From the NCBI GenBank assembly GCA_028277025.1, contig JAPYVG010000009.1, forward strand, positions 1 through 53,140: DNA of 53,140 nt, written 5' to 3'. Source of the stretch: Sulfolobaceae archaeon. Its GTDB lineage: Archaea > Thermoproteota > Thermoprotei_A > Sulfolobales > Sulfolobaceae. The position numbers were made by a program, and so were the translations under genes. Under the pieces are notes generated by a model. That model was given only the letters and a program-made list of their open reading frames with translations. It did no database searches and was not told where the DNA came from. Below are positions 1 to 53,140 of the stretch, one piece after another (positions within the stretch are counted from its first letter, which is position 1; each line of letters starts with the position of its first letter).

Positions 1-1
1 T

Positions 2-178
2 GATACATCTATCCCTGCGACTGGGGCCTCCAATTATACTCACCCTTATGTTTTATTCGGGCTTTTTGCCCAACTTCCGGTCCGAATTGGAGGCGGCCAA
101 GCTCCCCATCGGGCTTTAAGCCCAAGGAAGTCAACGGCCTACACCCCAGTCAGATCTGTATTACACAGATCTGACTAA
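2..178 (+). mobile_element. 3' end of an IS200/IS605-type tnpB gene with terminal hairpin (5' part outside window)
   Basis: An open frame of 58 codons runs in from the left edge and stops at 176-178. Its tail is rich in Gly, Pro and Arg and ends inside a perfect 10-bp hairpin (GTCAGATCTG at 149-158 pairs with CAGATCTGAC at 166-175, 7-base loop). More GC-rich stems lie upstream (GGGC...GCCC near 58-71 and 113-121). A C-terminal frame running into a terminal hairpin is what the better-preserved tnpB ends near 17142 and 44440 also show, and it fits the right end and omega-RNA region of an IS605-type element. The catalytic part, if present, lies outside the window. The assignment is by analogy, because no RuvC motif is visible. 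Positions 179-456 show no convincing gene. Confidence 0.4.
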
Positions 179-456
179 TATGTTTTATATAAGGAAGTCA
201 GTGGAATTCTCGCGGATTGTTTAGAACGATGACATTTATTGCCCTTCAGAACTTTTAATGGGGAAACATTAAGAAGAAAACTAAACCCATTATACTCGCT
301 ACGGCTTGAACTATAAAAGGTAAGACCAGGTAAAATGATAACATTAACGCATCTAAGTAGCTTGAGGGTAGTGAAAGAATTCCAGAGACTAACAGAAATA
401 GACCGTAAGCGATTTCAAAACTTCCCTTATTCAAATAGTAAAATAAGGTTCAATCT

Positions 457-861
457 TTACATATCCAGATTATTTATTACTATATTCTCGTTATCTATCT
501 CCTTTAGTTTTTTATCTAAAGTGAGCAACTTCAAATTGTAAGCCTTTGCGGTGTAATAAATTATCATATCTATTAAGTCGTTATGTCTCCTATCATTTAC
601 GGCATTAATATACGCTGAAATAGGTATTCTCAATAGACGATACGTTTTAATCACGCTCTTCAAACCCGTTTTTACAATTTTAAAATCAACCTTAGTGCCC
701 TCTTTTAATAACCTTCTAATTACCCACATCGCTTCAATTAGGGACAATTCAGTGAAGTATATTTCGTGCTTATCGAATTCCTTAATTATATTTAGTACGC
801 TTTCCCCCACATCTATACCTAGAGGTGGTAATATGAAACTGGTATCAATTAGGATTTTCAT
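457..861 (-). CDS. vapC: VapC-type PIN-domain ribonuclease toxin
   Basis: This is a 134-residue PIN-domain protein, the expected toxin half of a VapBC pair; such toxins cut RNA using Mg2+ held by four acidic residues. The acidic set is visible: D6 in the first strand (ILIDTS), E43 (LIEAMW), D95/D98 (NDLIDMI) and D116 (LTLDKK). I place the start at 861, not at the in-frame ATG at 882. The 861 start puts the first Asp at the normal PIN position and has a GAGGAG ribosome-binding site about 10 bases upstream. The start overlaps the 3' end of the AbrB-type gene at 845-1087 by 17 bases, so the two genes are translationally coupled, antitoxin first. No catalytic residue appears missing. The RNA target cannot be predicted. 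Confidence 0.85.
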   Translation of the reverse strand: MKILIDTSFILPPLGIDVGESVLNIIKEFDKHEIYFTELSLIEAMWVIRRLLKEGTKVDFKIVKTGLKSVIKTYRLLRIPISAYINAVNDRRHNDLIDMIIYYTAKAYNLKLLTLDKKLKEIDNENIVINNLDM

Positions 862-1087
862 ACTTATTTTGCTCCTCTTCACTAATTTTTTCTATTTCTT
901 CCACCGTCATTTTAGCAAATTTCTTACCTTTTAAGGAAAGCCATATTGCATTATCTTGCTCTAAAATTATCTTATTATCCTTCACCCTCAAAGACAATAT
1001 ATCACCATCTTTTATGTTAAGCTCCTCTGCTATTGCTTTTGGAATATGAATAGTCAATTTTTTACCTACACGTACTTTAGTCTTCAC
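845..1087 (-). CDS. vapB: AbrB/SpoVT-type antitoxin (VapB)
   Basis: This 80-residue protein has an N-terminal swapped-hairpin AbrB domain, roughly residues 1-46. The family pattern is clear: basic strand, KLTIHIPKAIAEEL, then IKDGDILSLRV and KIILE. The acidic C-terminal tail (about 55-80) is the part expected to wrap the PIN toxin encoded immediately downstream. The start is a GTG at 1087, preceded by a TATA-like TTTTTTATATTA at about 25-35 bases, so the mRNA is probably leaderless. By family, the protein should bind its own promoter and repress the operon, more strongly in complex with the toxin. Confidence 0.85.
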   Translation of the reverse strand: MKTKVRVGKKLTIHIPKAIAEELNIKDGDILSLRVKDNKIILEQDNAIWLSLKGKKFAKMTVEEIEKISEEEQNKYENPN

Positions 1088-1508
1088 ATTATTAAATAAG
1101 TCTGACTAATATAAAAAAATTCACCCTGATATTATGCACGATCCATCCAGAGAATATGGAAAGACGCTGTTACGCGATAACTCATTACTCCACTTTACGA
1201 TATTTACCATGTGTTAATAACGGGGAGTGTATCGATAGTGTCGTCACTTGCTTATTTATATTTCTATAATTTTTAGACTTTATATAATATTCGAATTTAT
1301 TGTTAATTCTTTATATATAGAATCAACGTTTAATAAATTTATACCCTAATGACGACACTATCTCCACACTCGAGAAATAAATAGTTAATTATTAATAGCT
1401 TATTCTTCTAATTCTTTAGCTTTATCTTTGTAGGTTGAAGTGTTTCCTCAATATTAGGGTTAATGTATTTTACATTCAATATATGATATGTAATCTTTTT
1501 TTCTTCCT
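1088..1508. other. Intergenic region with no gene seen
   Basis: This stretch lies between the divergently read promoter side of vapB and the 3' end of the MFS gene. The only structure I see is the inverted-repeat element at 1225-1371. The rest is AT-rich with no open frame of credible length. Confidence 0.5.
1225..1371. repeat. 147-bp inverted-repeat element, MITE-like
   Basis: Two 22-base arms, 1225-1246 and 1350-1371, are inverted copies with three mismatches; the shared core is ATAGTGTCGTCA. They enclose about 100 bases of very AT-rich sequence without an open frame. Long, nearly perfect terminal repeats around a short non-coding core are the form of Sulfolobales MITEs. I cannot name the parent IS and see no clear target-site duplication. 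A long transcriptional hairpin is an alternative. Confidence 0.5.
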
Positions 1509-2867
1509 TTACTTTATTTTCTCTTCACTTTCTATTTCTCTTGACGTCTCTTCAAGAGACTTTCTGCTTGTTTCTGGTAGCACTAATGTGAATAGGGCTA
1601 GCATAATAAGATATATGGCTATTGATGGCAATAAAGCACCTATAAGCCCGTATTTGTGGAACAATATTGGAAATAATAAAGTACCTATTGCTCCTCCAGA
1701 TTTTGCAGTTGCTACAACTATTCCCTGAACGAAACTTCTAACCTTGGTAGGTGATAGTTCTATAGCAGGCATTCCAGTACCTATAATAGGATGAGCACCA
1801 ATATTATAAACAAAATAGTAACTAGAGATTATAAGAAATAAAAACATGTCTGGTAAAATTCCTCTTAATGCCACAAAAGATGTTAATACTATAATTAGTG
1901 AAATTGAAGAAATTGACTGAGTGATTTTCCTGCTTCTGTCAATTAATATTATACCTAAAAATGCTCCAGGCAAGGCAAACGCTAAATCTGTAATTATCTT
2001 ATATACTGCGGGGTCTGTAATTCCTATTTGCCTAGCTATTAAAGTTGGACCGAATTCCTTTATGCCTAAATTAAGATCTAATAGTGCCCAAAGAAGTGCA
2101 GAAGTTAAGAATAACTTCCAGTTTCTTCTAAAATATACGAATGCAGGAGTCCTATCTATTGTTACGTTTACGTTTACTTCATTTCTTCCAGTTATCTTAA
2201 TTACAGCATTCTTAAGCTCGTTTATATCCCCTTTTATTCTACCTATATATCTTACGGTATCCGGCAATCCTCTTCTAAAATAAAATACGCTTAACGCAGG
2301 TATAACTCCTAAGGATAAGGTTATTCTCCATAACAAGGATGTAGAGACGTGTAACAAAAGTAGAGAAAGAAAAACTAAAGATGCAGCAATATCGCCAAGA
2401 GATAACATTATAACTCTTCCTATTGCAATTGCCTTTCCTCTATCTAATGCATTACAATTTTCTGCTATAATTACTGGTGAAAGTACAAAATCTGCACCTA
2501 CGCCTATTCCTATTATTGTTCTTAATAACAAAAGTTCATAGGGATTATTAACGAAAAATTGAAGAATAGATCCTATTCCCATAAGGAGAACGTCTATTCC
2601 ATAATATTTCTTCCGACCTTTGTTAGATAATATGCCAAATATTAAGCCTCCTATTACCATACCAATATATCCAGTCGAAACTAAAAGGCCTTCAAATAGA
2701 GGTTTTTCACTACTACTAACGTGAAGTGAAGATAATGTAATTAAAAGGGTTAAAGATATTGCTGTTCCTTCATAGCCTACGGTAAAAACTCCCATTCCAG
2801 CAATTATTGTATTTTTAGTCATGAAAGTATTCCATTTTGAATTGTCTAAAAAGTCGAAAGGTTTCAT
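1509..2867 (-). CDS. MFS transporter, sugar-porter-like
   Basis: This is a 452-residue, 12-helix major facilitator with cytoplasmic ends. Diagnostic motifs are present: a motif-A loop after helix 2 (GILSNKGRKKYYG, about residues 78-90), a charged GRGxGxG-like stretch in the first half (LLLRTIIGIGVGADF) and the sugar-porter signature before the C-terminal tail (LPETSRKSLEE). The last motif matches the PETKGxxLEE pattern of sugar and organic-acid symporters. Archaeal members also include phosphate and aromatic-acid carriers, so the substrate is open. The central cytoplasmic loop (about 205-250) is charged, as usual. The gene stands alone, with nothing co-transcribed that would name the substrate. 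Confidence 0.8.
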   Translation of the reverse strand: MKPFDFLDNSKWNTFMTKNTIIAGMGVFTVGYEGTAISLTLLITLSSLHVSSSEKPLFEGLLVSTGYIGMVIGGLIFGILSNKGRKKYYGIDVLLMGIGSILQFFVNNPYELLLLRTIIGIGVGADFVLSPVIIAENCNALDRGKAIAIGRVIMLSLGDIAASLVFLSLLLLHVSTSLLWRITLSLGVIPALSVFYFRRGLPDTVRYIGRIKGDINELKNAVIKITGRNEVNVNVTIDRTPAFVYFRRNWKLFLTSALLWALLDLNLGIKEFGPTLIARQIGITDPAVYKIITDLAFALPGAFLGIILIDRSRKITQSISSISLIIVLTSFVALRGILPDMFLFLIISSYYFVYNIGAHPIIGTGMPAIELSPTKVRSFVQGIVVATAKSGGAIGTLLFPILFHKYGLIGALLPSIAIYLIMLALFTLVLPETSRKSLEETSREIESEEKIK

Positions 2868-2972
2868 TGTCTTTTATTTTTAATAGTTGTTTATAAAGAT
2901 TATCTCTATTTTATTAAAATTCTATGTACCACTATATATTAAACTATATTAATATAGCACATAAGTAATCAC

Positions 2973-3143
2973 ATGATGTATTTTGAGGAAACTGAAAACG
3001 AGTTTAGGGATTATTTCGTTAGAATCGACATTACTAAAAAGGTTGAAATCCCTAGCGGTGACATAGTTGAGGCAATGCTTAACATGAGAATTAGAATTTT
3101 AAAGATTAATATTAAGTCCTACTGGAGGATTAAGGAAAAATAA
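2973..3143 (+). CDS. Small hypothetical protein (56 aa)
   Basis: ATG-ATG start at 2973/2976, 56 residues, stop at 3141-3143. The product alternates charged and hydrophobic residues (FVRIDITKKVEIPSGD, then MRIRILKIN) as in a small beta-rich fold. I do not recognise the family. It is supported by an upstream AT-rich promoter region (TATATTAAACTATATTAATATAG just before) and by a pyrimidine-rich T-run after the stop that looks like an archaeal terminator. It could also be a leftover of a longer gene, since a decayed tnpB end begins 96 bases downstream. Confidence 0.45.
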   Translation: MMYFEETENEFRDYFVRIDITKKVEIPSGDIVEAMLNMRIRILKINIKSYWRIKEK

Positions 3144-3152
3144 TTTCTGCAT

Positions 3153-3183
3153 TCACTCTGCTTTATTTTTCTCCTTTTCATTT
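3153..3183 (+). terminator. Pyrimidine-rich T-run terminator
   Basis: CTTTATTTTTCTCCTTTTCA begins at 3161, 18 bases after the stop of the small gene. Runs of T without a required hairpin are the usual archaeal terminator. Confidence 0.4.
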
Positions 3184-3238
3184 AATAGTTATGGAAAAGA
3201 TCTTTGTTGATTTAAAACCTGGAGATAAATTAACCATT

Positions 3239-3487
3239 TGATGACGGACTCTGCTCACGAGGGTGGGGGTGTAAAAGTACTGAAGGTGAATGCTAGGTAT
3301 TTGGAGAGTGGTGAAGTTCTTTTGGAGAGGGATTCAATTGCTCCTTTTAACATTATGAAAAAGGCAGATGGGAGGTAGTGGCGTTTCCCTCCACTAGCCC
3401 CAATGGGTGAATGTGTATGATCCCTTAGCCCGTGGCGGAATTAGAAGTAATTAAAAGTAAGGAAAAGTTACGCCACGGGTAAACACT
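3239..3487 (+). mobile_element. Solo 3' end of an IS605-type tnpB element (family B, copy 1)
   Basis: A degenerate frame encodes a TnpB-like C-terminal stretch including ERDSIAPFNIMKKADG. This resembles the last RuvC motif RDxNAxxNI with Asn replaced, and there is no zinc finger before it. The sequence ends in a terminal hairpin whose arms are CCCGTGGCG (3429-3437) and CGCCACGGG (3471-3479), followed by TAAACACT. The same block, starting with TGATGACGG and ending with the same hairpin, recurs at 44982-45077, 49574-49730 (minus) and 52527-52721. No transposase-coding part remains, so it cannot move by itself unless helped in trans. Confidence 0.65.
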
Positions 3488-3550
3488 GAAAATGATCTCC
3501 CTCGGTTGACCCCCACTACTTTTAAAGCCATAATAATAAACAATATTTCC

Positions 3551-4978
3551 ATGGAGATAGTAAGTATAACTGCGGAAATTGGACTCGATGTAGGACATAA
3601 TTACGCTGGAGGGTTAGGAGTTCTGGAGGGCGATAAATTTTATGCCTCAGCGAGACTCGGAGTGAACTATACAGTCCTAACCCTATTTTACCATAAGGGT
3701 TACGTTAGATATGATGATAATTTAAACCCGCTAGGGGAAGACCAGAGCGACATAAGGTTAAGGAAAATCGGAGAGGCTGTATTGCAAACTAAGAGGGGGG
3801 ACGTTAGGGTAGAGTATTTAGAGTACCGCATAAATACTTCAAGGGTAATTTTTATTAAAAGTGTTTCACCCGATTGGGCAATTAAAGCAACTGAAAGACT
3901 CTATTTGGAGAACAGTGAGGATGACAGGTTTTATAAGTATTTGATCCTCGCAAAAGCTTCGGAAAATTTCATAACTAATTTCATAGGGTGGGATAACGTA
4001 AAATACGTGGACTTACAAGAGTCTTATCCAGCGTTGATAGTGCTTCTCAGATACTTCCCTAGGTATAGGGTGATAATACATACGCCAGCCCCTTGGGGTC
4101 ACCCCACCTTTCCGTTAAAGTATTTTAGGGAAGAGCTAGGTTTTGAGCTTCCATTTGATCCAGTAGTCATGACTGAAATTGCGTTATCCTCTTCAGTTGA
4201 AGGAATAGTTGTTAGTAAAAAAATGTTACACCACGTGAGGAGGACTTTTCCACATCACTTCTACAAAATTAGGGCGGTAACTAACGCAGTAGAGATCCCC
4301 AGATGGCAACATCCATTGTTGAGAGAAGTTAAGAGTTTTGAGGATTTTGTGAGAAAGAGAAGGGAGATAAAAACGGAATCCTTAATGAAACTGGGGAGGG
4401 GAGAGGGGACAAATAGGGTAGTAATAGGTTGGGCTAGGAGAGTTACACAGTATAAGAGGCCGGACTTCATATTAAGACTTATCGACGAGGTTAAGGATTC
4501 TGTTTTCTTCATACTCGGTGGTAAACCTCACCCAAGAGAGTATTTCGGGTTAGAGGTTTTAAAGAGATTTAAAGAGGTTTCACGGAAATATAGCAACGTC
4601 TTATTCGTGAATAATGTGGGTATCAATGAGGAGAGGCTGATTATATGGGCTAGTGATATATGGGCTTTTACTCCGTTTTCGGGCTGGGAGGCTAGCGGAA
4701 CTAGTTTCATGAAAGCTGGAGTAAACGGTGTCCCAACTGTGGCTTCAAGGGACGGTGCGGTGCCAGAAATTATAAAAGATGGTTACAACGGTTGGCTTTA
4801 CGGGGAGGATAGGACTGAACTATTACCACCAGACCGTTACGATCATGAATACGAGGAATTTAAGAGGAAAGTGAACGAGGCACTTAACCACTACGAGGAA
4901 GTCGGGTACAAAGCCTACCTCACTTTTCCAAAGTTCTGTTCTATGGAGCGGTATTTCAAAGAGATGGGATTTATTTAA
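3551..4978 (+). CDS. Alpha-glucan phosphorylase-like glycosyltransferase (GT35-type, short archaeal form)
   Basis: About 475 residues. The N-terminus ITAEIGLDVGHNYAGGLGVL matches the AExGLxxxxxYSGGLGVLAGD opening of archaeal and bacterial alpha-glucan phosphorylases. The C-terminal half has the donor-domain motif IGWARRVTQYKRPD (compare FARRFxxYKR) and GWEASGTSFMKAGVNG, whose Lys corresponds to the PLP-binding Lys of phosphorylases. The reaction would be phosphorolysis of alpha-1,4-glucan to glucose 1-phosphate in the cytoplasm. It is much shorter than classic enzymes (about 800 residues) but near the short thermophile class. I choose the ATG at 3551, not an upstream one at 3506: TTTTAAAG lies about 26 bases before 3551, fitting a leaderless start, and the conserved region begins just after it. 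A GT5-like synthase is the alternative. Confidence 0.75.
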   Translation: MEIVSITAEIGLDVGHNYAGGLGVLEGDKFYASARLGVNYTVLTLFYHKGYVRYDDNLNPLGEDQSDIRLRKIGEAVLQTKRGDVRVEYLEYRINTSRVIFIKSVSPDWAIKATERLYLENSEDDRFYKYLILAKASENFITNFIGWDNVKYVDLQESYPALIVLLRYFPRYRVIIHTPAPWGHPTFPLKYFREELGFELPFDPVVMTEIALSSSVEGIVVSKKMLHHVRRTFPHHFYKIRAVTNAVEIPRWQHPLLREVKSFEDFVRKRREIKTESLMKLGRGEGTNRVVIGWARRVTQYKRPDFILRLIDEVKDSVFFILGGKPHPREYFGLEVLKRFKEVSRKYSNVLFVNNVGINEERLIIWASDIWAFTPFSGWEASGTSFMKAGVNGVPTVASRDGAVPEIIKDGYNGWLYGEDRTELLPPDRYDHEYEEFKRKVNEALNHYEEVGYKAYLTFPKFCSMERYFKEMGFI

Positions 4979-5120
4979 GGTCACGATAAGGACAATCATG
5001 ACTAGGAAATTTGTCCTATCTGTTTATAATCCTTATTTGATTTAAAAGTCAATTTTAGTAGAGGTTTATTCACTATACATTCCTAATTAGGTTTAAATAG
5101 TTAGAAGGCGAACAATTATT

Positions 5121-6542
5121 ATGGAAGGGAGAGATTTAGCACTTCTTGTAGTAGTTCTGGGTACTTTGATGTCAGCTGTAGACACTACGATTGTAATCCT
5201 TGCAATCCCCACTATAACACAAGATTTACACGCTGATTTGTATACGATAATCTGGGTAATAATCCTTTACTTACTAGTCATAGCAGTGTTCACAACCCAA
5301 CTGGGGAGGATGGGGGACATTTACGGAAGAGCGAAGTTTTACAATCTGGGTTTTGCGGTGTTCACAATAGGCTCAGCACTTTGTGGCGCATCTCCCACAG
5401 CCCTATATTTAGTAGTGTTTAGGGGGATACAAGGGATTGGGGCGGCAATGATGCAAGCTAACGCGGGAGCAATAATAGCCGATATATTCCCACCTAACAT
5501 GAGGGGTAGGGCTTACGGGTTTACAGCTATAGGCTGGAACGCCGGAGCGACTTTAGGAATAGTACTGGGGGGTTTCATAACAACGTTCTTAGGTTGGCGT
5601 TACATATTTTATATAAACGTACCCATAGGCATACTGGCAATAATCCTAGGGATGAAGTATATAAAGAGTCAACAGAGAATAAAAGTAAAACTAGACATAA
5701 TTGGCATGTCACTGTTACTCGTCTCGCTTTCCACAATAGCTTATGGCTCAGCTGATATAGCGGGTGAAGGGGTTAGGCCTTTGAACGTTTACTTAATTTC
5801 AGCTGGGCTAATCACTTTACTCGCGTTTCTTTTAGTCGAGACTAAACAAAGTTACCCAATTATAGACTTAAGGGTTTTTAAAGGGAACAGAGTGTTCACA
5901 TACTCTTTACTAGCCTCGTTCTTACAGACCACAGGGTATCTGGCTACCGCTTTCATAATCATAATGTATTTACAAGGTATAAGGGGTCTAACACCGTTAC
6001 AAGCATCACTCCTCTTAGTCCCCGGTTACGTAATTGCGAGTTTAGTTGCCCCATTTACCGGTAAGCTCTCTGATAGGATAGGGTCTAGAATACCTGCTAC
6101 TATAGGCTTAGCCTTAATGATCACCGCAATTCTAGTCTATTTACAACTCACCACGACCTCGCCATTGTACGTGGTAATTATAGCCTCAATTATCGGTGGT
6201 CTTGGGTCGTCACTCTTTTTCCCAGCGAATAATAGCGCTATAATGGCTAATGCACCTAGGGGCTTTTACGGTGGTGCTTCTGGTTTGGCTAGGACTCTTT
6301 CAAACATAGGCACTTTATTAAGTTATGTTATTGCAATAAGCGTTGCCTCTATTACAGTTCCTCGGTACGTGGCATTTGAGGTCTTTCTAGGAACTACTAA
6401 CTTAATAGGCGGAGTTGCTAGTTCGTTCTTAGACGGGTTGAAATCAGCCTTTTATGTATCTCTAGTTATCCTCTCAATAGCCTTAACGCTTTCCGCACTG
6501 AGGGGTAAGGAATATAGGACACAAGAAGTTAAAGGTGTTTAA
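5121..6542 (+). CDS. MFS drug/proton antiporter, DHA2 (EmrB/QacA) family
   Basis: 473 residues with about 14 predicted membrane helices, the count expected for DHA2. Family motifs are clear: LDTTIV-like [16 protein letters not shown] in helix 1 (motif D1), [13 protein letters not shown] (motif A), [20 protein letters not shown] (motif B) and the antiporter motif C region [16 protein letters not shown]. These proteins export hydrophobic compounds in exchange for protons. The gene has its own promoter region (140 bases upstream with no coding) and no linked regulator of the TetR or MarR type. The substrate cannot be predicted. Confidence 0.85.
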
Positions 6543-6610
6543 CATAATTTTACTCATAACACGAAGGTTCAACAGAGTTTTACTGCCCATTGCCGATTTT
6601 TACGGTTCTA

Positions 6611-7534
6611 CTACTTTTTACCTCTCGCAGATTTTAACCATCTTCTAGACATTCCCGTTTTTATGCTCTCCATGTAAAAGTTGTCCTTTATTAAGTAAAG
6701 GAAGAAGAGGACTGCTACTATCCATACTATAGCTGAAACCCCTAGGTTAATGTTGTGTAAAATGAGGGAAAGGAATGAGAGAGATGAAGGGATATATACT
6801 TTATCGTAGTTATATCTGCTAGTAGAGTAAGTTATACAAGAGAAGAAAAGAGGACTCATGACGCCTAAAGTGAACGCATGAGTATAACTTATAAAGTAGC
6901 CTAATATGGGGGAAACTGTCACATAAACCATGGTAACTAGTGCACTTCTATTCATCTTCAATCCCTTTTGGAAAAGCATAAGGAAGTAAAGTAACCCTAA
7001 ACCCGTGAAGAGTTCTTTAAAAAAACCAACTAGAAGGATGAAGAGGAGAAGCGGAAATTGATAAAGACCAAAAATTACTCTGGTGTTCAAAGTTGCGTGG
7101 AACACTCCTATATTAACTCCCAACGTATAGAGCATAAGCGGTATTAATAATATCCAGAAATTTGGATAGAGTAGCCATGATATTATAGATGCTGGGGGTG
7201 ATAGGAGGACTAAAAAGTTTATAGGAAATTTACTACCATAGCTTTTAACGTCGTGAATAGCCCAGATCTCTGTCGAGGTAAGAAATACTGAGGCGATCAC
7301 CTGAAAATACGGAATGGGGACTGATAAGGAAACTAACGTAGCGAGGTGTAGTATTAAATATTTCTTAGCTGGGAAGAAGAGCCTCAATATCATGCCGAAA
7401 AACAACGAGTATGCTCCAATTAACATAAAATAAGGGTGAAAATTGAAGAATATTCCTCCTAAAGCCCAATAAACCATTGCGAGAAAGATGTAAGGTATGT
7501 TTACACCCCACGGTTCAATTACTTCCTTCTTCAC
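6611..7534 (-). CDS. Polytopic membrane protein of unknown function
   Basis: 307 residues, mostly hydrophobic, with about nine or ten predicted membrane helices and a basic C-terminal tail (SRRWLKSARGKK). I do not recognise the family. Aromatic residues and Pro are frequent in the loops, His and Asn sit near the membrane (FNFHPYF, GVFHATLNTR, SYTHAF), and there is no nucleotide-binding or metal motif. It is read divergently from the gene at 7574 with only 39 bases between starts, so the two share a promoter region and may be regulated together. Confidence 0.6.
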   Translation of the reverse strand: MKKEVIEPWGVNIPYIFLAMVYWALGGIFFNFHPYFMLIGAYSLFFGMILRLFFPAKKYLILHLATLVSLSVPIPYFQVIASVFLTSTEIWAIHDVKSYGSKFPINFLVLLSPPASIISWLLYPNFWILLIPLMLYTLGVNIGVFHATLNTRVIFGLYQFPLLLFILLVGFFKELFTGLGLLYFLMLFQKGLKMNRSALVTMVYVTVSPILGYFISYTHAFTLGVMSPLFFSCITYSTSRYNYDKVYIPSSLSFLSLILHNINLGVSAIVWIVAVLFFLYLIKDNFYMESIKTGMSRRWLKSARGKK

Positions 7535-7573
7535 ATGAAAAAGGAAATATACTCCATTTAATAACTTTATTTT

Positions 7574-7906
7574 ATGAGCGAAAAAGATGTCGTGTTAAAA
7601 GCGTTAGAACAAGTAGATAAATGGTATGTACAATTAGCCGGGATTAAGGGAGACACGCTTTTAATCATTTCACCTAAAGAAGTCCCTAGAACACTGATCG
7701 TAGAAGGAAAGGAATACAAAGTAGTCCATTATCATCCAGAGGAATACTTGAACGTCATAAGGAAAAATGAGGATGAGTTCCGCTCATATCATGTTTATTA
7801 TTTTGTTAAAGTCTACATGAGGAAAGTTCTCGATTTACTCGCATCTATAGAACTGGAGAGGATGACAAATGAGTTTTTAAGCAATAACCAGAATTTCCTA
7901 CAGTGA
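7574..7906 (+). CDS. Hypothetical soluble protein, operon with MFS transporter
   Basis: 110 residues with no membrane segment. Strand-rich N-terminal half (TLLIISPKEVPRTLIV, EYKVVHYHPEEYL) and a helical C-terminal half. I do not recognise the family. Its stop overlaps the GTG start of the following MFS gene by four bases (GTGA), so the two are translationally coupled and probably work in the same process, for example as a cytosolic partner of the carrier. Confidence 0.55.
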   Translation: MSEKDVVLKALEQVDKWYVQLAGIKGDTLLIISPKEVPRTLIVEGKEYKVVHYHPEEYLNVIRKNEDEFRSYHVYYFVKVYMRKVLDLLASIELERMTNEFLSNNQNFLQ

Positions 7907-8955
7907 GAGGGCTACCCATTCTCCTAGCGAGGGCAATTTACGGCATAAGTTGGTTCTTCCTCTCCCCCTATCTGCCCTATTTAGTACCCCAAAATATGGT
8001 TGAGCTTGTACCTTTCTCCTTTTTCGTAACAGCAGCAATAATGCAAATACCCGCCGGGATAATATCTACTAGACTTGGAATGAAAAGGACTTACTCATTA
8101 GGGCTTATAATTATGGGACTCAGTGATGCTCTTATAGGCTTTACGAGAAACCCTTACTTAATCCTCTTTTTATATTCCCTCACGGGTTTCGGTGCCTCAT
8201 TTTTCTTTTCTTCGGCGGGAGGTACTTTGGCTGTAATTAATGAAGGTAGGATAACAACGGTAATGGGATTATATAATGCAATGTTCTCCGTTGGGGGTAT
8301 TATAGGACTTAACTGGGGGTTTCTAGATGAGCTTTTGGGCTTCACTTATGCCTCAGCGATGTTAGGAATAATGACTTTATCCATGGGTTTGATCAACCTC
8401 TTTTACGGTTATAGTAATGTCAGGCCAGATTTTCGAGTAATAAAGGACAAGAGGGTTTCAGTAATTGCGCTACTTACAGCCGGTGTTTGGGGTTCATTTT
8501 ACGTTGTTAGTGAATACTTTCCATCATTCTCTTACTATTTCTTTAAGGAGTCATCAATTAACGTTAGTTCAATATCATCAGTTCTTTTATTCTCCTCCTT
8601 CATAGGTGGTTTAGCTTCACGTTTGGCTGAAAATAGAGTAAAGCAATTGGTAACGCTGATATGCTTTCTAGGAGTTATTCCGGTACTAGCCCTCTACACA
8701 AGTCTTTACTATGTGGGTTTAGTAGTCATGGGAGTTTTTAATGAAATGGCGATTTCATTAATCTACTCTTTAGCTGTTAATTACTCAAGGAGTGTTAACT
8801 CATCAGTGTCCTTAGCTTTAGTTAATGCTATACAAATCGGGGTTGGAATGACTGAGCTATTAATCCCCGTATTAGTAGGATATTTTACATGGTTCATTGT
8901 AGCTTTGGTATCTTCCTTACCCCTTATAGGTTTGTTAAGTGTTTTGAAGAGGTAG
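7903..8955 (+). CDS. MFS transporter, short form
   Basis: 350 residues, about 11-12 membrane helices, starting with GTG inside the stop of the previous gene. MFS features are the helix 2-3 loop STRLGMKRTYSLG (motif A-like: G/S-x-x-x-D/T-R-x-G-x-K/R) and the repeated Gly-rich helices (SLTGFGASFFFSSAGG). The loops are short, which explains the small size. Closest in style to the unassigned archaeal MFS group. Coupling to the 110-residue protein suggests a two-gene unit of unknown substrate. Confidence 0.7.
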   Translation: MRGLPILLARAIYGISWFFLSPYLPYLVPQNMVELVPFSFFVTAAIMQIPAGIISTRLGMKRTYSLGLIIMGLSDALIGFTRNPYLILFLYSLTGFGASFFFSSAGGTLAVINEGRITTVMGLYNAMFSVGGIIGLNWGFLDELLGFTYASAMLGIMTLSMGLINLFYGYSNVRPDFRVIKDKRVSVIALLTAGVWGSFYVVSEYFPSFSYYFFKESSINVSSISSVLLFSSFIGGLASRLAENRVKQLVTLICFLGVIPVLALYTSLYYVGLVVMGVFNEMAISLIYSLAVNYSRSVNSSVSLALVNAIQIGVGMTELLIPVLVGYFTWFIVALVSSLPLIGLLSVLKR

Positions 8956-9729
8956 GTGTTGAAGTTAATATCATAACCTACATAGGTACCACATACTAAC
9001 GCCTCTTATATAAAAACATTATACCGGATCCCCCTCTATAAACTCCATGAGATGTGATAGCATTTAATACTACATAGTCGAAATACTCACCTTGAAACGA
9101 TAATTTTTCAGCTAAGGCTTGTTTGAAATATGTACCTTCAATTATTTCTTCACTTCTAGTTCAGCCTTAACTTTCTTTATAACCTCTACTTCAACGACTA
9201 TTAGCCATATCTCTCTGGGAATTAGCTGAAAATCTAACATTTCTTCTGTGCCTAGTTCCTACGCCTAGAGCTTTAAGGTCTTTAATTTTTGAGGAAATTT
9301 CCTCCCTAATACCCTTGAAAAATCAGAAACAAGATCATTAGGCATTTCTACCTTATTTACATTATATGGATAAGGTCTTAACGTAATAGTAGTATAACAA
9401 TATAATGAAATAAATTATGTAAGAATTTTTTACCAAAACGTTTATTACATAGAAAATACGCCGATTTGTAGTATTAAATTAAATAATTTATTGACATTTT
9501 ACCTTGATTTAAGCTACACTTAACTGAAAATCCCTATTTTTTGCTATAGTTAAACTCTTTTTAGCCTGGACTATACTGGGTCTCCACGTCCTGGTGATGT
9601 AGTTGATAAAGTACTACTAGAAGTATTGGCTAATTAGGTCTCCTTAAATTTAAAGTAAATCAAGATAACTAGAATATTATATTATGGAAGTCAAATTTTT
9701 AATTGAATACTAGATAAAAACTGTTACAA
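8956..9729. other. Intergenic region with relics only
   Basis: No intact gene. The minus strand carries a broken gene at about 9000-9390. On the plus strand, a short frame ending near 9637 reads TGSPRPGDVVDKVLLEVLAN, which looks like the last residues of a lost protein, but nothing upstream of it is coding. The remainder is AT-rich. Confidence 0.4.
9000..9390 (-). pseudogene. Decayed gene of unknown family
   Basis: Two protein-like blocks on the minus strand lie in adjacent frames. One (about 9141-9255) includes EEMLDFQLIPREIWLIVVEV and ends in KK-stop. The other (about 9010-9137) includes GEYFDYVVLNAITSHGVY. A third block upstream (about 9260-9370) contains VEMPNDLVSDFSRVL and IKDLKALG. Together they look like one small soluble protein broken by at least two frameshifts. 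The first block resembles the start of a small antitoxin-like protein, but I cannot name it. Confidence 0.4.
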
Positions 9730-10377
9730 TTATAGACTGAAATTGAAGACTTCTTCTCCTCTCTGATAGACTGTCACGTCCTTATCTATTATCGCGTAAC
9801 ATCTGAATTTAGATGAGCTATCTACTCTAAGGTATTTACCCCATTCGAATTCATAATAGGAGTAACAACCGGCAGTCATATGGCCGTTAAGGTGGAGCTT
9901 AGGTTTGATCTGTTCTAAGGCTTGTAGCATTAATTCCGTAGCTTCATCGTATCTCATTTTAGGGTATATTTCGGGGAGGTAGGGAGGTTGGTGAGTAATT
10001 AGTACGTCTACATTTTTGTCTCTCAATCTACTTATTATTTTTAGGAACTTATTAGGAGGTATTCCGTAATTCTCGTCGTCCCCTATTAGGCCGTTAATCC
10101 CCGTGACCTTCATGTCTCCGACACTTATTATTTGACCATCTCTAATCGAGAAGTTCTTTACTATCGAGAAATTCTCATGATTACCGTAAACTGCTATTAA
10201 CTTAGTTCTAGAGAGAATATCGGAAAAATCAGCTGCGGACATCCCTTCTCCCCAATCGCCAGCCCCGATTAAATAATCCGGTTTTAGATCATCTAAAATA
10301 TCTAATAGCCATTTAACTGACTCCATTTCCTCTTTATTATCGAGGCTCTTATGTAGATCGCTTATAAATAATATCAT
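9730..10377 (-). CDS. Calcineurin-like metallophosphoesterase
   Basis: 215 residues. The five metal-binding blocks of the family are in order: SDLH (D7, H9), GAGDWGEG (D41), YGNHEN (N66, H67), THQPP (H129) and NGHMTAG (H166). These hold two metal ions and cut phosphomonoesters or diesters in the cytoplasm. It is the size of small archaeal single-domain enzymes of the YfcE/MJ0936 type, not Mre11, and lacks a capping domain. It is unlinked to a nucleotide-signalling gene, so the substrate is open. Stand-alone transcription is likely. Confidence 0.85.
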   Translation of the reverse strand: MILFISDLHKSLDNKEEMESVKWLLDILDDLKPDYLIGAGDWGEGMSAADFSDILSRTKLIAVYGNHENFSIVKNFSIRDGQIISVGDMKVTGINGLIGDDENYGIPPNKFLKIISRLRDKNVDVLITHQPPYLPEIYPKMRYDEATELMLQALEQIKPKLHLNGHMTAGCYSYYEFEWGKYLRVDSSSKFRCYAIIDKDVTVYQRGEEVFNFSL

Positions 10378-10497
10378 TTATCCTAAAAATTAAGTTAGTG
10401 GGTTAAAAGGTTAAGGTATTTAAGTTTTTACCTCTAGCGTGCTTTGTTGATTCGTTCAATTTATTTTACTAAAACGATATTATATAACGTGAATCTT

Positions 10498-10623
10498 TTA
10501 GTAATTAACAACGTCATTCACAAGCCCATACTCTAACACTTGAGCCTTACCAACTACAAGGTTAGCCAAGTAAACCGCCTCTAACCAAATGCAAGAACTT
10601 TCCTCCTTAAATTTGACAAGACC
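10498..10623 (-). pseudogene. C-terminal relic of an unknown gene
   Basis: A 41-codon open frame with no start codon ends at 10498-10500. It is protein-like and helical (WLEAVYLANLVVGKAQ, VLEYGLVNDVV) and is flanked by non-coding sequence. It looks like the 3' remnant of a gene whose 5' part is gone. The family is not recognised. Apart from this relic the 322-base gap 10378-10699 holds nothing I can name. Confidence 0.3.
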
Positions 10624-10699
10624 TTAAACAGTCCACTGAAGGAGAGCGATGATTGTGGTAAAGGAAAATCTTTTTTGATCAAACTAGTTTCTCTATTTT

Positions 10700-11248
10700 A
10701 TGTGTCCTCCTATCTCTTATCACGGTAGAGTTGTGAAAACCGAGGATAACGACCCATTTCAACATCCCGCTGTTAAGGAATGGCATAATTACTTGTTTAC
10801 GAAGTGGCGGAGTGATAAGAGGGTAGCCTTCCTTTTACCTTGTACGCAAGAAAAACCTTATTATAAATCGCCAACTCACGTTATTGCTTATTCAGTTTTA
10901 AAAGACGCTAATGTTCAGATTTACAGTGTTTCAGAACCAATGTTACTAGTCCCCAGAGAGTATGAGGACTGTTACCCATTTAGCGATTACGATTATCCCC
11001 CTTCGAAAATGACTCCCAAAGAGAAGGAGGAATTCATTCAACTACTCTCTGAGGCTTTAAAAGTGATAAGCAAACACCACGAGGTAATAATCGGAGTTCT
11101 CCCAAAACACCATTTTAATGTCGTAAGTGAAGCCTCTAAAAGAACCGGGATTAAGATAGAACTACATCATTACGGCAGGTTAGTCTTTAAAACGGTCAAG
11201 GAAGTAGCGTTGAGGGCTAAAGATCTGTCCTCTAAAGCATCTTTATAA
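10700..11248 (+). CDS. ArcS-like (DUF5591) protein, stand-alone catalytic domain
   Basis: 182 residues. The stretch LLPCTQEKPYYKSPTH (about residues 45-60) fits exactly the motif PC-x3-KPY-x2-S-x2-H of archaeosine synthase ArcS, followed by SEPMLLVPREYEDCYP, which matches the downstream SEPLxxVPxEL pattern. ArcS acts after tRNA-guanine transglycosylase in making archaeosine at tRNA position 15, adding lysine to preQ0. In euryarchaea this domain sits inside a longer TGT-like protein with a PUA domain. Here it is alone, as in some crenarchaea, which suggests a split enzyme or a different modification. It converges with the VapC gene, overlapping by 17 bases. Confidence 0.7.
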   Translation: MCPPISYHGRVVKTEDNDPFQHPAVKEWHNYLFTKWRSDKRVAFLLPCTQEKPYYKSPTHVIAYSVLKDANVQIYSVSEPMLLVPREYEDCYPFSDYDYPPSKMTPKEKEEFIQLLSEALKVISKHHEVIIGVLPKHHFNVVSEASKRTGIKIELHHYGRLVFKTVKEVALRAKDLSSKASL

Positions 11249-11618
11249 ATTCTTTAAAGGATATTGCACTGCCCTTTTCCAATAAGTCTTTATCATTAGA
11301 AACTAACGTCAAACCCTTGCTAATAGCCGCGAAGACGTAAGATGCGTCATAATACGTTAAATCCTTCTCTACGGCGATCCTCATTATCTCTTGCATTGGT
11401 AAATCCCTTAAAACGTTAAACTTCCTAAGTAATTCGTGAAAGAGTTTAGCTAATGTAAAGGGGTCTTTGATTTTCTTATGAATCCTATAATCCTTCCATA
11501 TTGCATTTCCTACTTCATAAAAGGTGAGGTCTAGAATGTAAATTTTCCTCACGTCAACCTTATCTATGTAATCCAACAAAGGGTATATGACAGATGCATC
11601 AAGCAAATAACCTTCCAT
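11232..11618 (-). CDS. vapC: VapC-type PIN-domain toxin
   Basis: 128 residues. PIN acidic residues are D7 (LLDASV), E35 (FYEVGNA), D91 (TYYDASY) and D109 (VSNDKDL), all at normal spacing, so the enzyme is expected to be an active Mg2+-dependent RNase. The ATG lies two bases after the stop of the vapB gene at 11621, giving a two-gene operon with antitoxin first. The 3' end overlaps the convergent ArcS-like gene by 17 bases. This pair differs from the one at 457-1087, because here the antitoxin is VapB/CopG-like and not AbrB-like. Confidence 0.88.
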   Translation of the reverse strand: MEGYLLDASVIYPLLDYIDKVDVRKIYILDLTFYEVGNAIWKDYRIHKKIKDPFTLAKLFHELLRKFNVLRDLPMQEIMRIAVEKDLTYYDASYVFAAISKGLTLVSNDKDLLEKGSAISFKEFIKML

Positions 11619-11620
11619 CT

Positions 11621-11845
11621 TTACCTTTCATCTCTACTTCTCCTTATAGCCTCAACCCACTCCTCTTCGCTTACGCCTTTCATTAATTCTTTAATATCAC
11701 TTGCCAGCTTTTTCAACTCCTCCTTCTCTTTCTCTTCAATGGCCTTTTCTAAAGCTTTTTCGACCACATCCCTAATATTTATCCCCAACTCCTCGGCCTT
11801 TTCCTTTAATCCCTTTTTAACCCTTACGCTTATCACGTCTGACAT
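11621..11845 (-). CDS. vapB: VapB antitoxin (ribbon-helix-helix-like)
   Basis: 74 residues from the ATG at 11845. The N-terminus (VISVRVKKGLKEKAEELG) is a DNA-binding strand followed by helices, and the middle is a highly charged helix rich in Glu and Lys (EKAIEEKEKEEL). The end (EEEWVEAIRRSR) is the toxin-binding segment typical of Sulfolobales VapB. An in-frame ATG at 11917 would add 24 unlike residues. The 11845 start is preferred because ATATATA lies about 24-30 bases before it, fitting a leaderless transcript. It should repress its own operon together with the PIN toxin. Confidence 0.8.
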   Translation of the reverse strand: MSDVISVRVKKGLKEKAEELGINIRDVVEKALEKAIEEKEKEELKKLASDIKELMKGVSEEEWVEAIRRSRDER

Positions 11846-11992
11846 ATTATTGTATACGCAAAACTGGTATATATGCTGATCTCTCCGACGTAAGCAAAAT
11901 ACATTGACGAAATTCACTCCTCTCTGAAAGGTTGTAACGCGTGTAATAAATACTAGTGTCGTTATTAAACGAAAGGGTAAAGATGGGGTTTG

Positions 11993-14110
11993 TTAACTTA
12001 CTTTCTTAACCTTCACAATGTTTAAGGACTGAGCAATACTACCAGATATTGGGTCTGTTATTTGATCACTAATAAGGAGGTTTACATCAAAACCGTGACC
12101 GTATGCAAATTTTTCGCCCCTTGAATGCCTACCGAAGCCGAAATACGTGAACACAGTATCCTCCCTTATATCGTCTGTAACCTTAACTTTGCACCTTACT
12201 TTTCTACCGGTAGTTAATGACACGACCTCAACTTCATCATTATCCTTTATACCTAATGCCTCGGCCCTCTTCCTATTCATCGTAATTGGATTATCCGGTA
12301 CTAGTTTTATTAACGTTGGAATATCAAACGTTACGCTATCTTGAGTATGATACAACGTGTGACCGCTCGTTAAGTAAAACTCATCAATATCCCTTGGTGC
12401 TATATTCTTTTCTATGTAGGTTGGAATCGGGTAGTAACCGTATTTGTAAAGTAAGGTAGAGTAAATCTCAACTTTACCGGAGGGAGTATTTAATTCCTTC
12501 TTATAAGGGTAAACCTCGTAAAGTTCTGTGTTAAGCTTCACACAACCTCTTGAGTACAGATCCTCCTTGCTTATCCCTAATTGTTGTAAAATCTTACTCT
12601 CAACGCTCTCAAAAGTATCGTTAGCTAATCCAAGCCTTCTCTCTAATTCAAATAATATCCACCATAACGGTTTTGTATCGTATAAGGGGTCTACAGCCTT
12701 TTGATGCACGTCTATCCACGGCTCTAGTGTCCATCCTACTGGTAAGGGTAATTCGTCCCTTTCTAAGTAAGTTGATTCTGCAAGAACTACATCGGCATAT
12801 TGTGTTACGTCTGACGGCATTATATCAATGACAACTAAGAAGTCTAAAGCTTGCAAAGCCCTCCTCACCATGTCAGAGTTAGGGTCTCTGCCATCTAAGT
12901 TCGTACCAACTACCATTAAAGCCTTTATTGGATACGGTGTTCCAGTGAGGATGGCTCTATAAACCTCCTGGAACGCCGCTTCAGTCAAAGGATACCTTAT
13001 TTTATCCAACCTTATAACCTTTGCCCTATTTTCATCGTAAAGCTTAACCCTAACTTTCTTAGCGAATCCAAGTCCGCCCTTTTTGTCCAGATTACCAATC
13101 ATTGCATTAATTATATATGCGGCCATCCACGTGTAAGTTGAATCATTAGAGAATGAGGTATGCCAACCATCATCAATTACAGCCATAGGTCTATTATCCC
13201 ATAAGTTTTCAGCCACATATTTCACGTCATCGTAATCAACACCAGTAATCATTTTTAACCTTGGATAAACTTTCTCACCCTCCTTCATAAGTAAGTAAAA
13301 TGCTGTAGCAACCCTCCTTCCGCCTTTAACCCCTTCATAGAGTAAATCGTCAGAATATTCATTCGTGGGGGATAAGTCATCTTCATGTACTAATAAACCA
13401 GCATTACTATATCTCCTTAGAAAATCTTCATCATACATCTTATTCTTTATCATATAGTAAATTACGGAAAGTAAGAATGCTGTGTCAGCACCGGGTTTGA
13501 TAGGGATCCACCTATCAGCATACCTCTGAGCTATTGCTGACTTCCTCGGGTCTACAACTGCTATTTTCATCCCCTTTCTTCTCCCCTCTTCTATCCTCCT
13601 CACAATATCTGGAACTATCCCCTCTAATGGATTCCTACCTATGAAGACTACGAACTTTGAGTTTGGATAATCGGGGTCTATACTTCTCGGCCCCTCAGCC
13701 CCTAAGACTAATCTAGCTGCAACGGTTCTCGGGCCGTGACAAACGGACTCATGGCCTATTAAATTAGGAGTGCCGTAAAGAGCCGCAAACCTCTCTAATA
13801 ACTCTTTGCCATAATCATGAAAAGTTATTGCTAAATACTCTGGGTGACCCTCGTCTAATAACTCTTTGAGCCTCTTAACTACTTCGTTTAACGCTGTTTC
13901 CCAATCAGTAGGTACTAGTGAATCCCCTTCCCTTATCAGCGGTGTTTTTAATCTATCTGGATGAGTTAATAAGTACGGCCCAGCGGCACCCCTACCGCAA
14001 ATACCAGGCTGTGGGTGATTTTTATTTGGTGCGACTCTTACAGTTTTCCCCTCAACTGTTGCAATTATTCCGCATGTGTTTTTACACATGTAGCATCTGA
14101 GAAATGCCAT
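11993..14110 (-). CDS. Molybdopterin oxidoreductase catalytic subunit (DMSO reductase superfamily, PhsA/PsrA-like)
   Basis: 705 residues. An N-terminal 4Fe-4S site is visible: C6, C9, C13 and C38 (CYMCKNTC... GICGRG). The Mo-ligand region ESVCHGPR has Cys at 124, which points to the group with polysulfide, thiosulfate and arsenate reductases. C-terminal bis-MGD binding segments (SGHTLYH, NRKRAEALGIKDNDEVEV) are present, so the chain is full length. There is no twin-arginine signal, so the enzyme is probably cytoplasmic, unlike exported SreA-type sulfur reductases. No ferredoxin-like or membrane-anchor subunit is adjacent, so it may act as a single soluble oxidoreductase with a ferredoxin or quinone-independent partner. 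Substrate unknown. It is read divergently from the GT4 gene. Confidence 0.8.
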   Translation of the reverse strand: MAFLRCYMCKNTCGIIATVEGKTVRVAPNKNHPQPGICGRGAAGPYLLTHPDRLKTPLIREGDSLVPTDWETALNEVVKRLKELLDEGHPEYLAITFHDYGKELLERFAALYGTPNLIGHESVCHGPRTVAARLVLGAEGPRSIDPDYPNSKFVVFIGRNPLEGIVPDIVRRIEEGRRKGMKIAVVDPRKSAIAQRYADRWIPIKPGADTAFLLSVIYYMIKNKMYDEDFLRRYSNAGLLVHEDDLSPTNEYSDDLLYEGVKGGRRVATAFYLLMKEGEKVYPRLKMITGVDYDDVKYVAENLWDNRPMAVIDDGWHTSFSNDSTYTWMAAYIINAMIGNLDKKGGLGFAKKVRVKLYDENRAKVIRLDKIRYPLTEAAFQEVYRAILTGTPYPIKALMVVGTNLDGRDPNSDMVRRALQALDFLVVIDIMPSDVTQYADVVLAESTYLERDELPLPVGWTLEPWIDVHQKAVDPLYDTKPLWWILFELERRLGLANDTFESVESKILQQLGISKEDLYSRGCVKLNTELYEVYPYKKELNTPSGKVEIYSTLLYKYGYYPIPTYIEKNIAPRDIDEFYLTSGHTLYHTQDSVTFDIPTLIKLVPDNPITMNRKRAEALGIKDNDEVEVVSLTTGRKVRCKVKVTDDIREDTVFTYFGFGRHSRGEKFAYGHGFDVNLLISDQITDPISGSIAQSLNIVKVKKVS

Positions 14111-14205
14111 AGTTAATTGAAACTCATGCAGACTAAAACTTTAACTAATAAAAAAGGGGAAGGAGGATTTTAATCTTAAATCTTAAATCATTCTATTTAG
14201 CTAAA

Positions 14206-15270
14206 ATGTTTACTATAGCATTGAGGGTCTTATGGAACGGCGGGGTTGCCAGGATAGCCGTTGAAGAGGCTAGGAATGCTAAAGCAAAACTTTTCGTTTA
14301 TAGAGAATCATTTTATGATTACGATTTAAGCGACATAAACGTCACATTTATGAGAAGAAGGGGACAAAAAGGGTTTTTCACCCCTTTATTTAAAAAGATA
14401 ACCGAAATTTACGCAAAGAATAGGGGTGATGATGCTACAGTAGATTTAGATCTTATAATTAAGGCAAGTAAAATTATAAAAGGGCCAGCACTTTTTCATG
14501 ATCAATTTGCAGGGATAACTGGTTATTTAAGAAAGAAGTTTTACGGCGAGGAATATGCATTGTATTTACACGAAACTTCATTGCCCTTAAAGGGTTTAAA
14601 ATACGCATTGCCGAAGGCGATGGAGTGGAAGGTGCTAAAGAATGCGAAATTCATCTTTACTAATTCAAAGTGGAATAAAGAGGTTTTACAGAACAGAGGA
14701 ATATCCTCTGAAGTCCTTTACCCCGGTTGCTATCCGGAGGAGAAGGTTTATGAGAAAAAAGAAAAGTTTGTCCTAGCAGTCTCTATGTGGGATTCCGGTA
14801 GAAAGCCGGAAATTTACGGTGAGATCGCTAAGAGAATTAAGGGGAAATTAGTAATGGCCGGTTCTTGGGCTAGACAAGACACTATGGAGGAGTTTAAGAG
14901 GAAATACCCAGAAGTGATAGTAACTGGTAGAATCCCGGAGGAAAAATTAAAAGAGCTCTATAGGAAGGCTATGCTCACTATACGTTTCGGTTTTGACGAG
15001 AGAGGCCCGGGGATGGCTGTATTAGAGTCATTATGTAATGGAACTGCTATAATAGTCAATGAGGGTTTGGGCGGTAAGGAGTTTGTTATTAACGGTGAAA
15101 ATGGTTTCATAGTTAAAGACATTCATGATAGTGTGGATAAAATTAATGAGGTTTTGGAAAACAATGAGTTAATGTTAAGGCTTTCGAGGAACGCCCTTGA
15201 GAGTAGTAAAAAATACTCTTGGAAGGTACATGCCGATAAGTTGAACGAGTACATGGATAAATTAAAATAA
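14206..15270 (+). CDS. Glycosyltransferase family 4 protein
   Basis: 354 residues, soluble, two Rossmann halves. The C-terminal half has the GT4 pattern: [15 protein letters not shown] (donor-domain start), [17 protein letters not shown], then the acidic motif [20 protein letters not shown] and [10 protein letters not shown] near the end. These enzymes transfer a sugar from an NDP-sugar with retention, commonly for N-glycans, exopolysaccharide or glycolipid head groups. The gene stands alone and shares a 95-base intergenic region with the divergent molybdoenzyme. TCTTAAATC occurs twice in tandem just before the start and supplies the TATA box. Confidence 0.8.
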
Positions 15271-15369
15271 TGAGTAGTCCATTAATGAGAGTTAAACTAT
15301 ATATCCCTTTGGAACCTAAAAACTATAAAAAAGGGAATAGAAGAGATAAAACATCTCTTTATAAAAAAA

Positions 15370-16944
15370 TTACTTCATTGAAGTCTCTCCTTCTTCAGCC
15401 CACAGATTCACGGCTTTACCAGCATTAGTTAATGCCCACGGCTTCTTAAACTTCAAGTATAACGCATACCCTGCAGCACCGCCAAGGTAAACGAGAGATA
15501 CTACAGCTGCTGGTGTTTCTGGGAATACTGGGGGCCATATTGAAGCATATAGTGCATACCCTAAAATTCCAGTCGCTGCGGCCGGTGCAACGTAGTGCTG
15601 TAATATATGAAGTATTGCATGTCTTAAGTCCTTATGCCTCTCCTTCAGCCTCTTGTAAAGAGTAATTACTGAAGTGTTTAATAGGAAATGTGTTAAAACC
15701 ATTCCGAACAAAGCCATAGTCGTTAGGAATCCGAAAGTGTCTGAAAGTGCTGTTAACACACTAGCGTTTGCAGTATTTAAATAGAACATTTGTATCGGTG
15801 ATATTCCGTTATACCAGAACATGAAGAAGGCAGTTACTATGGCACTAGCAGTGGAAATCGTTCCGATGAAGATCAATGATACATAAGGACTATGATACTT
15901 TGGATGAACTTTAGAGAACTTTTCCGGTATTATCTTATCCCTAGCCATCGCGAAGTATACTCTCGCTGCATTACTTTGCATTGCTACAGAGTCTGAAAAT
16001 GCGGAGTTCATAGCAACTAAAAATAGTCCTAATGCACCGAACATCCCTAAGTAAAGTCCCATTACAACAATCCCTGGAATAGTTGAAACGTCTGGATTAG
16101 GATTGTTTACTAAGCTCTCTAGGTTATTAACACCCCAACCTACAGCAATAGCATAAGCCATTTCAGTCAATACAGCACCAACAATGAACACACCAGTCAT
16201 TAAAGCCTTAAGTATTTGCCTCGGGTGTTGGACTTCTTCACCTAAAGGAGCTGAACCGCCGTACCCTATGAAGCTAGTTATCGAGAACACCATAGCCAAT
16301 CCCAAAGCTCCTCCAGGACCACCATATGGTGCAAATTCACTAGCATATTGGGGCCACGCAAATGGGTTAAACACTGCTAAAGTGTTATCCGGTGCTTTAG
16401 CAATTACTATTGCACCTAAAACAGCTAAGAATGATACTTCAAAAAGGGAGGCATATTTTAACGTTGTTATTTGCGGTCTAATTCCTAAGATCGCCAGAAT
16501 TATAGGAACCCAGATAAACACTAAGATTAACGGTAACCAAAGCCAGGCTGGTAATTTGATGTGGAAATAATAGTCGAGAAATGCAGGCAAAACAGCCCCT
16601 CCGATATATGTCGGAATTGCTCCAGTACTCGTTGTCTGGTAGAGAATGTATAACCAACCGGCCATAGTAGCGGGTACGGGCCCAAATGCATTAGCTATGT
16701 AACCGTAATATCCGCCGGCGCTAGAATGCCTTTTTGCCAAATGATATAACGTATTTACCTCAAGGTACATTGCGAGTGTAGCTAACAAGAACGCTAACGG
16801 AGTTAAAGCGAACGCGAAAGCCATAGCTGATGTTATGAAAGCAACGACATCGCAGGCTGGTGCCATTGCCGCTATTTCCTCAGCTAGTGCACCTAATGTA
16901 TTAACTTGCCCTTTCTTAAGGCGGGGCACTTGCTGTTGGGACAT
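15370..16944 (-). CDS. APC-superfamily amino acid permease
   Basis: 524 residues, about 12-13 membrane helices. Family marks are the N-terminal Gly/Ala-rich helix pair (ALAEEIAAMAPACDVVAF), SSAGGYYGYIANAFGP in helix 3 (the APC SxGGxYxY pattern) and the conserved cytoplasmic segment GYGGSAPLGEEVQHPRQI after helix 6. It should import amino acids or related compounds by cation coupling. A T-run follows the stop on the minus strand. The promoter has a 15-bp palindrome between TATA and start, so import is probably repressed by a regulator encoded elsewhere. Confidence 0.85.
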   Translation of the reverse strand: MSQQQVPRLKKGQVNTLGALAEEIAAMAPACDVVAFITSAMAFAFALTPLAFLLATLAMYLEVNTLYHLAKRHSSAGGYYGYIANAFGPVPATMAGWLYILYQTTSTGAIPTYIGGAVLPAFLDYYFHIKLPAWLWLPLILVFIWVPIILAILGIRPQITTLKYASLFEVSFLAVLGAIVIAKAPDNTLAVFNPFAWPQYASEFAPYGGPGGALGLAMVFSITSFIGYGGSAPLGEEVQHPRQILKALMTGVFIVGAVLTEMAYAIAVGWGVNNLESLVNNPNPDVSTIPGIVVMGLYLGMFGALGLFLVAMNSAFSDSVAMQSNAARVYFAMARDKIIPEKFSKVHPKYHSPYVSLIFIGTISTASAIVTAFFMFWYNGISPIQMFYLNTANASVLTALSDTFGFLTTMALFGMVLTHFLLNTSVITLYKRLKERHKDLRHAILHILQHYVAPAAATGILGYALYASIWPPVFPETPAAVVSLVYLGGAAGYALYLKFKKPWALTNAGKAVNLWAEEGETSMK

Positions 16945-16952
16945 TGCAATAA

Positions 16953-16967
16953 TTAGGGTAACCCTAA
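16953..16967. promoter_or_regulatory. Palindromic operator candidate of the APC permease gene
   Basis: TTAGGGTAACCCTAA is a perfect palindrome with 7-base arms around a central A. It lies between the TATA-like AAATATTTAAG (minus strand, about 16967-16977) and the ATG at 16944, so it overlaps the expected transcription start. A related half (GGGTACCCCTAA) lies about 30 bases further upstream at 16984-16995. The position suits a dimeric repressor. Confidence 0.5.
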
Positions 16968-17141
16968 AATATTTAAGCTTTTCGGGTACCCCTAAGGATT
17001 TGTTAATAAGATTCTGAAGGAAAAATTTAGCTTAACGTGAAAATTTTATTAACGAAAAGAGTGTAAGCGACACTACTTTTTAATACCATAAAATATTTTG
17101 CAACATTAATCTTTTTTCAAAAGAGGCGTAAAGCCTCGCCA

Positions 17142-17342
17142 GGAGGCTGTATCCTTTTTCGTGTTGATAGAAATCTTTTACGTCGTTTATAACGAATTTT
17201 TGTTGATAAATGATGATCTCTCACGCCGATGTGGGCTAAAGGGTGGGAGTGATTGCGGAGATGTGAGCCTCGTGCCGTTGGAGTCCCATGACCCACTGGC
17301 TAAGTCCCTACACTCGATCATGATTGAGTGTAGGGACAAATG
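17142..17342 (+). mobile_element. Solo 3' end of an IS605-type tnpB element (family A, copy 1)
   Basis: This copy is closely similar to the minus-strand copy at 44440-44697, with small deletions. The frame still reads GGSDCGDVSLVPLESHDPLA and then KSLHSIM, matching GGSDYGDVSPVPLGSKESHD and AKSLHSIM of the other copy, which is a C-terminal TnpB tail. It ends in a perfect 12-bp hairpin (GTCCCTACACTC at 17304-17315 with its complement at 17326-17337). A small stem GAGGC/GCCTC lies just upstream at 17123-17137. The ATG frame through this block is not a live gene. Confidence 0.65.
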
Positions 17343-17397
17343 GATAAATAGTCACCTTATCTTATTATACTCAGTGCCTTCATGCCGTGATCCACTA

Positions 17398-17410
17398 CCC
17401 CCCCCCCCCC
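17398..17410. repeat. C13 homopolymer
   Basis: Thirteen consecutive C between the tnpB relic and the pseudogene at 17408. This is extreme for an AT-rich genome. It may be a slippage tract, or its length may be a sequencing artefact. Confidence 0.7.
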
Positions 17411-17612
17411 ATTAAAATCAACTCGTTTCTTAATTCCTTAGTCAATTCATCTACCTTCATTACGAGATCTCTATACATTTTAGCAATTTCAAAAGACAGC
17501 TTAATAACTCCTCATACCGCGAATTTTAGCCTTGCTTGATCAACGTGAAATGCCAAAGAAGCTCTCGCTATTACTGCTCTTAGCATCAGATAGAAATCAT
17601 AAAGCCCTCTTT
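17408..17612 (-). pseudogene. Relic of a helical protein with internal stop
   Basis: One minus-strand frame reads LRAVIARASLAFHVDQARLK, an in-frame stop, then LSFEIAKMYRDLVMKVDELT, and runs into the poly-C tract. Both blocks are amphipathic helices, and only one stop separates them. The 5' part upstream of 17612 contains further stops. The family is not recognised. Decay together with the neighbouring tnpB end suggests an insertion or deletion hotspot. Confidence 0.45.
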
Positions 17613-17711
17613 ACTAAGAACTTTAGTACCACTCACCCGTAAAAATTCTTGGGCAAAGATAAGAGGTTTACTTTAGAGAAGCTTTTAGCCTTCTATCTTT
17701 ATTCATAACGT

Positions 17712-18662
17712 ATGAGGATTAAAATTGAGGAAATTGAAGGACTTCTAAGGCAAGCGTTCAAAAAGAGGGGGGTTGAAGATTATGAAGTACTAATAGACCA
17801 CTTCATTGAGGCTGAATTAAGAGGCCATTCCTCTCACGGGCTACAAAGAGTAATTCCGTTATTAAGGGGGTTGGATTTAGGTACAATCAAACCGAGAATT
17901 GGCTTTGAAGTTATAAAGGAGAGTAAAAACTCCCTTCTAATAGACGCTAAACACTCAATTGGAATAACTCTATGGAATAGACTGATCTCAAGGGAATTTA
18001 ATGAGCCAATATATCTTTTAGCCGTTAGGAATGCATCACATATAGGTTTTCTGGGGTATTACACTTCAAAACTCACCGAAAGAGGGTTAGTTAGTATAAT
18101 GTTCGGTAATGCCGAAGTTGGAATAGTTAAACCCGGTACAGCGAAACAAGTAGTTTCAACGGCTCCTATAAGCGTTGGTATCCCTCCTAATTACGTCTTA
18201 GACATGTCTTTAGCTTCAACGTCAAGGGGTAAAATTTTGCAAGCCTTAAGAAAAGGTGAGAAAATACCTAAGGGAGTTGCTGTTAACGAGAAAGGGATAA
18301 TTACTGAAGACCCTGCTGAGGCTTTGAAGGGAGGCATATTACCTATAGGGGGATTTAAAGGGTTTTTATTAGCCCTAACTTTAGACCTACTGACCGCTTA
18401 TTTAACGGGAAGTGCTATTTCAGACGAGGTTACGGGGGTTTTGCACACGGAAAACCCTCCAAATAAGGGTGAGGTAATGATCATAATAAACCCCTCGTTT
18501 TTTGCCATTAACTCTTACGCTTTGGAAAAGATGAGGAAAATAATAGAATTTCCCGGCGAACATGGAATGAAGTTAAGGGAAAAGAAATTAAAGGAGGGGT
18601 ATATAGAAGTTGACGAGAAATTGTGGGAGGAGTTAAACAAGTGTGAGAAATTGTGTGTTTAG
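17712..18662 (+). CDS. Ldh2-family NAD(P)-dependent dehydrogenase (malate/L-sulfolactate/ureidoglycolate type)
   Basis: 316 residues. The N-terminal helix block with GHSSHGLQRVIPLL (about residues 38-51) matches the family's GxxSHGxxR motif. It is followed by VRNASHIGFLGYYT (compare VxxSxHxGxxGxY), VSTAPISVGIP (compare NPxAxxxP) and GGFKGFLLALTLDLLT (compare GGxKGxGLxLxxexL). The His in SHIG is the usual catalytic residue. The family reduces 2-oxoacids with NAD(P)H using its own fold. It is about 30 residues shorter than typical members, mainly at the C-terminal arm. Substrate not predictable. No cofactor-pathway genes are adjacent. Confidence 0.75.
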   Translation: MRIKIEEIEGLLRQAFKKRGVEDYEVLIDHFIEAELRGHSSHGLQRVIPLLRGLDLGTIKPRIGFEVIKESKNSLLIDAKHSIGITLWNRLISREFNEPIYLLAVRNASHIGFLGYYTSKLTERGLVSIMFGNAEVGIVKPGTAKQVVSTAPISVGIPPNYVLDMSLASTSRGKILQALRKGEKIPKGVAVNEKGIITEDPAEALKGGILPIGGFKGFLLALTLDLLTAYLTGSAISDEVTGVLHTENPPNKGEVMIIINPSFFAINSYALEKMRKIIEFPGEHGMKLREKKLKEGYIEVDEKLWEELNKCEKLCV

Positions 18663-18865
18663 TGAAGTAGATTAAGACGTTGAAGACGAAAGAGTACTTT
18701 ACGATTTGAAAGAAAAAGTTGATAAGGTTTAGGATTATCGGCGAGAGTATTTTTGCCAAAAGCTTTTACAAAATTACTAAGGTGCTTAATTTATAGAGTT
18801 TGAAAAGTTGGAGAAGTGGTATAGTGGATAGAAAAAGTCATAAAGCGTAAAACCGACTAAATTTT

Positions 18866-19693
18866 ATGACAGCCCAAAAAGTTAAGATAACCGTACTAAG
18901 TGATAATTTCACATCAACTATAATACCCCCATTAATCGGTGAATGGGGATTCTCAGCTTACATTAACGTTGACGGTGTAGGGCTTCTTTACGACGTAGGG
19001 AACTCGGGATTACCGGTCTTGCATAATGCCCAACTCTTAGGGATTGACTTAAGGAGAGACGTGGACTTCATAGTGCTATCGCACGGTCATTCCGATCACA
19101 CGGGGGGATTAGGAAACGAGAAGCTTAGGGAATTGTTGAGGGGTAAAATAGTTATCGCCCATCCAAACGTTTTTGAGAAGAAATTGCTGAGCTGGAGGGC
19201 TAAACTGGACTATATTGGCTTGCCTTTAAGCAGGGAGGAGATGGAAAAGGAGTTCAAACTCATACTGAGTAGAGAACCTCTAGAGTTCACTAAGGGTGTA
19301 ATTTTTGCTGGAGAAGTTAAGAATTACGGTTTTCCGAGATATAATAAAGGGTTATTTAAAGCCGAAAAAGAGAGTGTAGTACAAGACGACTTATTGGACG
19401 ACGTCCCGCTCTATATAAAGACAGGGAAAGGGTTGGTTATTATTACTGGGTGCGGGCATTCGGGTATTCTGAACATCATACGCCATGCGAGAGAAGTTAC
19501 AAGTGTTGATAAGATATATGCTGTCCTCGGCGGTTTTCATTTACTCTCTTCACCTAAAGAGCATGTGGATGAAGTTTTGAGAGAGTTAGAGAGCGTTGCT
19601 GAGAAAATAGGGCCAGCTCACTGTAGTGGTTTTCAGATTAGGTCTACTAGCAAATTTGTTGATGCGGGTGTTGGTAGCGTTTTTGAAGTCTAA
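18866..19693 (+). CDS. MBL-fold metallohydrolase (dihydropterin RFA-P synthase-like)
   Basis: 275 residues. The metal motif SHGHSDHTGG (H73, H75, D77, H78) is intact, and later ligands are in GCGHSGILN and GGFHLL. The N-terminus ITVLSDN and these later motifs match the archaeal group related to MJ0301, annotated as 7,8-dihydropterin-6-methyl-4-(beta-D-ribofuranosyl)-aminobenzene-5'-phosphate synthase. Members in non-methanogens are probably general hydrolases. Stand-alone gene, 203 bases after the dehydrogenase. Confidence 0.75.
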   Translation: MTAQKVKITVLSDNFTSTIIPPLIGEWGFSAYINVDGVGLLYDVGNSGLPVLHNAQLLGIDLRRDVDFIVLSHGHSDHTGGLGNEKLRELLRGKIVIAHPNVFEKKLLSWRAKLDYIGLPLSREEMEKEFKLILSREPLEFTKGVIFAGEVKNYGFPRYNKGLFKAEKESVVQDDLLDDVPLYIKTGKGLVIITGCGHSGILNIIRHAREVTSVDKIYAVLGGFHLLSSPKEHVDEVLRELESVAEKIGPAHCSGFQIRSTSKFVDAGVGSVFEV

Positions 19694-20023
19694 CTAATCT
19701 ATAATAAATTATTTCAAACAAAAGGCTAGATGCTTGCTTTTTAATTTTCTTTGATAAGAATTGTCTAACTAATTCATAGAAAATTTTCCTAAAAGTAAAG
19801 CTATTTTAACTTTGATTTTATATAATAAAAATATCACATTATTAGAAAGGAAGAAGCTCAGAAAAAGTTAAGTAGTATTATATGGCTGGTAGTCGATAAG
19901 GGAATGAAAGATCTAGAATTACTTTTATTGTGGTTTAACTATTAGTAAATACCACATATTCAGCGAATCAGCCAAATAATCTACCTCTTCATTATGGTGA
20001 TTAAGTGGGGTTTGTGCTTCATT
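19694..20023. other. Intergenic region with a possible antitoxin relic
   Basis: No intact gene. A startless plus-strand frame at 19829-19945 reads RKEEAQKKLSSIIWLVVDKG and further charged residues, reminiscent of a small VapB-like antitoxin. It has no promoter or partner gene. The rest is AT-rich. Confidence 0.3.
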
Positions 20024-20225
20024 GAATTTTCATGAATTTCTATCCAATCCTCAGCCGTTGGGCTTCAACAGAGTCACGGGGCATTGCCCAGTTCATACCC
20101 CTCCGCCCCTTTAGCGGGATAACCCCACCCATCAGAATGTTACCATCTGATGGGGAAACCCGCACATCTCTTATTCACCGTCACACCTCGTCGTGATATA
20201 GCCACCCATCTGGTGTGACTGTACT
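20024..20225 (-). mobile_element. Structured solo IS605-type 3' end (family C)
   Basis: A GC-rich block in AT-rich surroundings. It contains several stems: GTCACACC/GGTGTGAC (20180-20219), CATCAGA/TCTGATG (20131-20153), and the imperfect palindrome GAATTTTCATGAATTTC at 20024-20040 at its far end. Minus-strand frames give short tnpB-like tails (GWGYPAKGAEGYELGNAP; VTLLKPNG-stop) broken by stops. The layout (degenerate C-terminal frame, stacked hairpins, terminal palindrome) resembles families A and B, but there is no sequence identity with them, so the call rests on architecture. Confidence 0.4.
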
Positions 20226-20250
20226 CATATTTACCTAAGTATATAAACTT

Positions 20251-20283
20251 CACGGCTTATCGAAAACTGTTGGCGACGGCATA
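20251..20283 (+). repeat. Dispersed short repeat (copy 1 of 3)
   Basis: CGGCTTATCGAAAACTGTTG followed by GCGACGGCAT. Related copies lie at 23674-23705 and, inverted, at 44721-44750. Each is within about 25-35 bases of a tnpB relic, so it may be a leftover element end. Confidence 0.4.
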
Positions 20284-20365
20284 ACTTACCTACTAATTCC
20301 TCAGTTTTTACCATTTAAGTAGTTTTTTTCATGCATCAAGCACAGTCATTATTTACAATAGTTAC

Positions 20366-20968
20366 TCAATAAGTATGAGCGTTAAAACGGAGATGAGATA
20401 AAGAGGTGTTAACAAACGTTAATTCCCTTTCGTAACCAACAATAAAAATTTTGATTGTCATACTAAGAATTTTCTCGAAAGAATTAACATCTTTCAGTTT
20501 ACCAGAAAAGAACTCCCACCAATAGTATGAGAAATAATCGGCAATTTGAAGGGGAATTGAAATAGGACTTTTACCGTGTTTGGATAAGCTTACTTTAAAC
20601 ATTTTTCTGGATATTTTCACGCCATCAAGTATTTCATTATCGTAAACTACCAAATCAGCATTAACAACACCTTTCAGTATTTTTCCTAGTGATTTCTTAT
20701 TCACTTTAACTCTGTCTAGTACGACTATTATCATTGATTTAATGTCGTATTTTTCAATAACCTGAACTACGCTTTTCCTGACCTTTTCAGAATCATTAGT
20801 GGCGTGTAGTACATAATTTTCTTTTCCAAGTAAATTCCTTATTTCTTTTATGCATTCACCAAGGTTTGACTCCTCTATCGACTTACTGTCATTGGATATT
20901 ACCAGGCTTAAAACATATGGTGTAGTTACATCGTGATCACCAGAAGTATCGATTCCCATAAATATCAT
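20366..20968 (-). CDS. DUF3800-like RNase H-fold protein
   Basis: 200 residues. The N-terminal strand MGIDTSGDHD carries the first acidic residue (D7), and the late motif PLQIADYFSYYWW carries D144 in the QxADxxxY pattern of DUF3800. Asp residues at 85 (VVLDRV) or 110 (VVYDNE) could supply the middle catalytic position. DUF3800 proteins have an RNase H-like fold, often near mobile elements and defence genes, and few have a proven role. It lies alone between two relic-rich stretches, suggesting an accessory gene. Family assignment is by motif pattern only. Confidence 0.5.
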   Translation of the reverse strand: MIFMGIDTSGDHDVTTPYVLSLVISNDSKSIEESNLGECIKEIRNLLGKENYVLHATNDSEKVRKSVVQVIEKYDIKSMIIVVLDRVKVNKKSLGKILKGVVNADLVVYDNEILDGVKISRKMFKVSLSKHGKSPISIPLQIADYFSYYWWEFFSGKLKDVNSFEKILSMTIKIFIVGYERELTFVNTSLSHLRFNAHTY

Positions 20969-21208
20969 ATAAAAGTAAAAAGGTAAAGGGTTAGAAAAGG
21001 TTTTTAGAATGTTTTCTTAATATTATGTTGGATGACGATGATGCGGATCCTCCCGGGGATACGGGGGGGATGAAGCGGAGGAATTGACCTTAACGCAACT
21101 TAACCCAATTACTTGCTCGTGGGTATTTATATCCTATTTCTAGACTAGTTTAAATAAAATGAGAAATTAAATTTGGAGTTGTTACACACACTATCCAAAC
21201 CTCAAATC

Positions 21209-21218
21209 ATAAATATTT
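21209..21218 (+). promoter_or_regulatory. TATA box of the ThDP enzyme gene
   Basis: ATAAATATTT centred about 24 bases before the ATG at 21237, consistent with a leaderless transcript. Confidence 0.45.
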
Positions 21219-21236
21219 TCAACGAGATAATGAATC

Positions 21237-22838
21237 ATGGAGTCTGGGGCAAGGATTTTTCTTTCAACATTAAAAGAACTGGGTGTTGACAAAATTTTCA
21301 TAGTATCCGGTACGGATTATGCGGCGTTTATAGAGGAAAAGGTTAGAGATCCCTCCCTACCAGATTTTATAGTAGTTCCTCACGAGATAACTTCAGCATC
21401 TGCCGCTATTGGTTATTACTTAGCTGGGAAAATAGGGGTTACAGCAGTACACACCATTCCCGGTACTTTAAATGCTTCTGGGATTATAGTGGATGCTTTC
21501 TCTTCAAGGATACCATTAATAGTGATAGCTGGGAGGAGCCCTTATACGGAAAATGGATCTAATGCAAGCCGGAACCTAAGGATACACTGGACACAGGAGG
21601 CTAGAGACCAAGGAGAGATACTAAGACAATGGGTTAAGTGGGACTTTGAGATCAGAAGGGTTGACCAAATTGAGGGTTCAATTGTAAGAGCATTCGAAAT
21701 AGCCTTTAGCGAACCAAAAGGGCCAGTTTACATAATGATTCCGAGAGAGGTAAGCGTTGAGTTGGAAGAAAGAAAGGGTAAGGTTAAGAGAATGTCTACT
21801 TATGAGCCAGGGCCCACAACTGAAGCACTTAAAAAGGCCGAAAAGATGATTAACGAGAGCCAAAGCCCAGTAATAATTACGTGGAGGAGCGGTAGGAGGA
21901 AGGAATGGTTTAATAGTTTGAAGAGGTTTGCCGATAAGGTTGGGATTCCAGTACTAAATTACGTAGGTGAGGTCGTGAATTATGAGGGAGAAATGGGTAT
22001 TGATTATTTCGACTTAAAGAAAAGCGATCTAATTATAGTCGTAGAAAATGAAGTACCTTGGATACCTAAAAGGTTGGGAGAGGTAAACTCGCCAGTGATC
22101 AAAGTGGACGTTGAACCCCTCTATACATACATTCCTTACTATGGTTTCCCATGTGATTTATGTATACAATCGACGGTGAGTGAGTTCTTTGATAGACTAG
22201 AAGTTAAAGAGAAAGCTGAACTGAAAGAAAAAGTTAGGGAGCTTCACGCTGAGCAGGAGAGGAAAAAAGAAGAGGAAGTTGAGAGATTAAAGAAGAATAA
22301 GAAAATTCATCCACGTCTCCTCTCCTACTATATAGGTAAGTTAAGGGAAAAGGTAGTGTTTAACGAGTATCCGCTTAACCCCCGTTACGGTAAGTACTAT
22401 TACGGTGAGTATTTCGGTGACCCAGGTTTCGGACATCTAGGTTGGGCTTTGGGTGCATCTTTCGGTTATAGCTTAGGAACCGGCAAGAAAGTTATAGCAG
22501 CTGTAGGTGACGGCGCTTTCATTTTTGGAGTCCCAGAGGCGTTCTATTATGCTGTAAAGACTTATAACGCAAACGTCACGGTCATAATCTTTGATAATCA
22601 AGGTTGGCTTGCGAGTGCTGAAGCAGTTGAAGAGGTTTACCCTGAGGGATTAGCTAAGGCTAAGAAATTATTCCCCGGTGCAGATTTTACCCATTACGAT
22701 ATAGGTGCTACCGTTAAAGCTTTCAATGGATACTATAGGCTAGTTGAGAGTGTTGATGAACTCGAAGAGGGTATAACTGAGAGCGTTAATCAAAAAGGGT
22801 TAGCCGTTCTTCAAGTTATTGTAGACAGAGGGAGATGA
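21237..22838 (+). CDS. Thiamine diphosphate-dependent enzyme (acetolactate synthase/2-oxoacid decarboxylase superfamily)
   Basis: 533 residues with the three-domain ThDP layout. The N-terminal Pyr domain has the catalytic Glu in VVPHEITSASAAIGYYL (E50). The middle domain (about 190-320) binds or once bound FAD. The C-terminal PP domain has GDGAFIFGVPEAF, followed by VIIFDNQGW, which is the GDG...NN-type ThDP motif with Asn-Gln instead of Asn-Asn. A charged coiled stretch (about 335-365, EEEVERLKKNKK) joins the last two domains. Members include acetolactate synthase, oxalyl-CoA decarboxylase and benzaldehyde lyase. No regulatory subunit gene is adjacent, which argues against the main acetolactate synthase. 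The 3' end overlaps the convergent gene by 39 bases. Confidence 0.8.
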   Translation: MESGARIFLSTLKELGVDKIFIVSGTDYAAFIEEKVRDPSLPDFIVVPHEITSASAAIGYYLAGKIGVTAVHTIPGTLNASGIIVDAFSSRIPLIVIAGRSPYTENGSNASRNLRIHWTQEARDQGEILRQWVKWDFEIRRVDQIEGSIVRAFEIAFSEPKGPVYIMIPREVSVELEERKGKVKRMSTYEPGPTTEALKKAEKMINESQSPVIITWRSGRRKEWFNSLKRFADKVGIPVLNYVGEVVNYEGEMGIDYFDLKKSDLIIVVENEVPWIPKRLGEVNSPVIKVDVEPLYTYIPYYGFPCDLCIQSTVSEFFDRLEVKEKAELKEKVRELHAEQERKKEEEVERLKKNKKIHPRLLSYYIGKLREKVVFNEYPLNPRYGKYYYGEYFGDPGFGHLGWALGASFGYSLGTGKKVIAAVGDGAFIFGVPEAFYYAVKTYNANVTVIIFDNQGWLASAEAVEEVYPEGLAKAKKLFPGADFTHYDIGATVKAFNGYYRLVESVDELEEGITESVNQKGLAVLQVIVDRGR

Positions 22839-23327
22839 TACTAGTTTATCCTCAACGCTCTTGACTAACGTCTGTGGTGTAGGTAACGTGCTTAAAGCCT
22901 TCATTACGATGCCCGGTAAAAATCTGAGCCTACCTATTTCAGCCTCCATTTGGGCTAATACTGCTAACTTACCGTTAAAGACCCTAAAGCTTACTTTGTA
23001 AACCAAATTCTTTGCGTAAATTACATATGTAGGTAAGCCAGCATCGTATTTAGGCCCTTCAATCTTAGCCGCAATACTCCTTTTAAGAGTACTTCCTAAA
23101 GGACGTTTATTACTACGAAGGGGTATTACGTAAACTTCTTCATTCACTTTAGAAATATTTAAGAGTGAGGCAACAAATTCTTTATTCATTATTAGTTTTC
23201 TTAATTCATCATCACCAATCTTTAAATTTATCATAGTCGAACTGGTGAGGAAATGAGTCGGTCTACTTTTTATGTGTTGTTTGAACTCCTTCAGTGTTTC
23301 GAATTTAGTATTACAACATTCGTACAT
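22800..23327 (-). CDS. Hypothetical protein with degenerate C2H2-like N-terminus
   Basis: 175 residues, soluble. The N-terminus YECCNTKFETLKEFKQHIKS and the following PTH give a Cys-(x)-Phe-Leu-His-His pattern like a C2H2 finger, but the two Cys are adjacent, so metal binding is doubtful. The rest is alpha/beta with basic patches (RSNKRPLGSTLKRS), compatible with nucleic-acid or lipid binding. I do not recognise the family. It converges on the ThDP gene with a 39-base overlap, and its promoter lies in the AT-rich stretch after 23327. Confidence 0.5.
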   Translation of the reverse strand: MYECCNTKFETLKEFKQHIKSRPTHFLTSSTMINLKIGDDELRKLIMNKEFVASLLNISKVNEEVYVIPLRSNKRPLGSTLKRSIAAKIEGPKYDAGLPTYVIYAKNLVYKVSFRVFNGKLAVLAQMEAEIGRLRFLPGIVMKALSTLPTPQTLVKSVEDKLVSSPSVYNNLKNG

Positions 23328-23496
23328 ACTTGCTAGTTGTAGTTAAGAGTTTTAAACAAATGTTAAAATGCTTTTAACAAAATTTCGGAAAATTGAATAA
23401 AACCCTTTTAATAAAAGCTTAAAGAGTTCATTTAAAGTGCGTCCAAGTTTCTATAAAATATTTTAGTATAGGGTCATAGGGTTTAATGATCCAACC

Positions 23497-23640
23497 TTAA
23501 TCCCTCCCCTTATCGTTTACGGGAGAGGAAGTTAAATCATCCCCTTCGAGGACATGTAAAGTTTCATCGAGCACCCTCACATTAAGTTCATTGTGGTGCC
23601 CTCTGCACTAATGTTAGCATGAAAGATTATTGACTTTCGT
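23497..23640 (-). mobile_element. Relic of a tnpB-like C-terminus (family D)
   Basis: Minus-strand frames read IIFHANISAEGTTMNL, then after a one-base shift NVRVLDETLHVLEGDD and SSPVNDKGRD-stop (stop at 23497-23499). The opening IIFHAN resembles MIFHADVGYAQ in the family A tail, where a TnpB would have FxADxNAxxN. It is therefore probably the frameshifted end of another IS605-type gene, but the evidence is thin and a different lost gene is possible. Confidence 0.35.
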
Positions 23641-23673
23641 AGAAAGAAAGATAGAAATGACAAAATGATATAA

Positions 23674-23705
23674 CACGGTTTATCGGAAACTACCAACAAC
23701 GGCAT
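23674..23705 (+). repeat. Dispersed short repeat (copy 2 of 3)
   Basis: CACGGTTTATCGGAAACTAC followed by CAACAACGGCAT, aligning with the copy at 20251-20283 at about three quarters of positions. Confidence 0.35.
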
Positions 23706-23785
23706 CAAACTCTTATCACGACTTCATACAGTCTTGGTAATAGACAATCGTTTACTATGAAAATTATTAAAAAGTTTCTACTCTT

Positions 23786-24943
23786 TCACAGTTTTGTTAA
23801 CTGATTTGCGATCTCTAATAACTCTTTAGGACCGATACTTATATCACCATAATCTGGCGGTCTCTCTCTTAAACTTACCAGCCCAACCTTCTCCGCTATT
23901 TTACTCATCTTTTTCACGGCTTCCTTTGCCTCAGAACTGGTAAATTCACCCATTTTGACTTCAAAAGCCCAGATAGGCTTCTTCTTTTTCACAATAATCA
24001 CGTCGATGTCCTCTTTAGGGGAATAGTATTGAACACCCCCGAAATACTTTGAAAGCATTTCACCTATACTAAACTGAACCTCTCTACCAATTGGTAAATC
24101 CTTGACCTCTAAATCAGTTTCACTTATAGCGTATTTTGATTCAGCGTAAAGCGTTAATGAAAGAGGGGGCGACCTAATCTTATAATACTTCTCCTTTGAC
24201 AATGTGGGAATTTTCTGTACTAACCCCATCTTCACGAGTTTATTAACCATTGAGGATATAGTCCCCTCCCCTCCTTTAGGTTGTATTATTCCAGCAATCT
24301 CAGAAGTCTTCCATATCCCTTCTCCTATGAGTAGGAGGATTTTGTAATAAATGTCCGTGAGCTGTCTTTCCTCCTCCTTAAACACCTCCCCTATTAGTCC
24401 CTTTGCGATTAGCGAGAACTCCTTTATCCTATTAACGAACTCCTCATAACTGTTTATGAATGGAATTATCCAAGGGTCTCTGTACAGTGTTGAGAGTACG
24501 GGGTCTTTGAGTTGAATTAATACGTCTTCATAAGATATTATATCTATTTCAATCGGAGTAAACAAACCGAGCAATGGACTATTCCTATCAAATACTTTGT
24601 TAACGATACCATAACTTGAACCTATTATCACGAGAATGCCTTCCCTATCCCAATTACTTATCATAGCCCAATAAACTTCCGGTAGCCTCTGAAACTCATC
24701 TACTACTGCAACTCCTCCTTTTTGTAAAACGTGTTTGACCTCTTTAATCGCATCATCAATCCTCACTACTTTATCATCTAGTGTGATCCCGTTGTTCGAA
24801 TCGGCTATCAAAACGTAATAGTCCATTTTGAGGTTCTTCTTAACTAAAGTACTTTTACCCGTTTTCCTCCTTCCGTAAATCAAAGTCCAGTTTTTAATCC
24901 TCTTAATTTTCTCCTCTTCTCGTCTTCTAATATATAGTCCCAT
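23786..24943 (-). CDS. Archaeal ATPase (DEXX-box/ATP_bind family with C-terminal nuclease-like domain)
   Basis: 385 residues. Walker A GRRKTGKST (24-32) and Walker B VAVVDEFQ (78-85) belong to the archaeal STAND-like AAA group. A winged-helix segment follows (about 215-265: GEGIWKTSEIAGII, TISSMVNKLVKMGLVQK). The C-terminal part (DUF234-like) has DVIIVKKKKPIWAFEVKMGE, the D...ExK pattern of a PD-(D/E)xK nuclease fold. These proteins are abundant in Sulfolobales and mostly uncharacterised; some are linked to mobile elements or toxin-like behaviour. Two direct repeats at the start codon suggest autoregulation by the winged helix. Confidence 0.8.
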   Translation of the reverse strand: MGLYIRRREEEKIKRIKNWTLIYGRRKTGKSTLVKKNLKMDYYVLIADSNNGITLDDKVVRIDDAIKEVKHVLQKGGVAVVDEFQRLPEVYWAMISNWDREGILVIIGSSYGIVNKVFDRNSPLLGLFTPIEIDIISYEDVLIQLKDPVLSTLYRDPWIIPFINSYEEFVNRIKEFSLIAKGLIGEVFKEEERQLTDIYYKILLLIGEGIWKTSEIAGIIQPKGGEGTISSMVNKLVKMGLVQKIPTLSKEKYYKIRSPPLSLTLYAESKYAISETDLEVKDLPIGREVQFSIGEMLSKYFGGVQYYSPKEDIDVIIVKKKKPIWAFEVKMGEFTSSEAKEAVKKMSKIAEKVGLVSLRERPPDYGDISIGPKELLEIANQLTKL

Positions 24944-24966
24944 AGGACTAGTCTTATAGGACTAGT
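24942..24966. promoter_or_regulatory. Tandem 11-bp repeats over the ATPase start codon
   Basis: ATAGGACTAGT occurs at 24942-24952 and 24956-24966, 14 bases apart and overlapping the ATG at 24943. Each contains the palindrome ACTAGT. Position and spacing suit a DNA-binding regulator, plausibly the ATPase itself. Confidence 0.45.
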
Positions 24967-25157
24967 AAATAAAGATTGTTATGGTAAGAGTACCTAACAA
25001 TCACATTTGCATCGTTGTATAAGGTAAGAAATCTCCATATAGGGAAATCAATCCCTCATTGTTTTACCTTCTCTAACAAAGTTCTCACTTTATCAATTCA
25101 AGAGAAGATTAGGGTAAAAGCTTATAATAAGTTCAACTTAGTGTATATTTGATAAAA

Positions 25158-25414
25158 ATGAAAAAATTGTTTTAATTAGTTTAATAATTTTAATAATAAT
25201 AGCCGGAATTGGAGGGTACCTAATAGGTTTAAACTCAGCTCACCCAACACAAGAAAGTAAGAAAACAGTATACGAAAATACTACAATAGTAAAGACAATC
25301 TATGAGCAACAATCTTCTTATTCCGATCCAGCGAACTTAGGAAACATAGAGAATTACCTAATTAATCCGGTCTTCCCAGATAAGACAATAGCTGCACCAA
25401 TGCCGTCAAGATGA
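25158..25414 (+). pseudogene. 5' fragment of a secreted or membrane-anchored protein, frameshifted
   Basis: ATG at 25158 is followed by an A-run. With one A restored, the frame reads MKKIVLISLIILIIIAGIGG, an N-terminal membrane or signal segment, then a Ser/Thr/Gln-rich exported linker and NYLINPVFPDKTIAAPMPSR before a stop at 25412-25414. As written, the frame stops after five codons, so a single-base loss inactivated it. The coding-like sequence ends seven bases before a family A tnpB terminal fragment, so the 3' part was probably replaced by the element. The original product resembled an extracellular substrate-binding or pilin-like protein, family unknown. Confidence 0.55.
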
Positions 25415-25420
25415 GCGTGT

Positions 25421-25466
25421 GGTTAGTGGCTAAGTCCCTAGTTTGATCATAAGTGAGGACAAACCG
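25421..25466 (+). mobile_element. Terminal fragment of family A element (copy 3)
   Basis: GGTTAGTGGCTAAGTCCCTA and the following bases match the last 45 bases of the family A end at 17142-17342, including a shortened terminal hairpin (GTCC/GGAC). It lies directly after the truncated gene at 25158. Confidence 0.5.
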
Positions 25467-25520
25467 TGAGATGAAGGGATGAGGAAAAAATCCTTAACTT
25501 GAAACAGTTGAATTAGTGAT

Positions 25521-25925
25521 TCAAGTCTTTATGTGTAAGAAATGAGTAAGCGTAAAAGCTCCAAGACCTAAAGCTGCCAGTATTAAACTTATAATTATCG
25601 ATATTATAAAGGCCACGAACGCTATGCCTAGAGCACCTAACCAACCTACATCAAATAAAGCCTTATAAACCGCTAAAACCCCTATGAAACCTAATACTAT
25701 CCCTAATAGCGAAAGTATTGGAATACCTATTATTGCCGAGATAAAGGCAAAGATAAAGACTATTACAGCAAACACTATTATCGAAAGTAGCGTAGCTGCC
25801 ATGGCTCTTGGAAATGAGGACTCATTACTGAAGAGCTTAGAAGCTAACCAAACCGGAATTGAAGCTATAATCCATGCTACCAGAAAACCGATTATTACTT
25901 CTATTATTGATGGTAAATGAATCAT
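25521..25925 (-). CDS. Small polytopic membrane protein, four helices
   Basis: 134 residues with four predicted membrane helices, rich in Ile, Ala and Leu, and one short charged loop (SKLFSNESSFPRAMA). I do not recognise it. The start (IHLPSIIEVIIGFLVAWII) has no cleavable signal. It lies 104 bases downstream of the nurA gene on the same strand. The gap and the absence of overlap make membership of that operon uncertain. Confidence 0.55.
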   Translation of the reverse strand: MIHLPSIIEVIIGFLVAWIIASIPVWLASKLFSNESSFPRAMAATLLSIIVFAVIVFIFAFISAIIGIPILSLLGIVLGFIGVLAVYKALFDVGWLGALGIAFVAFIISIIISLILAALGLGAFTLTHFLHIKT

Positions 25926-26029
25926 GTTCTATATCTTATCTCCTTTGCTTAAAAAAGTTATTCCCTCAAGAGTACATGACGGCACAGCAATAGAGGTAAT
26001 AATCGGTGAGTAAGCCATCGAAAGATAGT

Positions 26030-27085
26030 CTAAACCCTTTTTGATAGTATAAGATTTGATATTAACATTTTATCTCTTATATCTTTGCTTAGCTTAGAAA
26101 ACAATTCGCTCTCGTAAAACCTCTTATATTTTGAAACCTCATCAGCGGAAACATTTGAGAATGTATCAGCTAAAAGTGTTAATAAAGTCAATTCAGCCTT
26201 ACCTTCAACAACCCATGGCGAGATAACACCAAGAACCTCATCAACCTTCGGCCTCTCATTAACATATGCCACATCAACCCGCACAGGTGGAGAAATGCTG
26301 GACACTCTAACATAAAGAGAAGATATCTTAAGGTCGGCTACCGACTTATAAAGGCCATACGCGTTATATAATCCCCTAACTTCGGGTAATGAAATCTTTC
26401 CCATTTCTTCCCAATCCATCCATCCTATTGCACCATGCTCTAATAACAAGTTTACTACCATCCCCTCTCTGTAGTCTAGAGAGTCTAAAATTCCTTTTTC
26501 CACTAACCTACTCACGAGAAACCTTTCTGAGAACCTCTTCGCTATCCCAATCACAACTCTGCCTTTCTTTAGTATGTCGTAAATTTTCCTAGCCCTCATC
26601 TCGGCTAATTCTGTAAGTGACGGTATGTTTTGTTTACCTACATCATTAGCTATTATTGGAGGGTCTATTATGGGGCCGTCCAAAAAGAGAACCTCACACT
26701 CATCATCTATCAATTCACTCTCCAATTTAAGCATGAGCTTTATCGAGTCGTGCCTAACAGTGTCCTCCCCATTATAATCATCTTCAATTGCCACGTCAAT
26801 TATTGGCTCACGTGGGACTACTACCCTATCACCCCTAACTTCCCCTATTACTTTAACGGCTTTAGCTACTATTAAGTACGCATCGCCCAGGTTTTCTACG
26901 TTTTTGGAACCGTCTATTGCACAGAACTTAGCGTACTTATTATTACCGAATAATAAATAACGTTCTAACCCTATCTTCTCCAACGAAACGCTTTTTAACT
27001 TGTTTATAAGCTCGTTGTATTTCTCAATGTTCTTTTCTATTATAGAATTAAGTTTAGAGTATGGGAACTCAGCCAAGGGTACCAC
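26030..27085 (-). CDS. nurA: NurA-family 5'-3' nuclease
   Basis: 351 residues. The NurA hallmarks are present: CAIDGS with the metal-binding Asp at 58, VLFLDGPI (D136), a basic VIGIAKR (about 179-184), and a C-terminal strand segment where NurA carries its later acid (PVRVDVAYVNE). NurA has an RNase H-like fold, forms dimers and chews 5' ends when docked on a HerA hexamer. Here it is last in a four-gene operon that starts with herA. The gap to the coiled-coil gene before it is four bases. It probably acts with the HerA-type protein of the same operon; the two sequence partners are therefore likely a cognate pair distinct from the housekeeping one. Confidence 0.8.
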   Translation of the reverse strand: MVPLAEFPYSKLNSIIEKNIEKYNELINKLKSVSLEKIGLERYLLFGNNKYAKFCAIDGSKNVENLGDAYLIVAKAVKVIGEVRGDRVVVPREPIIDVAIEDDYNGEDTVRHDSIKLMLKLESELIDDECEVLFLDGPIIDPPIIANDVGKQNIPSLTELAEMRARKIYDILKKGRVVIGIAKRFSERFLVSRLVEKGILDSLDYREGMVVNLLLEHGAIGWMDWEEMGKISLPEVRGLYNAYGLYKSVADLKISSLYVRVSSISPPVRVDVAYVNERPKVDEVLGVISPWVVEGKAELTLLTLLADTFSNVSADEVSKYKRFYESELFSKLSKDIRDKMLISNLILSKRV

Positions 27086-27089
27086 ACTT

Positions 27090-27872
27090 TCATTTGTACT
27101 CTACTACTATCCTAACTTTCCTCATTAACAGTTCCATAACGTTTGGGTAATCCCTTAATTTACTTACGATGTCCGCGAGTTTACCCACCTCATTTAGCCC
27201 CATCTCAACCCTTCTGTTAGTGAGTAACATATCTATGAACTCGCCAATTTCTTTACCTATCTTATCAATTATTGAGCCCTTTATCTCGTGAAGTTTATTC
27301 AAGTATTCTTCATAAACTCCTTTAACTTTCACAAGTTCGCATAAATCGTCTTTAATTTCCATACTTTCTATATCTGGGGGAGTTGTAAACAGCTTTACAA
27401 ACTCTTTAACCCCTTCTATCCTTACCTTTTCCTCCTCGATCTCCTCTATTAATCTCCTCTTCTCTTCCTCAATCTTAACCTTAATATCATTTAACGTGCT
27501 TTCAAAATCTGGTAATACTCTTTGGATATGATTTACCATCTCGCTTATTTTTTCCAATCTCTTTTCTAGATTTGGTAAGTCTTCAAAAGACTTTATCTCA
27601 TCTAGTGAAAGTATCTCCTCCTTAACCTCTTCAACCTCTAATTCGTCCTCTGGAAATTCGAATTTATAACCGCATTTCTCGGCATTTCTCACTTCGCCCT
27701 CAACTTCCACCCTTAGCTTATCTAGCTTTTCAACCCTTCTTGAAATGAAGTCCATGCCTTTAGCTATTTCCCCTATAAGTGAAAGTATCCTATCAGCCTC
27801 ACTTATATAACTATTAATTCTCGTATTCTTCTCCCTTACGGTGTTATATAACTCCTCCAACTCCTTAATCAT
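27090..27872 (-). CDS. Coiled-coil protein of the herA-nurA operon
   Basis: 260 residues, soluble, with heptad-like charged helices over about residues 1-75 and 105-165 (IEEEKRRLIEEIEEEKVRIE is typical), separated by an acidic hinge (FEFPEDELEVEEVKEEIL). There is one Cys in NAEKCGYKF and no P-loop. No known enzymatic domain seen. The start overlaps the ATPase stop by four bases, so synthesis is coupled. Its place in the operon is where mre11 or rad50 would be in the canonical end-resection operon. It may be a structural adaptor between the large ATPase and NurA or HerA. Confidence 0.7.
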   Translation of the reverse strand: MIKELEELYNTVREKNTRINSYISEADRILSLIGEIAKGMDFISRRVEKLDKLRVEVEGEVRNAEKCGYKFEFPEDELEVEEVKEEILSLDEIKSFEDLPNLEKRLEKISEMVNHIQRVLPDFESTLNDIKVKIEEEKRRLIEEIEEEKVRIEGVKEFVKLFTTPPDIESMEIKDDLCELVKVKGVYEEYLNKLHEIKGSIIDKIGKEIGEFIDMLLTNRRVEMGLNEVGKLADIVSKLRDYPNVMELLMRKVRIVVEYK

Positions 27873-30817
27873 TCTACCACCTTCTTAAGCGAGTTTAAGC
27901 TCTCGTTTATCTGCCTTACCTTTTCCTGTAATATCTTGTATTGTTGGTCTATACTTCTATTTGAGATCTCGAAGTTAAGTTTTTCCACTAAGTCTAATAT
28001 CTTCCCTAATTCCTTAACCTCCTCAGCGAAGGGTATACACTCCTCGGAACGCGAAAGGACTGCAATCACTTCACTCTCCTTATAAGCTAAGTAGATAAAT
28101 TCTGAAAGCGGATAGACGAAGTCCCTCCTATTCAAAGCTTTAAAGAGGCCCCCCACAAATCCTTGTTCCTTCCCTAACCTTTGTATGCACGACACGGCCG
28201 ATTTACGTAATTGGCTTTCCTCAAAGTTTGTGAGCGTTGATCTCAAATAATCACTCACTTTAATTATAACTGATTGGTCTACAGCGTAAGGTCTGAGTTT
28301 AGATGATATAGAGTCCAGTTCTTTCAGCTTTTCAGAGATCACAGAAAGTATGGTTATTTTCTTAGCCTCAACGCTCTGTATCAATCCCCTAACAGACTCC
28401 TCTAAATCCTTAAGGAATGAAACAGTTATTACAACCTCCCTTAAATCACTGCTATTAGGCAAGTATTTTTCGAGCAAGTCTATAAGAAATTCCGCATTTA
28501 TTATTTTAGCCTCCCTTTGTTTTATCGTAAGTATATCTTTATCTAGTCCCTTCACCTTTTCCTTAAGCTGGGATATTGAACCCTTCAAATCATCTATAAT
28601 TCTTGAAAGCCTGTTGCTTAACTCCCTCTTCTCCTTCTCGTCCAAATAATCTAAAACCTCACCACTTCTGAAAGAGAAGTATAGGAGTGCATTAAGCCCG
28701 TCGCTCAAAAATCCCTCTTCCTTCTCTATGACGTTCTTGATTATTTGAGATATAATTCCTCCGCTCTTCCCTCCCCTAGTAATTAAGTCATTATAGACCT
28801 CAATTAACTTACCCCTTTTCCTCAACTCGTTTACTAAGAACTTAATCCAGTATTCCCCCGTGGAGGAAAGAGTTTTCTTAAAGTTGATGAAGTCCTCACT
28901 TAATGAAATTATTTTGTAGGTATTAAGCACTGAAAGCTCTTTTCTCAATTCCTCAGCTGATGTAATGTCCTCGAGTACGAATCCCTCACTTATCTTCCTC
29001 TCTCTACTAAACGACTTCACCTCGTCCCTTAGTTCAGAGAGTGTTTTAAATAACTCCTCTATCGAAACTTCCTCCCACTTACGTGCGTATGGTGGATAAT
29101 AAAGTAAGTAGTTAAGTACTGCAGTCCTCAATTGATCCTTAGTATAATATAAGTCTAAGACCTTGCTCCTCTTAGCCTTTATATTCTCCCAAACCCTTTG
29201 AAGATCTTTTAGCTCTCTATCAAATATTATATTGAAAGTAGTCTCATTCAGCTGATATTTGGGTAAATAACTCAATTGTATTAAGTACTTCTGTATAGGG
29301 AAAGTCAGCGGTATGAATGGTTGAGGGGCTTCGGAATTGGGGCTACCTATATATACTGTAAAATCAGTATCACCAACGTTCTTATCACTTCTATCAACGT
29401 CTACTATCTTTACCCTATAAACAAAACTGAAATTAGGCCCTTGTCTGTTGTCACAAACGAATTCAACTAAGTAATCCAGCACGGGCTTCCTCTCAATGCA
29501 TGTAAGTTCATCGTCATTATTTCTCTTAATAGCTATTTTGATTAACTCTTGTAACCCCTTTAATACTAATGGGTAAACTTGATTATATTGTGAGGGCGAA
29601 GTCAGCATTGATACATACTTATTATACTCCTCTAGGAACCCACTTGAAGCGTCTATACTTATTACGAAGTCCTTGAGTTGAACGTCAAATACGCTCTCAA
29701 ACTCCTTCCATCTGGGTACGAAAACTATTTCTCCCTCAAGCTTTTCATAAGCCTCCTTAATTAGTTCCTCCTCGGTTATGAATGGGTTGAACTCCCTAAC
29801 GTCCTCTGGTAATACGACATAAAGAGAATTATCAAAACTTCCAGAATACTTAAATACTACAATGTAGTCCTCTAGTTTTTCTACATCCTTACCGTTAACG
29901 AACTCCCTCCAATAAGAATATTTCACAAGCTTTGCTTTAATAGTGCCTTCGACATTCTTCGAATACCCCTTCATTAAGAGTTCTGCCCTATCCTCCCTCA
30001 CGTCGGATTTAATGAACTTATGAGACGTAATCGTAAAGCCCTCCTCTATCTTACCGACTTTTAGTATATCGAGTATTTCCATAGGATCTGGGGAATCTAA
30101 GTTACAAAGCACGACATTTACAATGTTAGTTATATTCCTCCTACTTACGGGGATAGTGTAGTAAAGGAAATTAAGGTAATCCACTAATTCTGGTCTTTCC
30201 ATAACTTGTTTTGAGAGGCAATAAAGCATTGCGAAATACTCTATTTTACTAGCGTCTTGGAGTTCCACAGTATAATTCTTTATCCTATCAATAATAGCAA
30301 TATAACTTTCGCCTAAATACTTCTTTACCAATCCTTGTGGCATAAATACTTTATCGTAACCACCCGGTGTAGTAAGCATCATAATTACTGAATCAAAACC
30401 CTCCTTCTCGCTTACTTTCTTCAGGCTTGTGAAGAACTCTTTAACACTCTGCTCTTCTCCCTCTAACCCCTCTAAGTTCTCGACCTCGTCAATTATAAGG
30501 ATTTCCTTATTATCAACGTCTATATGCCCCCCGTCTTTAATTATTTCATCTATTTTCTTTACTGTTATCTTGTAATCCTTCACCTCTTCTTTTATTATGT
30601 TCATTAAAGTCGTCTTACCGTTACCCCAATCACCCTTAACAACAATGAGCAAAGGAGTTACTTTTCTCTCTTTAATATAGTTTAACAGCACTTTCTCGAC
30701 CAAGTAGTACCTAATTCTGTCCTTAAATTTCGACTCAAGCATGCATTTATACGCGTTAAGTACTTCCTCTCCTTGACCCGTTTGGGATATAAGTTTCTTA
30801 CATAGCATCTCCCCCAC
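27869..30817 (-). CDS. Large P-loop ATPase with long helical C-terminal region, herA-nurA operon
   Basis: 982 residues. The ATPase domain is N-terminal: Walker A GDWGNGKTT (62-70), Walker B EILIIDEVE (105-113), and a sensor-like strand MMLTTPGG (146-153). The GxWGxGKT form recalls KAP and AAA/Orc-like NTPases. Because Walker A and B lie within 50 residues, this is not Rad50 or SMC, whose motifs sit at opposite ends. A middle beta-containing region (about 270-540) is unassigned. The C-terminal third is mostly charged helices with coiled-coil character (about 560-980, e.g. REVVITVSFLKDLEESVRGL). Its start overlaps herA by 20 bases and its stop overlaps the coiled-coil gene by 4. Possible role: loading or gating factor for HerA-NurA, or a foreign-DNA sensor. 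Function is inference. Confidence 0.75.
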   Translation of the reverse strand: MGEMLCKKLISQTGQGEEVLNAYKCMLESKFKDRIRYYLVEKVLLNYIKERKVTPLLIVVKGDWGNGKTTLMNIIKEEVKDYKITVKKIDEIIKDGGHIDVDNKEILIIDEVENLEGLEGEEQSVKEFFTSLKKVSEKEGFDSVIMMLTTPGGYDKVFMPQGLVKKYLGESYIAIIDRIKNYTVELQDASKIEYFAMLYCLSKQVMERPELVDYLNFLYYTIPVSRRNITNIVNVVLCNLDSPDPMEILDILKVGKIEEGFTITSHKFIKSDVREDRAELLMKGYSKNVEGTIKAKLVKYSYWREFVNGKDVEKLEDYIVVFKYSGSFDNSLYVVLPEDVREFNPFITEEELIKEAYEKLEGEIVFVPRWKEFESVFDVQLKDFVISIDASSGFLEEYNKYVSMLTSPSQYNQVYPLVLKGLQELIKIAIKRNNDDELTCIERKPVLDYLVEFVCDNRQGPNFSFVYRVKIVDVDRSDKNVGDTDFTVYIGSPNSEAPQPFIPLTFPIQKYLIQLSYLPKYQLNETTFNIIFDRELKDLQRVWENIKAKRSKVLDLYYTKDQLRTAVLNYLLYYPPYARKWEEVSIEELFKTLSELRDEVKSFSRERKISEGFVLEDITSAEELRKELSVLNTYKIISLSEDFINFKKTLSSTGEYWIKFLVNELRKRGKLIEVYNDLITRGGKSGGIISQIIKNVIEKEEGFLSDGLNALLYFSFRSGEVLDYLDEKEKRELSNRLSRIIDDLKGSISQLKEKVKGLDKDILTIKQREAKIINAEFLIDLLEKYLPNSSDLREVVITVSFLKDLEESVRGLIQSVEAKKITILSVISEKLKELDSISSKLRPYAVDQSVIIKVSDYLRSTLTNFEESQLRKSAVSCIQRLGKEQGFVGGLFKALNRRDFVYPLSEFIYLAYKESEVIAVLSRSEECIPFAEEVKELGKILDLVEKLNFEISNRSIDQQYKILQEKVRQINESLNSLKKVVE

Positions 30818-32432
30818 CTCCGCTCAAAACGCTTATTATATCACCTTCAGAACCAATTGAGGACTCTAAGAGCTTATCAAACGGGATTACAACTCTAGCC
30901 GGTATTTCTAATGGGTTTATTAACCCGGTAACTACAGCTTGACCTCTTGGTAAGTTCACTAACTCTCTGGCGATATAGTCCGAAAGACCACCTGCCACGG
31001 AACGTATATATTCAACGTCCTCGTGATAAATCCTATGGAAGATAAAGGAGTTCAACATGGATAATACCACTTTGTCTACGAAAGCCGGCCTCTGTGAGAT
31101 TAAAATTAATGAAGCACCGAACTTCCTACCTTGCGTAGCTATCGTAGCCAATATGTCCTTAGTTATGTAGGCATTTATTGGGTAATAGGAGGAGGGTATG
31201 TAATTCTGTGCCTCTTCAATTACATAGGCTATGAACCTATTTTCGCCGTTCATCTTTCTCTTTACTAAATAATTATACAAAAGTCTAGCTATATAACCCA
31301 CAACCATTTGTTTAGTCGCAATATCCATCCCCGGTGCCCCGGAGGCTGAAAAATCAATTATGGCTAAGGCCTTACTTCTGAAGATCTCCTCTAAAGTGTC
31401 TTCATTAAAGGACTTTTGAGAATATGATGAGGAGATCAGCTTAAACCTCTCAACTTTGTTCACAAACGAGTGAATAGCGTTGAGTACAGCCCTCTTAGTG
31501 TTCACCGTATACCCCAACGTGTCCTTTCTGTTTGAGACAATTTCTTCTAGCTTTCCCTCAAGAATTTTAACCCCTTCTTTACTTCCTAGCATTACGTTAA
31601 AGTCGTACCCCTCATTATACAACTCATTAAGTGTGAGTTCCAATAAATTGAGCTGTAATGAAGCCTGAGTTGTTGAATCCATATACTTAGAAGAGATGAT
31701 CATGTAAGATAAGTCACTTGTGGAGAAGACGTTTAAGTCCATATAAAAGTGCTCTTTCATTTCAGTAAACGTATACCTAACCACCTCCTTTCTACACTCC
31801 AAAAGCTTCGCCCTCTTTACCACATCAGTAGCTAAGTCAGTATAATCACCGTTAGCGTCAATTACTATCATAGGGATTGCAGTACATTCACCGTTAACAC
31901 GAATGTTGGAAAAAAGATATATCAAGTACCTCATGTCATAACTCTTACCGGAACCGGTCTCACCAAATATACCCATATGCATTGGAAGGGAATTGATGTT
32001 GAGAAGTAAAGGTATCTCGGTATTAACAAGTTTGCCATATTTTATGTATCTCGGGTCTTTAAGTTTCTCACCGTATAGGTATTCCTCAGCGTTATTAGGA
32101 AGTTTTTTAACTAAGTTTCCGGGCAAAGAGACCCTAGCCTTATCGCTCCTTATAACTTTAAGTGTTGATAGTATTACGGTCTTGCTCTTTAAAAGGTCTA
32201 TTACAGCCCTTGAATTCATTAGGGTGTGAATGAGCGGAGAGTCGTTTGTATAAAATTCATTAATATACTCGTATTTTTCTACTTGCGCTAACCCGTTATT
32301 ACCTTCCTTGTCCTCGATTAAGAGTATTTCTCCTATCTTTATGTCGTGATCAAGGCGTATTAACGCCTTTACAGTATCATGTGTCCCACCCTCAAGCACT
32401 ATACCAATCTCTTCTGTCGTTGTAAACGTCAT
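30798..32432 (-). CDS. herA: HerA-family DNA translocase/helicase
   Basis: 544 residues. An N-terminal beta-barrel (HAS-like, about 1-110) precedes an FtsK/HerA ATPase core: Walker A GETGSGKS (157-164), MIVIDANGDYTDL, Walker B IAYVIEEAQ (401-409), sensor region GRKFGASLILISQRPA (435-450), and a C-terminal strand and arm (LPRGQAVVTGLI). HerA forms hexameric rings that pump double-stranded DNA and activates NurA. The EEAQ Walker B variant is common in HerA relatives. First gene of the four-gene operon; the minus-strand sequence before it (about 32460-32470) holds AGATATAATG, a likely TATA box. Confidence 0.88.
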   Translation of the reverse strand: MTFTTTEEIGIVLEGGTHDTVKALIRLDHDIKIGEILLIEDKEGNNGLAQVEKYEYINEFYTNDSPLIHTLMNSRAVIDLLKSKTVILSTLKVIRSDKARVSLPGNLVKKLPNNAEEYLYGEKLKDPRYIKYGKLVNTEIPLLLNINSLPMHMGIFGETGSGKSYDMRYLIYLFSNIRVNGECTAIPMIVIDANGDYTDLATDVVKRAKLLECRKEVVRYTFTEMKEHFYMDLNVFSTSDLSYMIISSKYMDSTTQASLQLNLLELTLNELYNEGYDFNVMLGSKEGVKILEGKLEEIVSNRKDTLGYTVNTKRAVLNAIHSFVNKVERFKLISSSYSQKSFNEDTLEEIFRSKALAIIDFSASGAPGMDIATKQMVVGYIARLLYNYLVKRKMNGENRFIAYVIEEAQNYIPSSYYPINAYITKDILATIATQGRKFGASLILISQRPAFVDKVVLSMLNSFIFHRIYHEDVEYIRSVAGGLSDYIARELVNLPRGQAVVTGLINPLEIPARVVIPFDKLLESSIGSEGDIISVLSGGGGDAM

Positions 32433-32603
32433 ACTACTTGTTTATCTCCCATATACATTATATCTTTTATTATGGTAATACCCGTTTTACGCTATAATAC
32501 CCCGAATTTGAGTATTCCCATTTGAGAGCCAAACAGAGTAAACTTATATCACCTCACGTTGCCCAGACGATTTGTAGACAGTGTTTAACATTATAAATAA
32601 TAA

Positions 32604-32817
32604 AAGCTCGAAATACATTTTCTTGAAACCTCAATATCCCTAACCAAAATAGTTAAAATAGATAAGAGAAATGGTGTTTTGGGGCAAAAACTAAGGTGCC
32701 CACAGAGTCTATCGAATTTCTTAGATAAATTAGAAAGGCTTTACCTAATCGAGAAAATACAGAAAAACCTATGTAATTCCAGACCCAGTATATAAAAGAG
32801 CCATTTTAAAGCTATGA
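32604..32817 (+). pseudogene. C-terminal relic of an archaeal DEXX-box ATPase
   Basis: A startless plus-strand frame reads KIDKRNGVLGQKL, then SLSNFLDKLERLYLIEKIQK. After a one- or two-base shift it continues YVIPDPVYKRAILKL-stop (stop 32815-32817). The pattern of a winged helix with LxRLGLIxK, then I.DPVYRxAIL at the end, is the C-terminal signature of the ATPase family represented at 23786-24943. Only the last 70 codons survive, with at least one frameshift. Confidence 0.55.
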
Positions 32818-32957
32818 ATATTTGAGCGTTCTGACTTGACGGGTTCCTCCTACGTGGGATTCTGACTAAAGATAGCTCTTCTTGATATAGAGAATTCCTT
32901 ATCACGCGAAAAACACTCACACTAGATTTACACCAAAATCAGTCCAACGATAAAAGG

Positions 32958-32967
32958 TTATTTAAAT
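32958..32967 (+). promoter_or_regulatory. TATA box of the Rieske gene
   Basis: TTATTTAAAT is centred about 24 bases before the ATG at 32986 and preceded by purines (AAAAGG) as a BRE. Leaderless start expected. Confidence 0.55.
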
Positions 32968-32985
32968 ACAGTCGTAATATATTGT

Positions 32986-33960
32986 ATGCCACTAAGACTT
33001 AGATTAAACGGTAGAGATAAACAGATACTTAGATCCACCGATCTAGCCTTCCTTTACAAACTCGTAAGAGTGATGAAAAACCCCAAGACCAAATTCAATG
33101 AGGTAGAGTTCGTTACAAAAGGAGAAGATTACTTATTTAATTACGTAAACAAGAACGTTGGGGGAGTTGATGAAGGTAGGAGGAACTTCCTAAAGGGGAT
33201 CTTAATTGGTGTCGCCGTTACAACAGTAGCTGGGATTGTTCCGGGATTAAGAGTTTTAATCCCTCCAGTTCAAAGTGTTTCCGGATTCCCTAAGACTCTG
33301 ATTCTAGACTCATCTGGTAATCCCATTAAAGCCTCTACGTTGCCGGTCAATAGTCCCATAATCATGATCTTCCCTTACCCATTACAAGACGAGATCAACT
33401 TCTTATTGAATTTGGGTGACGAGAACGGGAACCCGGTAGAAGTACCACCTACTACCGTTGTAGTTCCTCAAACCGGTGATAAGTACCAGTTCCCAGGCGG
33501 GGTAGGCCCTCATAAATCCATAGTTGCTTACAGTGCGATCTGCCAACACTTGGGCTGTACACCGCCATACATTCATTTCTACCCTCCAAAATACGTTAAC
33601 ATATCACAAGTTACCGCACCGGAACCTAACAAATTAACTGTGCAAGCTGTTCAGGCTGCACAAAGCGCTAAAGTCCCGGCAATAATACATTGTGACTGCC
33701 ACGGCTCAACCTATGATCCCTATCACGGTGCGGCTGTCCTAACTGGACCAACAGTCAGACCTTTACCTACTATAGTCTTAGAATGGGATAGCTCCACGGA
33801 TTACTTGTATGCTATAGGAGCTGTTGGAGTTCCTACCTACCCAATGAGCAGTAATGGTGTACCGTCTAAAGACCCTAGTGTGGATCTCGACGAATCACAG
33901 TTTGGCGCTGGTGTTGGGGACAAGACTAAGATATCTGAGACTAACCCGTTCTCCTCATGA
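32986..33960 (+). CDS. soxL2: Rieske iron-sulfur protein, SoxL2-like
   Basis: 324 residues. The 2Fe-2S boxes are CQHLGC (C186, H188, C191) and CDCHGS (C236 or C238, H239); the second box normally reads CPCHGS. A twin-arginine motif RRNFLKG (65-71) precedes the single N-terminal membrane anchor (about 72-92), so the cluster faces outside the cell. The 64-residue cytoplasmic N-terminal extension before the Tat motif is long. Between the boxes lies an insertion (about 195-230), as in Sox-type Rieske proteins of Sulfolobales. With the cytochrome b gene at 34006 it should form a quinol-oxidising bc1-like unit. In Sulfolobus acidocaldarius the order is cbsA-cbsB-soxL2-soxN-odsN; cbsAB is absent here. 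Confidence 0.85.
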   Translation: MPLRLRLNGRDKQILRSTDLAFLYKLVRVMKNPKTKFNEVEFVTKGEDYLFNYVNKNVGGVDEGRRNFLKGILIGVAVTTVAGIVPGLRVLIPPVQSVSGFPKTLILDSSGNPIKASTLPVNSPIIMIFPYPLQDEINFLLNLGDENGNPVEVPPTTVVVPQTGDKYQFPGGVGPHKSIVAYSAICQHLGCTPPYIHFYPPKYVNISQVTAPEPNKLTVQAVQAAQSAKVPAIIHCDCHGSTYDPYHGAAVLTGPTVRPLPTIVLEWDSSTDYLYAIGAVGVPTYPMSSNGVPSKDPSVDLDESQFGAGVGDKTKISETNPFSS

Positions 33961-33970
33961 GTTTAACGCT

Positions 33971-33980
33971 TTATTTTTTT
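33971..33980 (+). terminator. T-run between soxL2 and soxN
   Basis: TTATTTTTTT follows the soxL2 stop by 10 bases. It may reduce read-through, giving more Rieske than cytochrome b transcript. Confidence 0.3.
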
Positions 33981-34005
33981 ATAAGGGCTTGAGGAGGTGA
34001 AAATT

Positions 34006-35634
34006 ATGGGAAATAGGGTTTCCAACTGGTTTAAAGAAAGAATAAATATGGATGATTTACCCTTCTTCAGAACACCGGATTATATGTATCACGTAGGTGA
34101 TTGGTTAGGAGCACTAGTTGCTGCCGCGTTCTTTTATACAGTAATTTCTGGATTAATCCTACTATTGTATTATGACCCTGCTGCGGGTTACCAGTCCACC
34201 GAAACAATTATTAACGAAATACCTTACGGCTCAGTAGTGCTTTACAGCCATTTGTACGGAGCTTATGCTATGATAATCCTAGCTTACGTGCATATGTTTA
34301 GGAACTATTTTGTGGGGGCTTATAAGAAACCAAGAGAACTAGTATGGATTCTGGGAGTTCTAATGTTAGCATTGACTTTAGGAGCTTCGTTCTTAGGTTA
34401 CAGCTTAATAGGGGATGTCCTCGCAGTTAGTGCTGTTGACGTAGGTGCTGGTATTCTCGGAAGCCTAGGTTTAAGCTCCTTAGTTCCCATACTGTTCGGT
34501 AATTATTCAGCCGGCGACTACACTAGAGTTTTAGCACTGCATATAATCCTCGTAGCACTAATAGGCGTCCTATTCCTAATCCACTTTTTCCTAGCAGACG
34601 TGCAATATGGGATGATGCCATCTAGAAAGGTTAAGGATAAAGCTCCAGCTGTTTACCCTAAATCCGAGTGGCAGAAATTTAACCCATGGTGGCCGAGGAA
34701 CTTCATTTACATGATGTCACTAATATTCTTAACGTGGGGGTTCATACTTATAATTCCAAACGCATTAGCTTACTTTACATTCCCACAGATAGCGAACCCG
34801 TTCTTAAACCCCAAACCAGCACCACCGCCTAATAGCCCTGCCGCAGCAACAGTCACTACTTATCCGCCGTGGTTCTTCCTATTCGTTTATAAAATAGCAG
34901 ATTTCCCCGGTAGTGTCTTAGTAGATATGACTATTGCACTCTTCATACCCATAATTTACTTATTCGTAGTGCCTTTCATAGATAGGAGCCCGCACCTACA
35001 CCCGCTTAAAAGAAGGGTGTTCACATGGATAGGAATATTAATGATAGTATTCCTAATACAAACCTCATTATGGGGGGATTTAGCACCAGGTGTCCCTGTG
35101 ACTATGAGCCAAGTCTTTGAGGTCTACTTACCCCCAGCAATAATAAGTGGAGTCGGAATATTCCTAATACCGTGGGAAAAGGTGAGCAAAGGAGTGAACA
35201 AGGGGTTGAGCAATCCACCTACAATGTTAGCGTTTACTTTCATAACGTTAGCCTTCGCATCATCTATGATATACTTCCTAACGACATTATCATTAGCCTC
35301 TTTAGGTGCTGTACTTTCTCTTGGCTCAATTTTCGTAATTCTAGCAAAGTCATTAACACCTTATGTGATAAGGGCTCAACAAGACGAGAAAACGGTTAGT
35401 ATTGAAGAGGCGTCTAAGGTACTAGAAAAGAAGAAGAGGATTGCCCAAATTATAATGATTATTCTCTTCATCGTTGCAATACCAATTGTGGTAACTATGT
35501 GGACTATCCCGCCTACCGGCTACTATTCCAATTTGTTCGGTATTGATTTAGGTGTGCTCTTCTTAATACTCGGTGAGGAGTTCTCATTGTACCATTACGT
35601 GGTTTACAAGAAACCGGTCGAGAAGGAGGAATGA
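34006..35634 (+). CDS. soxN: Cytochrome b, SoxN-like
   Basis: 542 residues. Haem ligands are visible as two His-x13-His helices: HLYGAYAMIILAYVH and HIILVALIGVLFLIH. The Qo-site motif is PPWF (in TYPPWFFLFVYK) where most cytochromes b have PEWY, an archaeal variant. About 12 membrane helices, more than the eight of mitochondrial cytochrome b, with a charged loop near 435-455. The start is the ATG at 34006: GAGGAGGTGA at 33991-34000 is a near-perfect Shine-Dalgarno, which makes the GTG at 33997 part of the ribosome site and not a start. It pairs with the Rieske protein upstream to oxidise quinol. Confidence 0.85.
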   Translation: MGNRVSNWFKERINMDDLPFFRTPDYMYHVGDWLGALVAAAFFYTVISGLILLLYYDPAAGYQSTETIINEIPYGSVVLYSHLYGAYAMIILAYVHMFRNYFVGAYKKPRELVWILGVLMLALTLGASFLGYSLIGDVLAVSAVDVGAGILGSLGLSSLVPILFGNYSAGDYTRVLALHIILVALIGVLFLIHFFLADVQYGMMPSRKVKDKAPAVYPKSEWQKFNPWWPRNFIYMMSLIFLTWGFILIIPNALAYFTFPQIANPFLNPKPAPPPNSPAAATVTTYPPWFFLFVYKIADFPGSVLVDMTIALFIPIIYLFVVPFIDRSPHLHPLKRRVFTWIGILMIVFLIQTSLWGDLAPGVPVTMSQVFEVYLPPAIISGVGIFLIPWEKVSKGVNKGLSNPPTMLAFTFITLAFASSMIYFLTTLSLASLGAVLSLGSIFVILAKSLTPYVIRAQQDEKTVSIEEASKVLEKKKRIAQIIMIILFIVAIPIVVTMWTIPPTGYYSNLFGIDLGVLFLILGEEFSLYHYVVYKKPVEKEE

Positions 35635-35674
35635 AAAGTTAACTTTATTTTTTAATATCTCTATACAATTACTT

Positions 35675-35968
35675 ATGATAAATGTAGGTTTTTACTACAA
35701 AGTCAAAAAAGGGCATGAGAAGGAGTTTGAAGAAACTTTCACAAAAGTCCTCGAATATCTTAAGCAAAACTTTCCGGGATTTATAAATGCTAGATTGTAT
35801 AAGAGTGTTGATGACCCTTCCGAATATTTGATCTATAGCGAATGGGAGAGCTTAGACGCATTTAGGAATTTCGTAACGAGCGAGGCTTATAAAAACACAG
35901 TAAATTACGGTAAGATTATAATTGAGGGTAGGCCTCACCATAAGGTGTTTCAAGAGGTTAATGCATAG
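35675..35968 (+). CDS. Antibiotic-biosynthesis-monooxygenase (ABM) fold protein
   Basis: 97 residues from the ATG at 35675. An upstream in-frame start at 35573 would overlap soxN and adds unlike residues. Single ferredoxin-like ABM domain: VGFYYKVKKGHEKEFEETFT, then PGFINARLYKSVDDPSEYLI, and YSEWESLDAFRNFVTS, which match the family's strand-helix pattern and W residue. Such proteins are small dimers that act as monooxygenases, haem-degrading enzymes or plain haem binders. It lies 40 bases after soxN in the place of odsN in the S. acidocaldarius cluster, so it may be that gene; I cannot verify it. A T-rich stretch (35641-35656) supplies both TATA and a weak terminator. Confidence 0.75.
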   Translation: MINVGFYYKVKKGHEKEFEETFTKVLEYLKQNFPGFINARLYKSVDDPSEYLIYSEWESLDAFRNFVTSEAYKNTVNYGKIIIEGRPHHKVFQEVNA

Positions 35969-36445
35969 TCAAAAATACAGAGTGTCTAAATAGAAGGCAA
36001 CAGAGAACAAAGCTAGCATAAATAGTGGTAAGACCAGATTATATACTACCTCATTTTTTATCCCCTTCCTTAAGAGCAAGTTTCCCAGACCAGAAAGTGA
36101 ATGTAATATAAAGAAAAAGGAAAGAGGAGCTATTAGAATCAGGTGGAGTTCTAAACTAACCCCTCTAGTTAACAGCCCAAAAGTTAACTTGTTTATAATA
36201 GTTGAGGTTTGGGGGCCAGCTCCAAAACCCGTAATTCCCTCCACTAGTGCTAAAATAAAAAGAATTAGAGCCGTATCTCTCTGAGTTTCCGGCCTATATA
36301 TCGAGTCCTTTTCCATGGGGTTAAACGCTTTCCTACTCGTCATCATTACTAATAAACCTAAGACGAAGAGAGGTAAGTTCAATAACGAAACGCCCAGTGA
36401 TGTCAAGGTTATCCCGCTGTATACTTTAATCCTTTGAATACCCAT
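35969..36445 (-). CDS. Four-helix membrane protein, likely partner of the Moco protein
   Basis: 158 residues with four predicted helices. One helix carries H101 and H115 in LELHLILIAPLSFFFILHSL, a His-x13-His spacing like that of cytochrome b, so two such helices in a dimer could hold haem b. Its start is 12 bases after the stop of the exported molybdoprotein, so the two form an operon resembling a SorA/MsrP-type enzyme with a membrane haem partner. The sequence itself does not look like MsrQ. The function as an electron acceptor is inference. It abuts the convergent ABM gene with no gap. Confidence 0.6.
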   Translation of the reverse strand: MGIQRIKVYSGITLTSLGVSLLNLPLFVLGLLVMMTSRKAFNPMEKDSIYRPETQRDTALILFILALVEGITGFGAGPQTSTIINKLTFGLLTRGVSLELHLILIAPLSFFFILHSLSGLGNLLLRKGIKNEVVYNLVLPLFMLALFSVAFYLDTLYF

Positions 36446-36457
36446 AGTTTACATCTC

Positions 36458-37069
36458 TTAGCTCTTTTTCGCAATATCTGGGTAGCCTCTGCTCTCCCAA
36501 TAACCTAAAACGTTCTTTGAAGTAACGTGGATCCTCACTAGCCATTTTGTATAACAATACCCCCACCACCTCGGCACTACTAACCTCGCTGGATAGCCAT
36601 GTACTTTAGGGAGTGGTTGTCCGTCAACTTCATATGCTATAAGGGTGTCGTCTTCCATAGCCTTCCACATAGGTAAATCTGCCGTATAACCGTCTGCTCC
36701 AAAAGTGAGTACTTTGATCGCTGAGGGTGAAGGGTTCGCCATTTGCAAGACATATTTTAAGGGTACGCCAGTCCATACTACGTTCGCCTTTAGAAAATAA
36801 GGGTCTGAGACACACTGTATAGTATCACTTATTGTTACGCTCGGCATTTTCTTTAAATCATCGAAGGTTAACTGCAACGGATTTTCGACCTCACCATCAA
36901 CGGTTAATATATAGTTAGTAGCTGTTGGTGTAACACCTATTTGCACTACGTACCAGTTAGAAAGAGGGGTTAACCCATTTTGTGATTGTGAAAAGGCTTG
37001 ACCGAGCCTATAAAGAGTTATTATAGACGCTGAAGCTATCATTAACTTTAGGAAGTCCCTTCTCTTCAC
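36458..37069 (-). CDS. Sulfite-oxidase-family molybdopterin protein, Tat-exported
   Basis: 203 residues. The N-terminus MKRRDFLKLMIASASIITLY is a twin-arginine signal with a GTG start. The Moco domain fits the SUOX/YedY (MsrP) family: TVDGEVENPLQLTFDDLK near the start, the Mo-ligand Cys at 86 in TIQCVSDP, and RLVVPRWWGYCYTKWL near the end, which is the conserved family segment. There is no haem or dimerisation domain, so electrons must pass to a partner, plausibly the adjacent membrane protein. Possible substrates are sulfite or oxidised methionine/sulfoxides. It is close to the soxL2-soxN unit but on the opposite strand. Confidence 0.8.
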   Translation of the reverse strand: MKRRDFLKLMIASASIITLYRLGQAFSQSQNGLTPLSNWYVVQIGVTPTATNYILTVDGEVENPLQLTFDDLKKMPSVTISDTIQCVSDPYFLKANVVWTGVPLKYVLQMANPSPSAIKVLTFGADGYTADLPMWKAMEDDTLIAYEVDGQPLPKVHGYPARLVVPRWWGYCYTKWLVRIHVTSKNVLGYWESRGYPDIAKKS

Positions 37070-37927
37070 ACGTTCTAATCTCTTGAAGCTATTATATGCT
37101 TTTTACCAAATCATAAACCGTATTGAAAATTAACTGTGACCGATTTCTTTCTGGCTGGTAACTACTAAACTAACCGTATAACATCATTATTTCTTTTACC
37201 TAAATTCTACGGAAAAATTAGCGTGAATTTAGATTAGGCATGTACAACTATAATGTTAAATTATAATAAAGAAAAACACGTCAGCTTAATGTAAGGTTTT
37301 CGCAAAAAATGACAGTAGAGGGTGCAATAGAGAGGGCTTCTGAAAAAGTTAGGGTTCTTTATGAAAGAAGCTGTGAGTTATGAATATTCTATAGACCACA
37401 TGGCTCCTTTAAACCTTATAAAAATCAGCCTTACTACACTTATTAATATTGACTCCGAAATTACATCAGATTACCTGGATACATATGGAAAATAATTCTT
37501 CCGTTCATATTTGGGAAGACAAGTGGTATTACAATGGCAAGAATACATAGAAAGACAACCGGAGAGCAATGGCATAGAAAGTTAAGGAAGTCACAATGAG
37601 TTAAAGAAAGACCTTAGCTCAGTTGTTAAAGCAAGATTTCGGGGTAACAGAGTTTTAGATATTGCAGTAATCTATGAAGGGAAGTTGACGAGTGAGGAGA
37701 AGATAGGAGGATTTTAGTAATATTCTGCATGAAGAAGATGTGTCAAGGTGTCGAGCAAGAAGGACTCTTCCTCAAGTTCATAGATAAGTACATAAAAGTG
37801 TAAGCATTGTAAGGTTCAAAATACTTTTTCGTTCTCAAGCTTTTGACTTCTAATAATTAAGATTTCCTTCATAGAGATTGGAGGTTAAGGGAAAACCCTT
37901 CCCCTTCCATGTATCTATGAGAAATCC
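37070..37927. other. Intergenic region with decayed coding
   Basis: About 860 bases without an intact gene. It contains the pseudogene at 37309-37717 and an AT-rich upstream part. No repeat of the tnpB families is seen here. Confidence 0.4.
37309..37717 (+). pseudogene. Decayed gene(s), unknown family
   Basis: Plus-strand blocks are TVEGAIERASEKVRVLYERS (37309-37383, ends in stop) and NELKKDLSSVVKARFRGNRV, then LDIAVIYEGKLTSEEKIGGF-stop (37592-37717). Between them reading is broken in all frames. Helical, charged and protein-like. It may be one lost gene or two small ones. Confidence 0.4.
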
Positions 37928-38152
37928 TCACTCACAGAACAAGAACTTCTTTACAACCCTCTTGACCTCATCTTCTTTCAAATTCACGTTTACGTTAATC
38001 ACTTTATACTCTCCAGAAGCTGGTACTTCCCTTAAGTTTAAGCATTCCCCCTTTTGCAATATCCCTTCTATTAACGTTGAAATATTTACCTTTCTGTCTT
38101 TCGCGTACTTTTGAAGTATTTCATACCACTCCTTAGGTAATTTCACTCGCAT
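37928..38152 (-). CDS. CopG-like (ribbon-helix-helix) DNA-binding protein
   Basis: 74 residues. RVKLPKEWYEILQKYAKDRK with the following ISTLIEGIL is a ribbon strand and helix-turn-helix pair as in CopG/Arc proteins. The C-terminal 30 residues (YKVINVNVNLKEDEVKRVVK) form an extra strand and helix that may bind a partner. No PIN or other toxin is adjacent, so it is an orphan antitoxin or a small regulator. The sequence downstream is non-coding, and the short hairpin-like ACCCG/CGGGA near 38196-38221 lies upstream of the start. Confidence 0.65.
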   Translation of the reverse strand: MRVKLPKEWYEILQKYAKDRKVNISTLIEGILQKGECLNLREVPASGEYKVINVNVNLKEDEVKRVVKKFLFCE

Positions 38153-38233
38153 AAAATGTATTAGGATAAGGGGAATTTAAGAACTCTCAGAAGGCCCACA
38201 ACCCGTTCATCAAATCACGGGATGGGCTTATCA

Positions 38234-38968
38234 TCACTGTGAAACCCACCTGCTGTACTTTATAGAGAGGTAATAGAATACAGTAGACTCAACTATTAAC
38301 ACAACTACAGATTGGTATACTAGGTTAGCGGGTAATGAAATTAACCCTGTTAACTGTTGGATTAGGAGCGAGGCTATAGTAGTAGGTATAAAATAGACTA
38401 TCCTAAACACGGATTGGGGAAGTAAGTAATAAGGGTAGAACACCGGAGGTAAGATTGTTAAAAGCACGCTTAGGACTGAAGCTAAACCCCATGAGTACCT
38501 AATATGTGGTATAATACTACCTATAAAGAAACCTATACCAGAAGTGACTAAGAGTAAAAGCAACAGTACCGCTAATACGGGTATTACGTTGAAATTCAAC
38601 AGCCTAAAAAGGAAACCTAAAGCTAAGTAAACCAGTATCCCGGGGAGGGAAAAAACTAGGTTCGAGAACATTAATGCTAGGACATAATCATTAACTGAGA
38701 TCTCACTAGCTACTAACAAATCTTGTATCTTAACTTCTAACCTAAGGAACGCGAAATCCCCTATGAACGTTAAGCCGTTACCCGCAACTACCGTTATTAA
38801 TCCTCCGATTATAGCGAAGTTCAGAAAGGCTCCCTTACTTATCATGTATATTAAGAAAAGTTCTGAAAACGGGACTACTAAATAAGAGAGAACGTAAATG
38901 TAACCCCTTTTAAGTGAGGACACACCATAAAACTTAATGAAGGCTATTATGAAGTCCTTCCTCATCAC
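38234..38968 (-). CDS. ABC-2 type exporter permease
   Basis: 244 residues, six predicted membrane helices, no substrate-binding domain. The [20 protein letters not shown] segment between helices 2 and 3 is the family's coupling region (compare Exx-LL-P). The start lies inside the ATPase gene, with a 35-base overlap, so the subunits are made together. It exports an unknown drug, lipid or peptide. Confidence 0.8.
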
Positions 38969-39803
38969 TCAACCCCTCTCCAGCGTAAACTATAAATAAG
39001 TCCTCCAAAGTTATAGGTTTTACGATATATTTACCTAAATAATTAACAGCTTCTTCCTTGTTTACATAACTTATCCTCAGTTTACCAACTTGTATATTCC
39101 CTATACCCTCAACCCTCACCTTCCCTTCAAACTTACTGAGCAACTCCTTAACACTCCCCTTAGCTATTAACCTACCCTTGTGTAACAATATCACTTCCTC
39201 AGATAGCTCCTCAGCCTCCTCCATATAATGAGTAGTCAAAACTATCTTACTCCTCATCTCTTTTAATATACTCCAGACCTCTGTCCGAGAGTAAGGGTCT
39301 AGCCCAACAGTAGGTTCATCGAGTAAGACAACTTCAGAATTAGAAGCTAAAGCCATCGCTACAAAGATCTTCCTCTTCATTCCCCCAGAAAGTTCATCAG
39401 AAGGTTTTCCTCTAACTTCCCAGAGTCCCACCTCCTTAAGTGTTTTCCTAGTCAACTCTTTAGCTTCGTGAAGTGAAAATCCTTTAGCAGTCAAGAACAT
39501 GAGTAAATGTTCTTCTGGTGACGCCATTCCTATCGGTCTTGCCTCTTGCGGTATTGAAGTGGTTATTTCTCTGACCTTTTTAGCATCCTTAACCACATGA
39601 TAACCGTTTATGTAAGCTTCTCCCCTAGTTGGGAGTAATTGTGTAGAAAGTATTCTGGTAAGAGTTGTTTTGCCTGCACCGTTACGTCCTAACACAGTTA
39701 GGACTTTTGCACTACTTTTAAAGCTCACTTCATTTAACGCTAAAGTACCGTCTTTGTAAATTTTAGTAAGGTTAATAGTTTCTATCACAAATGGAAATCT
39801 CAT
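38934..39803 (-). CDS. ABC transporter ATP-binding protein (DrrA/NodI-type)
   Basis: 289 residues. Walker [10 protein letters not shown] (39-47), Q-loop [10 protein letters not shown], signature LSGGMKRK, Walker [14 protein letters not shown] and the H-loop [10 protein letters not shown] are intact. The C-terminal 60 residues (after about 215) form a small extra domain as in DrrA-type exporters. Upstream, GTATAAA lies about 30 bases before the ATG. Makes an exporter with the permease at 38234-38968. Confidence 0.88.
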
Positions 39804-39882
39804 GTACTACTAAAAAGAGTGAGTTTATACTATCAAGGCTTTCCGCACAAATGTTTATTTTTTATTAAAACAAGATGATAAC

Positions 39883-40242
39883 ATGATAATTTGTACAACT
39901 GTCGATGATAACATGAGATTTGAAGTCTTCTCAAGAGCGAAATATTTGGTATTATTAAATGATAAAGGTGAAATATTGGAGAAAAGGGTAAACCCGGCAT
40001 TAAATCAGCCATTAAAAAGACCAGCCGTCGCTAAAGAATGCGTTAGACTAAATGCTAATACGGTCATAGCACCCCATGGATCGCTGTGTTATCCTTCATA
40101 TAGAATATTAAAGAGGGCTAGGGTTAAGGCTTTAGTCGCAATGCCGGGAGAGGAGTTAAGGCTAAATAACCTTAAGGAAGTCGGCTTTAAAGAGGTTATT
40201 TATTCTAGCTTTCTTGCAATGAAAGAAAGAATTTTTGAGTAA
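39883..40242 (+). CDS. Hypothetical protein, possibly NifX/NifB-like Fe-Mo cofactor-binding fold
   Basis: 119 residues, soluble alpha/beta. MIICTTVDDNMRFEVFSRAK, LLNDKGEILEKRVNPA and NANTVIAPHGSLCYPSYRIL follow the order of the dinitrogenase iron-molybdenum cofactor-binding family (first strand VPVDD, F.RA..F, nPa, and the Gly-rich strand with the loop at ALKA). Similarity is by pattern only. These proteins occur widely in archaea without nitrogenase, with roles in Fe-S or Mo handling unproven. A unit of its own, upstream of a family A relic. Confidence 0.45.
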   Translation: MIICTTVDDNMRFEVFSRAKYLVLLNDKGEILEKRVNPALNQPLKRPAVAKECVRLNANTVIAPHGSLCYPSYRILKRARVKALVAMPGEELRLNNLKEVGFKEVIYSSFLAMKERIFE

Positions 40243-40273
40243 TTTTTATACAGCCTTCCTTGGGGGCTTAACA

Positions 40274-40376
40274 ATTTGTCCTTAACTCTAATAGGGTACT
40301 GAGAACTCAAACGGCACAAGGCTCACATTTTTGCAATCACACACATTGAGGCCATTTCATGAAAGTTTATTGTAAA
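40274..40376 (-). mobile_element. Degenerate family A element end (copy 4)
   Basis: ACGGCACAAGGCTCACATTT and later GGCCATTTCATGAAAG align with ACGGCACGGGGCTCACATCT and CGGCGTGAAAG of the 44440-44697 copy in the same orientation, with deletions. It fills most of the gap between the 39883 gene and the antitoxin gene. Confidence 0.45.
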
Positions 40377-40459
40377 CATATATATTGTGAAACTTCACCT
40401 CATTAATCAAGAGCTACTGCAAAATTAGCACTTTTATTCAAGGGATCGAAGTTTATTAT

Positions 40460-40681
40460 ATGGACTTAGAAAAGATGAAAAGGGCTGAAGAGGAGGCTAG
40501 GGAGGTCAGAAGGAGGACAGCAAACTGGGAATTCATAAAAACACTACCACCAAAACTGAGAATAGCAATAGAATACTACATAGAAACCGGGGACATTTAT
40601 AATGCAGCTAAACTGGCTGGGATGGCAGTTGACGAATTTAACGAGTTGAGGATTAAGGCTGGTATACTTGCAGTCGATTAA
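40460..40681 (+). CDS. UPF0175-family antitoxin (first of two)
   Basis: 73 residues. A charged N-terminal helix is followed by the UPF0175 pattern: IAIEYYIETGDIYNAAKLAG and MAVDEFNELRIKAGI, a helix-turn-helix in the A.LAG....EF form. UPF0175 proteins are antitoxins commonly paired with PIN/DUF3368 toxins. The following toxin gene overlaps its end by 14 bases. Bases 40490-40587 are identical to 41212-41309 in the second copy. The N- and C-terminal ends differ between copies. Confidence 0.75.
   Translation: MDLEKMKRAEEEAREVRRRTANWEFIKTLPPKLRIAIEYYIETGDIYNAAKLAGMAVDEFNELRIKAGILAVD
40490..40587 (+). repeat. 98-bp direct repeat within the first antitoxin gene
   Basis: Base-for-base identical to 41212-41309, including third codon positions. 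It marks a recent duplication or gene conversion. Recombination between the two would delete the toxin gene. Confidence 0.9.
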
Positions 40682-41204
40682 CGCAATAATGGATACATCG
40701 TTTTTAATAGACTGGGTTAAGTACGATAAAAGGGATCTAATATTCAATTATTACGACCTAATTTTCATAACGGAATCGGTACTAAATGAGATAAGGACAG
40801 AAACCCCCTTATTATGGATTTCAGAAGGGCTAGCAAAAGGGAGAATAAAAGTATTGGAAGAGGACAGAGAGGTTAGGAGAAAAGCGTTACTCATAGTTGA
40901 AGCAACCAGAGGACTACCAATAAGGAGTGCTGACTATCCGGAGGCAGTGTGTTTAGTTTTTGGTAAGGAACTAAGGGTTGACGTGCTAACAGAAAACGGC
41001 GGAGTTTTTGCTGCAAAGGAATTCCTCAGCGAATATAAGGACGTAAAAGTTTACAGAGGGATAGATTTACTCTACTTGCTTTATAAGAAAGGTCTCTTGT
41101 CGGATTTCATCTCTGAACTAAAAACGTATATTAAGTTCACAAAACATACTTATAGCAAAGAGGTGCTAGGAAAATATGGAGTCGATCTACGAGAGATTAG
41201 CTAG
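40668..41204 (+). CDS. PIN-domain-like toxin (DUF3368-type)
   Basis: 178 residues. INAIMDTSFLIDW holds the first Asp (D9) after a strand, SVLNEIR the Glu, SADYPEAVCLVFG the middle Asp (D104-ish) and LTENGGVFAAK the last position, here Glu where Asp is usual. The start is TTG at 40668, overlapping the antitoxin by 14 bases. An ATG at 40689 would remove the first strand of the fold, so the TTG is preferred. The C-terminal 45 residues (LLSDFISELKTYIKFTK) are an extra helical tail. It lies between two UPF0175 genes and overlaps the second by 29 bases, so it has two possible antitoxins. Confidence 0.75.
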   Translation: MQSINAIMDTSFLIDWVKYDKRDLIFNYYDLIFITESVLNEIRTETPLLWISEGLAKGRIKVLEEDREVRRKALLIVEATRGLPIRSADYPEAVCLVFGKELRVDVLTENGGVFAAKEFLSEYKDVKVYRGIDLLYLLYKKGLLSDFISELKTYIKFTKHTYSKEVLGKYGVDLREIS

Positions 41205-41406
41205 GTTTGCTGAGGAGGCTAGGGAGGTCAGAAGGAGGACAGCAAACTGGGAATTCATAAAAACACTACCACCAAAACTGAGAATAGCAATAGAATACTA
41301 CATAGAAACTGGAGACTTTAGAGAGGGTGCAAGACTTGCCGGAATGGCTGTAGACGAGTTTTTATACTTTGTTAAGGACAAGGCTAACGTCTACGATATG
41401 TCATAA
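41176..41406 (+). CDS. UPF0175-family antitoxin (second copy)
   Basis: 76 residues; starts inside the toxin gene. The middle 33 residues match the first antitoxin exactly, then the helix-turn-helix reads FREGARLAGMAVDEF and ends differently (KDKANVYDMS). The start residues (ESIYERLARFAEE) are unlike copy 1. Keeping both copies with different ends suggests either toxin neutralisation by two partners or a recent conversion event. Confidence 0.75.
   Translation: MESIYERLARFAEEAREVRRRTANWEFIKTLPPKLRIAIEYYIETGDFREGARLAGMAVDEFLYFVKDKANVYDMS
41212..41309 (+). repeat. 98-bp direct repeat within the second antitoxin gene
   Basis: Identical to 40490-40587. The copies are 722 bases apart. Confidence 0.9.
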
Positions 41407-41437
41407 AACCCTTATTGCTCCTCACGAATTATAGATT

Positions 41438-42433
41438 ATGATAGGAAAAGCTAAGGCGGAATGGGAAAAGCTTAAGGCTGTAGCCCTGCACAAACCGGGG
41501 TTAGAGGTTTACCTAGCCTTAATTGAACCTAAAACCTTCTTATATCAAAGGAGGTTTAGCTTCTCAAATGCTAGAAGGGAGTACGAGGAGATAATCGAGA
41601 CCTTAAAGGGTGAGGGGATAAAGATCTACAGGCTTCTTCATACTATCGCGAGAAGAGCTGAAAAAGACAAAAGGTTCTACGGGATATTAAAGGAAATCGT
41701 TGGGATCGACGGTGACCCGTGGTTCCTCTCCCGTTTTCTCTTGTTAAAGCCAGAAATAAGGAGTGAGACTGAAATTGTAATAAAAAACCCGCTAGCAAAT
41801 ATGTACTTTATGAGGGATCAGCAAATAACTACAGACTTTGGCATAATTATAGGTAAGATGGCAAAAGTTCAGAGAAGGAATGAAACTGAGGTAGCAAAGC
41901 TCTTCTGGCGGGCGTTAAATGTTAAATACGTTGAAGTAACGGAGGGGTTCTTAGAGGGTGGAGACTTCTTTCCCATGGGGGACTTTTACTTAGTAGGAGT
42001 AGGAAATAGGAGTGACTTGAAAGGGGCTGAAATCCTCATAAAGACTGGTAAAGAAGTAGCTGTAGTCCATGAGGAAAGGAGTGAGGAGTTCTTTCACCTC
42101 GACACTTACTTCAACGTAGCGTCTTCTAACACCGTAGTGGGAGTTAAACAGTTAATGGAGAGGAATAGGGTTGAAGTATACATAGGTGGTAAAAAGGTCG
42201 AGGAGATAACTTTCCTTGAGTACATTAAGAGGAAGGGATTTAACGTTTATCCAGTGAGCGTTGAAGAAGCTAGGAATTACGCCACTAATTTCTTGACTAT
42301 TGATGATGGTAAAATAATTTCCCCCGTTAATTTAAGGATTGAAGGAGTTGACGTAATAACAGTTAATATTAAAAACCTGTCTGGAGGGTTTGGTGGAATA
42401 CATTGTATGACGGCAGTAGTTGAGAGAGGATAA
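41438..42433 (+). CDS. Arginine deiminase-like enzyme (amidinotransferase superfamily)
   Basis: 331 residues. The guanidino-modifying core is recognisable: NPLANMYFMRDQQITT (substrate-binding Asp region), EGFLEGGDFFPMG (EGGD), EEFFHLDTYFNV (the catalytic His of the HxD motif) and GGFGGIHCMTAVV with the nucleophilic Cys near the C-terminus. The reaction would be arginine to citrulline and ammonia, giving ATP through carbamate kinase if linked; neither otc nor carbamate kinase is adjacent. It is shorter than bacterial ArcA (about 410), lacking the helical insertion. It starts 31 bases after the second antitoxin. Confidence 0.8.
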   Translation: MIGKAKAEWEKLKAVALHKPGLEVYLALIEPKTFLYQRRFSFSNARREYEEIIETLKGEGIKIYRLLHTIARRAEKDKRFYGILKEIVGIDGDPWFLSRFLLLKPEIRSETEIVIKNPLANMYFMRDQQITTDFGIIIGKMAKVQRRNETEVAKLFWRALNVKYVEVTEGFLEGGDFFPMGDFYLVGVGNRSDLKGAEILIKTGKEVAVVHEERSEEFFHLDTYFNVASSNTVVGVKQLMERNRVEVYIGGKKVEEITFLEYIKRKGFNVYPVSVEEARNYATNFLTIDDGKIISPVNLRIEGVDVITVNIKNLSGGFGGIHCMTAVVERG

Positions 42434-42462
42434 ATCGCGATGCGGAGGAAAAAATAACATAC

Positions 42463-44346
42463 CTATTTTCTCCCTAACTTTTCCTTAATCCAATGCCTAA
42501 CGTCATAAAAGAATATATTTTTATGTGGGCAAGCGTCAACGCATTCCCCTATCCCTATGCACTTTATTGACTTAAATTCGCCCTTCTTTATGAACTCTCC
42601 CCTCATGTCGGTTAAACCTACCGGGCACGCATTAGCACAATCAATAGTCTTACAGCTTACGCAAACCTGAGGGTCTTTGACTTTCAGTCTAAAAAGTCCT
42701 ATTCTGCTAACAGCCTGGTTAAAAACTCCCCAATAACACCAACCTTGAGTTACACAAGCGAAAGTCCCCATAAAAGGTATAGATATAAATACAATATACC
42801 ACAATATGTCAAACCATATGAAGTAGATCAGTGAAGTTATGTCGACACTTTCAACAGTAAAGGATATTATGCCTAAGTTATTAAGGTAGGAAATAATAGC
42901 GGCTATTAAAACTCCAATGGAAACTCCAACAGCTACTACTTTATACCACTTCCCCGTCTTTGAAGTAAGCGTTTTCCTACCTAACTTTGAAGTCCTATTA
43001 AATACCTTCAACGAGTCGTAAAAGTTACCTTGATACATTAATGGAGCAGAACAACTCACGGCACACAAGTTCCTTGAACCAAATAAAAAGCTAAGGACAG
43101 CATAAACTACATAAGTCCCTATTAGACCGAGTAGGACTGAGTTAGTAACTCCACCCATAGTCCCTATTCCCATACTCCACATATAGGGTATGTAAGGTAA
43201 TTGGGAGGAAATAGGTGAAAAGTTAGGTAAGTAAATTGAGTAAATTGCGTAAGCTAATATCATTAAACTCATCCTCACCCTCACTTCCCTAACCTTAATT
43301 TCTAGCATCTTCTTAAACGCCAGGAAACCCATTTCTATTCCCATCATTATTAAGAACCATACACTACCTAACACACTCCCCACTATATCTACTCCGTCCC
43401 ACAGTACGTTTAACGGTGTATTAGGGGCTAACCATGGTAAAGTCAGGCTACTTATAAAACCGTTTACACCAGCACTAAAAACACCGTTTACGAAATCTAG
43501 GACTGCCCCCATGAAGAACTCCATTACGAACGTGGAGAAAATTATCGCAAAGGCTGTTTTGGCGTCTCTTATATAGTTCCCCTTAATAGGGCTAGGCCCG
43601 ACAGAAGCCCTATAGGCAAACCATACCATTGCAACGATCATTGAAAGGTCGAAGAGTAAGAGTGATGAATATAAGTAGTATAAGAATTCTCCAACCATCA
43701 TTAAGGAGAAAATCCACATTAGCTCTAATACTGTAAAGGTGTCTTGCGTAGCCCTAAGCCTATCTTTATAAAGAGTTTCATAAATTACTATTGTAGCCGC
43801 TATCATTATGAAAGTTGATAACCAAAAGGCGTAAACACCGAAAATTTCCGGAAACCAAGGCATTAGTAGGATAAGGGCTACTAAGTATTTCCTCATATTA
43901 CCATTAAGCCTACTAAAGGAGAAATAGAGCGTTAAAGCCATTTCTATCATCATTACCCCAACAAACCAAGGGTTCTCGACCGAAGAGTCTATAGTTGCTG
44001 GCAATCCGGTTTGTAATGTGAATATCAAGGCTCCCATTAAAGCTTCAGAACTAACCATGAGCACCGAGAAGATTAGGTAAGCAAACTCCTTCCTAATGTT
44101 TGTAATTTGAAGGATCAAGTAGAGGGCGAAGACCATGTACCCCCCGTTTATTATAAGAAAATAAGTCACATCGTGGTATAACAAGTAGAGGTAAGCGCCT
44201 AGGTTCATTGTTAGCATCATTCCCTCTATGTAAAGGCCTACCAGTACTCTTCTATCACTTTTCCACTTTTCCACCTCATAAATTATGTAAACCATTACAG
44301 CTAACATTAGGACTGAGATCAGTAATGAGAGAATAATTGGATTCAT
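42463..44346 (-). CDS. Polytopic membrane protein with C-terminal double 4Fe-4S ferredoxin domain
   Basis: 627 residues, about 14-15 membrane helices. Near the end are two 4Fe-4S motifs facing the cytoplasm: CVSCKTIDCANACP (Cx2Cx4Cx3CP) and CIGIGECVDACP. Before them a NapH-like part shows NLCAVSCSAP and ACVTQGWCYWGVFNQ. This layout suggests electron transfer between a soluble iron-sulfur partner and the quinone pool. The first 200 residues are related to the 256-residue protein at 48730-49500, so the protein looks like a fusion of a membrane module and a NapH/ferredoxin module. No catalytic subunit is adjacent. Same strand region as nothing else; stands alone. Confidence 0.65.
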   Translation of the reverse strand: MNPIILSLLISVLMLAVMVYIIYEVEKWKSDRRVLVGLYIEGMMLTMNLGAYLYLLYHDVTYFLIINGGYMVFALYLILQITNIRKEFAYLIFSVLMVSSEALMGALIFTLQTGLPATIDSSVENPWFVGVMMIEMALTLYFSFSRLNGNMRKYLVALILLMPWFPEIFGVYAFWLSTFIMIAATIVIYETLYKDRLRATQDTFTVLELMWIFSLMMVGEFLYYLYSSLLLFDLSMIVAMVWFAYRASVGPSPIKGNYIRDAKTAFAIIFSTFVMEFFMGAVLDFVNGVFSAGVNGFISSLTLPWLAPNTPLNVLWDGVDIVGSVLGSVWFLIMMGIEMGFLAFKKMLEIKVREVRVRMSLMILAYAIYSIYLPNFSPISSQLPYIPYMWSMGIGTMGGVTNSVLLGLIGTYVVYAVLSFLFGSRNLCAVSCSAPLMYQGNFYDSLKVFNRTSKLGRKTLTSKTGKWYKVVAVGVSIGVLIAAIISYLNNLGIISFTVESVDITSLIYFIWFDILWYIVFISIPFMGTFACVTQGWCYWGVFNQAVSRIGLFRLKVKDPQVCVSCKTIDCANACPVGLTDMRGEFIKKGEFKSIKCIGIGECVDACPHKNIFFYDVRHWIKEKLGRK

Positions 44347-44439
44347 AAGATATAATGCGTAAAGGCACTTAAAAACTTATTATTTGAATAAAAACAACAA
44401 ATATAAGAGAACCGAATTATCATTCTCAGTATTTCACAT

Positions 44440-44697
44440 CCGTTTGTCCCTACACTTTCATTTCAATCATTTTATGTTCATTCATGATCGAGTGTAGGGA
44501 CTTAGCCCTCAACCACCTTTTGGGTGGGTCATGGGACTCCTTCGAGCCCAACGGCACGGGGCTCACATCTCCGTAATCACTCCCACCCTTTTGGGCATAG
44601 CCCACATCGGCGTGAAAGATCATCATTTATTAACAAAAATTCGTTATAAACAAATATAAAAAAATTTCTATCAACGTGAAAAAGGATTCAGCCCTCC
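44440..44697 (-). mobile_element. Solo 3' end of an IS605-type tnpB element (family A, copy 2, best preserved)
   Basis: A 57-codon frame at 44450-44623 reads MIFHADVGYAQKGGSDYGDV and continues SPVPLGSKESHD, KRWLRAKSLHSIMNEH and a stop inside the terminal hairpin (arms AGTGTAGGGAC and its complement). FHAD followed by a Gly-rich tail is the end of a TnpB after its last catalytic Asp. This copy is inverted relative to 17142-17342 and lacks the deletions seen there. The upstream portion (44624-44697) is also shared, with GATAGAAAT, but no further tnpB coding is present. Confidence 0.65.
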
Positions 44698-44720
44698 ATG
44701 TATTATGTTCACTACAAATC

Positions 44721-44750
44721 GTAGGTTATCAACAGTTTCTGATAAGCTAT
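44721..44750 (-). repeat. Dispersed short repeat (copy 3 of 3)
   Basis: The minus strand reads ATAGCTTATCAGAAACTGTT and then GATAACCTAC, similar to 20251-20283. It lies 24 bases beyond the family A end. Confidence 0.35.
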
Positions 44751-44981
44751 GAAGTTTAAATCATGTGACGTTATTTAATATTTCTAACAGCCGTTATATG
44801 TAGGTGAGCCCTAAAACGAGATTGATTGTTTATAAGAGACTAGCATTTAACTGCTAACTTAGACTGTAGCGCTTTTACGTAGTTATTATTATTATTTCTA
44901 ATCACTTTTAAATATCATCTCGTCAATTAGTTATGTCTAATAATATTATCGACCGAAGTACTTTCTATTGATGATCGCGCA

Positions 44982-45077
44982 ACTGATGACGAGAGTAGTG
45001 GTGTTTCCCCTAAGGACGAGTTTGTATGATCCCTTAGACATATGCAGAATTAGAAAAGTTACGCCACTGGCAAGCAT
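44982..45077 (+). mobile_element. Family B element end (copy 2, short)
   Basis: It starts with ACTGATGACG like copies 1 and 3, then has GGTGTTTCCCCTAAGG, GTATGATCCCTTAGAC and GTTACGCCACTGGCAAGCAT. The left hairpin arm is damaged (ATATGC for CGTGGCG). Only about 95 bases survive. Confidence 0.5.
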
Positions 45078-45168
45078 AGAATTTAAAACTACGTTAGAAC
45101 TTCATTTTTAGCTTAATCAGCCTTATCTTATGAATAATTTTATATAATTAAAAGTCGCAGATTACCCC

Positions 45169-46812
45169 ATGAAAAAGGGGTTTATTCCACTCATATTACT
45201 GCTCATCATCCTCATTTTACCACTTACTGCTAATTCGCAGACACAATTCAAAAACTTCAGGTTATCTATTGTAGCCCCACTAATGACTTCAGTAGTTTAT
45301 TACCAAGGACACTACGTCATTCCTTACATTAACTTTACCGGAGTACTTGGCAACACCACCAAGAGTTTCTTTATTTCCCTAAAACCAGAATCTTTCATTA
45401 ATTATTCTGGTAAAGTGTTCAGCCTGCCTTTTGGAATTACAAGTGTTAGTGGCGGCGTAGTAAACGGTGAAATAGTTCTATTCGCATTAGGAACTTCACA
45501 TAACATCACTCTTTATAACGTTAGTGCTTATTCACTTTTCAGCCTCTTTCAGTTAATCTCGTTATTTAAAAACGTATCACTTTACCTTATCACATTTAAC
45601 GGTAAAACATATAACGTCAGCTTAATAGCATCAAACGTAAGCTATTTGCAATTGATAAGTAACGGTGTTTACACTTATGCGATAGGAAATAACACAATCA
45701 CAACTATTTATAATGGGAAGATAGGGAGTGTTATTAACCTAAAAATAAAGAATTTCACGCATATAACGCCCTTAGCTTTAGGTAAGGACGTAGTAAGTTT
45801 AGAAGGAAAAGTGAACGGTAGTGAGGAAGAAGTCCTCATAATAAATACTACTAACGGAGAGATCGTGAAAAACATAACTAATTTCATAAGTGCAACACCG
45901 GTAATGAATTCCTCAAATTCCGAATTTACAATACTTTACAACAACGGTAGTATCATAGTATACAACTACTTAGGAGAGCAAATAGGAAACATAAACATAG
46001 GTATAATTCCTAACATTAGGGTTGTAGAATTATTCAGTAACTCGACCTTATTAGTTTTCTCTATATCAGCGATGGTTGGCACTTTGTTACCTAGTGTCAC
46101 AATTTACACTTATGTCAATATTCAAGGTAAATGGTTGAAATACACCACATATCAAGTGCCTACTGGATCCGTTTATCAGATTAAAAACCCCATAGGAATC
46201 CTGGTATATCCAAGTTACTACAAAATTGCATTTGTTACAATAACCTCATCAATATTGAGCGGAAATGTGAGCTTTACCTTTACCCCGTCTTTCATGACCA
46301 TACCCTTCACGAAACCCTCGCCACCTCAATTAGAAGTCTATGCAATTGAGGGAACAGGGTCTTCTACTATCGTTATCTCAGCACTTTATCCAAACTCAAC
46401 ATTAATAGGGGTTTATAACGTAACGTTCCTAGTAAACGGAAGTTTTGTGGGAGTTTACAATTTTGGGGAATATGCATACTATACCGTAAAATCAAGCGGG
46501 ATTTATAATGTTACAGCTATAGTTTTCAACGCATTCGGTTATACTACAGTAAGTAAAATGGTTAATGTTACGGTACAACAACCTGTGACAATAACCACAA
46601 CAACTACACCACCGACGACAACATCGACCACGCAAACTGAAACAACTACTACGACATCAACAATCTCGCCTTCCACTACTAGCATGACAACTACATCAGT
46701 AACGACATCCACGTCGACTAAACCACAGGGCTTTCCTACCTTACCTATAATTGCTGGCGTAATAGTAGTTATATTAGTTATAGGAATATTTATCCTATTA
46801 AGAAGGAAATGA
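45169..46812 (+). CDS. Secreted, C-terminally anchored protein with Thr-rich stalk
   Basis: 547 residues. An N-terminal signal (KKGFIPLILLLIILILPLTA) precedes a large extracellular domain of short beta strands with many Asn-x-Ser/Thr sequons (e.g. NFTG, NTTK, NYSG, NVSA, NITN), so it should be heavily N-glycosylated. The stretch about 475-520 is almost all Thr and Ser with Pro, a glycosylated stalk, followed by one membrane helix (about 525-543) and RRK inside. The repeat-like strand pattern (NGVYTYAIGNNTITTIYNGK) hints at a beta-propeller. This form is common for Sulfolobales surface proteins. Partner genes are not evident. It could be an S-layer-associated or sensor protein. Confidence 0.7.
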   Translation: MKKGFIPLILLLIILILPLTANSQTQFKNFRLSIVAPLMTSVVYYQGHYVIPYINFTGVLGNTTKSFFISLKPESFINYSGKVFSLPFGITSVSGGVVNGEIVLFALGTSHNITLYNVSAYSLFSLFQLISLFKNVSLYLITFNGKTYNVSLIASNVSYLQLISNGVYTYAIGNNTITTIYNGKIGSVINLKIKNFTHITPLALGKDVVSLEGKVNGSEEEVLIINTTNGEIVKNITNFISATPVMNSSNSEFTILYNNGSIIVYNYLGEQIGNINIGIIPNIRVVELFSNSTLLVFSISAMVGTLLPSVTIYTYVNIQGKWLKYTTYQVPTGSVYQIKNPIGILVYPSYYKIAFVTITSSILSGNVSFTFTPSFMTIPFTKPSPPQLEVYAIEGTGSSTIVISALYPNSTLIGVYNVTFLVNGSFVGVYNFGEYAYYTVKSSGIYNVTAIVFNAFGYTTVSKMVNVTVQQPVTITTTTTPPTTTSTTQTETTTTTSTISPSTTSMTTTSVTTSTSTKPQGFPTLPIIAGVIVVILVIGIFILLRRK

Positions 46813-46838
46813 AATTACTAATAAAAAATGAGTAGCCT

Positions 46839-46976
46839 TTAAGTTAAAGCCCTTTTTACTTCATATTGTATGAACACATACCCGCAGTTAGGACACTTTT
46901 TTATAACCCTATTTCCTTCATGTATCACTTGTACCTCAACAACCTTACCACATTTCGGGCAAGTCCTCCTAGCCAT
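46839..46976 (-). CDS. Small zinc-ribbon protein (45 aa)
   Basis: 45 residues from ATG 46976. Cys pairs CPKC and CPNC, separated by a strand-loop-strand (KVVEVQVIHEGNRVIKK), form a zinc ribbon, with GYVF after the second pair as in many transcription or RNA-associated ribbons. It is too small for a second domain. Its 3' end is 26 bases from the convergent stop of the secreted-protein gene. It may be a transcription accessory factor; not assignable further. Confidence 0.7.
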   Translation of the reverse strand: MARRTCPKCGKVVEVQVIHEGNRVIKKCPNCGYVFIQYEVKRALT

Positions 46977-47434
46977 GGTCTCAATCTTTTAGTAAGAATC
47001 TATAAAGAGCTTTTGGCTAATCCTCTTATTAACTGAGTTTCGCTTACACAAATATAAAAAGCGCATTTTGGATTCCATTATGATCGTTGGTTTTGTTAAC
47101 TCCGGTTATCTTATCTCTCGCCTAAGGTGTCTGCGTCAAATTAAGCTATTACGCACTTTTACAGTGTGAAGAGCCTACACGCGTCGCAATAGAAGGAGCC
47201 CCCTAACCCTCTCAACTGCTCCAGTACATTTCAGAATCGGTGAGGTAAAACTCTTTAGATAGTTAAATAAGTCAGCTATTATCGTAGAAAAGGAATTAAT
47301 ATAAACTAGCTTACAATTATTGAATTATTTCCGTTTAAACTTTACACTCTATCCCATATCTTCAAATTTGCATTTTGTGCGTTTAGCTCTAAAAAAGAAA
47401 ATGCTTATAAACTAGTTTTCTCAGAGAATATACA
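46977..47434. other. Intergenic region with no gene seen
   Basis: 458 bases between the zinc-ribbon gene and the next gene. I find no credible frame. The promoter of the gene at 47435 lies here (AAAATGCTTATAAACTAG; TTATAAA centred about 26 bases before the ATG). Confidence 0.45.
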
Positions 47435-48448
47435 ATGGTAAAGTATTGTCCAAGATGCGGGTATCCAAATGCCGATGACGCAGTATTCTGTGTTAGGTGC
47501 GGTTATCAATTACCTAATCTACCTTATTCACAACCATACCAGCAACCACCACAGCAACCTATACCATCTCAGCAACCTCCTCAATACCCTCCTTATCAAC
47601 AACCTCCCTATGGAGCACCACCAGCACAACTACCCCCATATCAGCAGCCTAAGAAGAGGTTCCCTGTTAAAGCAGTTATTGGTGCGGTAGTAGCGGTAGT
47701 AGTTGTACTAGTAGTTTTGCTAGTGGTATTACCCTTACTAACTCCTCATAATATAACTGCAGTGGCTTCAACTGCCCAATCGCTTTTCGGTGGTAGTTGG
47801 AGTGTTGATAAGAACAAGAGTGGTACTGGTGTGTATATAGGGAACGGGGAATATAAAGTTACGTTCCTTAACGGTTCTACTAAAATTGTAAGCCTCTCAC
47901 AGTTGAACCTAAACGGGTTTACTTCCTTCGGTAGCTCTTTCTTTAGTGGCTCAGCTTCCTTCGGTAGCTCTTTCTCAGGTGGCCTTTACTACCAGCCAGG
48001 GTTTATTTTTACGCCACCAAGCAAGATAGCAGTAGCTGTTGCTCAAGGGAATGTTAATGGCCAACCTACTTGTGTAATAGTTGTTGGGGAGTACTGGAAT
48101 ACAAGCCCTAACCTTGCGTCATATCTATATAATCTGACTGAGCAGTTTGTATCTACAGAGGGTCAATATCTTCAGCAAATAGAGAGCCAGGCATCTGCGA
48201 ATGGCGCAACTTTCCAGATAGGTACCAGTGGTAGTTTAGGTTATTTCTTAGTATATACCGCCAACCCAAGTATAATACAAAGGGCTGAATTCCAGAGCGG
48301 AATCAGCCTTAACTATACTATATCACAAATAGGAATTTATGCCCAATATAACTCCAATACATTTATAGGAGTTATGGCGATTAACGTACCAATGAATTCA
48401 GTGTCTGCTGGACAAGCATTAGCGGCGGACGTACAGAGTTCACTCTAA
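47435..48448 (+). CDS. Zinc-ribbon, Pro/Gln-rich, single-helix membrane protein with extracellular domain
   Basis: 337 residues. The cytoplasmic N-terminus has a zinc ribbon (C5, C8, C19, C22: CPRCGYPNADDAVFCVRCGY), then a Pro/Gln/Tyr repeat (about 28-72), a basic PKKRF, and one helix (about 76-104, AVIGAVVAVVVVLVVLLVVL). The outside part (about 105-337) is Ser/Gly/Asn-rich with a repeated SFGSSF motif and one Cys (PTCVIVVGEYW). The zinc-ribbon to Pro-rich to helix plan is shared by many archaeal membrane proteins of unknown role. Terminated by a T-rich run. Confidence 0.7.
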   Translation: MVKYCPRCGYPNADDAVFCVRCGYQLPNLPYSQPYQQPPQQPIPSQQPPQYPPYQQPPYGAPPAQLPPYQQPKKRFPVKAVIGAVVAVVVVLVVLLVVLPLLTPHNITAVASTAQSLFGGSWSVDKNKSGTGVYIGNGEYKVTFLNGSTKIVSLSQLNLNGFTSFGSSFFSGSASFGSSFSGGLYYQPGFIFTPPSKIAVAVAQGNVNGQPTCVIVVGEYWNTSPNLASYLYNLTEQFVSTEGQYLQQIESQASANGATFQIGTSGSLGYFLVYTANPSIIQRAEFQSGISLNYTISQIGIYAQYNSNTFIGVMAINVPMNSVSAGQALAADVQSSL

Positions 48449-48452
48449 AAAT

Positions 48453-48487
48453 CCTTTTCTTTTTGCCTTTTTCACTCCTTTTTTGCT
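48453..48487 (+). terminator. T-rich terminator
   Basis: Repeated T-runs (CCTTTTCTTTTTGCC, TTTTTCACTCCTTTTTTGC) begin 5 bases after the stop of the preceding gene. Confidence 0.6.
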
Positions 48488-48729
48488 TATTCCCCGCTCA
48501 TATAAATAATCCAATAAGGCATATTCACATTAAATTAAGGTTTATCACTACTCTTCTGTAGTAAAGGCATAAGCACTTACCTCACGACGCTAACTGAGTT
48601 CAATAATGAATTAACCTTACACTGTACCAATAGTGATAAAGTTTGTAATAAAACCCTTGGTTTGATCTAGCTTTACCCTATTTACGTTAAACTCTTTCTT
48701 AAACAAAAATAACCCCACAGCTTTACCAT

Positions 48730-49500
48730 TCACTTACCAGAAATTATATTCCGAGCAACTGAAAAAACAATCGTATAGTACGTGTACATCGAATATAAAA
48801 GAATTAGTTCATAAATTACCGGTGTAAAGAACGTAGTTAAGAGTGCAATAGCCATAGCTACGTATAAGTAATTAAGCCTAGACCTAAAACCCAAAGCACA
48901 AAAACCGAGGGACATGAGCAGAGAGGAGTAAAACCAAACCTTGTCGTCTAAAAGTATAGGAGGAGAGGCTGTAATACCGACTATTGGGAATATCTGGGTA
49001 AGTACTTCCCGCTTAACCCCCCTCAAGTAATATATTAGATAAAGAGTGAACATTTCAGCCATCATAGAGTAGTAAAACCAATAATTATTTATTGAAAGGG
49101 TGAAATAAGAGAGGGGACTAGAGAAAATAGACTTACCGTACTGTGCCAGTTCGAAAGTATAACCCATTATTACCTCGTTCAGTACTGCTAAAGCTGAGGT
49201 GAGGCTGTCATTCTTCCCGTTATATCTCCTTAAAGCTAGCTCCTTAGCCTTAATAAAAAACGGGACTAGGAATGCCACCATGACGATTGAGTTTGTGAGG
49301 AAAGCTAAGGCTAAAGAGAGACTCGACGGTGAATTCAAATAAATTGAGGCACTTACAAACATGCTTATCATCATCACCAGGAGGAATATTATGAACCAAA
49401 AACTAGCGTAATTCCTCACTTTTTCTACTAAGTAAAGGATTATAACTATTGCTACTACCATCAACGATGCAACTAATATGAGTAGAAAAAGTGAAACCAT
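48730..49500 (-). CDS. Polytopic membrane protein, paralogue of the N-terminal half of the 42463 gene
   Basis: 256 residues, seven or eight helices. The opening (LLILVASLMVVAIVIILYLVE) and the segments NEVIMGYTFELAQYG and NYWFYYSMMAEMFTLYLIYY line up with LISVLMLAVMVYIIYEVE, SEALMGALIFTLQTG and NPWFVGVMMIEMALTLYFSF in the larger protein. It lacks the NapH and ferredoxin parts, so it is either the ancestral module or a shortened duplicate. Function unknown. Confidence 0.55.
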   Translation of the reverse strand: MVSLFLLILVASLMVVAIVIILYLVEKVRNYASFWFIIFLLVMMISMFVSASIYLNSPSSLSLALAFLTNSIVMVAFLVPFFIKAKELALRRYNGKNDSLTSALAVLNEVIMGYTFELAQYGKSIFSSPLSYFTLSINNYWFYYSMMAEMFTLYLIYYLRGVKREVLTQIFPIVGITASPPILLDDKVWFYSSLLMSLGFCALGFRSRLNYLYVAMAIALLTTFFTPVIYELILLYSMYTYYTIVFSVARNIISGK

Positions 49501-49573
49501 GTAAGAAAAGAGGAATAAAAGGATTTTAACTTATCACATATGTATTAGTACCTGTCTCGGGAATATAGTAGAT

Positions 49574-49730
49574 GTGTTTACCCGTGGCGTAACTTTTCCT
49601 TACTTCTAATTCCACCACGGGTTAAGGGATCATACACAGTCACCCATTGGGGCTAGTCGAGGGAAACACCACCCTCCCATCCACACTTTTATCACTCCCT
49701 AAACCTCGTGAGCAGAGCCCGTCATCAGTT
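49574..49730 (-). mobile_element. Family B element end (copy 3)
   Basis: The minus strand runs from CTGATGACGGGCTCTGCTCA to the hairpin (AACCCGTGGTGG ... CGCCACGGG) and TAAACAC. The degenerate frame still reads DGRVVFPSTSPNG. It is flanked by AT-rich sequence between two genes of the same strand. Confidence 0.6.
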
Positions 49731-49856
49731 AGGGAGATCAGCAATAAAAACTACTTCGGTAACACTATATAAACACGACTTGTCAAAACGATATTTAGAT
49801 TAAAAATAACGAGTAGTTACGTAAAAATGTTACAGACTGTTCTAAAAAGGATAAGA

Positions 49857-50153
49857 TTACTTCTCCTTTAACAGTTCTATTACTTGTCTTATTAGTTCAT
49901 CGCCCTTTTCTGTTATAAAAACCTTTAACCTCTTACCTTCGACTGTAGGGATATATTTAATCTCCACATATCCACCCTTTTGCAAGACCTTAAGATGTTG
50001 ATACAGTTCAGCCTTATTTAGCCTTGTGGCTTCTAACAATTCCTTAAACCACGCAGACCTAGTATAATAAAGACCCAGCAGAATCCCTAACCTAACTCCA
50101 ACATTTAACTCCTTATTATCCTTCAACAGTTTTATTAATTTCTCTAGCTCCAT
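49857..50153 (-). CDS. Winged-helix transcription regulator (ArsR/PadR-like)
   Basis: 98 residues. A wHTH of about residues 15-80: LGILLGLYYTRSAWFKELLE, then LNKAELYQHLKVLQKGGYVE (recognition helix and wing start) and KGDELIRQVIELL for the dimer helix. The start overlaps the end of the membrane-protein gene by 10 bases, so the two are co-translated. Such regulators sense ligands or act as promoter repressors; the target may be the same operon. Confidence 0.75.
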   Translation of the reverse strand: MELEKLIKLLKDNKELNVGVRLGILLGLYYTRSAWFKELLEATRLNKAELYQHLKVLQKGGYVEIKYIPTVEGKRLKVFITEKGDELIRQVIELLKEK

Positions 50154-50677
50154 TCCTCTGCCCTCCTTATCAATTTATACAAAAAGGCTAATAGTGGTGG
50201 GATTAGAAGGGTTATCGTATATAAAGGGGATATTATGATAGCTACCCCCGAAAGAATATAGGATGTAACTAGAACGTATTCTACAGATTTCTCTTTCAGA
50301 AATCTTATGGTAGTAATTAACTGACCCCCAACAAAAGATATATACGCACCTACGAGAAAAATTAGGAAATATGATAGGAAGTGAACGTAAAGTGAGAGTA
50401 GAAATAGAACGTAAAGTAATGTGAGCGAAAGTGCGTAGGTTAGCTTTACGATTAAGGGGAAGTCTTTGGCGATTAACGAATGCTTGTGAGAGTTTACTGT
50501 CTTGATAAGAGGATATATAAACCTACTCATCCTCCATGAGATAAACGTATATATGGTGGAAAAGGCTAGTACACTAATGTTAAAAGTAAGGGGGTTTGAG
50601 ATAAGGCTTATTAATAAAAAAGTAGTAAGACTACTAAGCCCTATGAAATCTAATATTATCCTAGCTGCGTTAAGCAT
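50144..50677 (-). CDS. Polytopic membrane protein, operon with wHTH regulator
   Basis: 177 residues, five predicted helices, basic C-terminus (KLIRRAEEWS). I do not recognise the family. First gene of a two-gene unit; the regulator gene overlaps its stop. A membrane sensor feeding a cytoplasmic regulator is a possible reading, but nothing in the sequence proves it. Confidence 0.55.
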   Translation of the reverse strand: MLNAARIILDFIGLSSLTTFLLISLISNPLTFNISVLAFSTIYTFISWRMSRFIYPLIKTVNSHKHSLIAKDFPLIVKLTYALSLTLLYVLFLLSLYVHFLSYFLIFLVGAYISFVGGQLITTIRFLKEKSVEYVLVTSYILSGVAIIISPLYTITLLIPPLLAFLYKLIRRAEEWS

Positions 50678-50884
50678 AACACGATGATAAAGGTTCTCGC
50701 TTATTTCTATGGATTTCTGAATATCTATTTCTTTACTAATAATCCTTCCCCCTTAATACTTTTCTCGACGATGGATTTAAACTTAGATTATAGTTAAGGT
50801 TTTTTAACTTCCCTTGAAGTCCAACAACTAAACCAGCAACCAACCCAGCATGCTATATATACATCCCCTCCCCTTGCTTTTCTA

Positions 50885-51523
50885 TTACATTTTATCACCT
50901 TCAACGAGCTCACCGTTAACTATCGTATAAACTATCACTTCCTTCTTATTATCATGTAACATGTTGATTAGCTCCTTCTGGTGTGTCACAATTACACCCT
51001 CGTTTACCCTTTCACGTAATAACGATATCACCTTATCCCTCCTAGTAACGTCGACATTCTCTACAGGCTCATCAATAGTGACTATTTGAGGCCTTGTAAA
51101 AAGCGCTAGTGCTAACGATACTAAACTCCTCTGACCGGTAGACATCTTGTATATAGGCTTATGTATCACTCTTCTGTCTACGTTTAGGTAGTCCAAGATG
51201 TTTGTGAACTCTTTCAAATCTCCGCCCTTAATCTCCGCTATTATTTTCGCAGTATCCCACGCGGAATTACCTATAGTGTATACCTCTTGAAGGTTTGTGG
51301 AGTATTCTAAAACACCCTTGGCACTCCTAACCTCCTTACCGTTTATCTTTATCGAACCCTTGTATGGGATTATCCCAGATATAGCTCGTAGCAAGGTAGT
51401 TTTCCCCGAACCATTAGGGCCTAGTATTACACACAATTGATTGTCAAGTTTTAAGTTAATGTTTCTTAAGACCGTAAATTCCTCGAAACTGATAGATAAA
51501 TCTTTAATCTCCAACATTACCAC
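50885..51523 (-). CDS. ABC transporter ATP-binding protein
   Basis: 212 residues, short. Walker A GPNGSGKTT (35-43), signature MSTGQRSLVSLAL, Walker B IVTIDEPVENVD and H-loop GVIVTHQKEL are present. The D-loop residues after Walker B read ENVDVTRR. The Q-loop region is LQEVYTIGNS. The start overlaps the permease stop by seven bases. Confidence 0.85.
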   Translation of the reverse strand: MVMLEIKDLSISFEEFTVLRNINLKLDNQLCVILGPNGSGKTTLLRAISGIIPYKGSIKINGKEVRSAKGVLEYSTNLQEVYTIGNSAWDTAKIIAEIKGGDLKEFTNILDYLNVDRRVIHKPIYKMSTGQRSLVSLALALFTRPQIVTIDEPVENVDVTRRDKVISLLRERVNEGVIVTHQKELINMLHDNKKEVIVYTIVNGELVEGDKM

Positions 51524-52254
51524 ACCACCTCCTCCAGTCTTAGTGCCTTGATTTTCTTTAAAATCAAATTCCCTATCAACAGTAAGACTATCCCAAGTAA
51601 TGCTACTTCAATGGAGTAAAGGCTTATGGTGTCGTGGATGAGGGAGTACGAAATTATGTGTTCAGCTTCGTAGAAGGGGTTAAGTGATGATGAAGTTGAA
51701 GGGGAGAGTTCTGAAAATGCCAACAACAGAAAGAAGATGTAGTAAGCATAGTTTGATGCTTTAGCCCCTATCTTGACTAGTAATGTAGCAATGATTGTAT
51801 AGGTTAAGGTTAGGATGAAGAAACTTGAGATTAGGACTGAGGCTATGAAAGGTAGAATATTATCAAACCTAATAATTTCATAAAAACGGTCAAGTGCTAG
51901 TTTAGCTATTAATGGTGTGATAAGGACTGCGAAAATTACCGAGTATATAGTGGCAGAGATCAGTGAACCTATGAATAAACTCAAGATGTAGTTAGACATT
52001 TTAAGTTTACTAAATCTTATGTAGTAAGCTAATGCAGAGGACTGGTAGACTAATGTAATGCTAAAGCCTGTTGACAAGCTAGCTACCAACAACAATATCG
52101 CAACACTGTACCATATAATCCCTGCATTTATGTTTTTAATACTATTTAGTGCAAAATAAAGTCCTAATGAGTCCAGTAACATCATTCCGAGCAAATAGGA
52201 TATTGCGGTTGGAGAGAACGAAAACCTCTTTATCATAGATTTTTCCAATTCCAT
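51517..52254 (-). CDS. ABC exporter permease
   Basis: 245 residues, six helices in ABC-2 style, with LVYQSSALAYYIRFSKLKMS as the coupling region. First gene of a two-gene unit with the ATPase. Unlike the exporter at 38234-39803, here the permease gene precedes the ATPase gene and the chain lacks a C-terminal extension. Substrate unknown. Confidence 0.75.
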   Translation of the reverse strand: MELEKSMIKRFSFSPTAISYLLGMMLLDSLGLYFALNSIKNINAGIIWYSVAILLLVASLSTGFSITLVYQSSALAYYIRFSKLKMSNYILSLFIGSLISATIYSVIFAVLITPLIAKLALDRFYEIIRFDNILPFIASVLISSFFILTLTYTIIATLLVKIGAKASNYAYYIFFLLLAFSELSPSTSSSLNPFYEAEHIISYSLIHDTISLYSIEVALLGIVLLLIGNLILKKIKALRLEEVVW

Positions 52255-52526
52255 AATTTAAATTCCGCGAATGATAATAAAAATGATGAATGAAGTTAAA
52301 AACAATTAACTAAACAAATTCTTTTTAATTGTGATTTACTAACGTAGTAAAAGGTGATAAAAATTGGGGATAGTAAGGACTAATAGAAAATCAAAAGATC
52401 TAACCAAAATTAATCCGATAATGCTTGGTTGCTGGTGCTGTTGTAAGAAAATATGAGCTAGCTTAGAAACTTTTTTATCAATAATATTAGCAAATATATG
52501 AAAATGATTGGAGATACCAAGAAAAA

Positions 52527-52721
52527 ATTGCTCCTTTTAACATTATGAAAAAGGCAGATGGGAGTGTAGTGGCGTTCAGTAGTAAATCTTTCGCTCAAAC
52601 TCCTATATAGGTGTTTCCCTCGACTAGCCCCCAAGGACTTAAGGGTGACTGTGTATGAGTTCTTGAGAGAGGTGCGTGACGGAATTAAAAATAAGGATAA
52701 ATTACGCCACGGGTAAACACT
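52527..52721 (+). mobile_element. Family B element end (copy 4)
   Basis: It starts with ATTGCTCCTTTTAACATTAT, encoding IAPFNIMKKADGSVVAF, identical to copy 1 in this part, and ends in the hairpin arm CGCCACGGG and TAAACACT. An insertion of about 35 bases lies after GTGGCGTTC. The minus-strand frame across it is an artefact. Confidence 0.6.
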
Positions 52722-52765
52722 AGACCAAGTGGACTTAACAAACCGAGTTATTAACAATAGGAAAA

Positions 52766-52912
52766 GTGAGGAAAACAAAGAGAGCTTACACAACATTCAT
52801 ACACGAGGTTATGGCGAATTGGCTATGAGAAGTGTACTTACCGTACCGTGAGAGGTTTATCGAGAGGTTTCAATCTTCATTAGTAAACATTAGGTTAAAT
52901 CTAGTTTATTAG
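52766..52912 (+). pseudogene. Relic of an unknown gene, one internal stop
   Basis: RKTKRAYTTFIHEVMANWL, stop, EVYLPYRERFIERFQSSLVN follow in one plus-strand frame, ending at 52910-52912. It lies just after the family B end; it may be the start of the interrupted gene or of another transposase. Family not recognised. Confidence 0.35.
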
Positions 52913-52975
52913 ATTCATGGAAGAATGAGCTCTCTTCCCGTTAGCTGATTTTGACATAAGGATAGCTATACTCTT

Positions 52976-53140
52976 CTACGAATCTAATGTGAAATTACAA
53001 GGATCTATTCTTACCTTGAAGTCCTTATCTGCTGATATTATCTTAGCATTGCATTTCTTTGAAACTATATAATGCAATGAATCATAAGGTGATAGTGAGA
53101 GATCTTTTGTAGCTTCTACTATATCCTCTTGCTTAAAATC
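52976..53140 (-). CDS. PIN-domain protein, C-terminal part (runs off window)
   Basis: The last 54 codons of a minus-strand gene. LSLSPYDSLHYIVSKKCNAK (middle Asp of PIN) and IISADKDFK (last Asp) are the third and fourth blocks of a PIN toxin. The stop is at 52976-52978. The start and any antitoxin lie beyond 53140. Confidence 0.7.
   Translation of the reverse strand, partial: DFKQEDIVEATKDLSLSPYDSLHYIVSKKCNAKIISADKDFKVRIDPCNFTLDS

Follow-up and report, generated by a model that had tools for sequence, protein, structure and literature searches.

A conserved HerA-NurA operon of Sulfolobaceae as putative restriction module of a 7-deazaguanine DNA modification system

By a slight balance of the evidence, four adjacent genes of a Sulfolobaceae archaeon, which encode HerA, a large ATPase, a coiled-coil protein and NurA, constitute the restriction half of a 7-deazaguanine DNA modification-restriction defence system. 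The genes reside on a stretch of 53,140 nucleotides (hereafter the window). HerA-NurA is best known from DNA-end resection, and the operon bears on the question whether this pair works in repair or in antiviral defence. The reading is founded on the conservation of the operon, its co-occurrence with a guanine transglycosylase (TGT) and a DUF5591 protein, and the presence of the same two genes in viruses.

Organization and conservation of the operon

The following features were located in the window:

26030..27085, minus strand: nurA, nuclease, 351 aa (Pfam NurA, 4.9e-13)
27090..27872, minus strand: gene of the coiled-coil protein, 260 aa (weak Pfam matches only)
27869..30817, minus strand: gene of the large ATPase, 982 aa (Pfam KAP-type P-loop NTPase, 1.4e-7)
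30476..30493, minus strand: Walker B motif IDEVEN of the large ATPase (D110, E111 and E113 invariant in 21 sequences)
30611..30634, minus strand: Walker A motif GDWGNGKT of the large ATPase (W64, G65, G67 and K68 invariant, 21 sequences each)
30798..32432, minus strand: herA, DNA-translocase ATPase, 544 aa (Pfam DUF87/HerA, 8.6e-26)
32459..32468, minus strand: TATA-box-like sequence aaaagatata, preceding the herA start by about 30 bases, spotted by eye

The ORF coordinates reproduced the four minus-strand genes and the spacing given in a first-pass annotation: herA and the ATPase gene overlap by 20 bases, the ATPase and coiled-coil genes by 4 bases, and 4 bases separate the coiled-coil gene from nurA. 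The start codons are uncertain because a deposited protein of 979 aa, 99% identical to the large ATPase, begins at the next ATG; with this start the overlap with herA amounts to 11 bases. The TATA-box-like sequence is likely the single putative promoter of all four genes. In 19 of 19 loci (the window and 18 Sulfolobaceae genomes) the genes are arranged in the order herA - ATPase - coiled coil - nurA on the same strand, and the spacing between neighbours is -26 to +6 bases. Since order, strand and tight spacing are kept in all these loci, the arrangement is not due to chance. The operon was found in every Sulfolobaceae genome that has the ATPase, and as these are only 18 of the 31 searched, we regard it as dispensable. 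Mapped on an RpoB tree with 29 genomes, this distribution needs only four changes.

An origin from mobile elements was rejected, because searches of plasmids with the ATPase, NurA and TGT and of viral contigs with the large ATPase gave no match. No account of a herA-ATPase-coiled coil-nurA system was found in the literature searched, in keeping with the annotation, which had known of no description of this set. A PADLOC scan of the four window genes did not disclose a Dpd match; matches to LmuB, JetC, ZorA, QatA and PifA were weak, confined to the coiled coil or P-loop, and were discarded.

The window HerA matched the HerA structure 4d2i in the PDB (1.5e-19). In the HerA tree, the operon HerAs grouped with those of distant loci (99/95) to the exclusion of three canonical HerAs; judged from this tree, the operon HerA belongs to the lineage of TGT-linked loci and not to canonical HerA. 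The acidic residues D58, E122 and D136 of NurA, invariant columns in nine sequences and aligned with acidic residues of canonical NurA, are presumably those of the active site. A protein-database search with NurA yielded eight proteins, one of them from Acidianus.

The large ATPase comprises an N-terminal AAA+ P-loop domain, in which the KAP_NTPase match spans residues 42-139, and a long C-terminal part. The model of the N-terminus (pLDDT 70.8, core about 90), which covers nothing of the C-terminal two thirds, was of AAA+ type with Cdc6/Orc as best match, tied with DnaA, proteasome and p97 ATPases. The full-length model (mean pLDDT 63.7) was left out of the fold search. We presume that the protein is a sensor or loader. 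It is related to a family of approximately 1400-aa ATPases of distant loci (hhalign 99.6%); among the best 7995 and 7990 candidates scored, its protein-database matches came from Stygiolobus only. None of the four window proteins gave a DUF6079 match in the Pfam scan.

The coiled-coil protein evolves fast, 15 counterparts being only 19-24% identical to the 260-aa protein of the window. A gene of 208-268 aa occupies its position in 19 of 19 loci; these genes make up two BLAST families (3 of Stygiolobus type and 16 others), which were equated by their position in the locus. The 260-aa protein matched Rad50/SMC models within the coiled coil only, the best match (Rad50, 7.8e-6) lying below the cut-off. 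The middle genes, already taken as non-homologous to Rad50 and Mre11 in the annotation, were rejected as such homologues: they encode KAP/AAA+ and coiled-coil proteins, and Pfam revealed neither a metallophosphatase nor a Rad50 zinc hook.

Transglycosylase and DUF5591 partners in cells and viruses

The TGT-like paralogue (TGT/DpdA-like) is a diverged guanine transglycosylase of about 300 aa consisting of the catalytic domain only, and its DUF5591 partner is a stand-alone archaeosine-synthase domain. The TGT-like protein retains aspartates in the positions of D95 and D249 of the archaeosine TGT 1iq8, and its profile also recovered the DNA-guanine transglycosylase 7ui4 (1.7e-8). The window contains the DUF5591 gene:

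10700..11248, plus strand: stand-alone DUF5591 protein, 182 aa (Pfam DUF5591, 5.5e-18; ArcS model, 6.9e-17)

This gene lies 15 kb from the operon, and its product matched the profile of the herA-linked DUF5591 family, which adjoins herA in nine relatives, with 1.8e-72. A profile search disclosed no TGT in the window; judged by sequence, a DpdA-type TGT with putative DNA specificity is present in the 18 operon-bearing relatives. Among the 31 Sulfolobaceae genomes, the TGT-like protein (E <= 1e-92) occurred in the 18 that have the operon and in no other; eight of the 18 had contributed rows to the TGT profile. The stand-alone DUF5591 protein was found in the same 18 and in G164, which gave no match to the ATPase and has only the C-terminal remnant of a TGT next to this gene. 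In 9 of the 18 genomes, both genes immediately precede herA on the same strand, the gap to herA being 22-291 bases in eight and 1076 in one. In the other nine the pair lies apart from the operon, by at least 21 kb in seven and on another contig in two. TGT agreed with the operon in all three of the independent contrasts, a number that does not suffice for statistical significance (p 0.25).

In distant archaea and bacteria, nurA and herA occur together with TGT and an approximately 1400-aa relative of the large ATPase. In 20 distant stretches fetched by NurA alone, profiles built solely from Sulfolobaceae detected TGT in eight and DUF5591 in six; L008 and L016, in which this profile found no DUF5591, were left uncounted. 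A TGT-like gene of 336-412 aa was present in 16 of 18 distant-locus genomes, or in 9 of 11 after leaving out the seven that gave rows to the TGT profile. Class-wide (229 genomes), the ATPase was found in 45 genomes and the TGT-like protein in 60, with 38 containing both, 7 the ATPase without TGT and 22 TGT without the ATPase. For the TGT-only genomes 20 neighbourhoods were inspected (G015 and G150 left out): none contained the large ATPase, and 18 were devoid of HerA, NurA, ATPase and DUF5591 of these families, while L186 has a HerA-family neighbour and L182 a DUF5591 gene. G015, counted as TGT-only, does carry the ATPase below the cut-off (L003). The TGT link is looser outside Sulfolobaceae than within.

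TGT was also detected in 35 virus records, all from viruses of Sulfolobales and most with Saccharolobus as listed host; STSV1, STSV2 and STSV4 carry DUF5591 as well. Viral and host TGTs formed one clade (100/100). Archaeal viruses with 7-deazaguanine genes include 12 Ligamenvirales and 2 Bicaudaviridae, and G+ pathway genes have been reported in Sulfolobi (Hutinet 2019, PMC6884629). For STSV1, modification of cytosine, not guanine, was reported earlier (PMC11208441).

Alternative readings and related systems

The tie to TGT and DUF5591, the DUF5591 gene in the window itself and the same genes in Sulfolobales viruses make a defence based on DNA modification more probable than a role at replication forks or in the handling of plasmids. 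The first-pass annotation had considered defence plausible, which stands, and the handling of forks or plasmids equally open, which now seems less likely; it had also inferred a parallel HerA-NurA machine, while the TGT-like/DUF5591 link went unseen. The parallel machine is supported by the separate HerA clade and by the canonical herA-mre11-rad50-nurA sets of two relatives, G079 (Pfam-confirmed) and Stygiolobus azoricus G115 (by gene sizes and order). Because the HerA lineage differs and relatives also carry the canonical set, we do not take the operon for this lineage's housekeeping HerA-NurA set. That reading could draw on the evidence for a canonical set coming from relatives of the window's own genome, but it is scarcely credible in view of these data and of the two to seven NurA match segments in each of the 31 family genomes. 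Both operons share the HerA and NurA families and likely the same hexamer-dimer pump-nuclease; the canonical one has Rad50 and Mre11, whereas here there are unrelated proteins, another HerA lineage and a patchy distribution. The operon might instead encode another machine for DNA end processing or fork repair, in which ATPase and coiled coil replace Rad50 and Mre11 and TGT and DUF5591 are passengers. The known role of HerA-NurA in resection and the compact operon would suit this, as would the five genes examined around locus L054, none of which is a defence gene. We judge it unlikely, since the operon is dispensable, co-occurs exactly with TGT and DUF5591 in Sulfolobaceae and adjoins them in archaea and bacteria, and since G079 possesses the canonical set besides.

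Defence systems that pair HerA with a nuclease are known, and a defence without any mark is conceivable, in which infection would be sensed by the AAA+ ATPase and coiled coil and these would activate HerA-NurA, while TGT/DUF5591 act separately. The separate location of the pair in 9 of 18 genomes, the solitary TGT-like genes elsewhere in the class and the lack of TGT-like in 7 of its 45 genomes with the ATPase speak for it. It is made quite unlikely by the exact match of TGT and operon in the 31 family genomes with joint loss in G164, by recurrence of the linkage in distant taxa and by the DUF5591 accompanying viral TGT. Alternatively, TGT-like and DUF5591 proteins might modify tRNA or transcripts, with the operon as part of a stress or defence pathway linked to RNA modification. 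ArcS acts on tRNA, and in the PDB the TGT-like profile matched the archaeosine tRNA TGT 1iq8 best (2.4e-25, versus 1.7e-8 for the DNA-guanine transglycosylase 7ui4). However, the roughly 300-aa protein lacks the region that ArcTGT (582 aa) has beyond its catalytic domain, 17 of the 18 operon genomes contain a separate TGT frame of 498-518 aa, the partners are DNA enzymes, and Hutinet 2019 (PMC6884629) appears to class the viral relatives as DpdA-type. We thus deem modification of RNA decidedly improbable.

Among known systems, bacterial Dpd likewise joins a TGT-family DNA transglycosylase, DpdA, to a restriction module. Here, this module would be HerA-NurA-AAA+, with DUF5591 presumably instead of DpdC; the DpdC family (PF03883 according to PMC12839542) was found in none of the 31 genomes and in 4 of 14 control genomes. 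BRC (BREX-Related Capture), a predicted system of archaea and bacteria, has a HerA/FtsK translocase, an Orc/Cdc6-type AAA+ ATPase, TGT in some loci and a proposed 7-deazaguanine self-mark with capture-and-degrade logic, but also PglZ as effector, a STAND NTPase, DUF4007 and GNAT (PMC12839542). Our loci instead contain the NurA nuclease, DUF5591 and, in Sulfolobaceae, the coiled-coil protein; the word NurA is absent from the BRC paper (PMC12839542), and DUF5591 was not mentioned in the literature searched. PglZ matches occurred in 24 of the 31 genomes (14 over the cut-off), were lacking from 6 of the 18 operon genomes, and lay nowhere within 20 kb of an operon on the same contig. With no PglZ linked to the operon, BRC membership was rejected. 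The HerA-Sir2 and HerA-DUF4297 anti-phage systems also couple HerA to an effector nuclease. According to Pfam, neither partner is encoded by the four window genes; the partner nuclease is NurA, joined by two further proteins and TGT/DUF5591. The crenarchaeal nurA-csm6-herA cluster of Pyrobaculum comprises a NurA-HerA paralogue pair near CRISPR arrays, but is linked to Csm6 and CRISPR, with no large ATPase mentioned in the sections available (PMC3396285).

Proposed mechanism and significance

In the modification-restriction system that we favour, the DpdA-like TGT, whose substrate we infer to be DNA rather than RNA, would replace guanine in cellular DNA with preQ0, a base that these cells probably produce in any case for their tRNA. 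The DUF5591 protein would convert this base further, probably towards an archaeosine-like one. The large AAA+ ATPase and its coiled-coil partner may inspect DNA or load the motor, and in the restriction step a HerA hexamer and NurA dimer, loaded on unmarked DNA, would pump in and degrade both strands. Cleavage of both strands has been described for HerA-NurA of T. kodakarensis (PMC12977600). The function would be antiviral, and viruses carrying a TGT (and DUF5591) of their own would escape by marking their DNA. Counting against this reading are the looser class-wide link, the location of the TGT/DUF5591 pair apart from the operon in half of the operon-bearing genomes, the lack of TGT in the window and the cytosine modification reported for STSV1. 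The wider claim, a widespread 7-deazaguanine immunity of archaea and bacteria with ATPase-licensed HerA-NurA, a TGT plus ArcS-type mark, and escape of rudiviruses and large spindle viruses through captured marking genes, appears to us evenly balanced.

The proposed system resembles Dpd and the predicted BRC, but with NurA as nuclease, and could be checked directly by mass spectrometry in culturable species. If it is true, the archaeal HerA-NurA 'resection' pair would become the nuclease component of a defence based on DNA modification, archaea would gain a cellular 7-deazaguanine restriction system, and the transglycosylase in the 35 Sulfolobales virus records would be explained.

The HerA-NurA operon and its relation to the housekeeping set

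The first-pass annotation had claimed a four-gene operon, which is borne out by the open reading frames and by Pfam matches to HerA and NurA:

32432-30798, minus strand: herA, encoding HerA (Pfam DUF87, 8.6e-26)
30817-27869, minus strand: large ATPase, 982 aa, with an N-terminal P-loop (Pfam KAP_NTPase, 1.4e-7)
27872-27090, minus strand: coiled-coil protein, 260 aa
27085-26030, minus strand: nurA, encoding NurA (Pfam NurA, 4.9e-13)

In the alignment, NurA has kept three acidic positions common to canonical NurA. A database copy of the ATPase with 99% identity is entered under Stygiolobus sp., which assigns the window to a Stygiolobus, and the same four genes were reached through the NurA profile in a Sulfolobus sp. 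MAG. Run against the 229 genomes of the class, the ATPase profile detected full-length relatives in 18, all among the 31 genomes of the family, and gave short or weak matches in six more. In all 18 genomes and in the window the order herA - ATPase - coiled coil - nurA is found on a single strand; neighbouring genes are separated by -26 to +6 bases, the ATPase has 960-1020 aa and the coiled-coil protein 208-268 aa. BLAST divides the coiled-coil genes into two families (the window and two Stygiolobus genomes; the 16 others), which were treated as equivalent on the basis of position and 19-24% identity. Since the genes flanking the operon vary from one genome group to another, the four-gene set stays together in changing surroundings.

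In the window, Rieske protein and cytochrome b genes (32986-35634, by Pfam) lie divergent from herA; they are respiratory genes and presumably unrelated to the operon. Immediately downstream of nurA, a 134-aa membrane-type protein is encoded (25521-25925), which is resembled by near-operon genes of the genomes G060 (41% identical, L067:15579-15983) and G012 (37%, L068:1163-1537). An AAA_14-type ATPase of 385 aa (23786-24943) has a 26% identical counterpart near herA-nurA in the Pyrodictiaceae locus L010, which may be coincidence, the family being common.

It was also claimed that the operon is a parallel HerA-NurA set and not the housekeeping one. This held, as judged from relatives with a canonical operon and from a separate HerA clade. 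The alternative that the operon itself is the housekeeping set is very unlikely from the relatives: the genome G079 has a separate, Pfam-confirmed herA-mre11-rad50-nurA operon; in Stygiolobus azoricus, gene sizes give a layout matching that operon. Each of the 31 family genomes yielded 2 to 7 NurA match segments, some genes yielding two. In the HerA tree, whose depth is to be interpreted cautiously because of long branches, the 13 operon HerA rows form one clade (100/99) that groups with 16 HerAs of distant loci (99/95), while canonical HerAs (n=3) and other presumed HerA-like proteins (n=6) stand apart. Further HerA-like genes of G079 and S. azoricus (L102:8828-11878, L106:9585-12282, L107:9387-12477) each adjoin a gene with a NurA match; these two genomes carry several parallel HerA-NurA pairs each.

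Association with TGT-like and DUF5591 genes

Directly upstream of herA and on the same strand, 9 of the 18 genomes contain two mutually overlapping genes for proteins of ~295 and ~195 aa, at a distance of 22-291 bases in eight genomes and 1076 in one. The ~195-aa protein is DUF5591, a domain of the archaeosine synthase ArcS, as established for the locus L001 and the window's own copy. The ~295-aa protein is too diverged for a Pfam assignment, and none was obtained. Its own profile, however diverged, picks up TGT proteins encoded at distant loci (2e-23), and Pfam recognises two of these as TGT (3.5e-28 and 8.4e-24). The joint TGT profile matched 1iq8, an archaeosine tRNA-guanine transglycosylase, at 2.4e-25 and 7ui4, a DNA-guanine transglycosylase, at 1.7e-8. 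Of the 582 residues of 1iq8 the TGT-like protein spans 23-338 only, the catalytic part, and its invariant aspartates D40 and D186, counted by hand along the alignment, align with D95 and D249, which we take to be the catalytic pair.

In the remaining nine genomes the pair lies away from the operon: the nearer pair gene is about 21 kb (G051), 26 kb (G091) and 117 kb (S. azoricus) distant, much farther in four genomes, and on a different contig in G012 and G060. The window carries a DUF5591 gene 15 kb from nurA, which fits the pattern of the unlinked pairs:

10700-11248: DUF5591 gene (family profile 1.8e-72, Pfam 5.5e-18)

A profile search of the window revealed no TGT-like ORF of at least 80 aa. 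In both Stygiolobus genomes, an extra NurA-domain protein of 420-422 aa is encoded beside the TGT-like member of the unlinked pair (L105:8923-10185, L147:7271-8539); both match the NurA profile, and that of L105 matches Pfam NurA at 1e-17. A 175-aa protein of the window with a C2H2-like N-terminus (22800-23327) has a 45% identical gene near the pair of S. azoricus (L105:13758-14306), and is possibly an extra system part or a leftover of old synteny.

Among the 31 family genomes, a TGT-like paralogue (E <= 1e-92) is present in exactly the 18 operon genomes; the profile rows came from eight of them and the other ten were detected by the profile. In twelve of the 13 genomes lacking the operon the matches are limited to frames of 500-522 aa or pieces (E 1e-8 to 1e-22); the thirteenth has no match at all. 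Stand-alone DUF5591 was found in the 18 operon genomes and in G164, where an 82-aa C-terminal TGT remnant (E 1.2e-4) lies beside the DUF5591 gene (L152, around 9296-10200) and the ATPase profile gave no match, an apparent decay of the system. An exact 18-in-31 match has odds of 5e-9 if the genomes were independent, which they are not. On the RpoB tree, comprising 29 of the 31 genomes (two without an RpoB match, one with pieces only), the operon needs four changes, and TGT follows in three of three independent contrasts (p 0.25).

Relatives in other archaea and in viruses

Twenty further loci (L002-L021) were retrieved through NurA similarity alone. Besides nurA and herA, most of them encode a large protein (about 1400 aa in the complete cases) whose P-loop context, typically GEWGEGKT, is that of the operon ATPase; an alignment of 11 of these proteins matched the Sulfolobaceae ATPase over 840 columns with 99.6% probability. 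With profiles from Sulfolobaceae only, TGT was found in 8 and DUF5591 in 6 of the 20 stretches; several of the other stretches break off inside the set or right beside it. A TGT-like gene of 336-412 aa (E <= 4e-48) occurs in 16 of 18 distant genomes (L005 and L013 left out), and in 9 of 11 once the seven contributors of profile rows are removed.

By a hand tally of the 229 class genomes, 45 have the ATPase (18 by the Sulfolobaceae profile, 27 by that of the wider family at 1e-15), 60 a TGT-like gene at 1e-30, and 38 both. Seven genomes, some being fragments or small, have the ATPase without TGT-like, and 22 the reverse, including G015, which does carry an ATPase below the cut-off. In 18 of 20 neighbourhoods examined from these 22, HerA, NurA, ATPase and DUF5591 of these families were absent near the TGT-like gene. 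These class-wide mismatches count against a simple picture. In seven loci of other archaea of the class (L170, L172, L174, L175, L180, L183, L184) the lone TGT-like gene adjoins one for an 867-880-aa protein, which by eye looks like a ribonucleotide reductase from its ATP-cone-like start; a DNA-precursor link of this branch is conceivable.

The TGT of the genome G156 (L054) gave 35 matches among 50,697 phage and virus records, every one a Sulfolobales virus. The copies of STSV1, 2 and 4 are 70-71% identical to it, those of SIRV, related rod-shaped viruses and Stygiolobus rod-shaped virus 32-39%. DUF5591 matched five virus records, two each of STSV1 and STSV2 and one of STSV4, and overlaps the TGT gene in the contigs taken as STSV1 and STSV2. 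In the tree, host and viral TGTs form one clade (100/100), the STSV copies falling among host copies with moderate support. In Hutinet et al. 2019 (PMC6884629), 12 Ligamenvirales and 2 Bicaudaviridae are listed among the viruses with 7-deazaguanine genes, and 7-deazaguanine bases are shown in a phage to protect DNA from restriction. According to a paper on Borgs (PMC11208441), STSV1 was earlier found with cytosine modification; STSV1 DNA is not counted as evidence for a guanine mark.

Comparison with known systems

The nearest published idea is the BRC system (PMC12839542), which comprises HerA, an ORC/Cdc6-type ATPase and TGT. It has PglZ, a STAND NTPase, DUF4007 and GNAT in addition, and its description makes no mention of NurA, which is part of the present operon. 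PglZ matches occur in 24 of the 31 family genomes, none at the operon, and the Pfam family of DpdC, which belongs to bacterial Dpd, in 0 of 31. A prior description of NurA-HerA combined with TGT, DpdA or DUF5591 was not found among the papers listed from the literature searched, mostly without subscription papers and bioRxiv preprints. The logic of the system resembles that of Dpd and BRC, and membership was established for neither. Within that literature, we file it as a not previously described, putative form of modification-restriction defence, in which TGT and DUF5591 would mark DNA with a 7-deazaguanine and HerA-NurA would destroy unmarked DNA.
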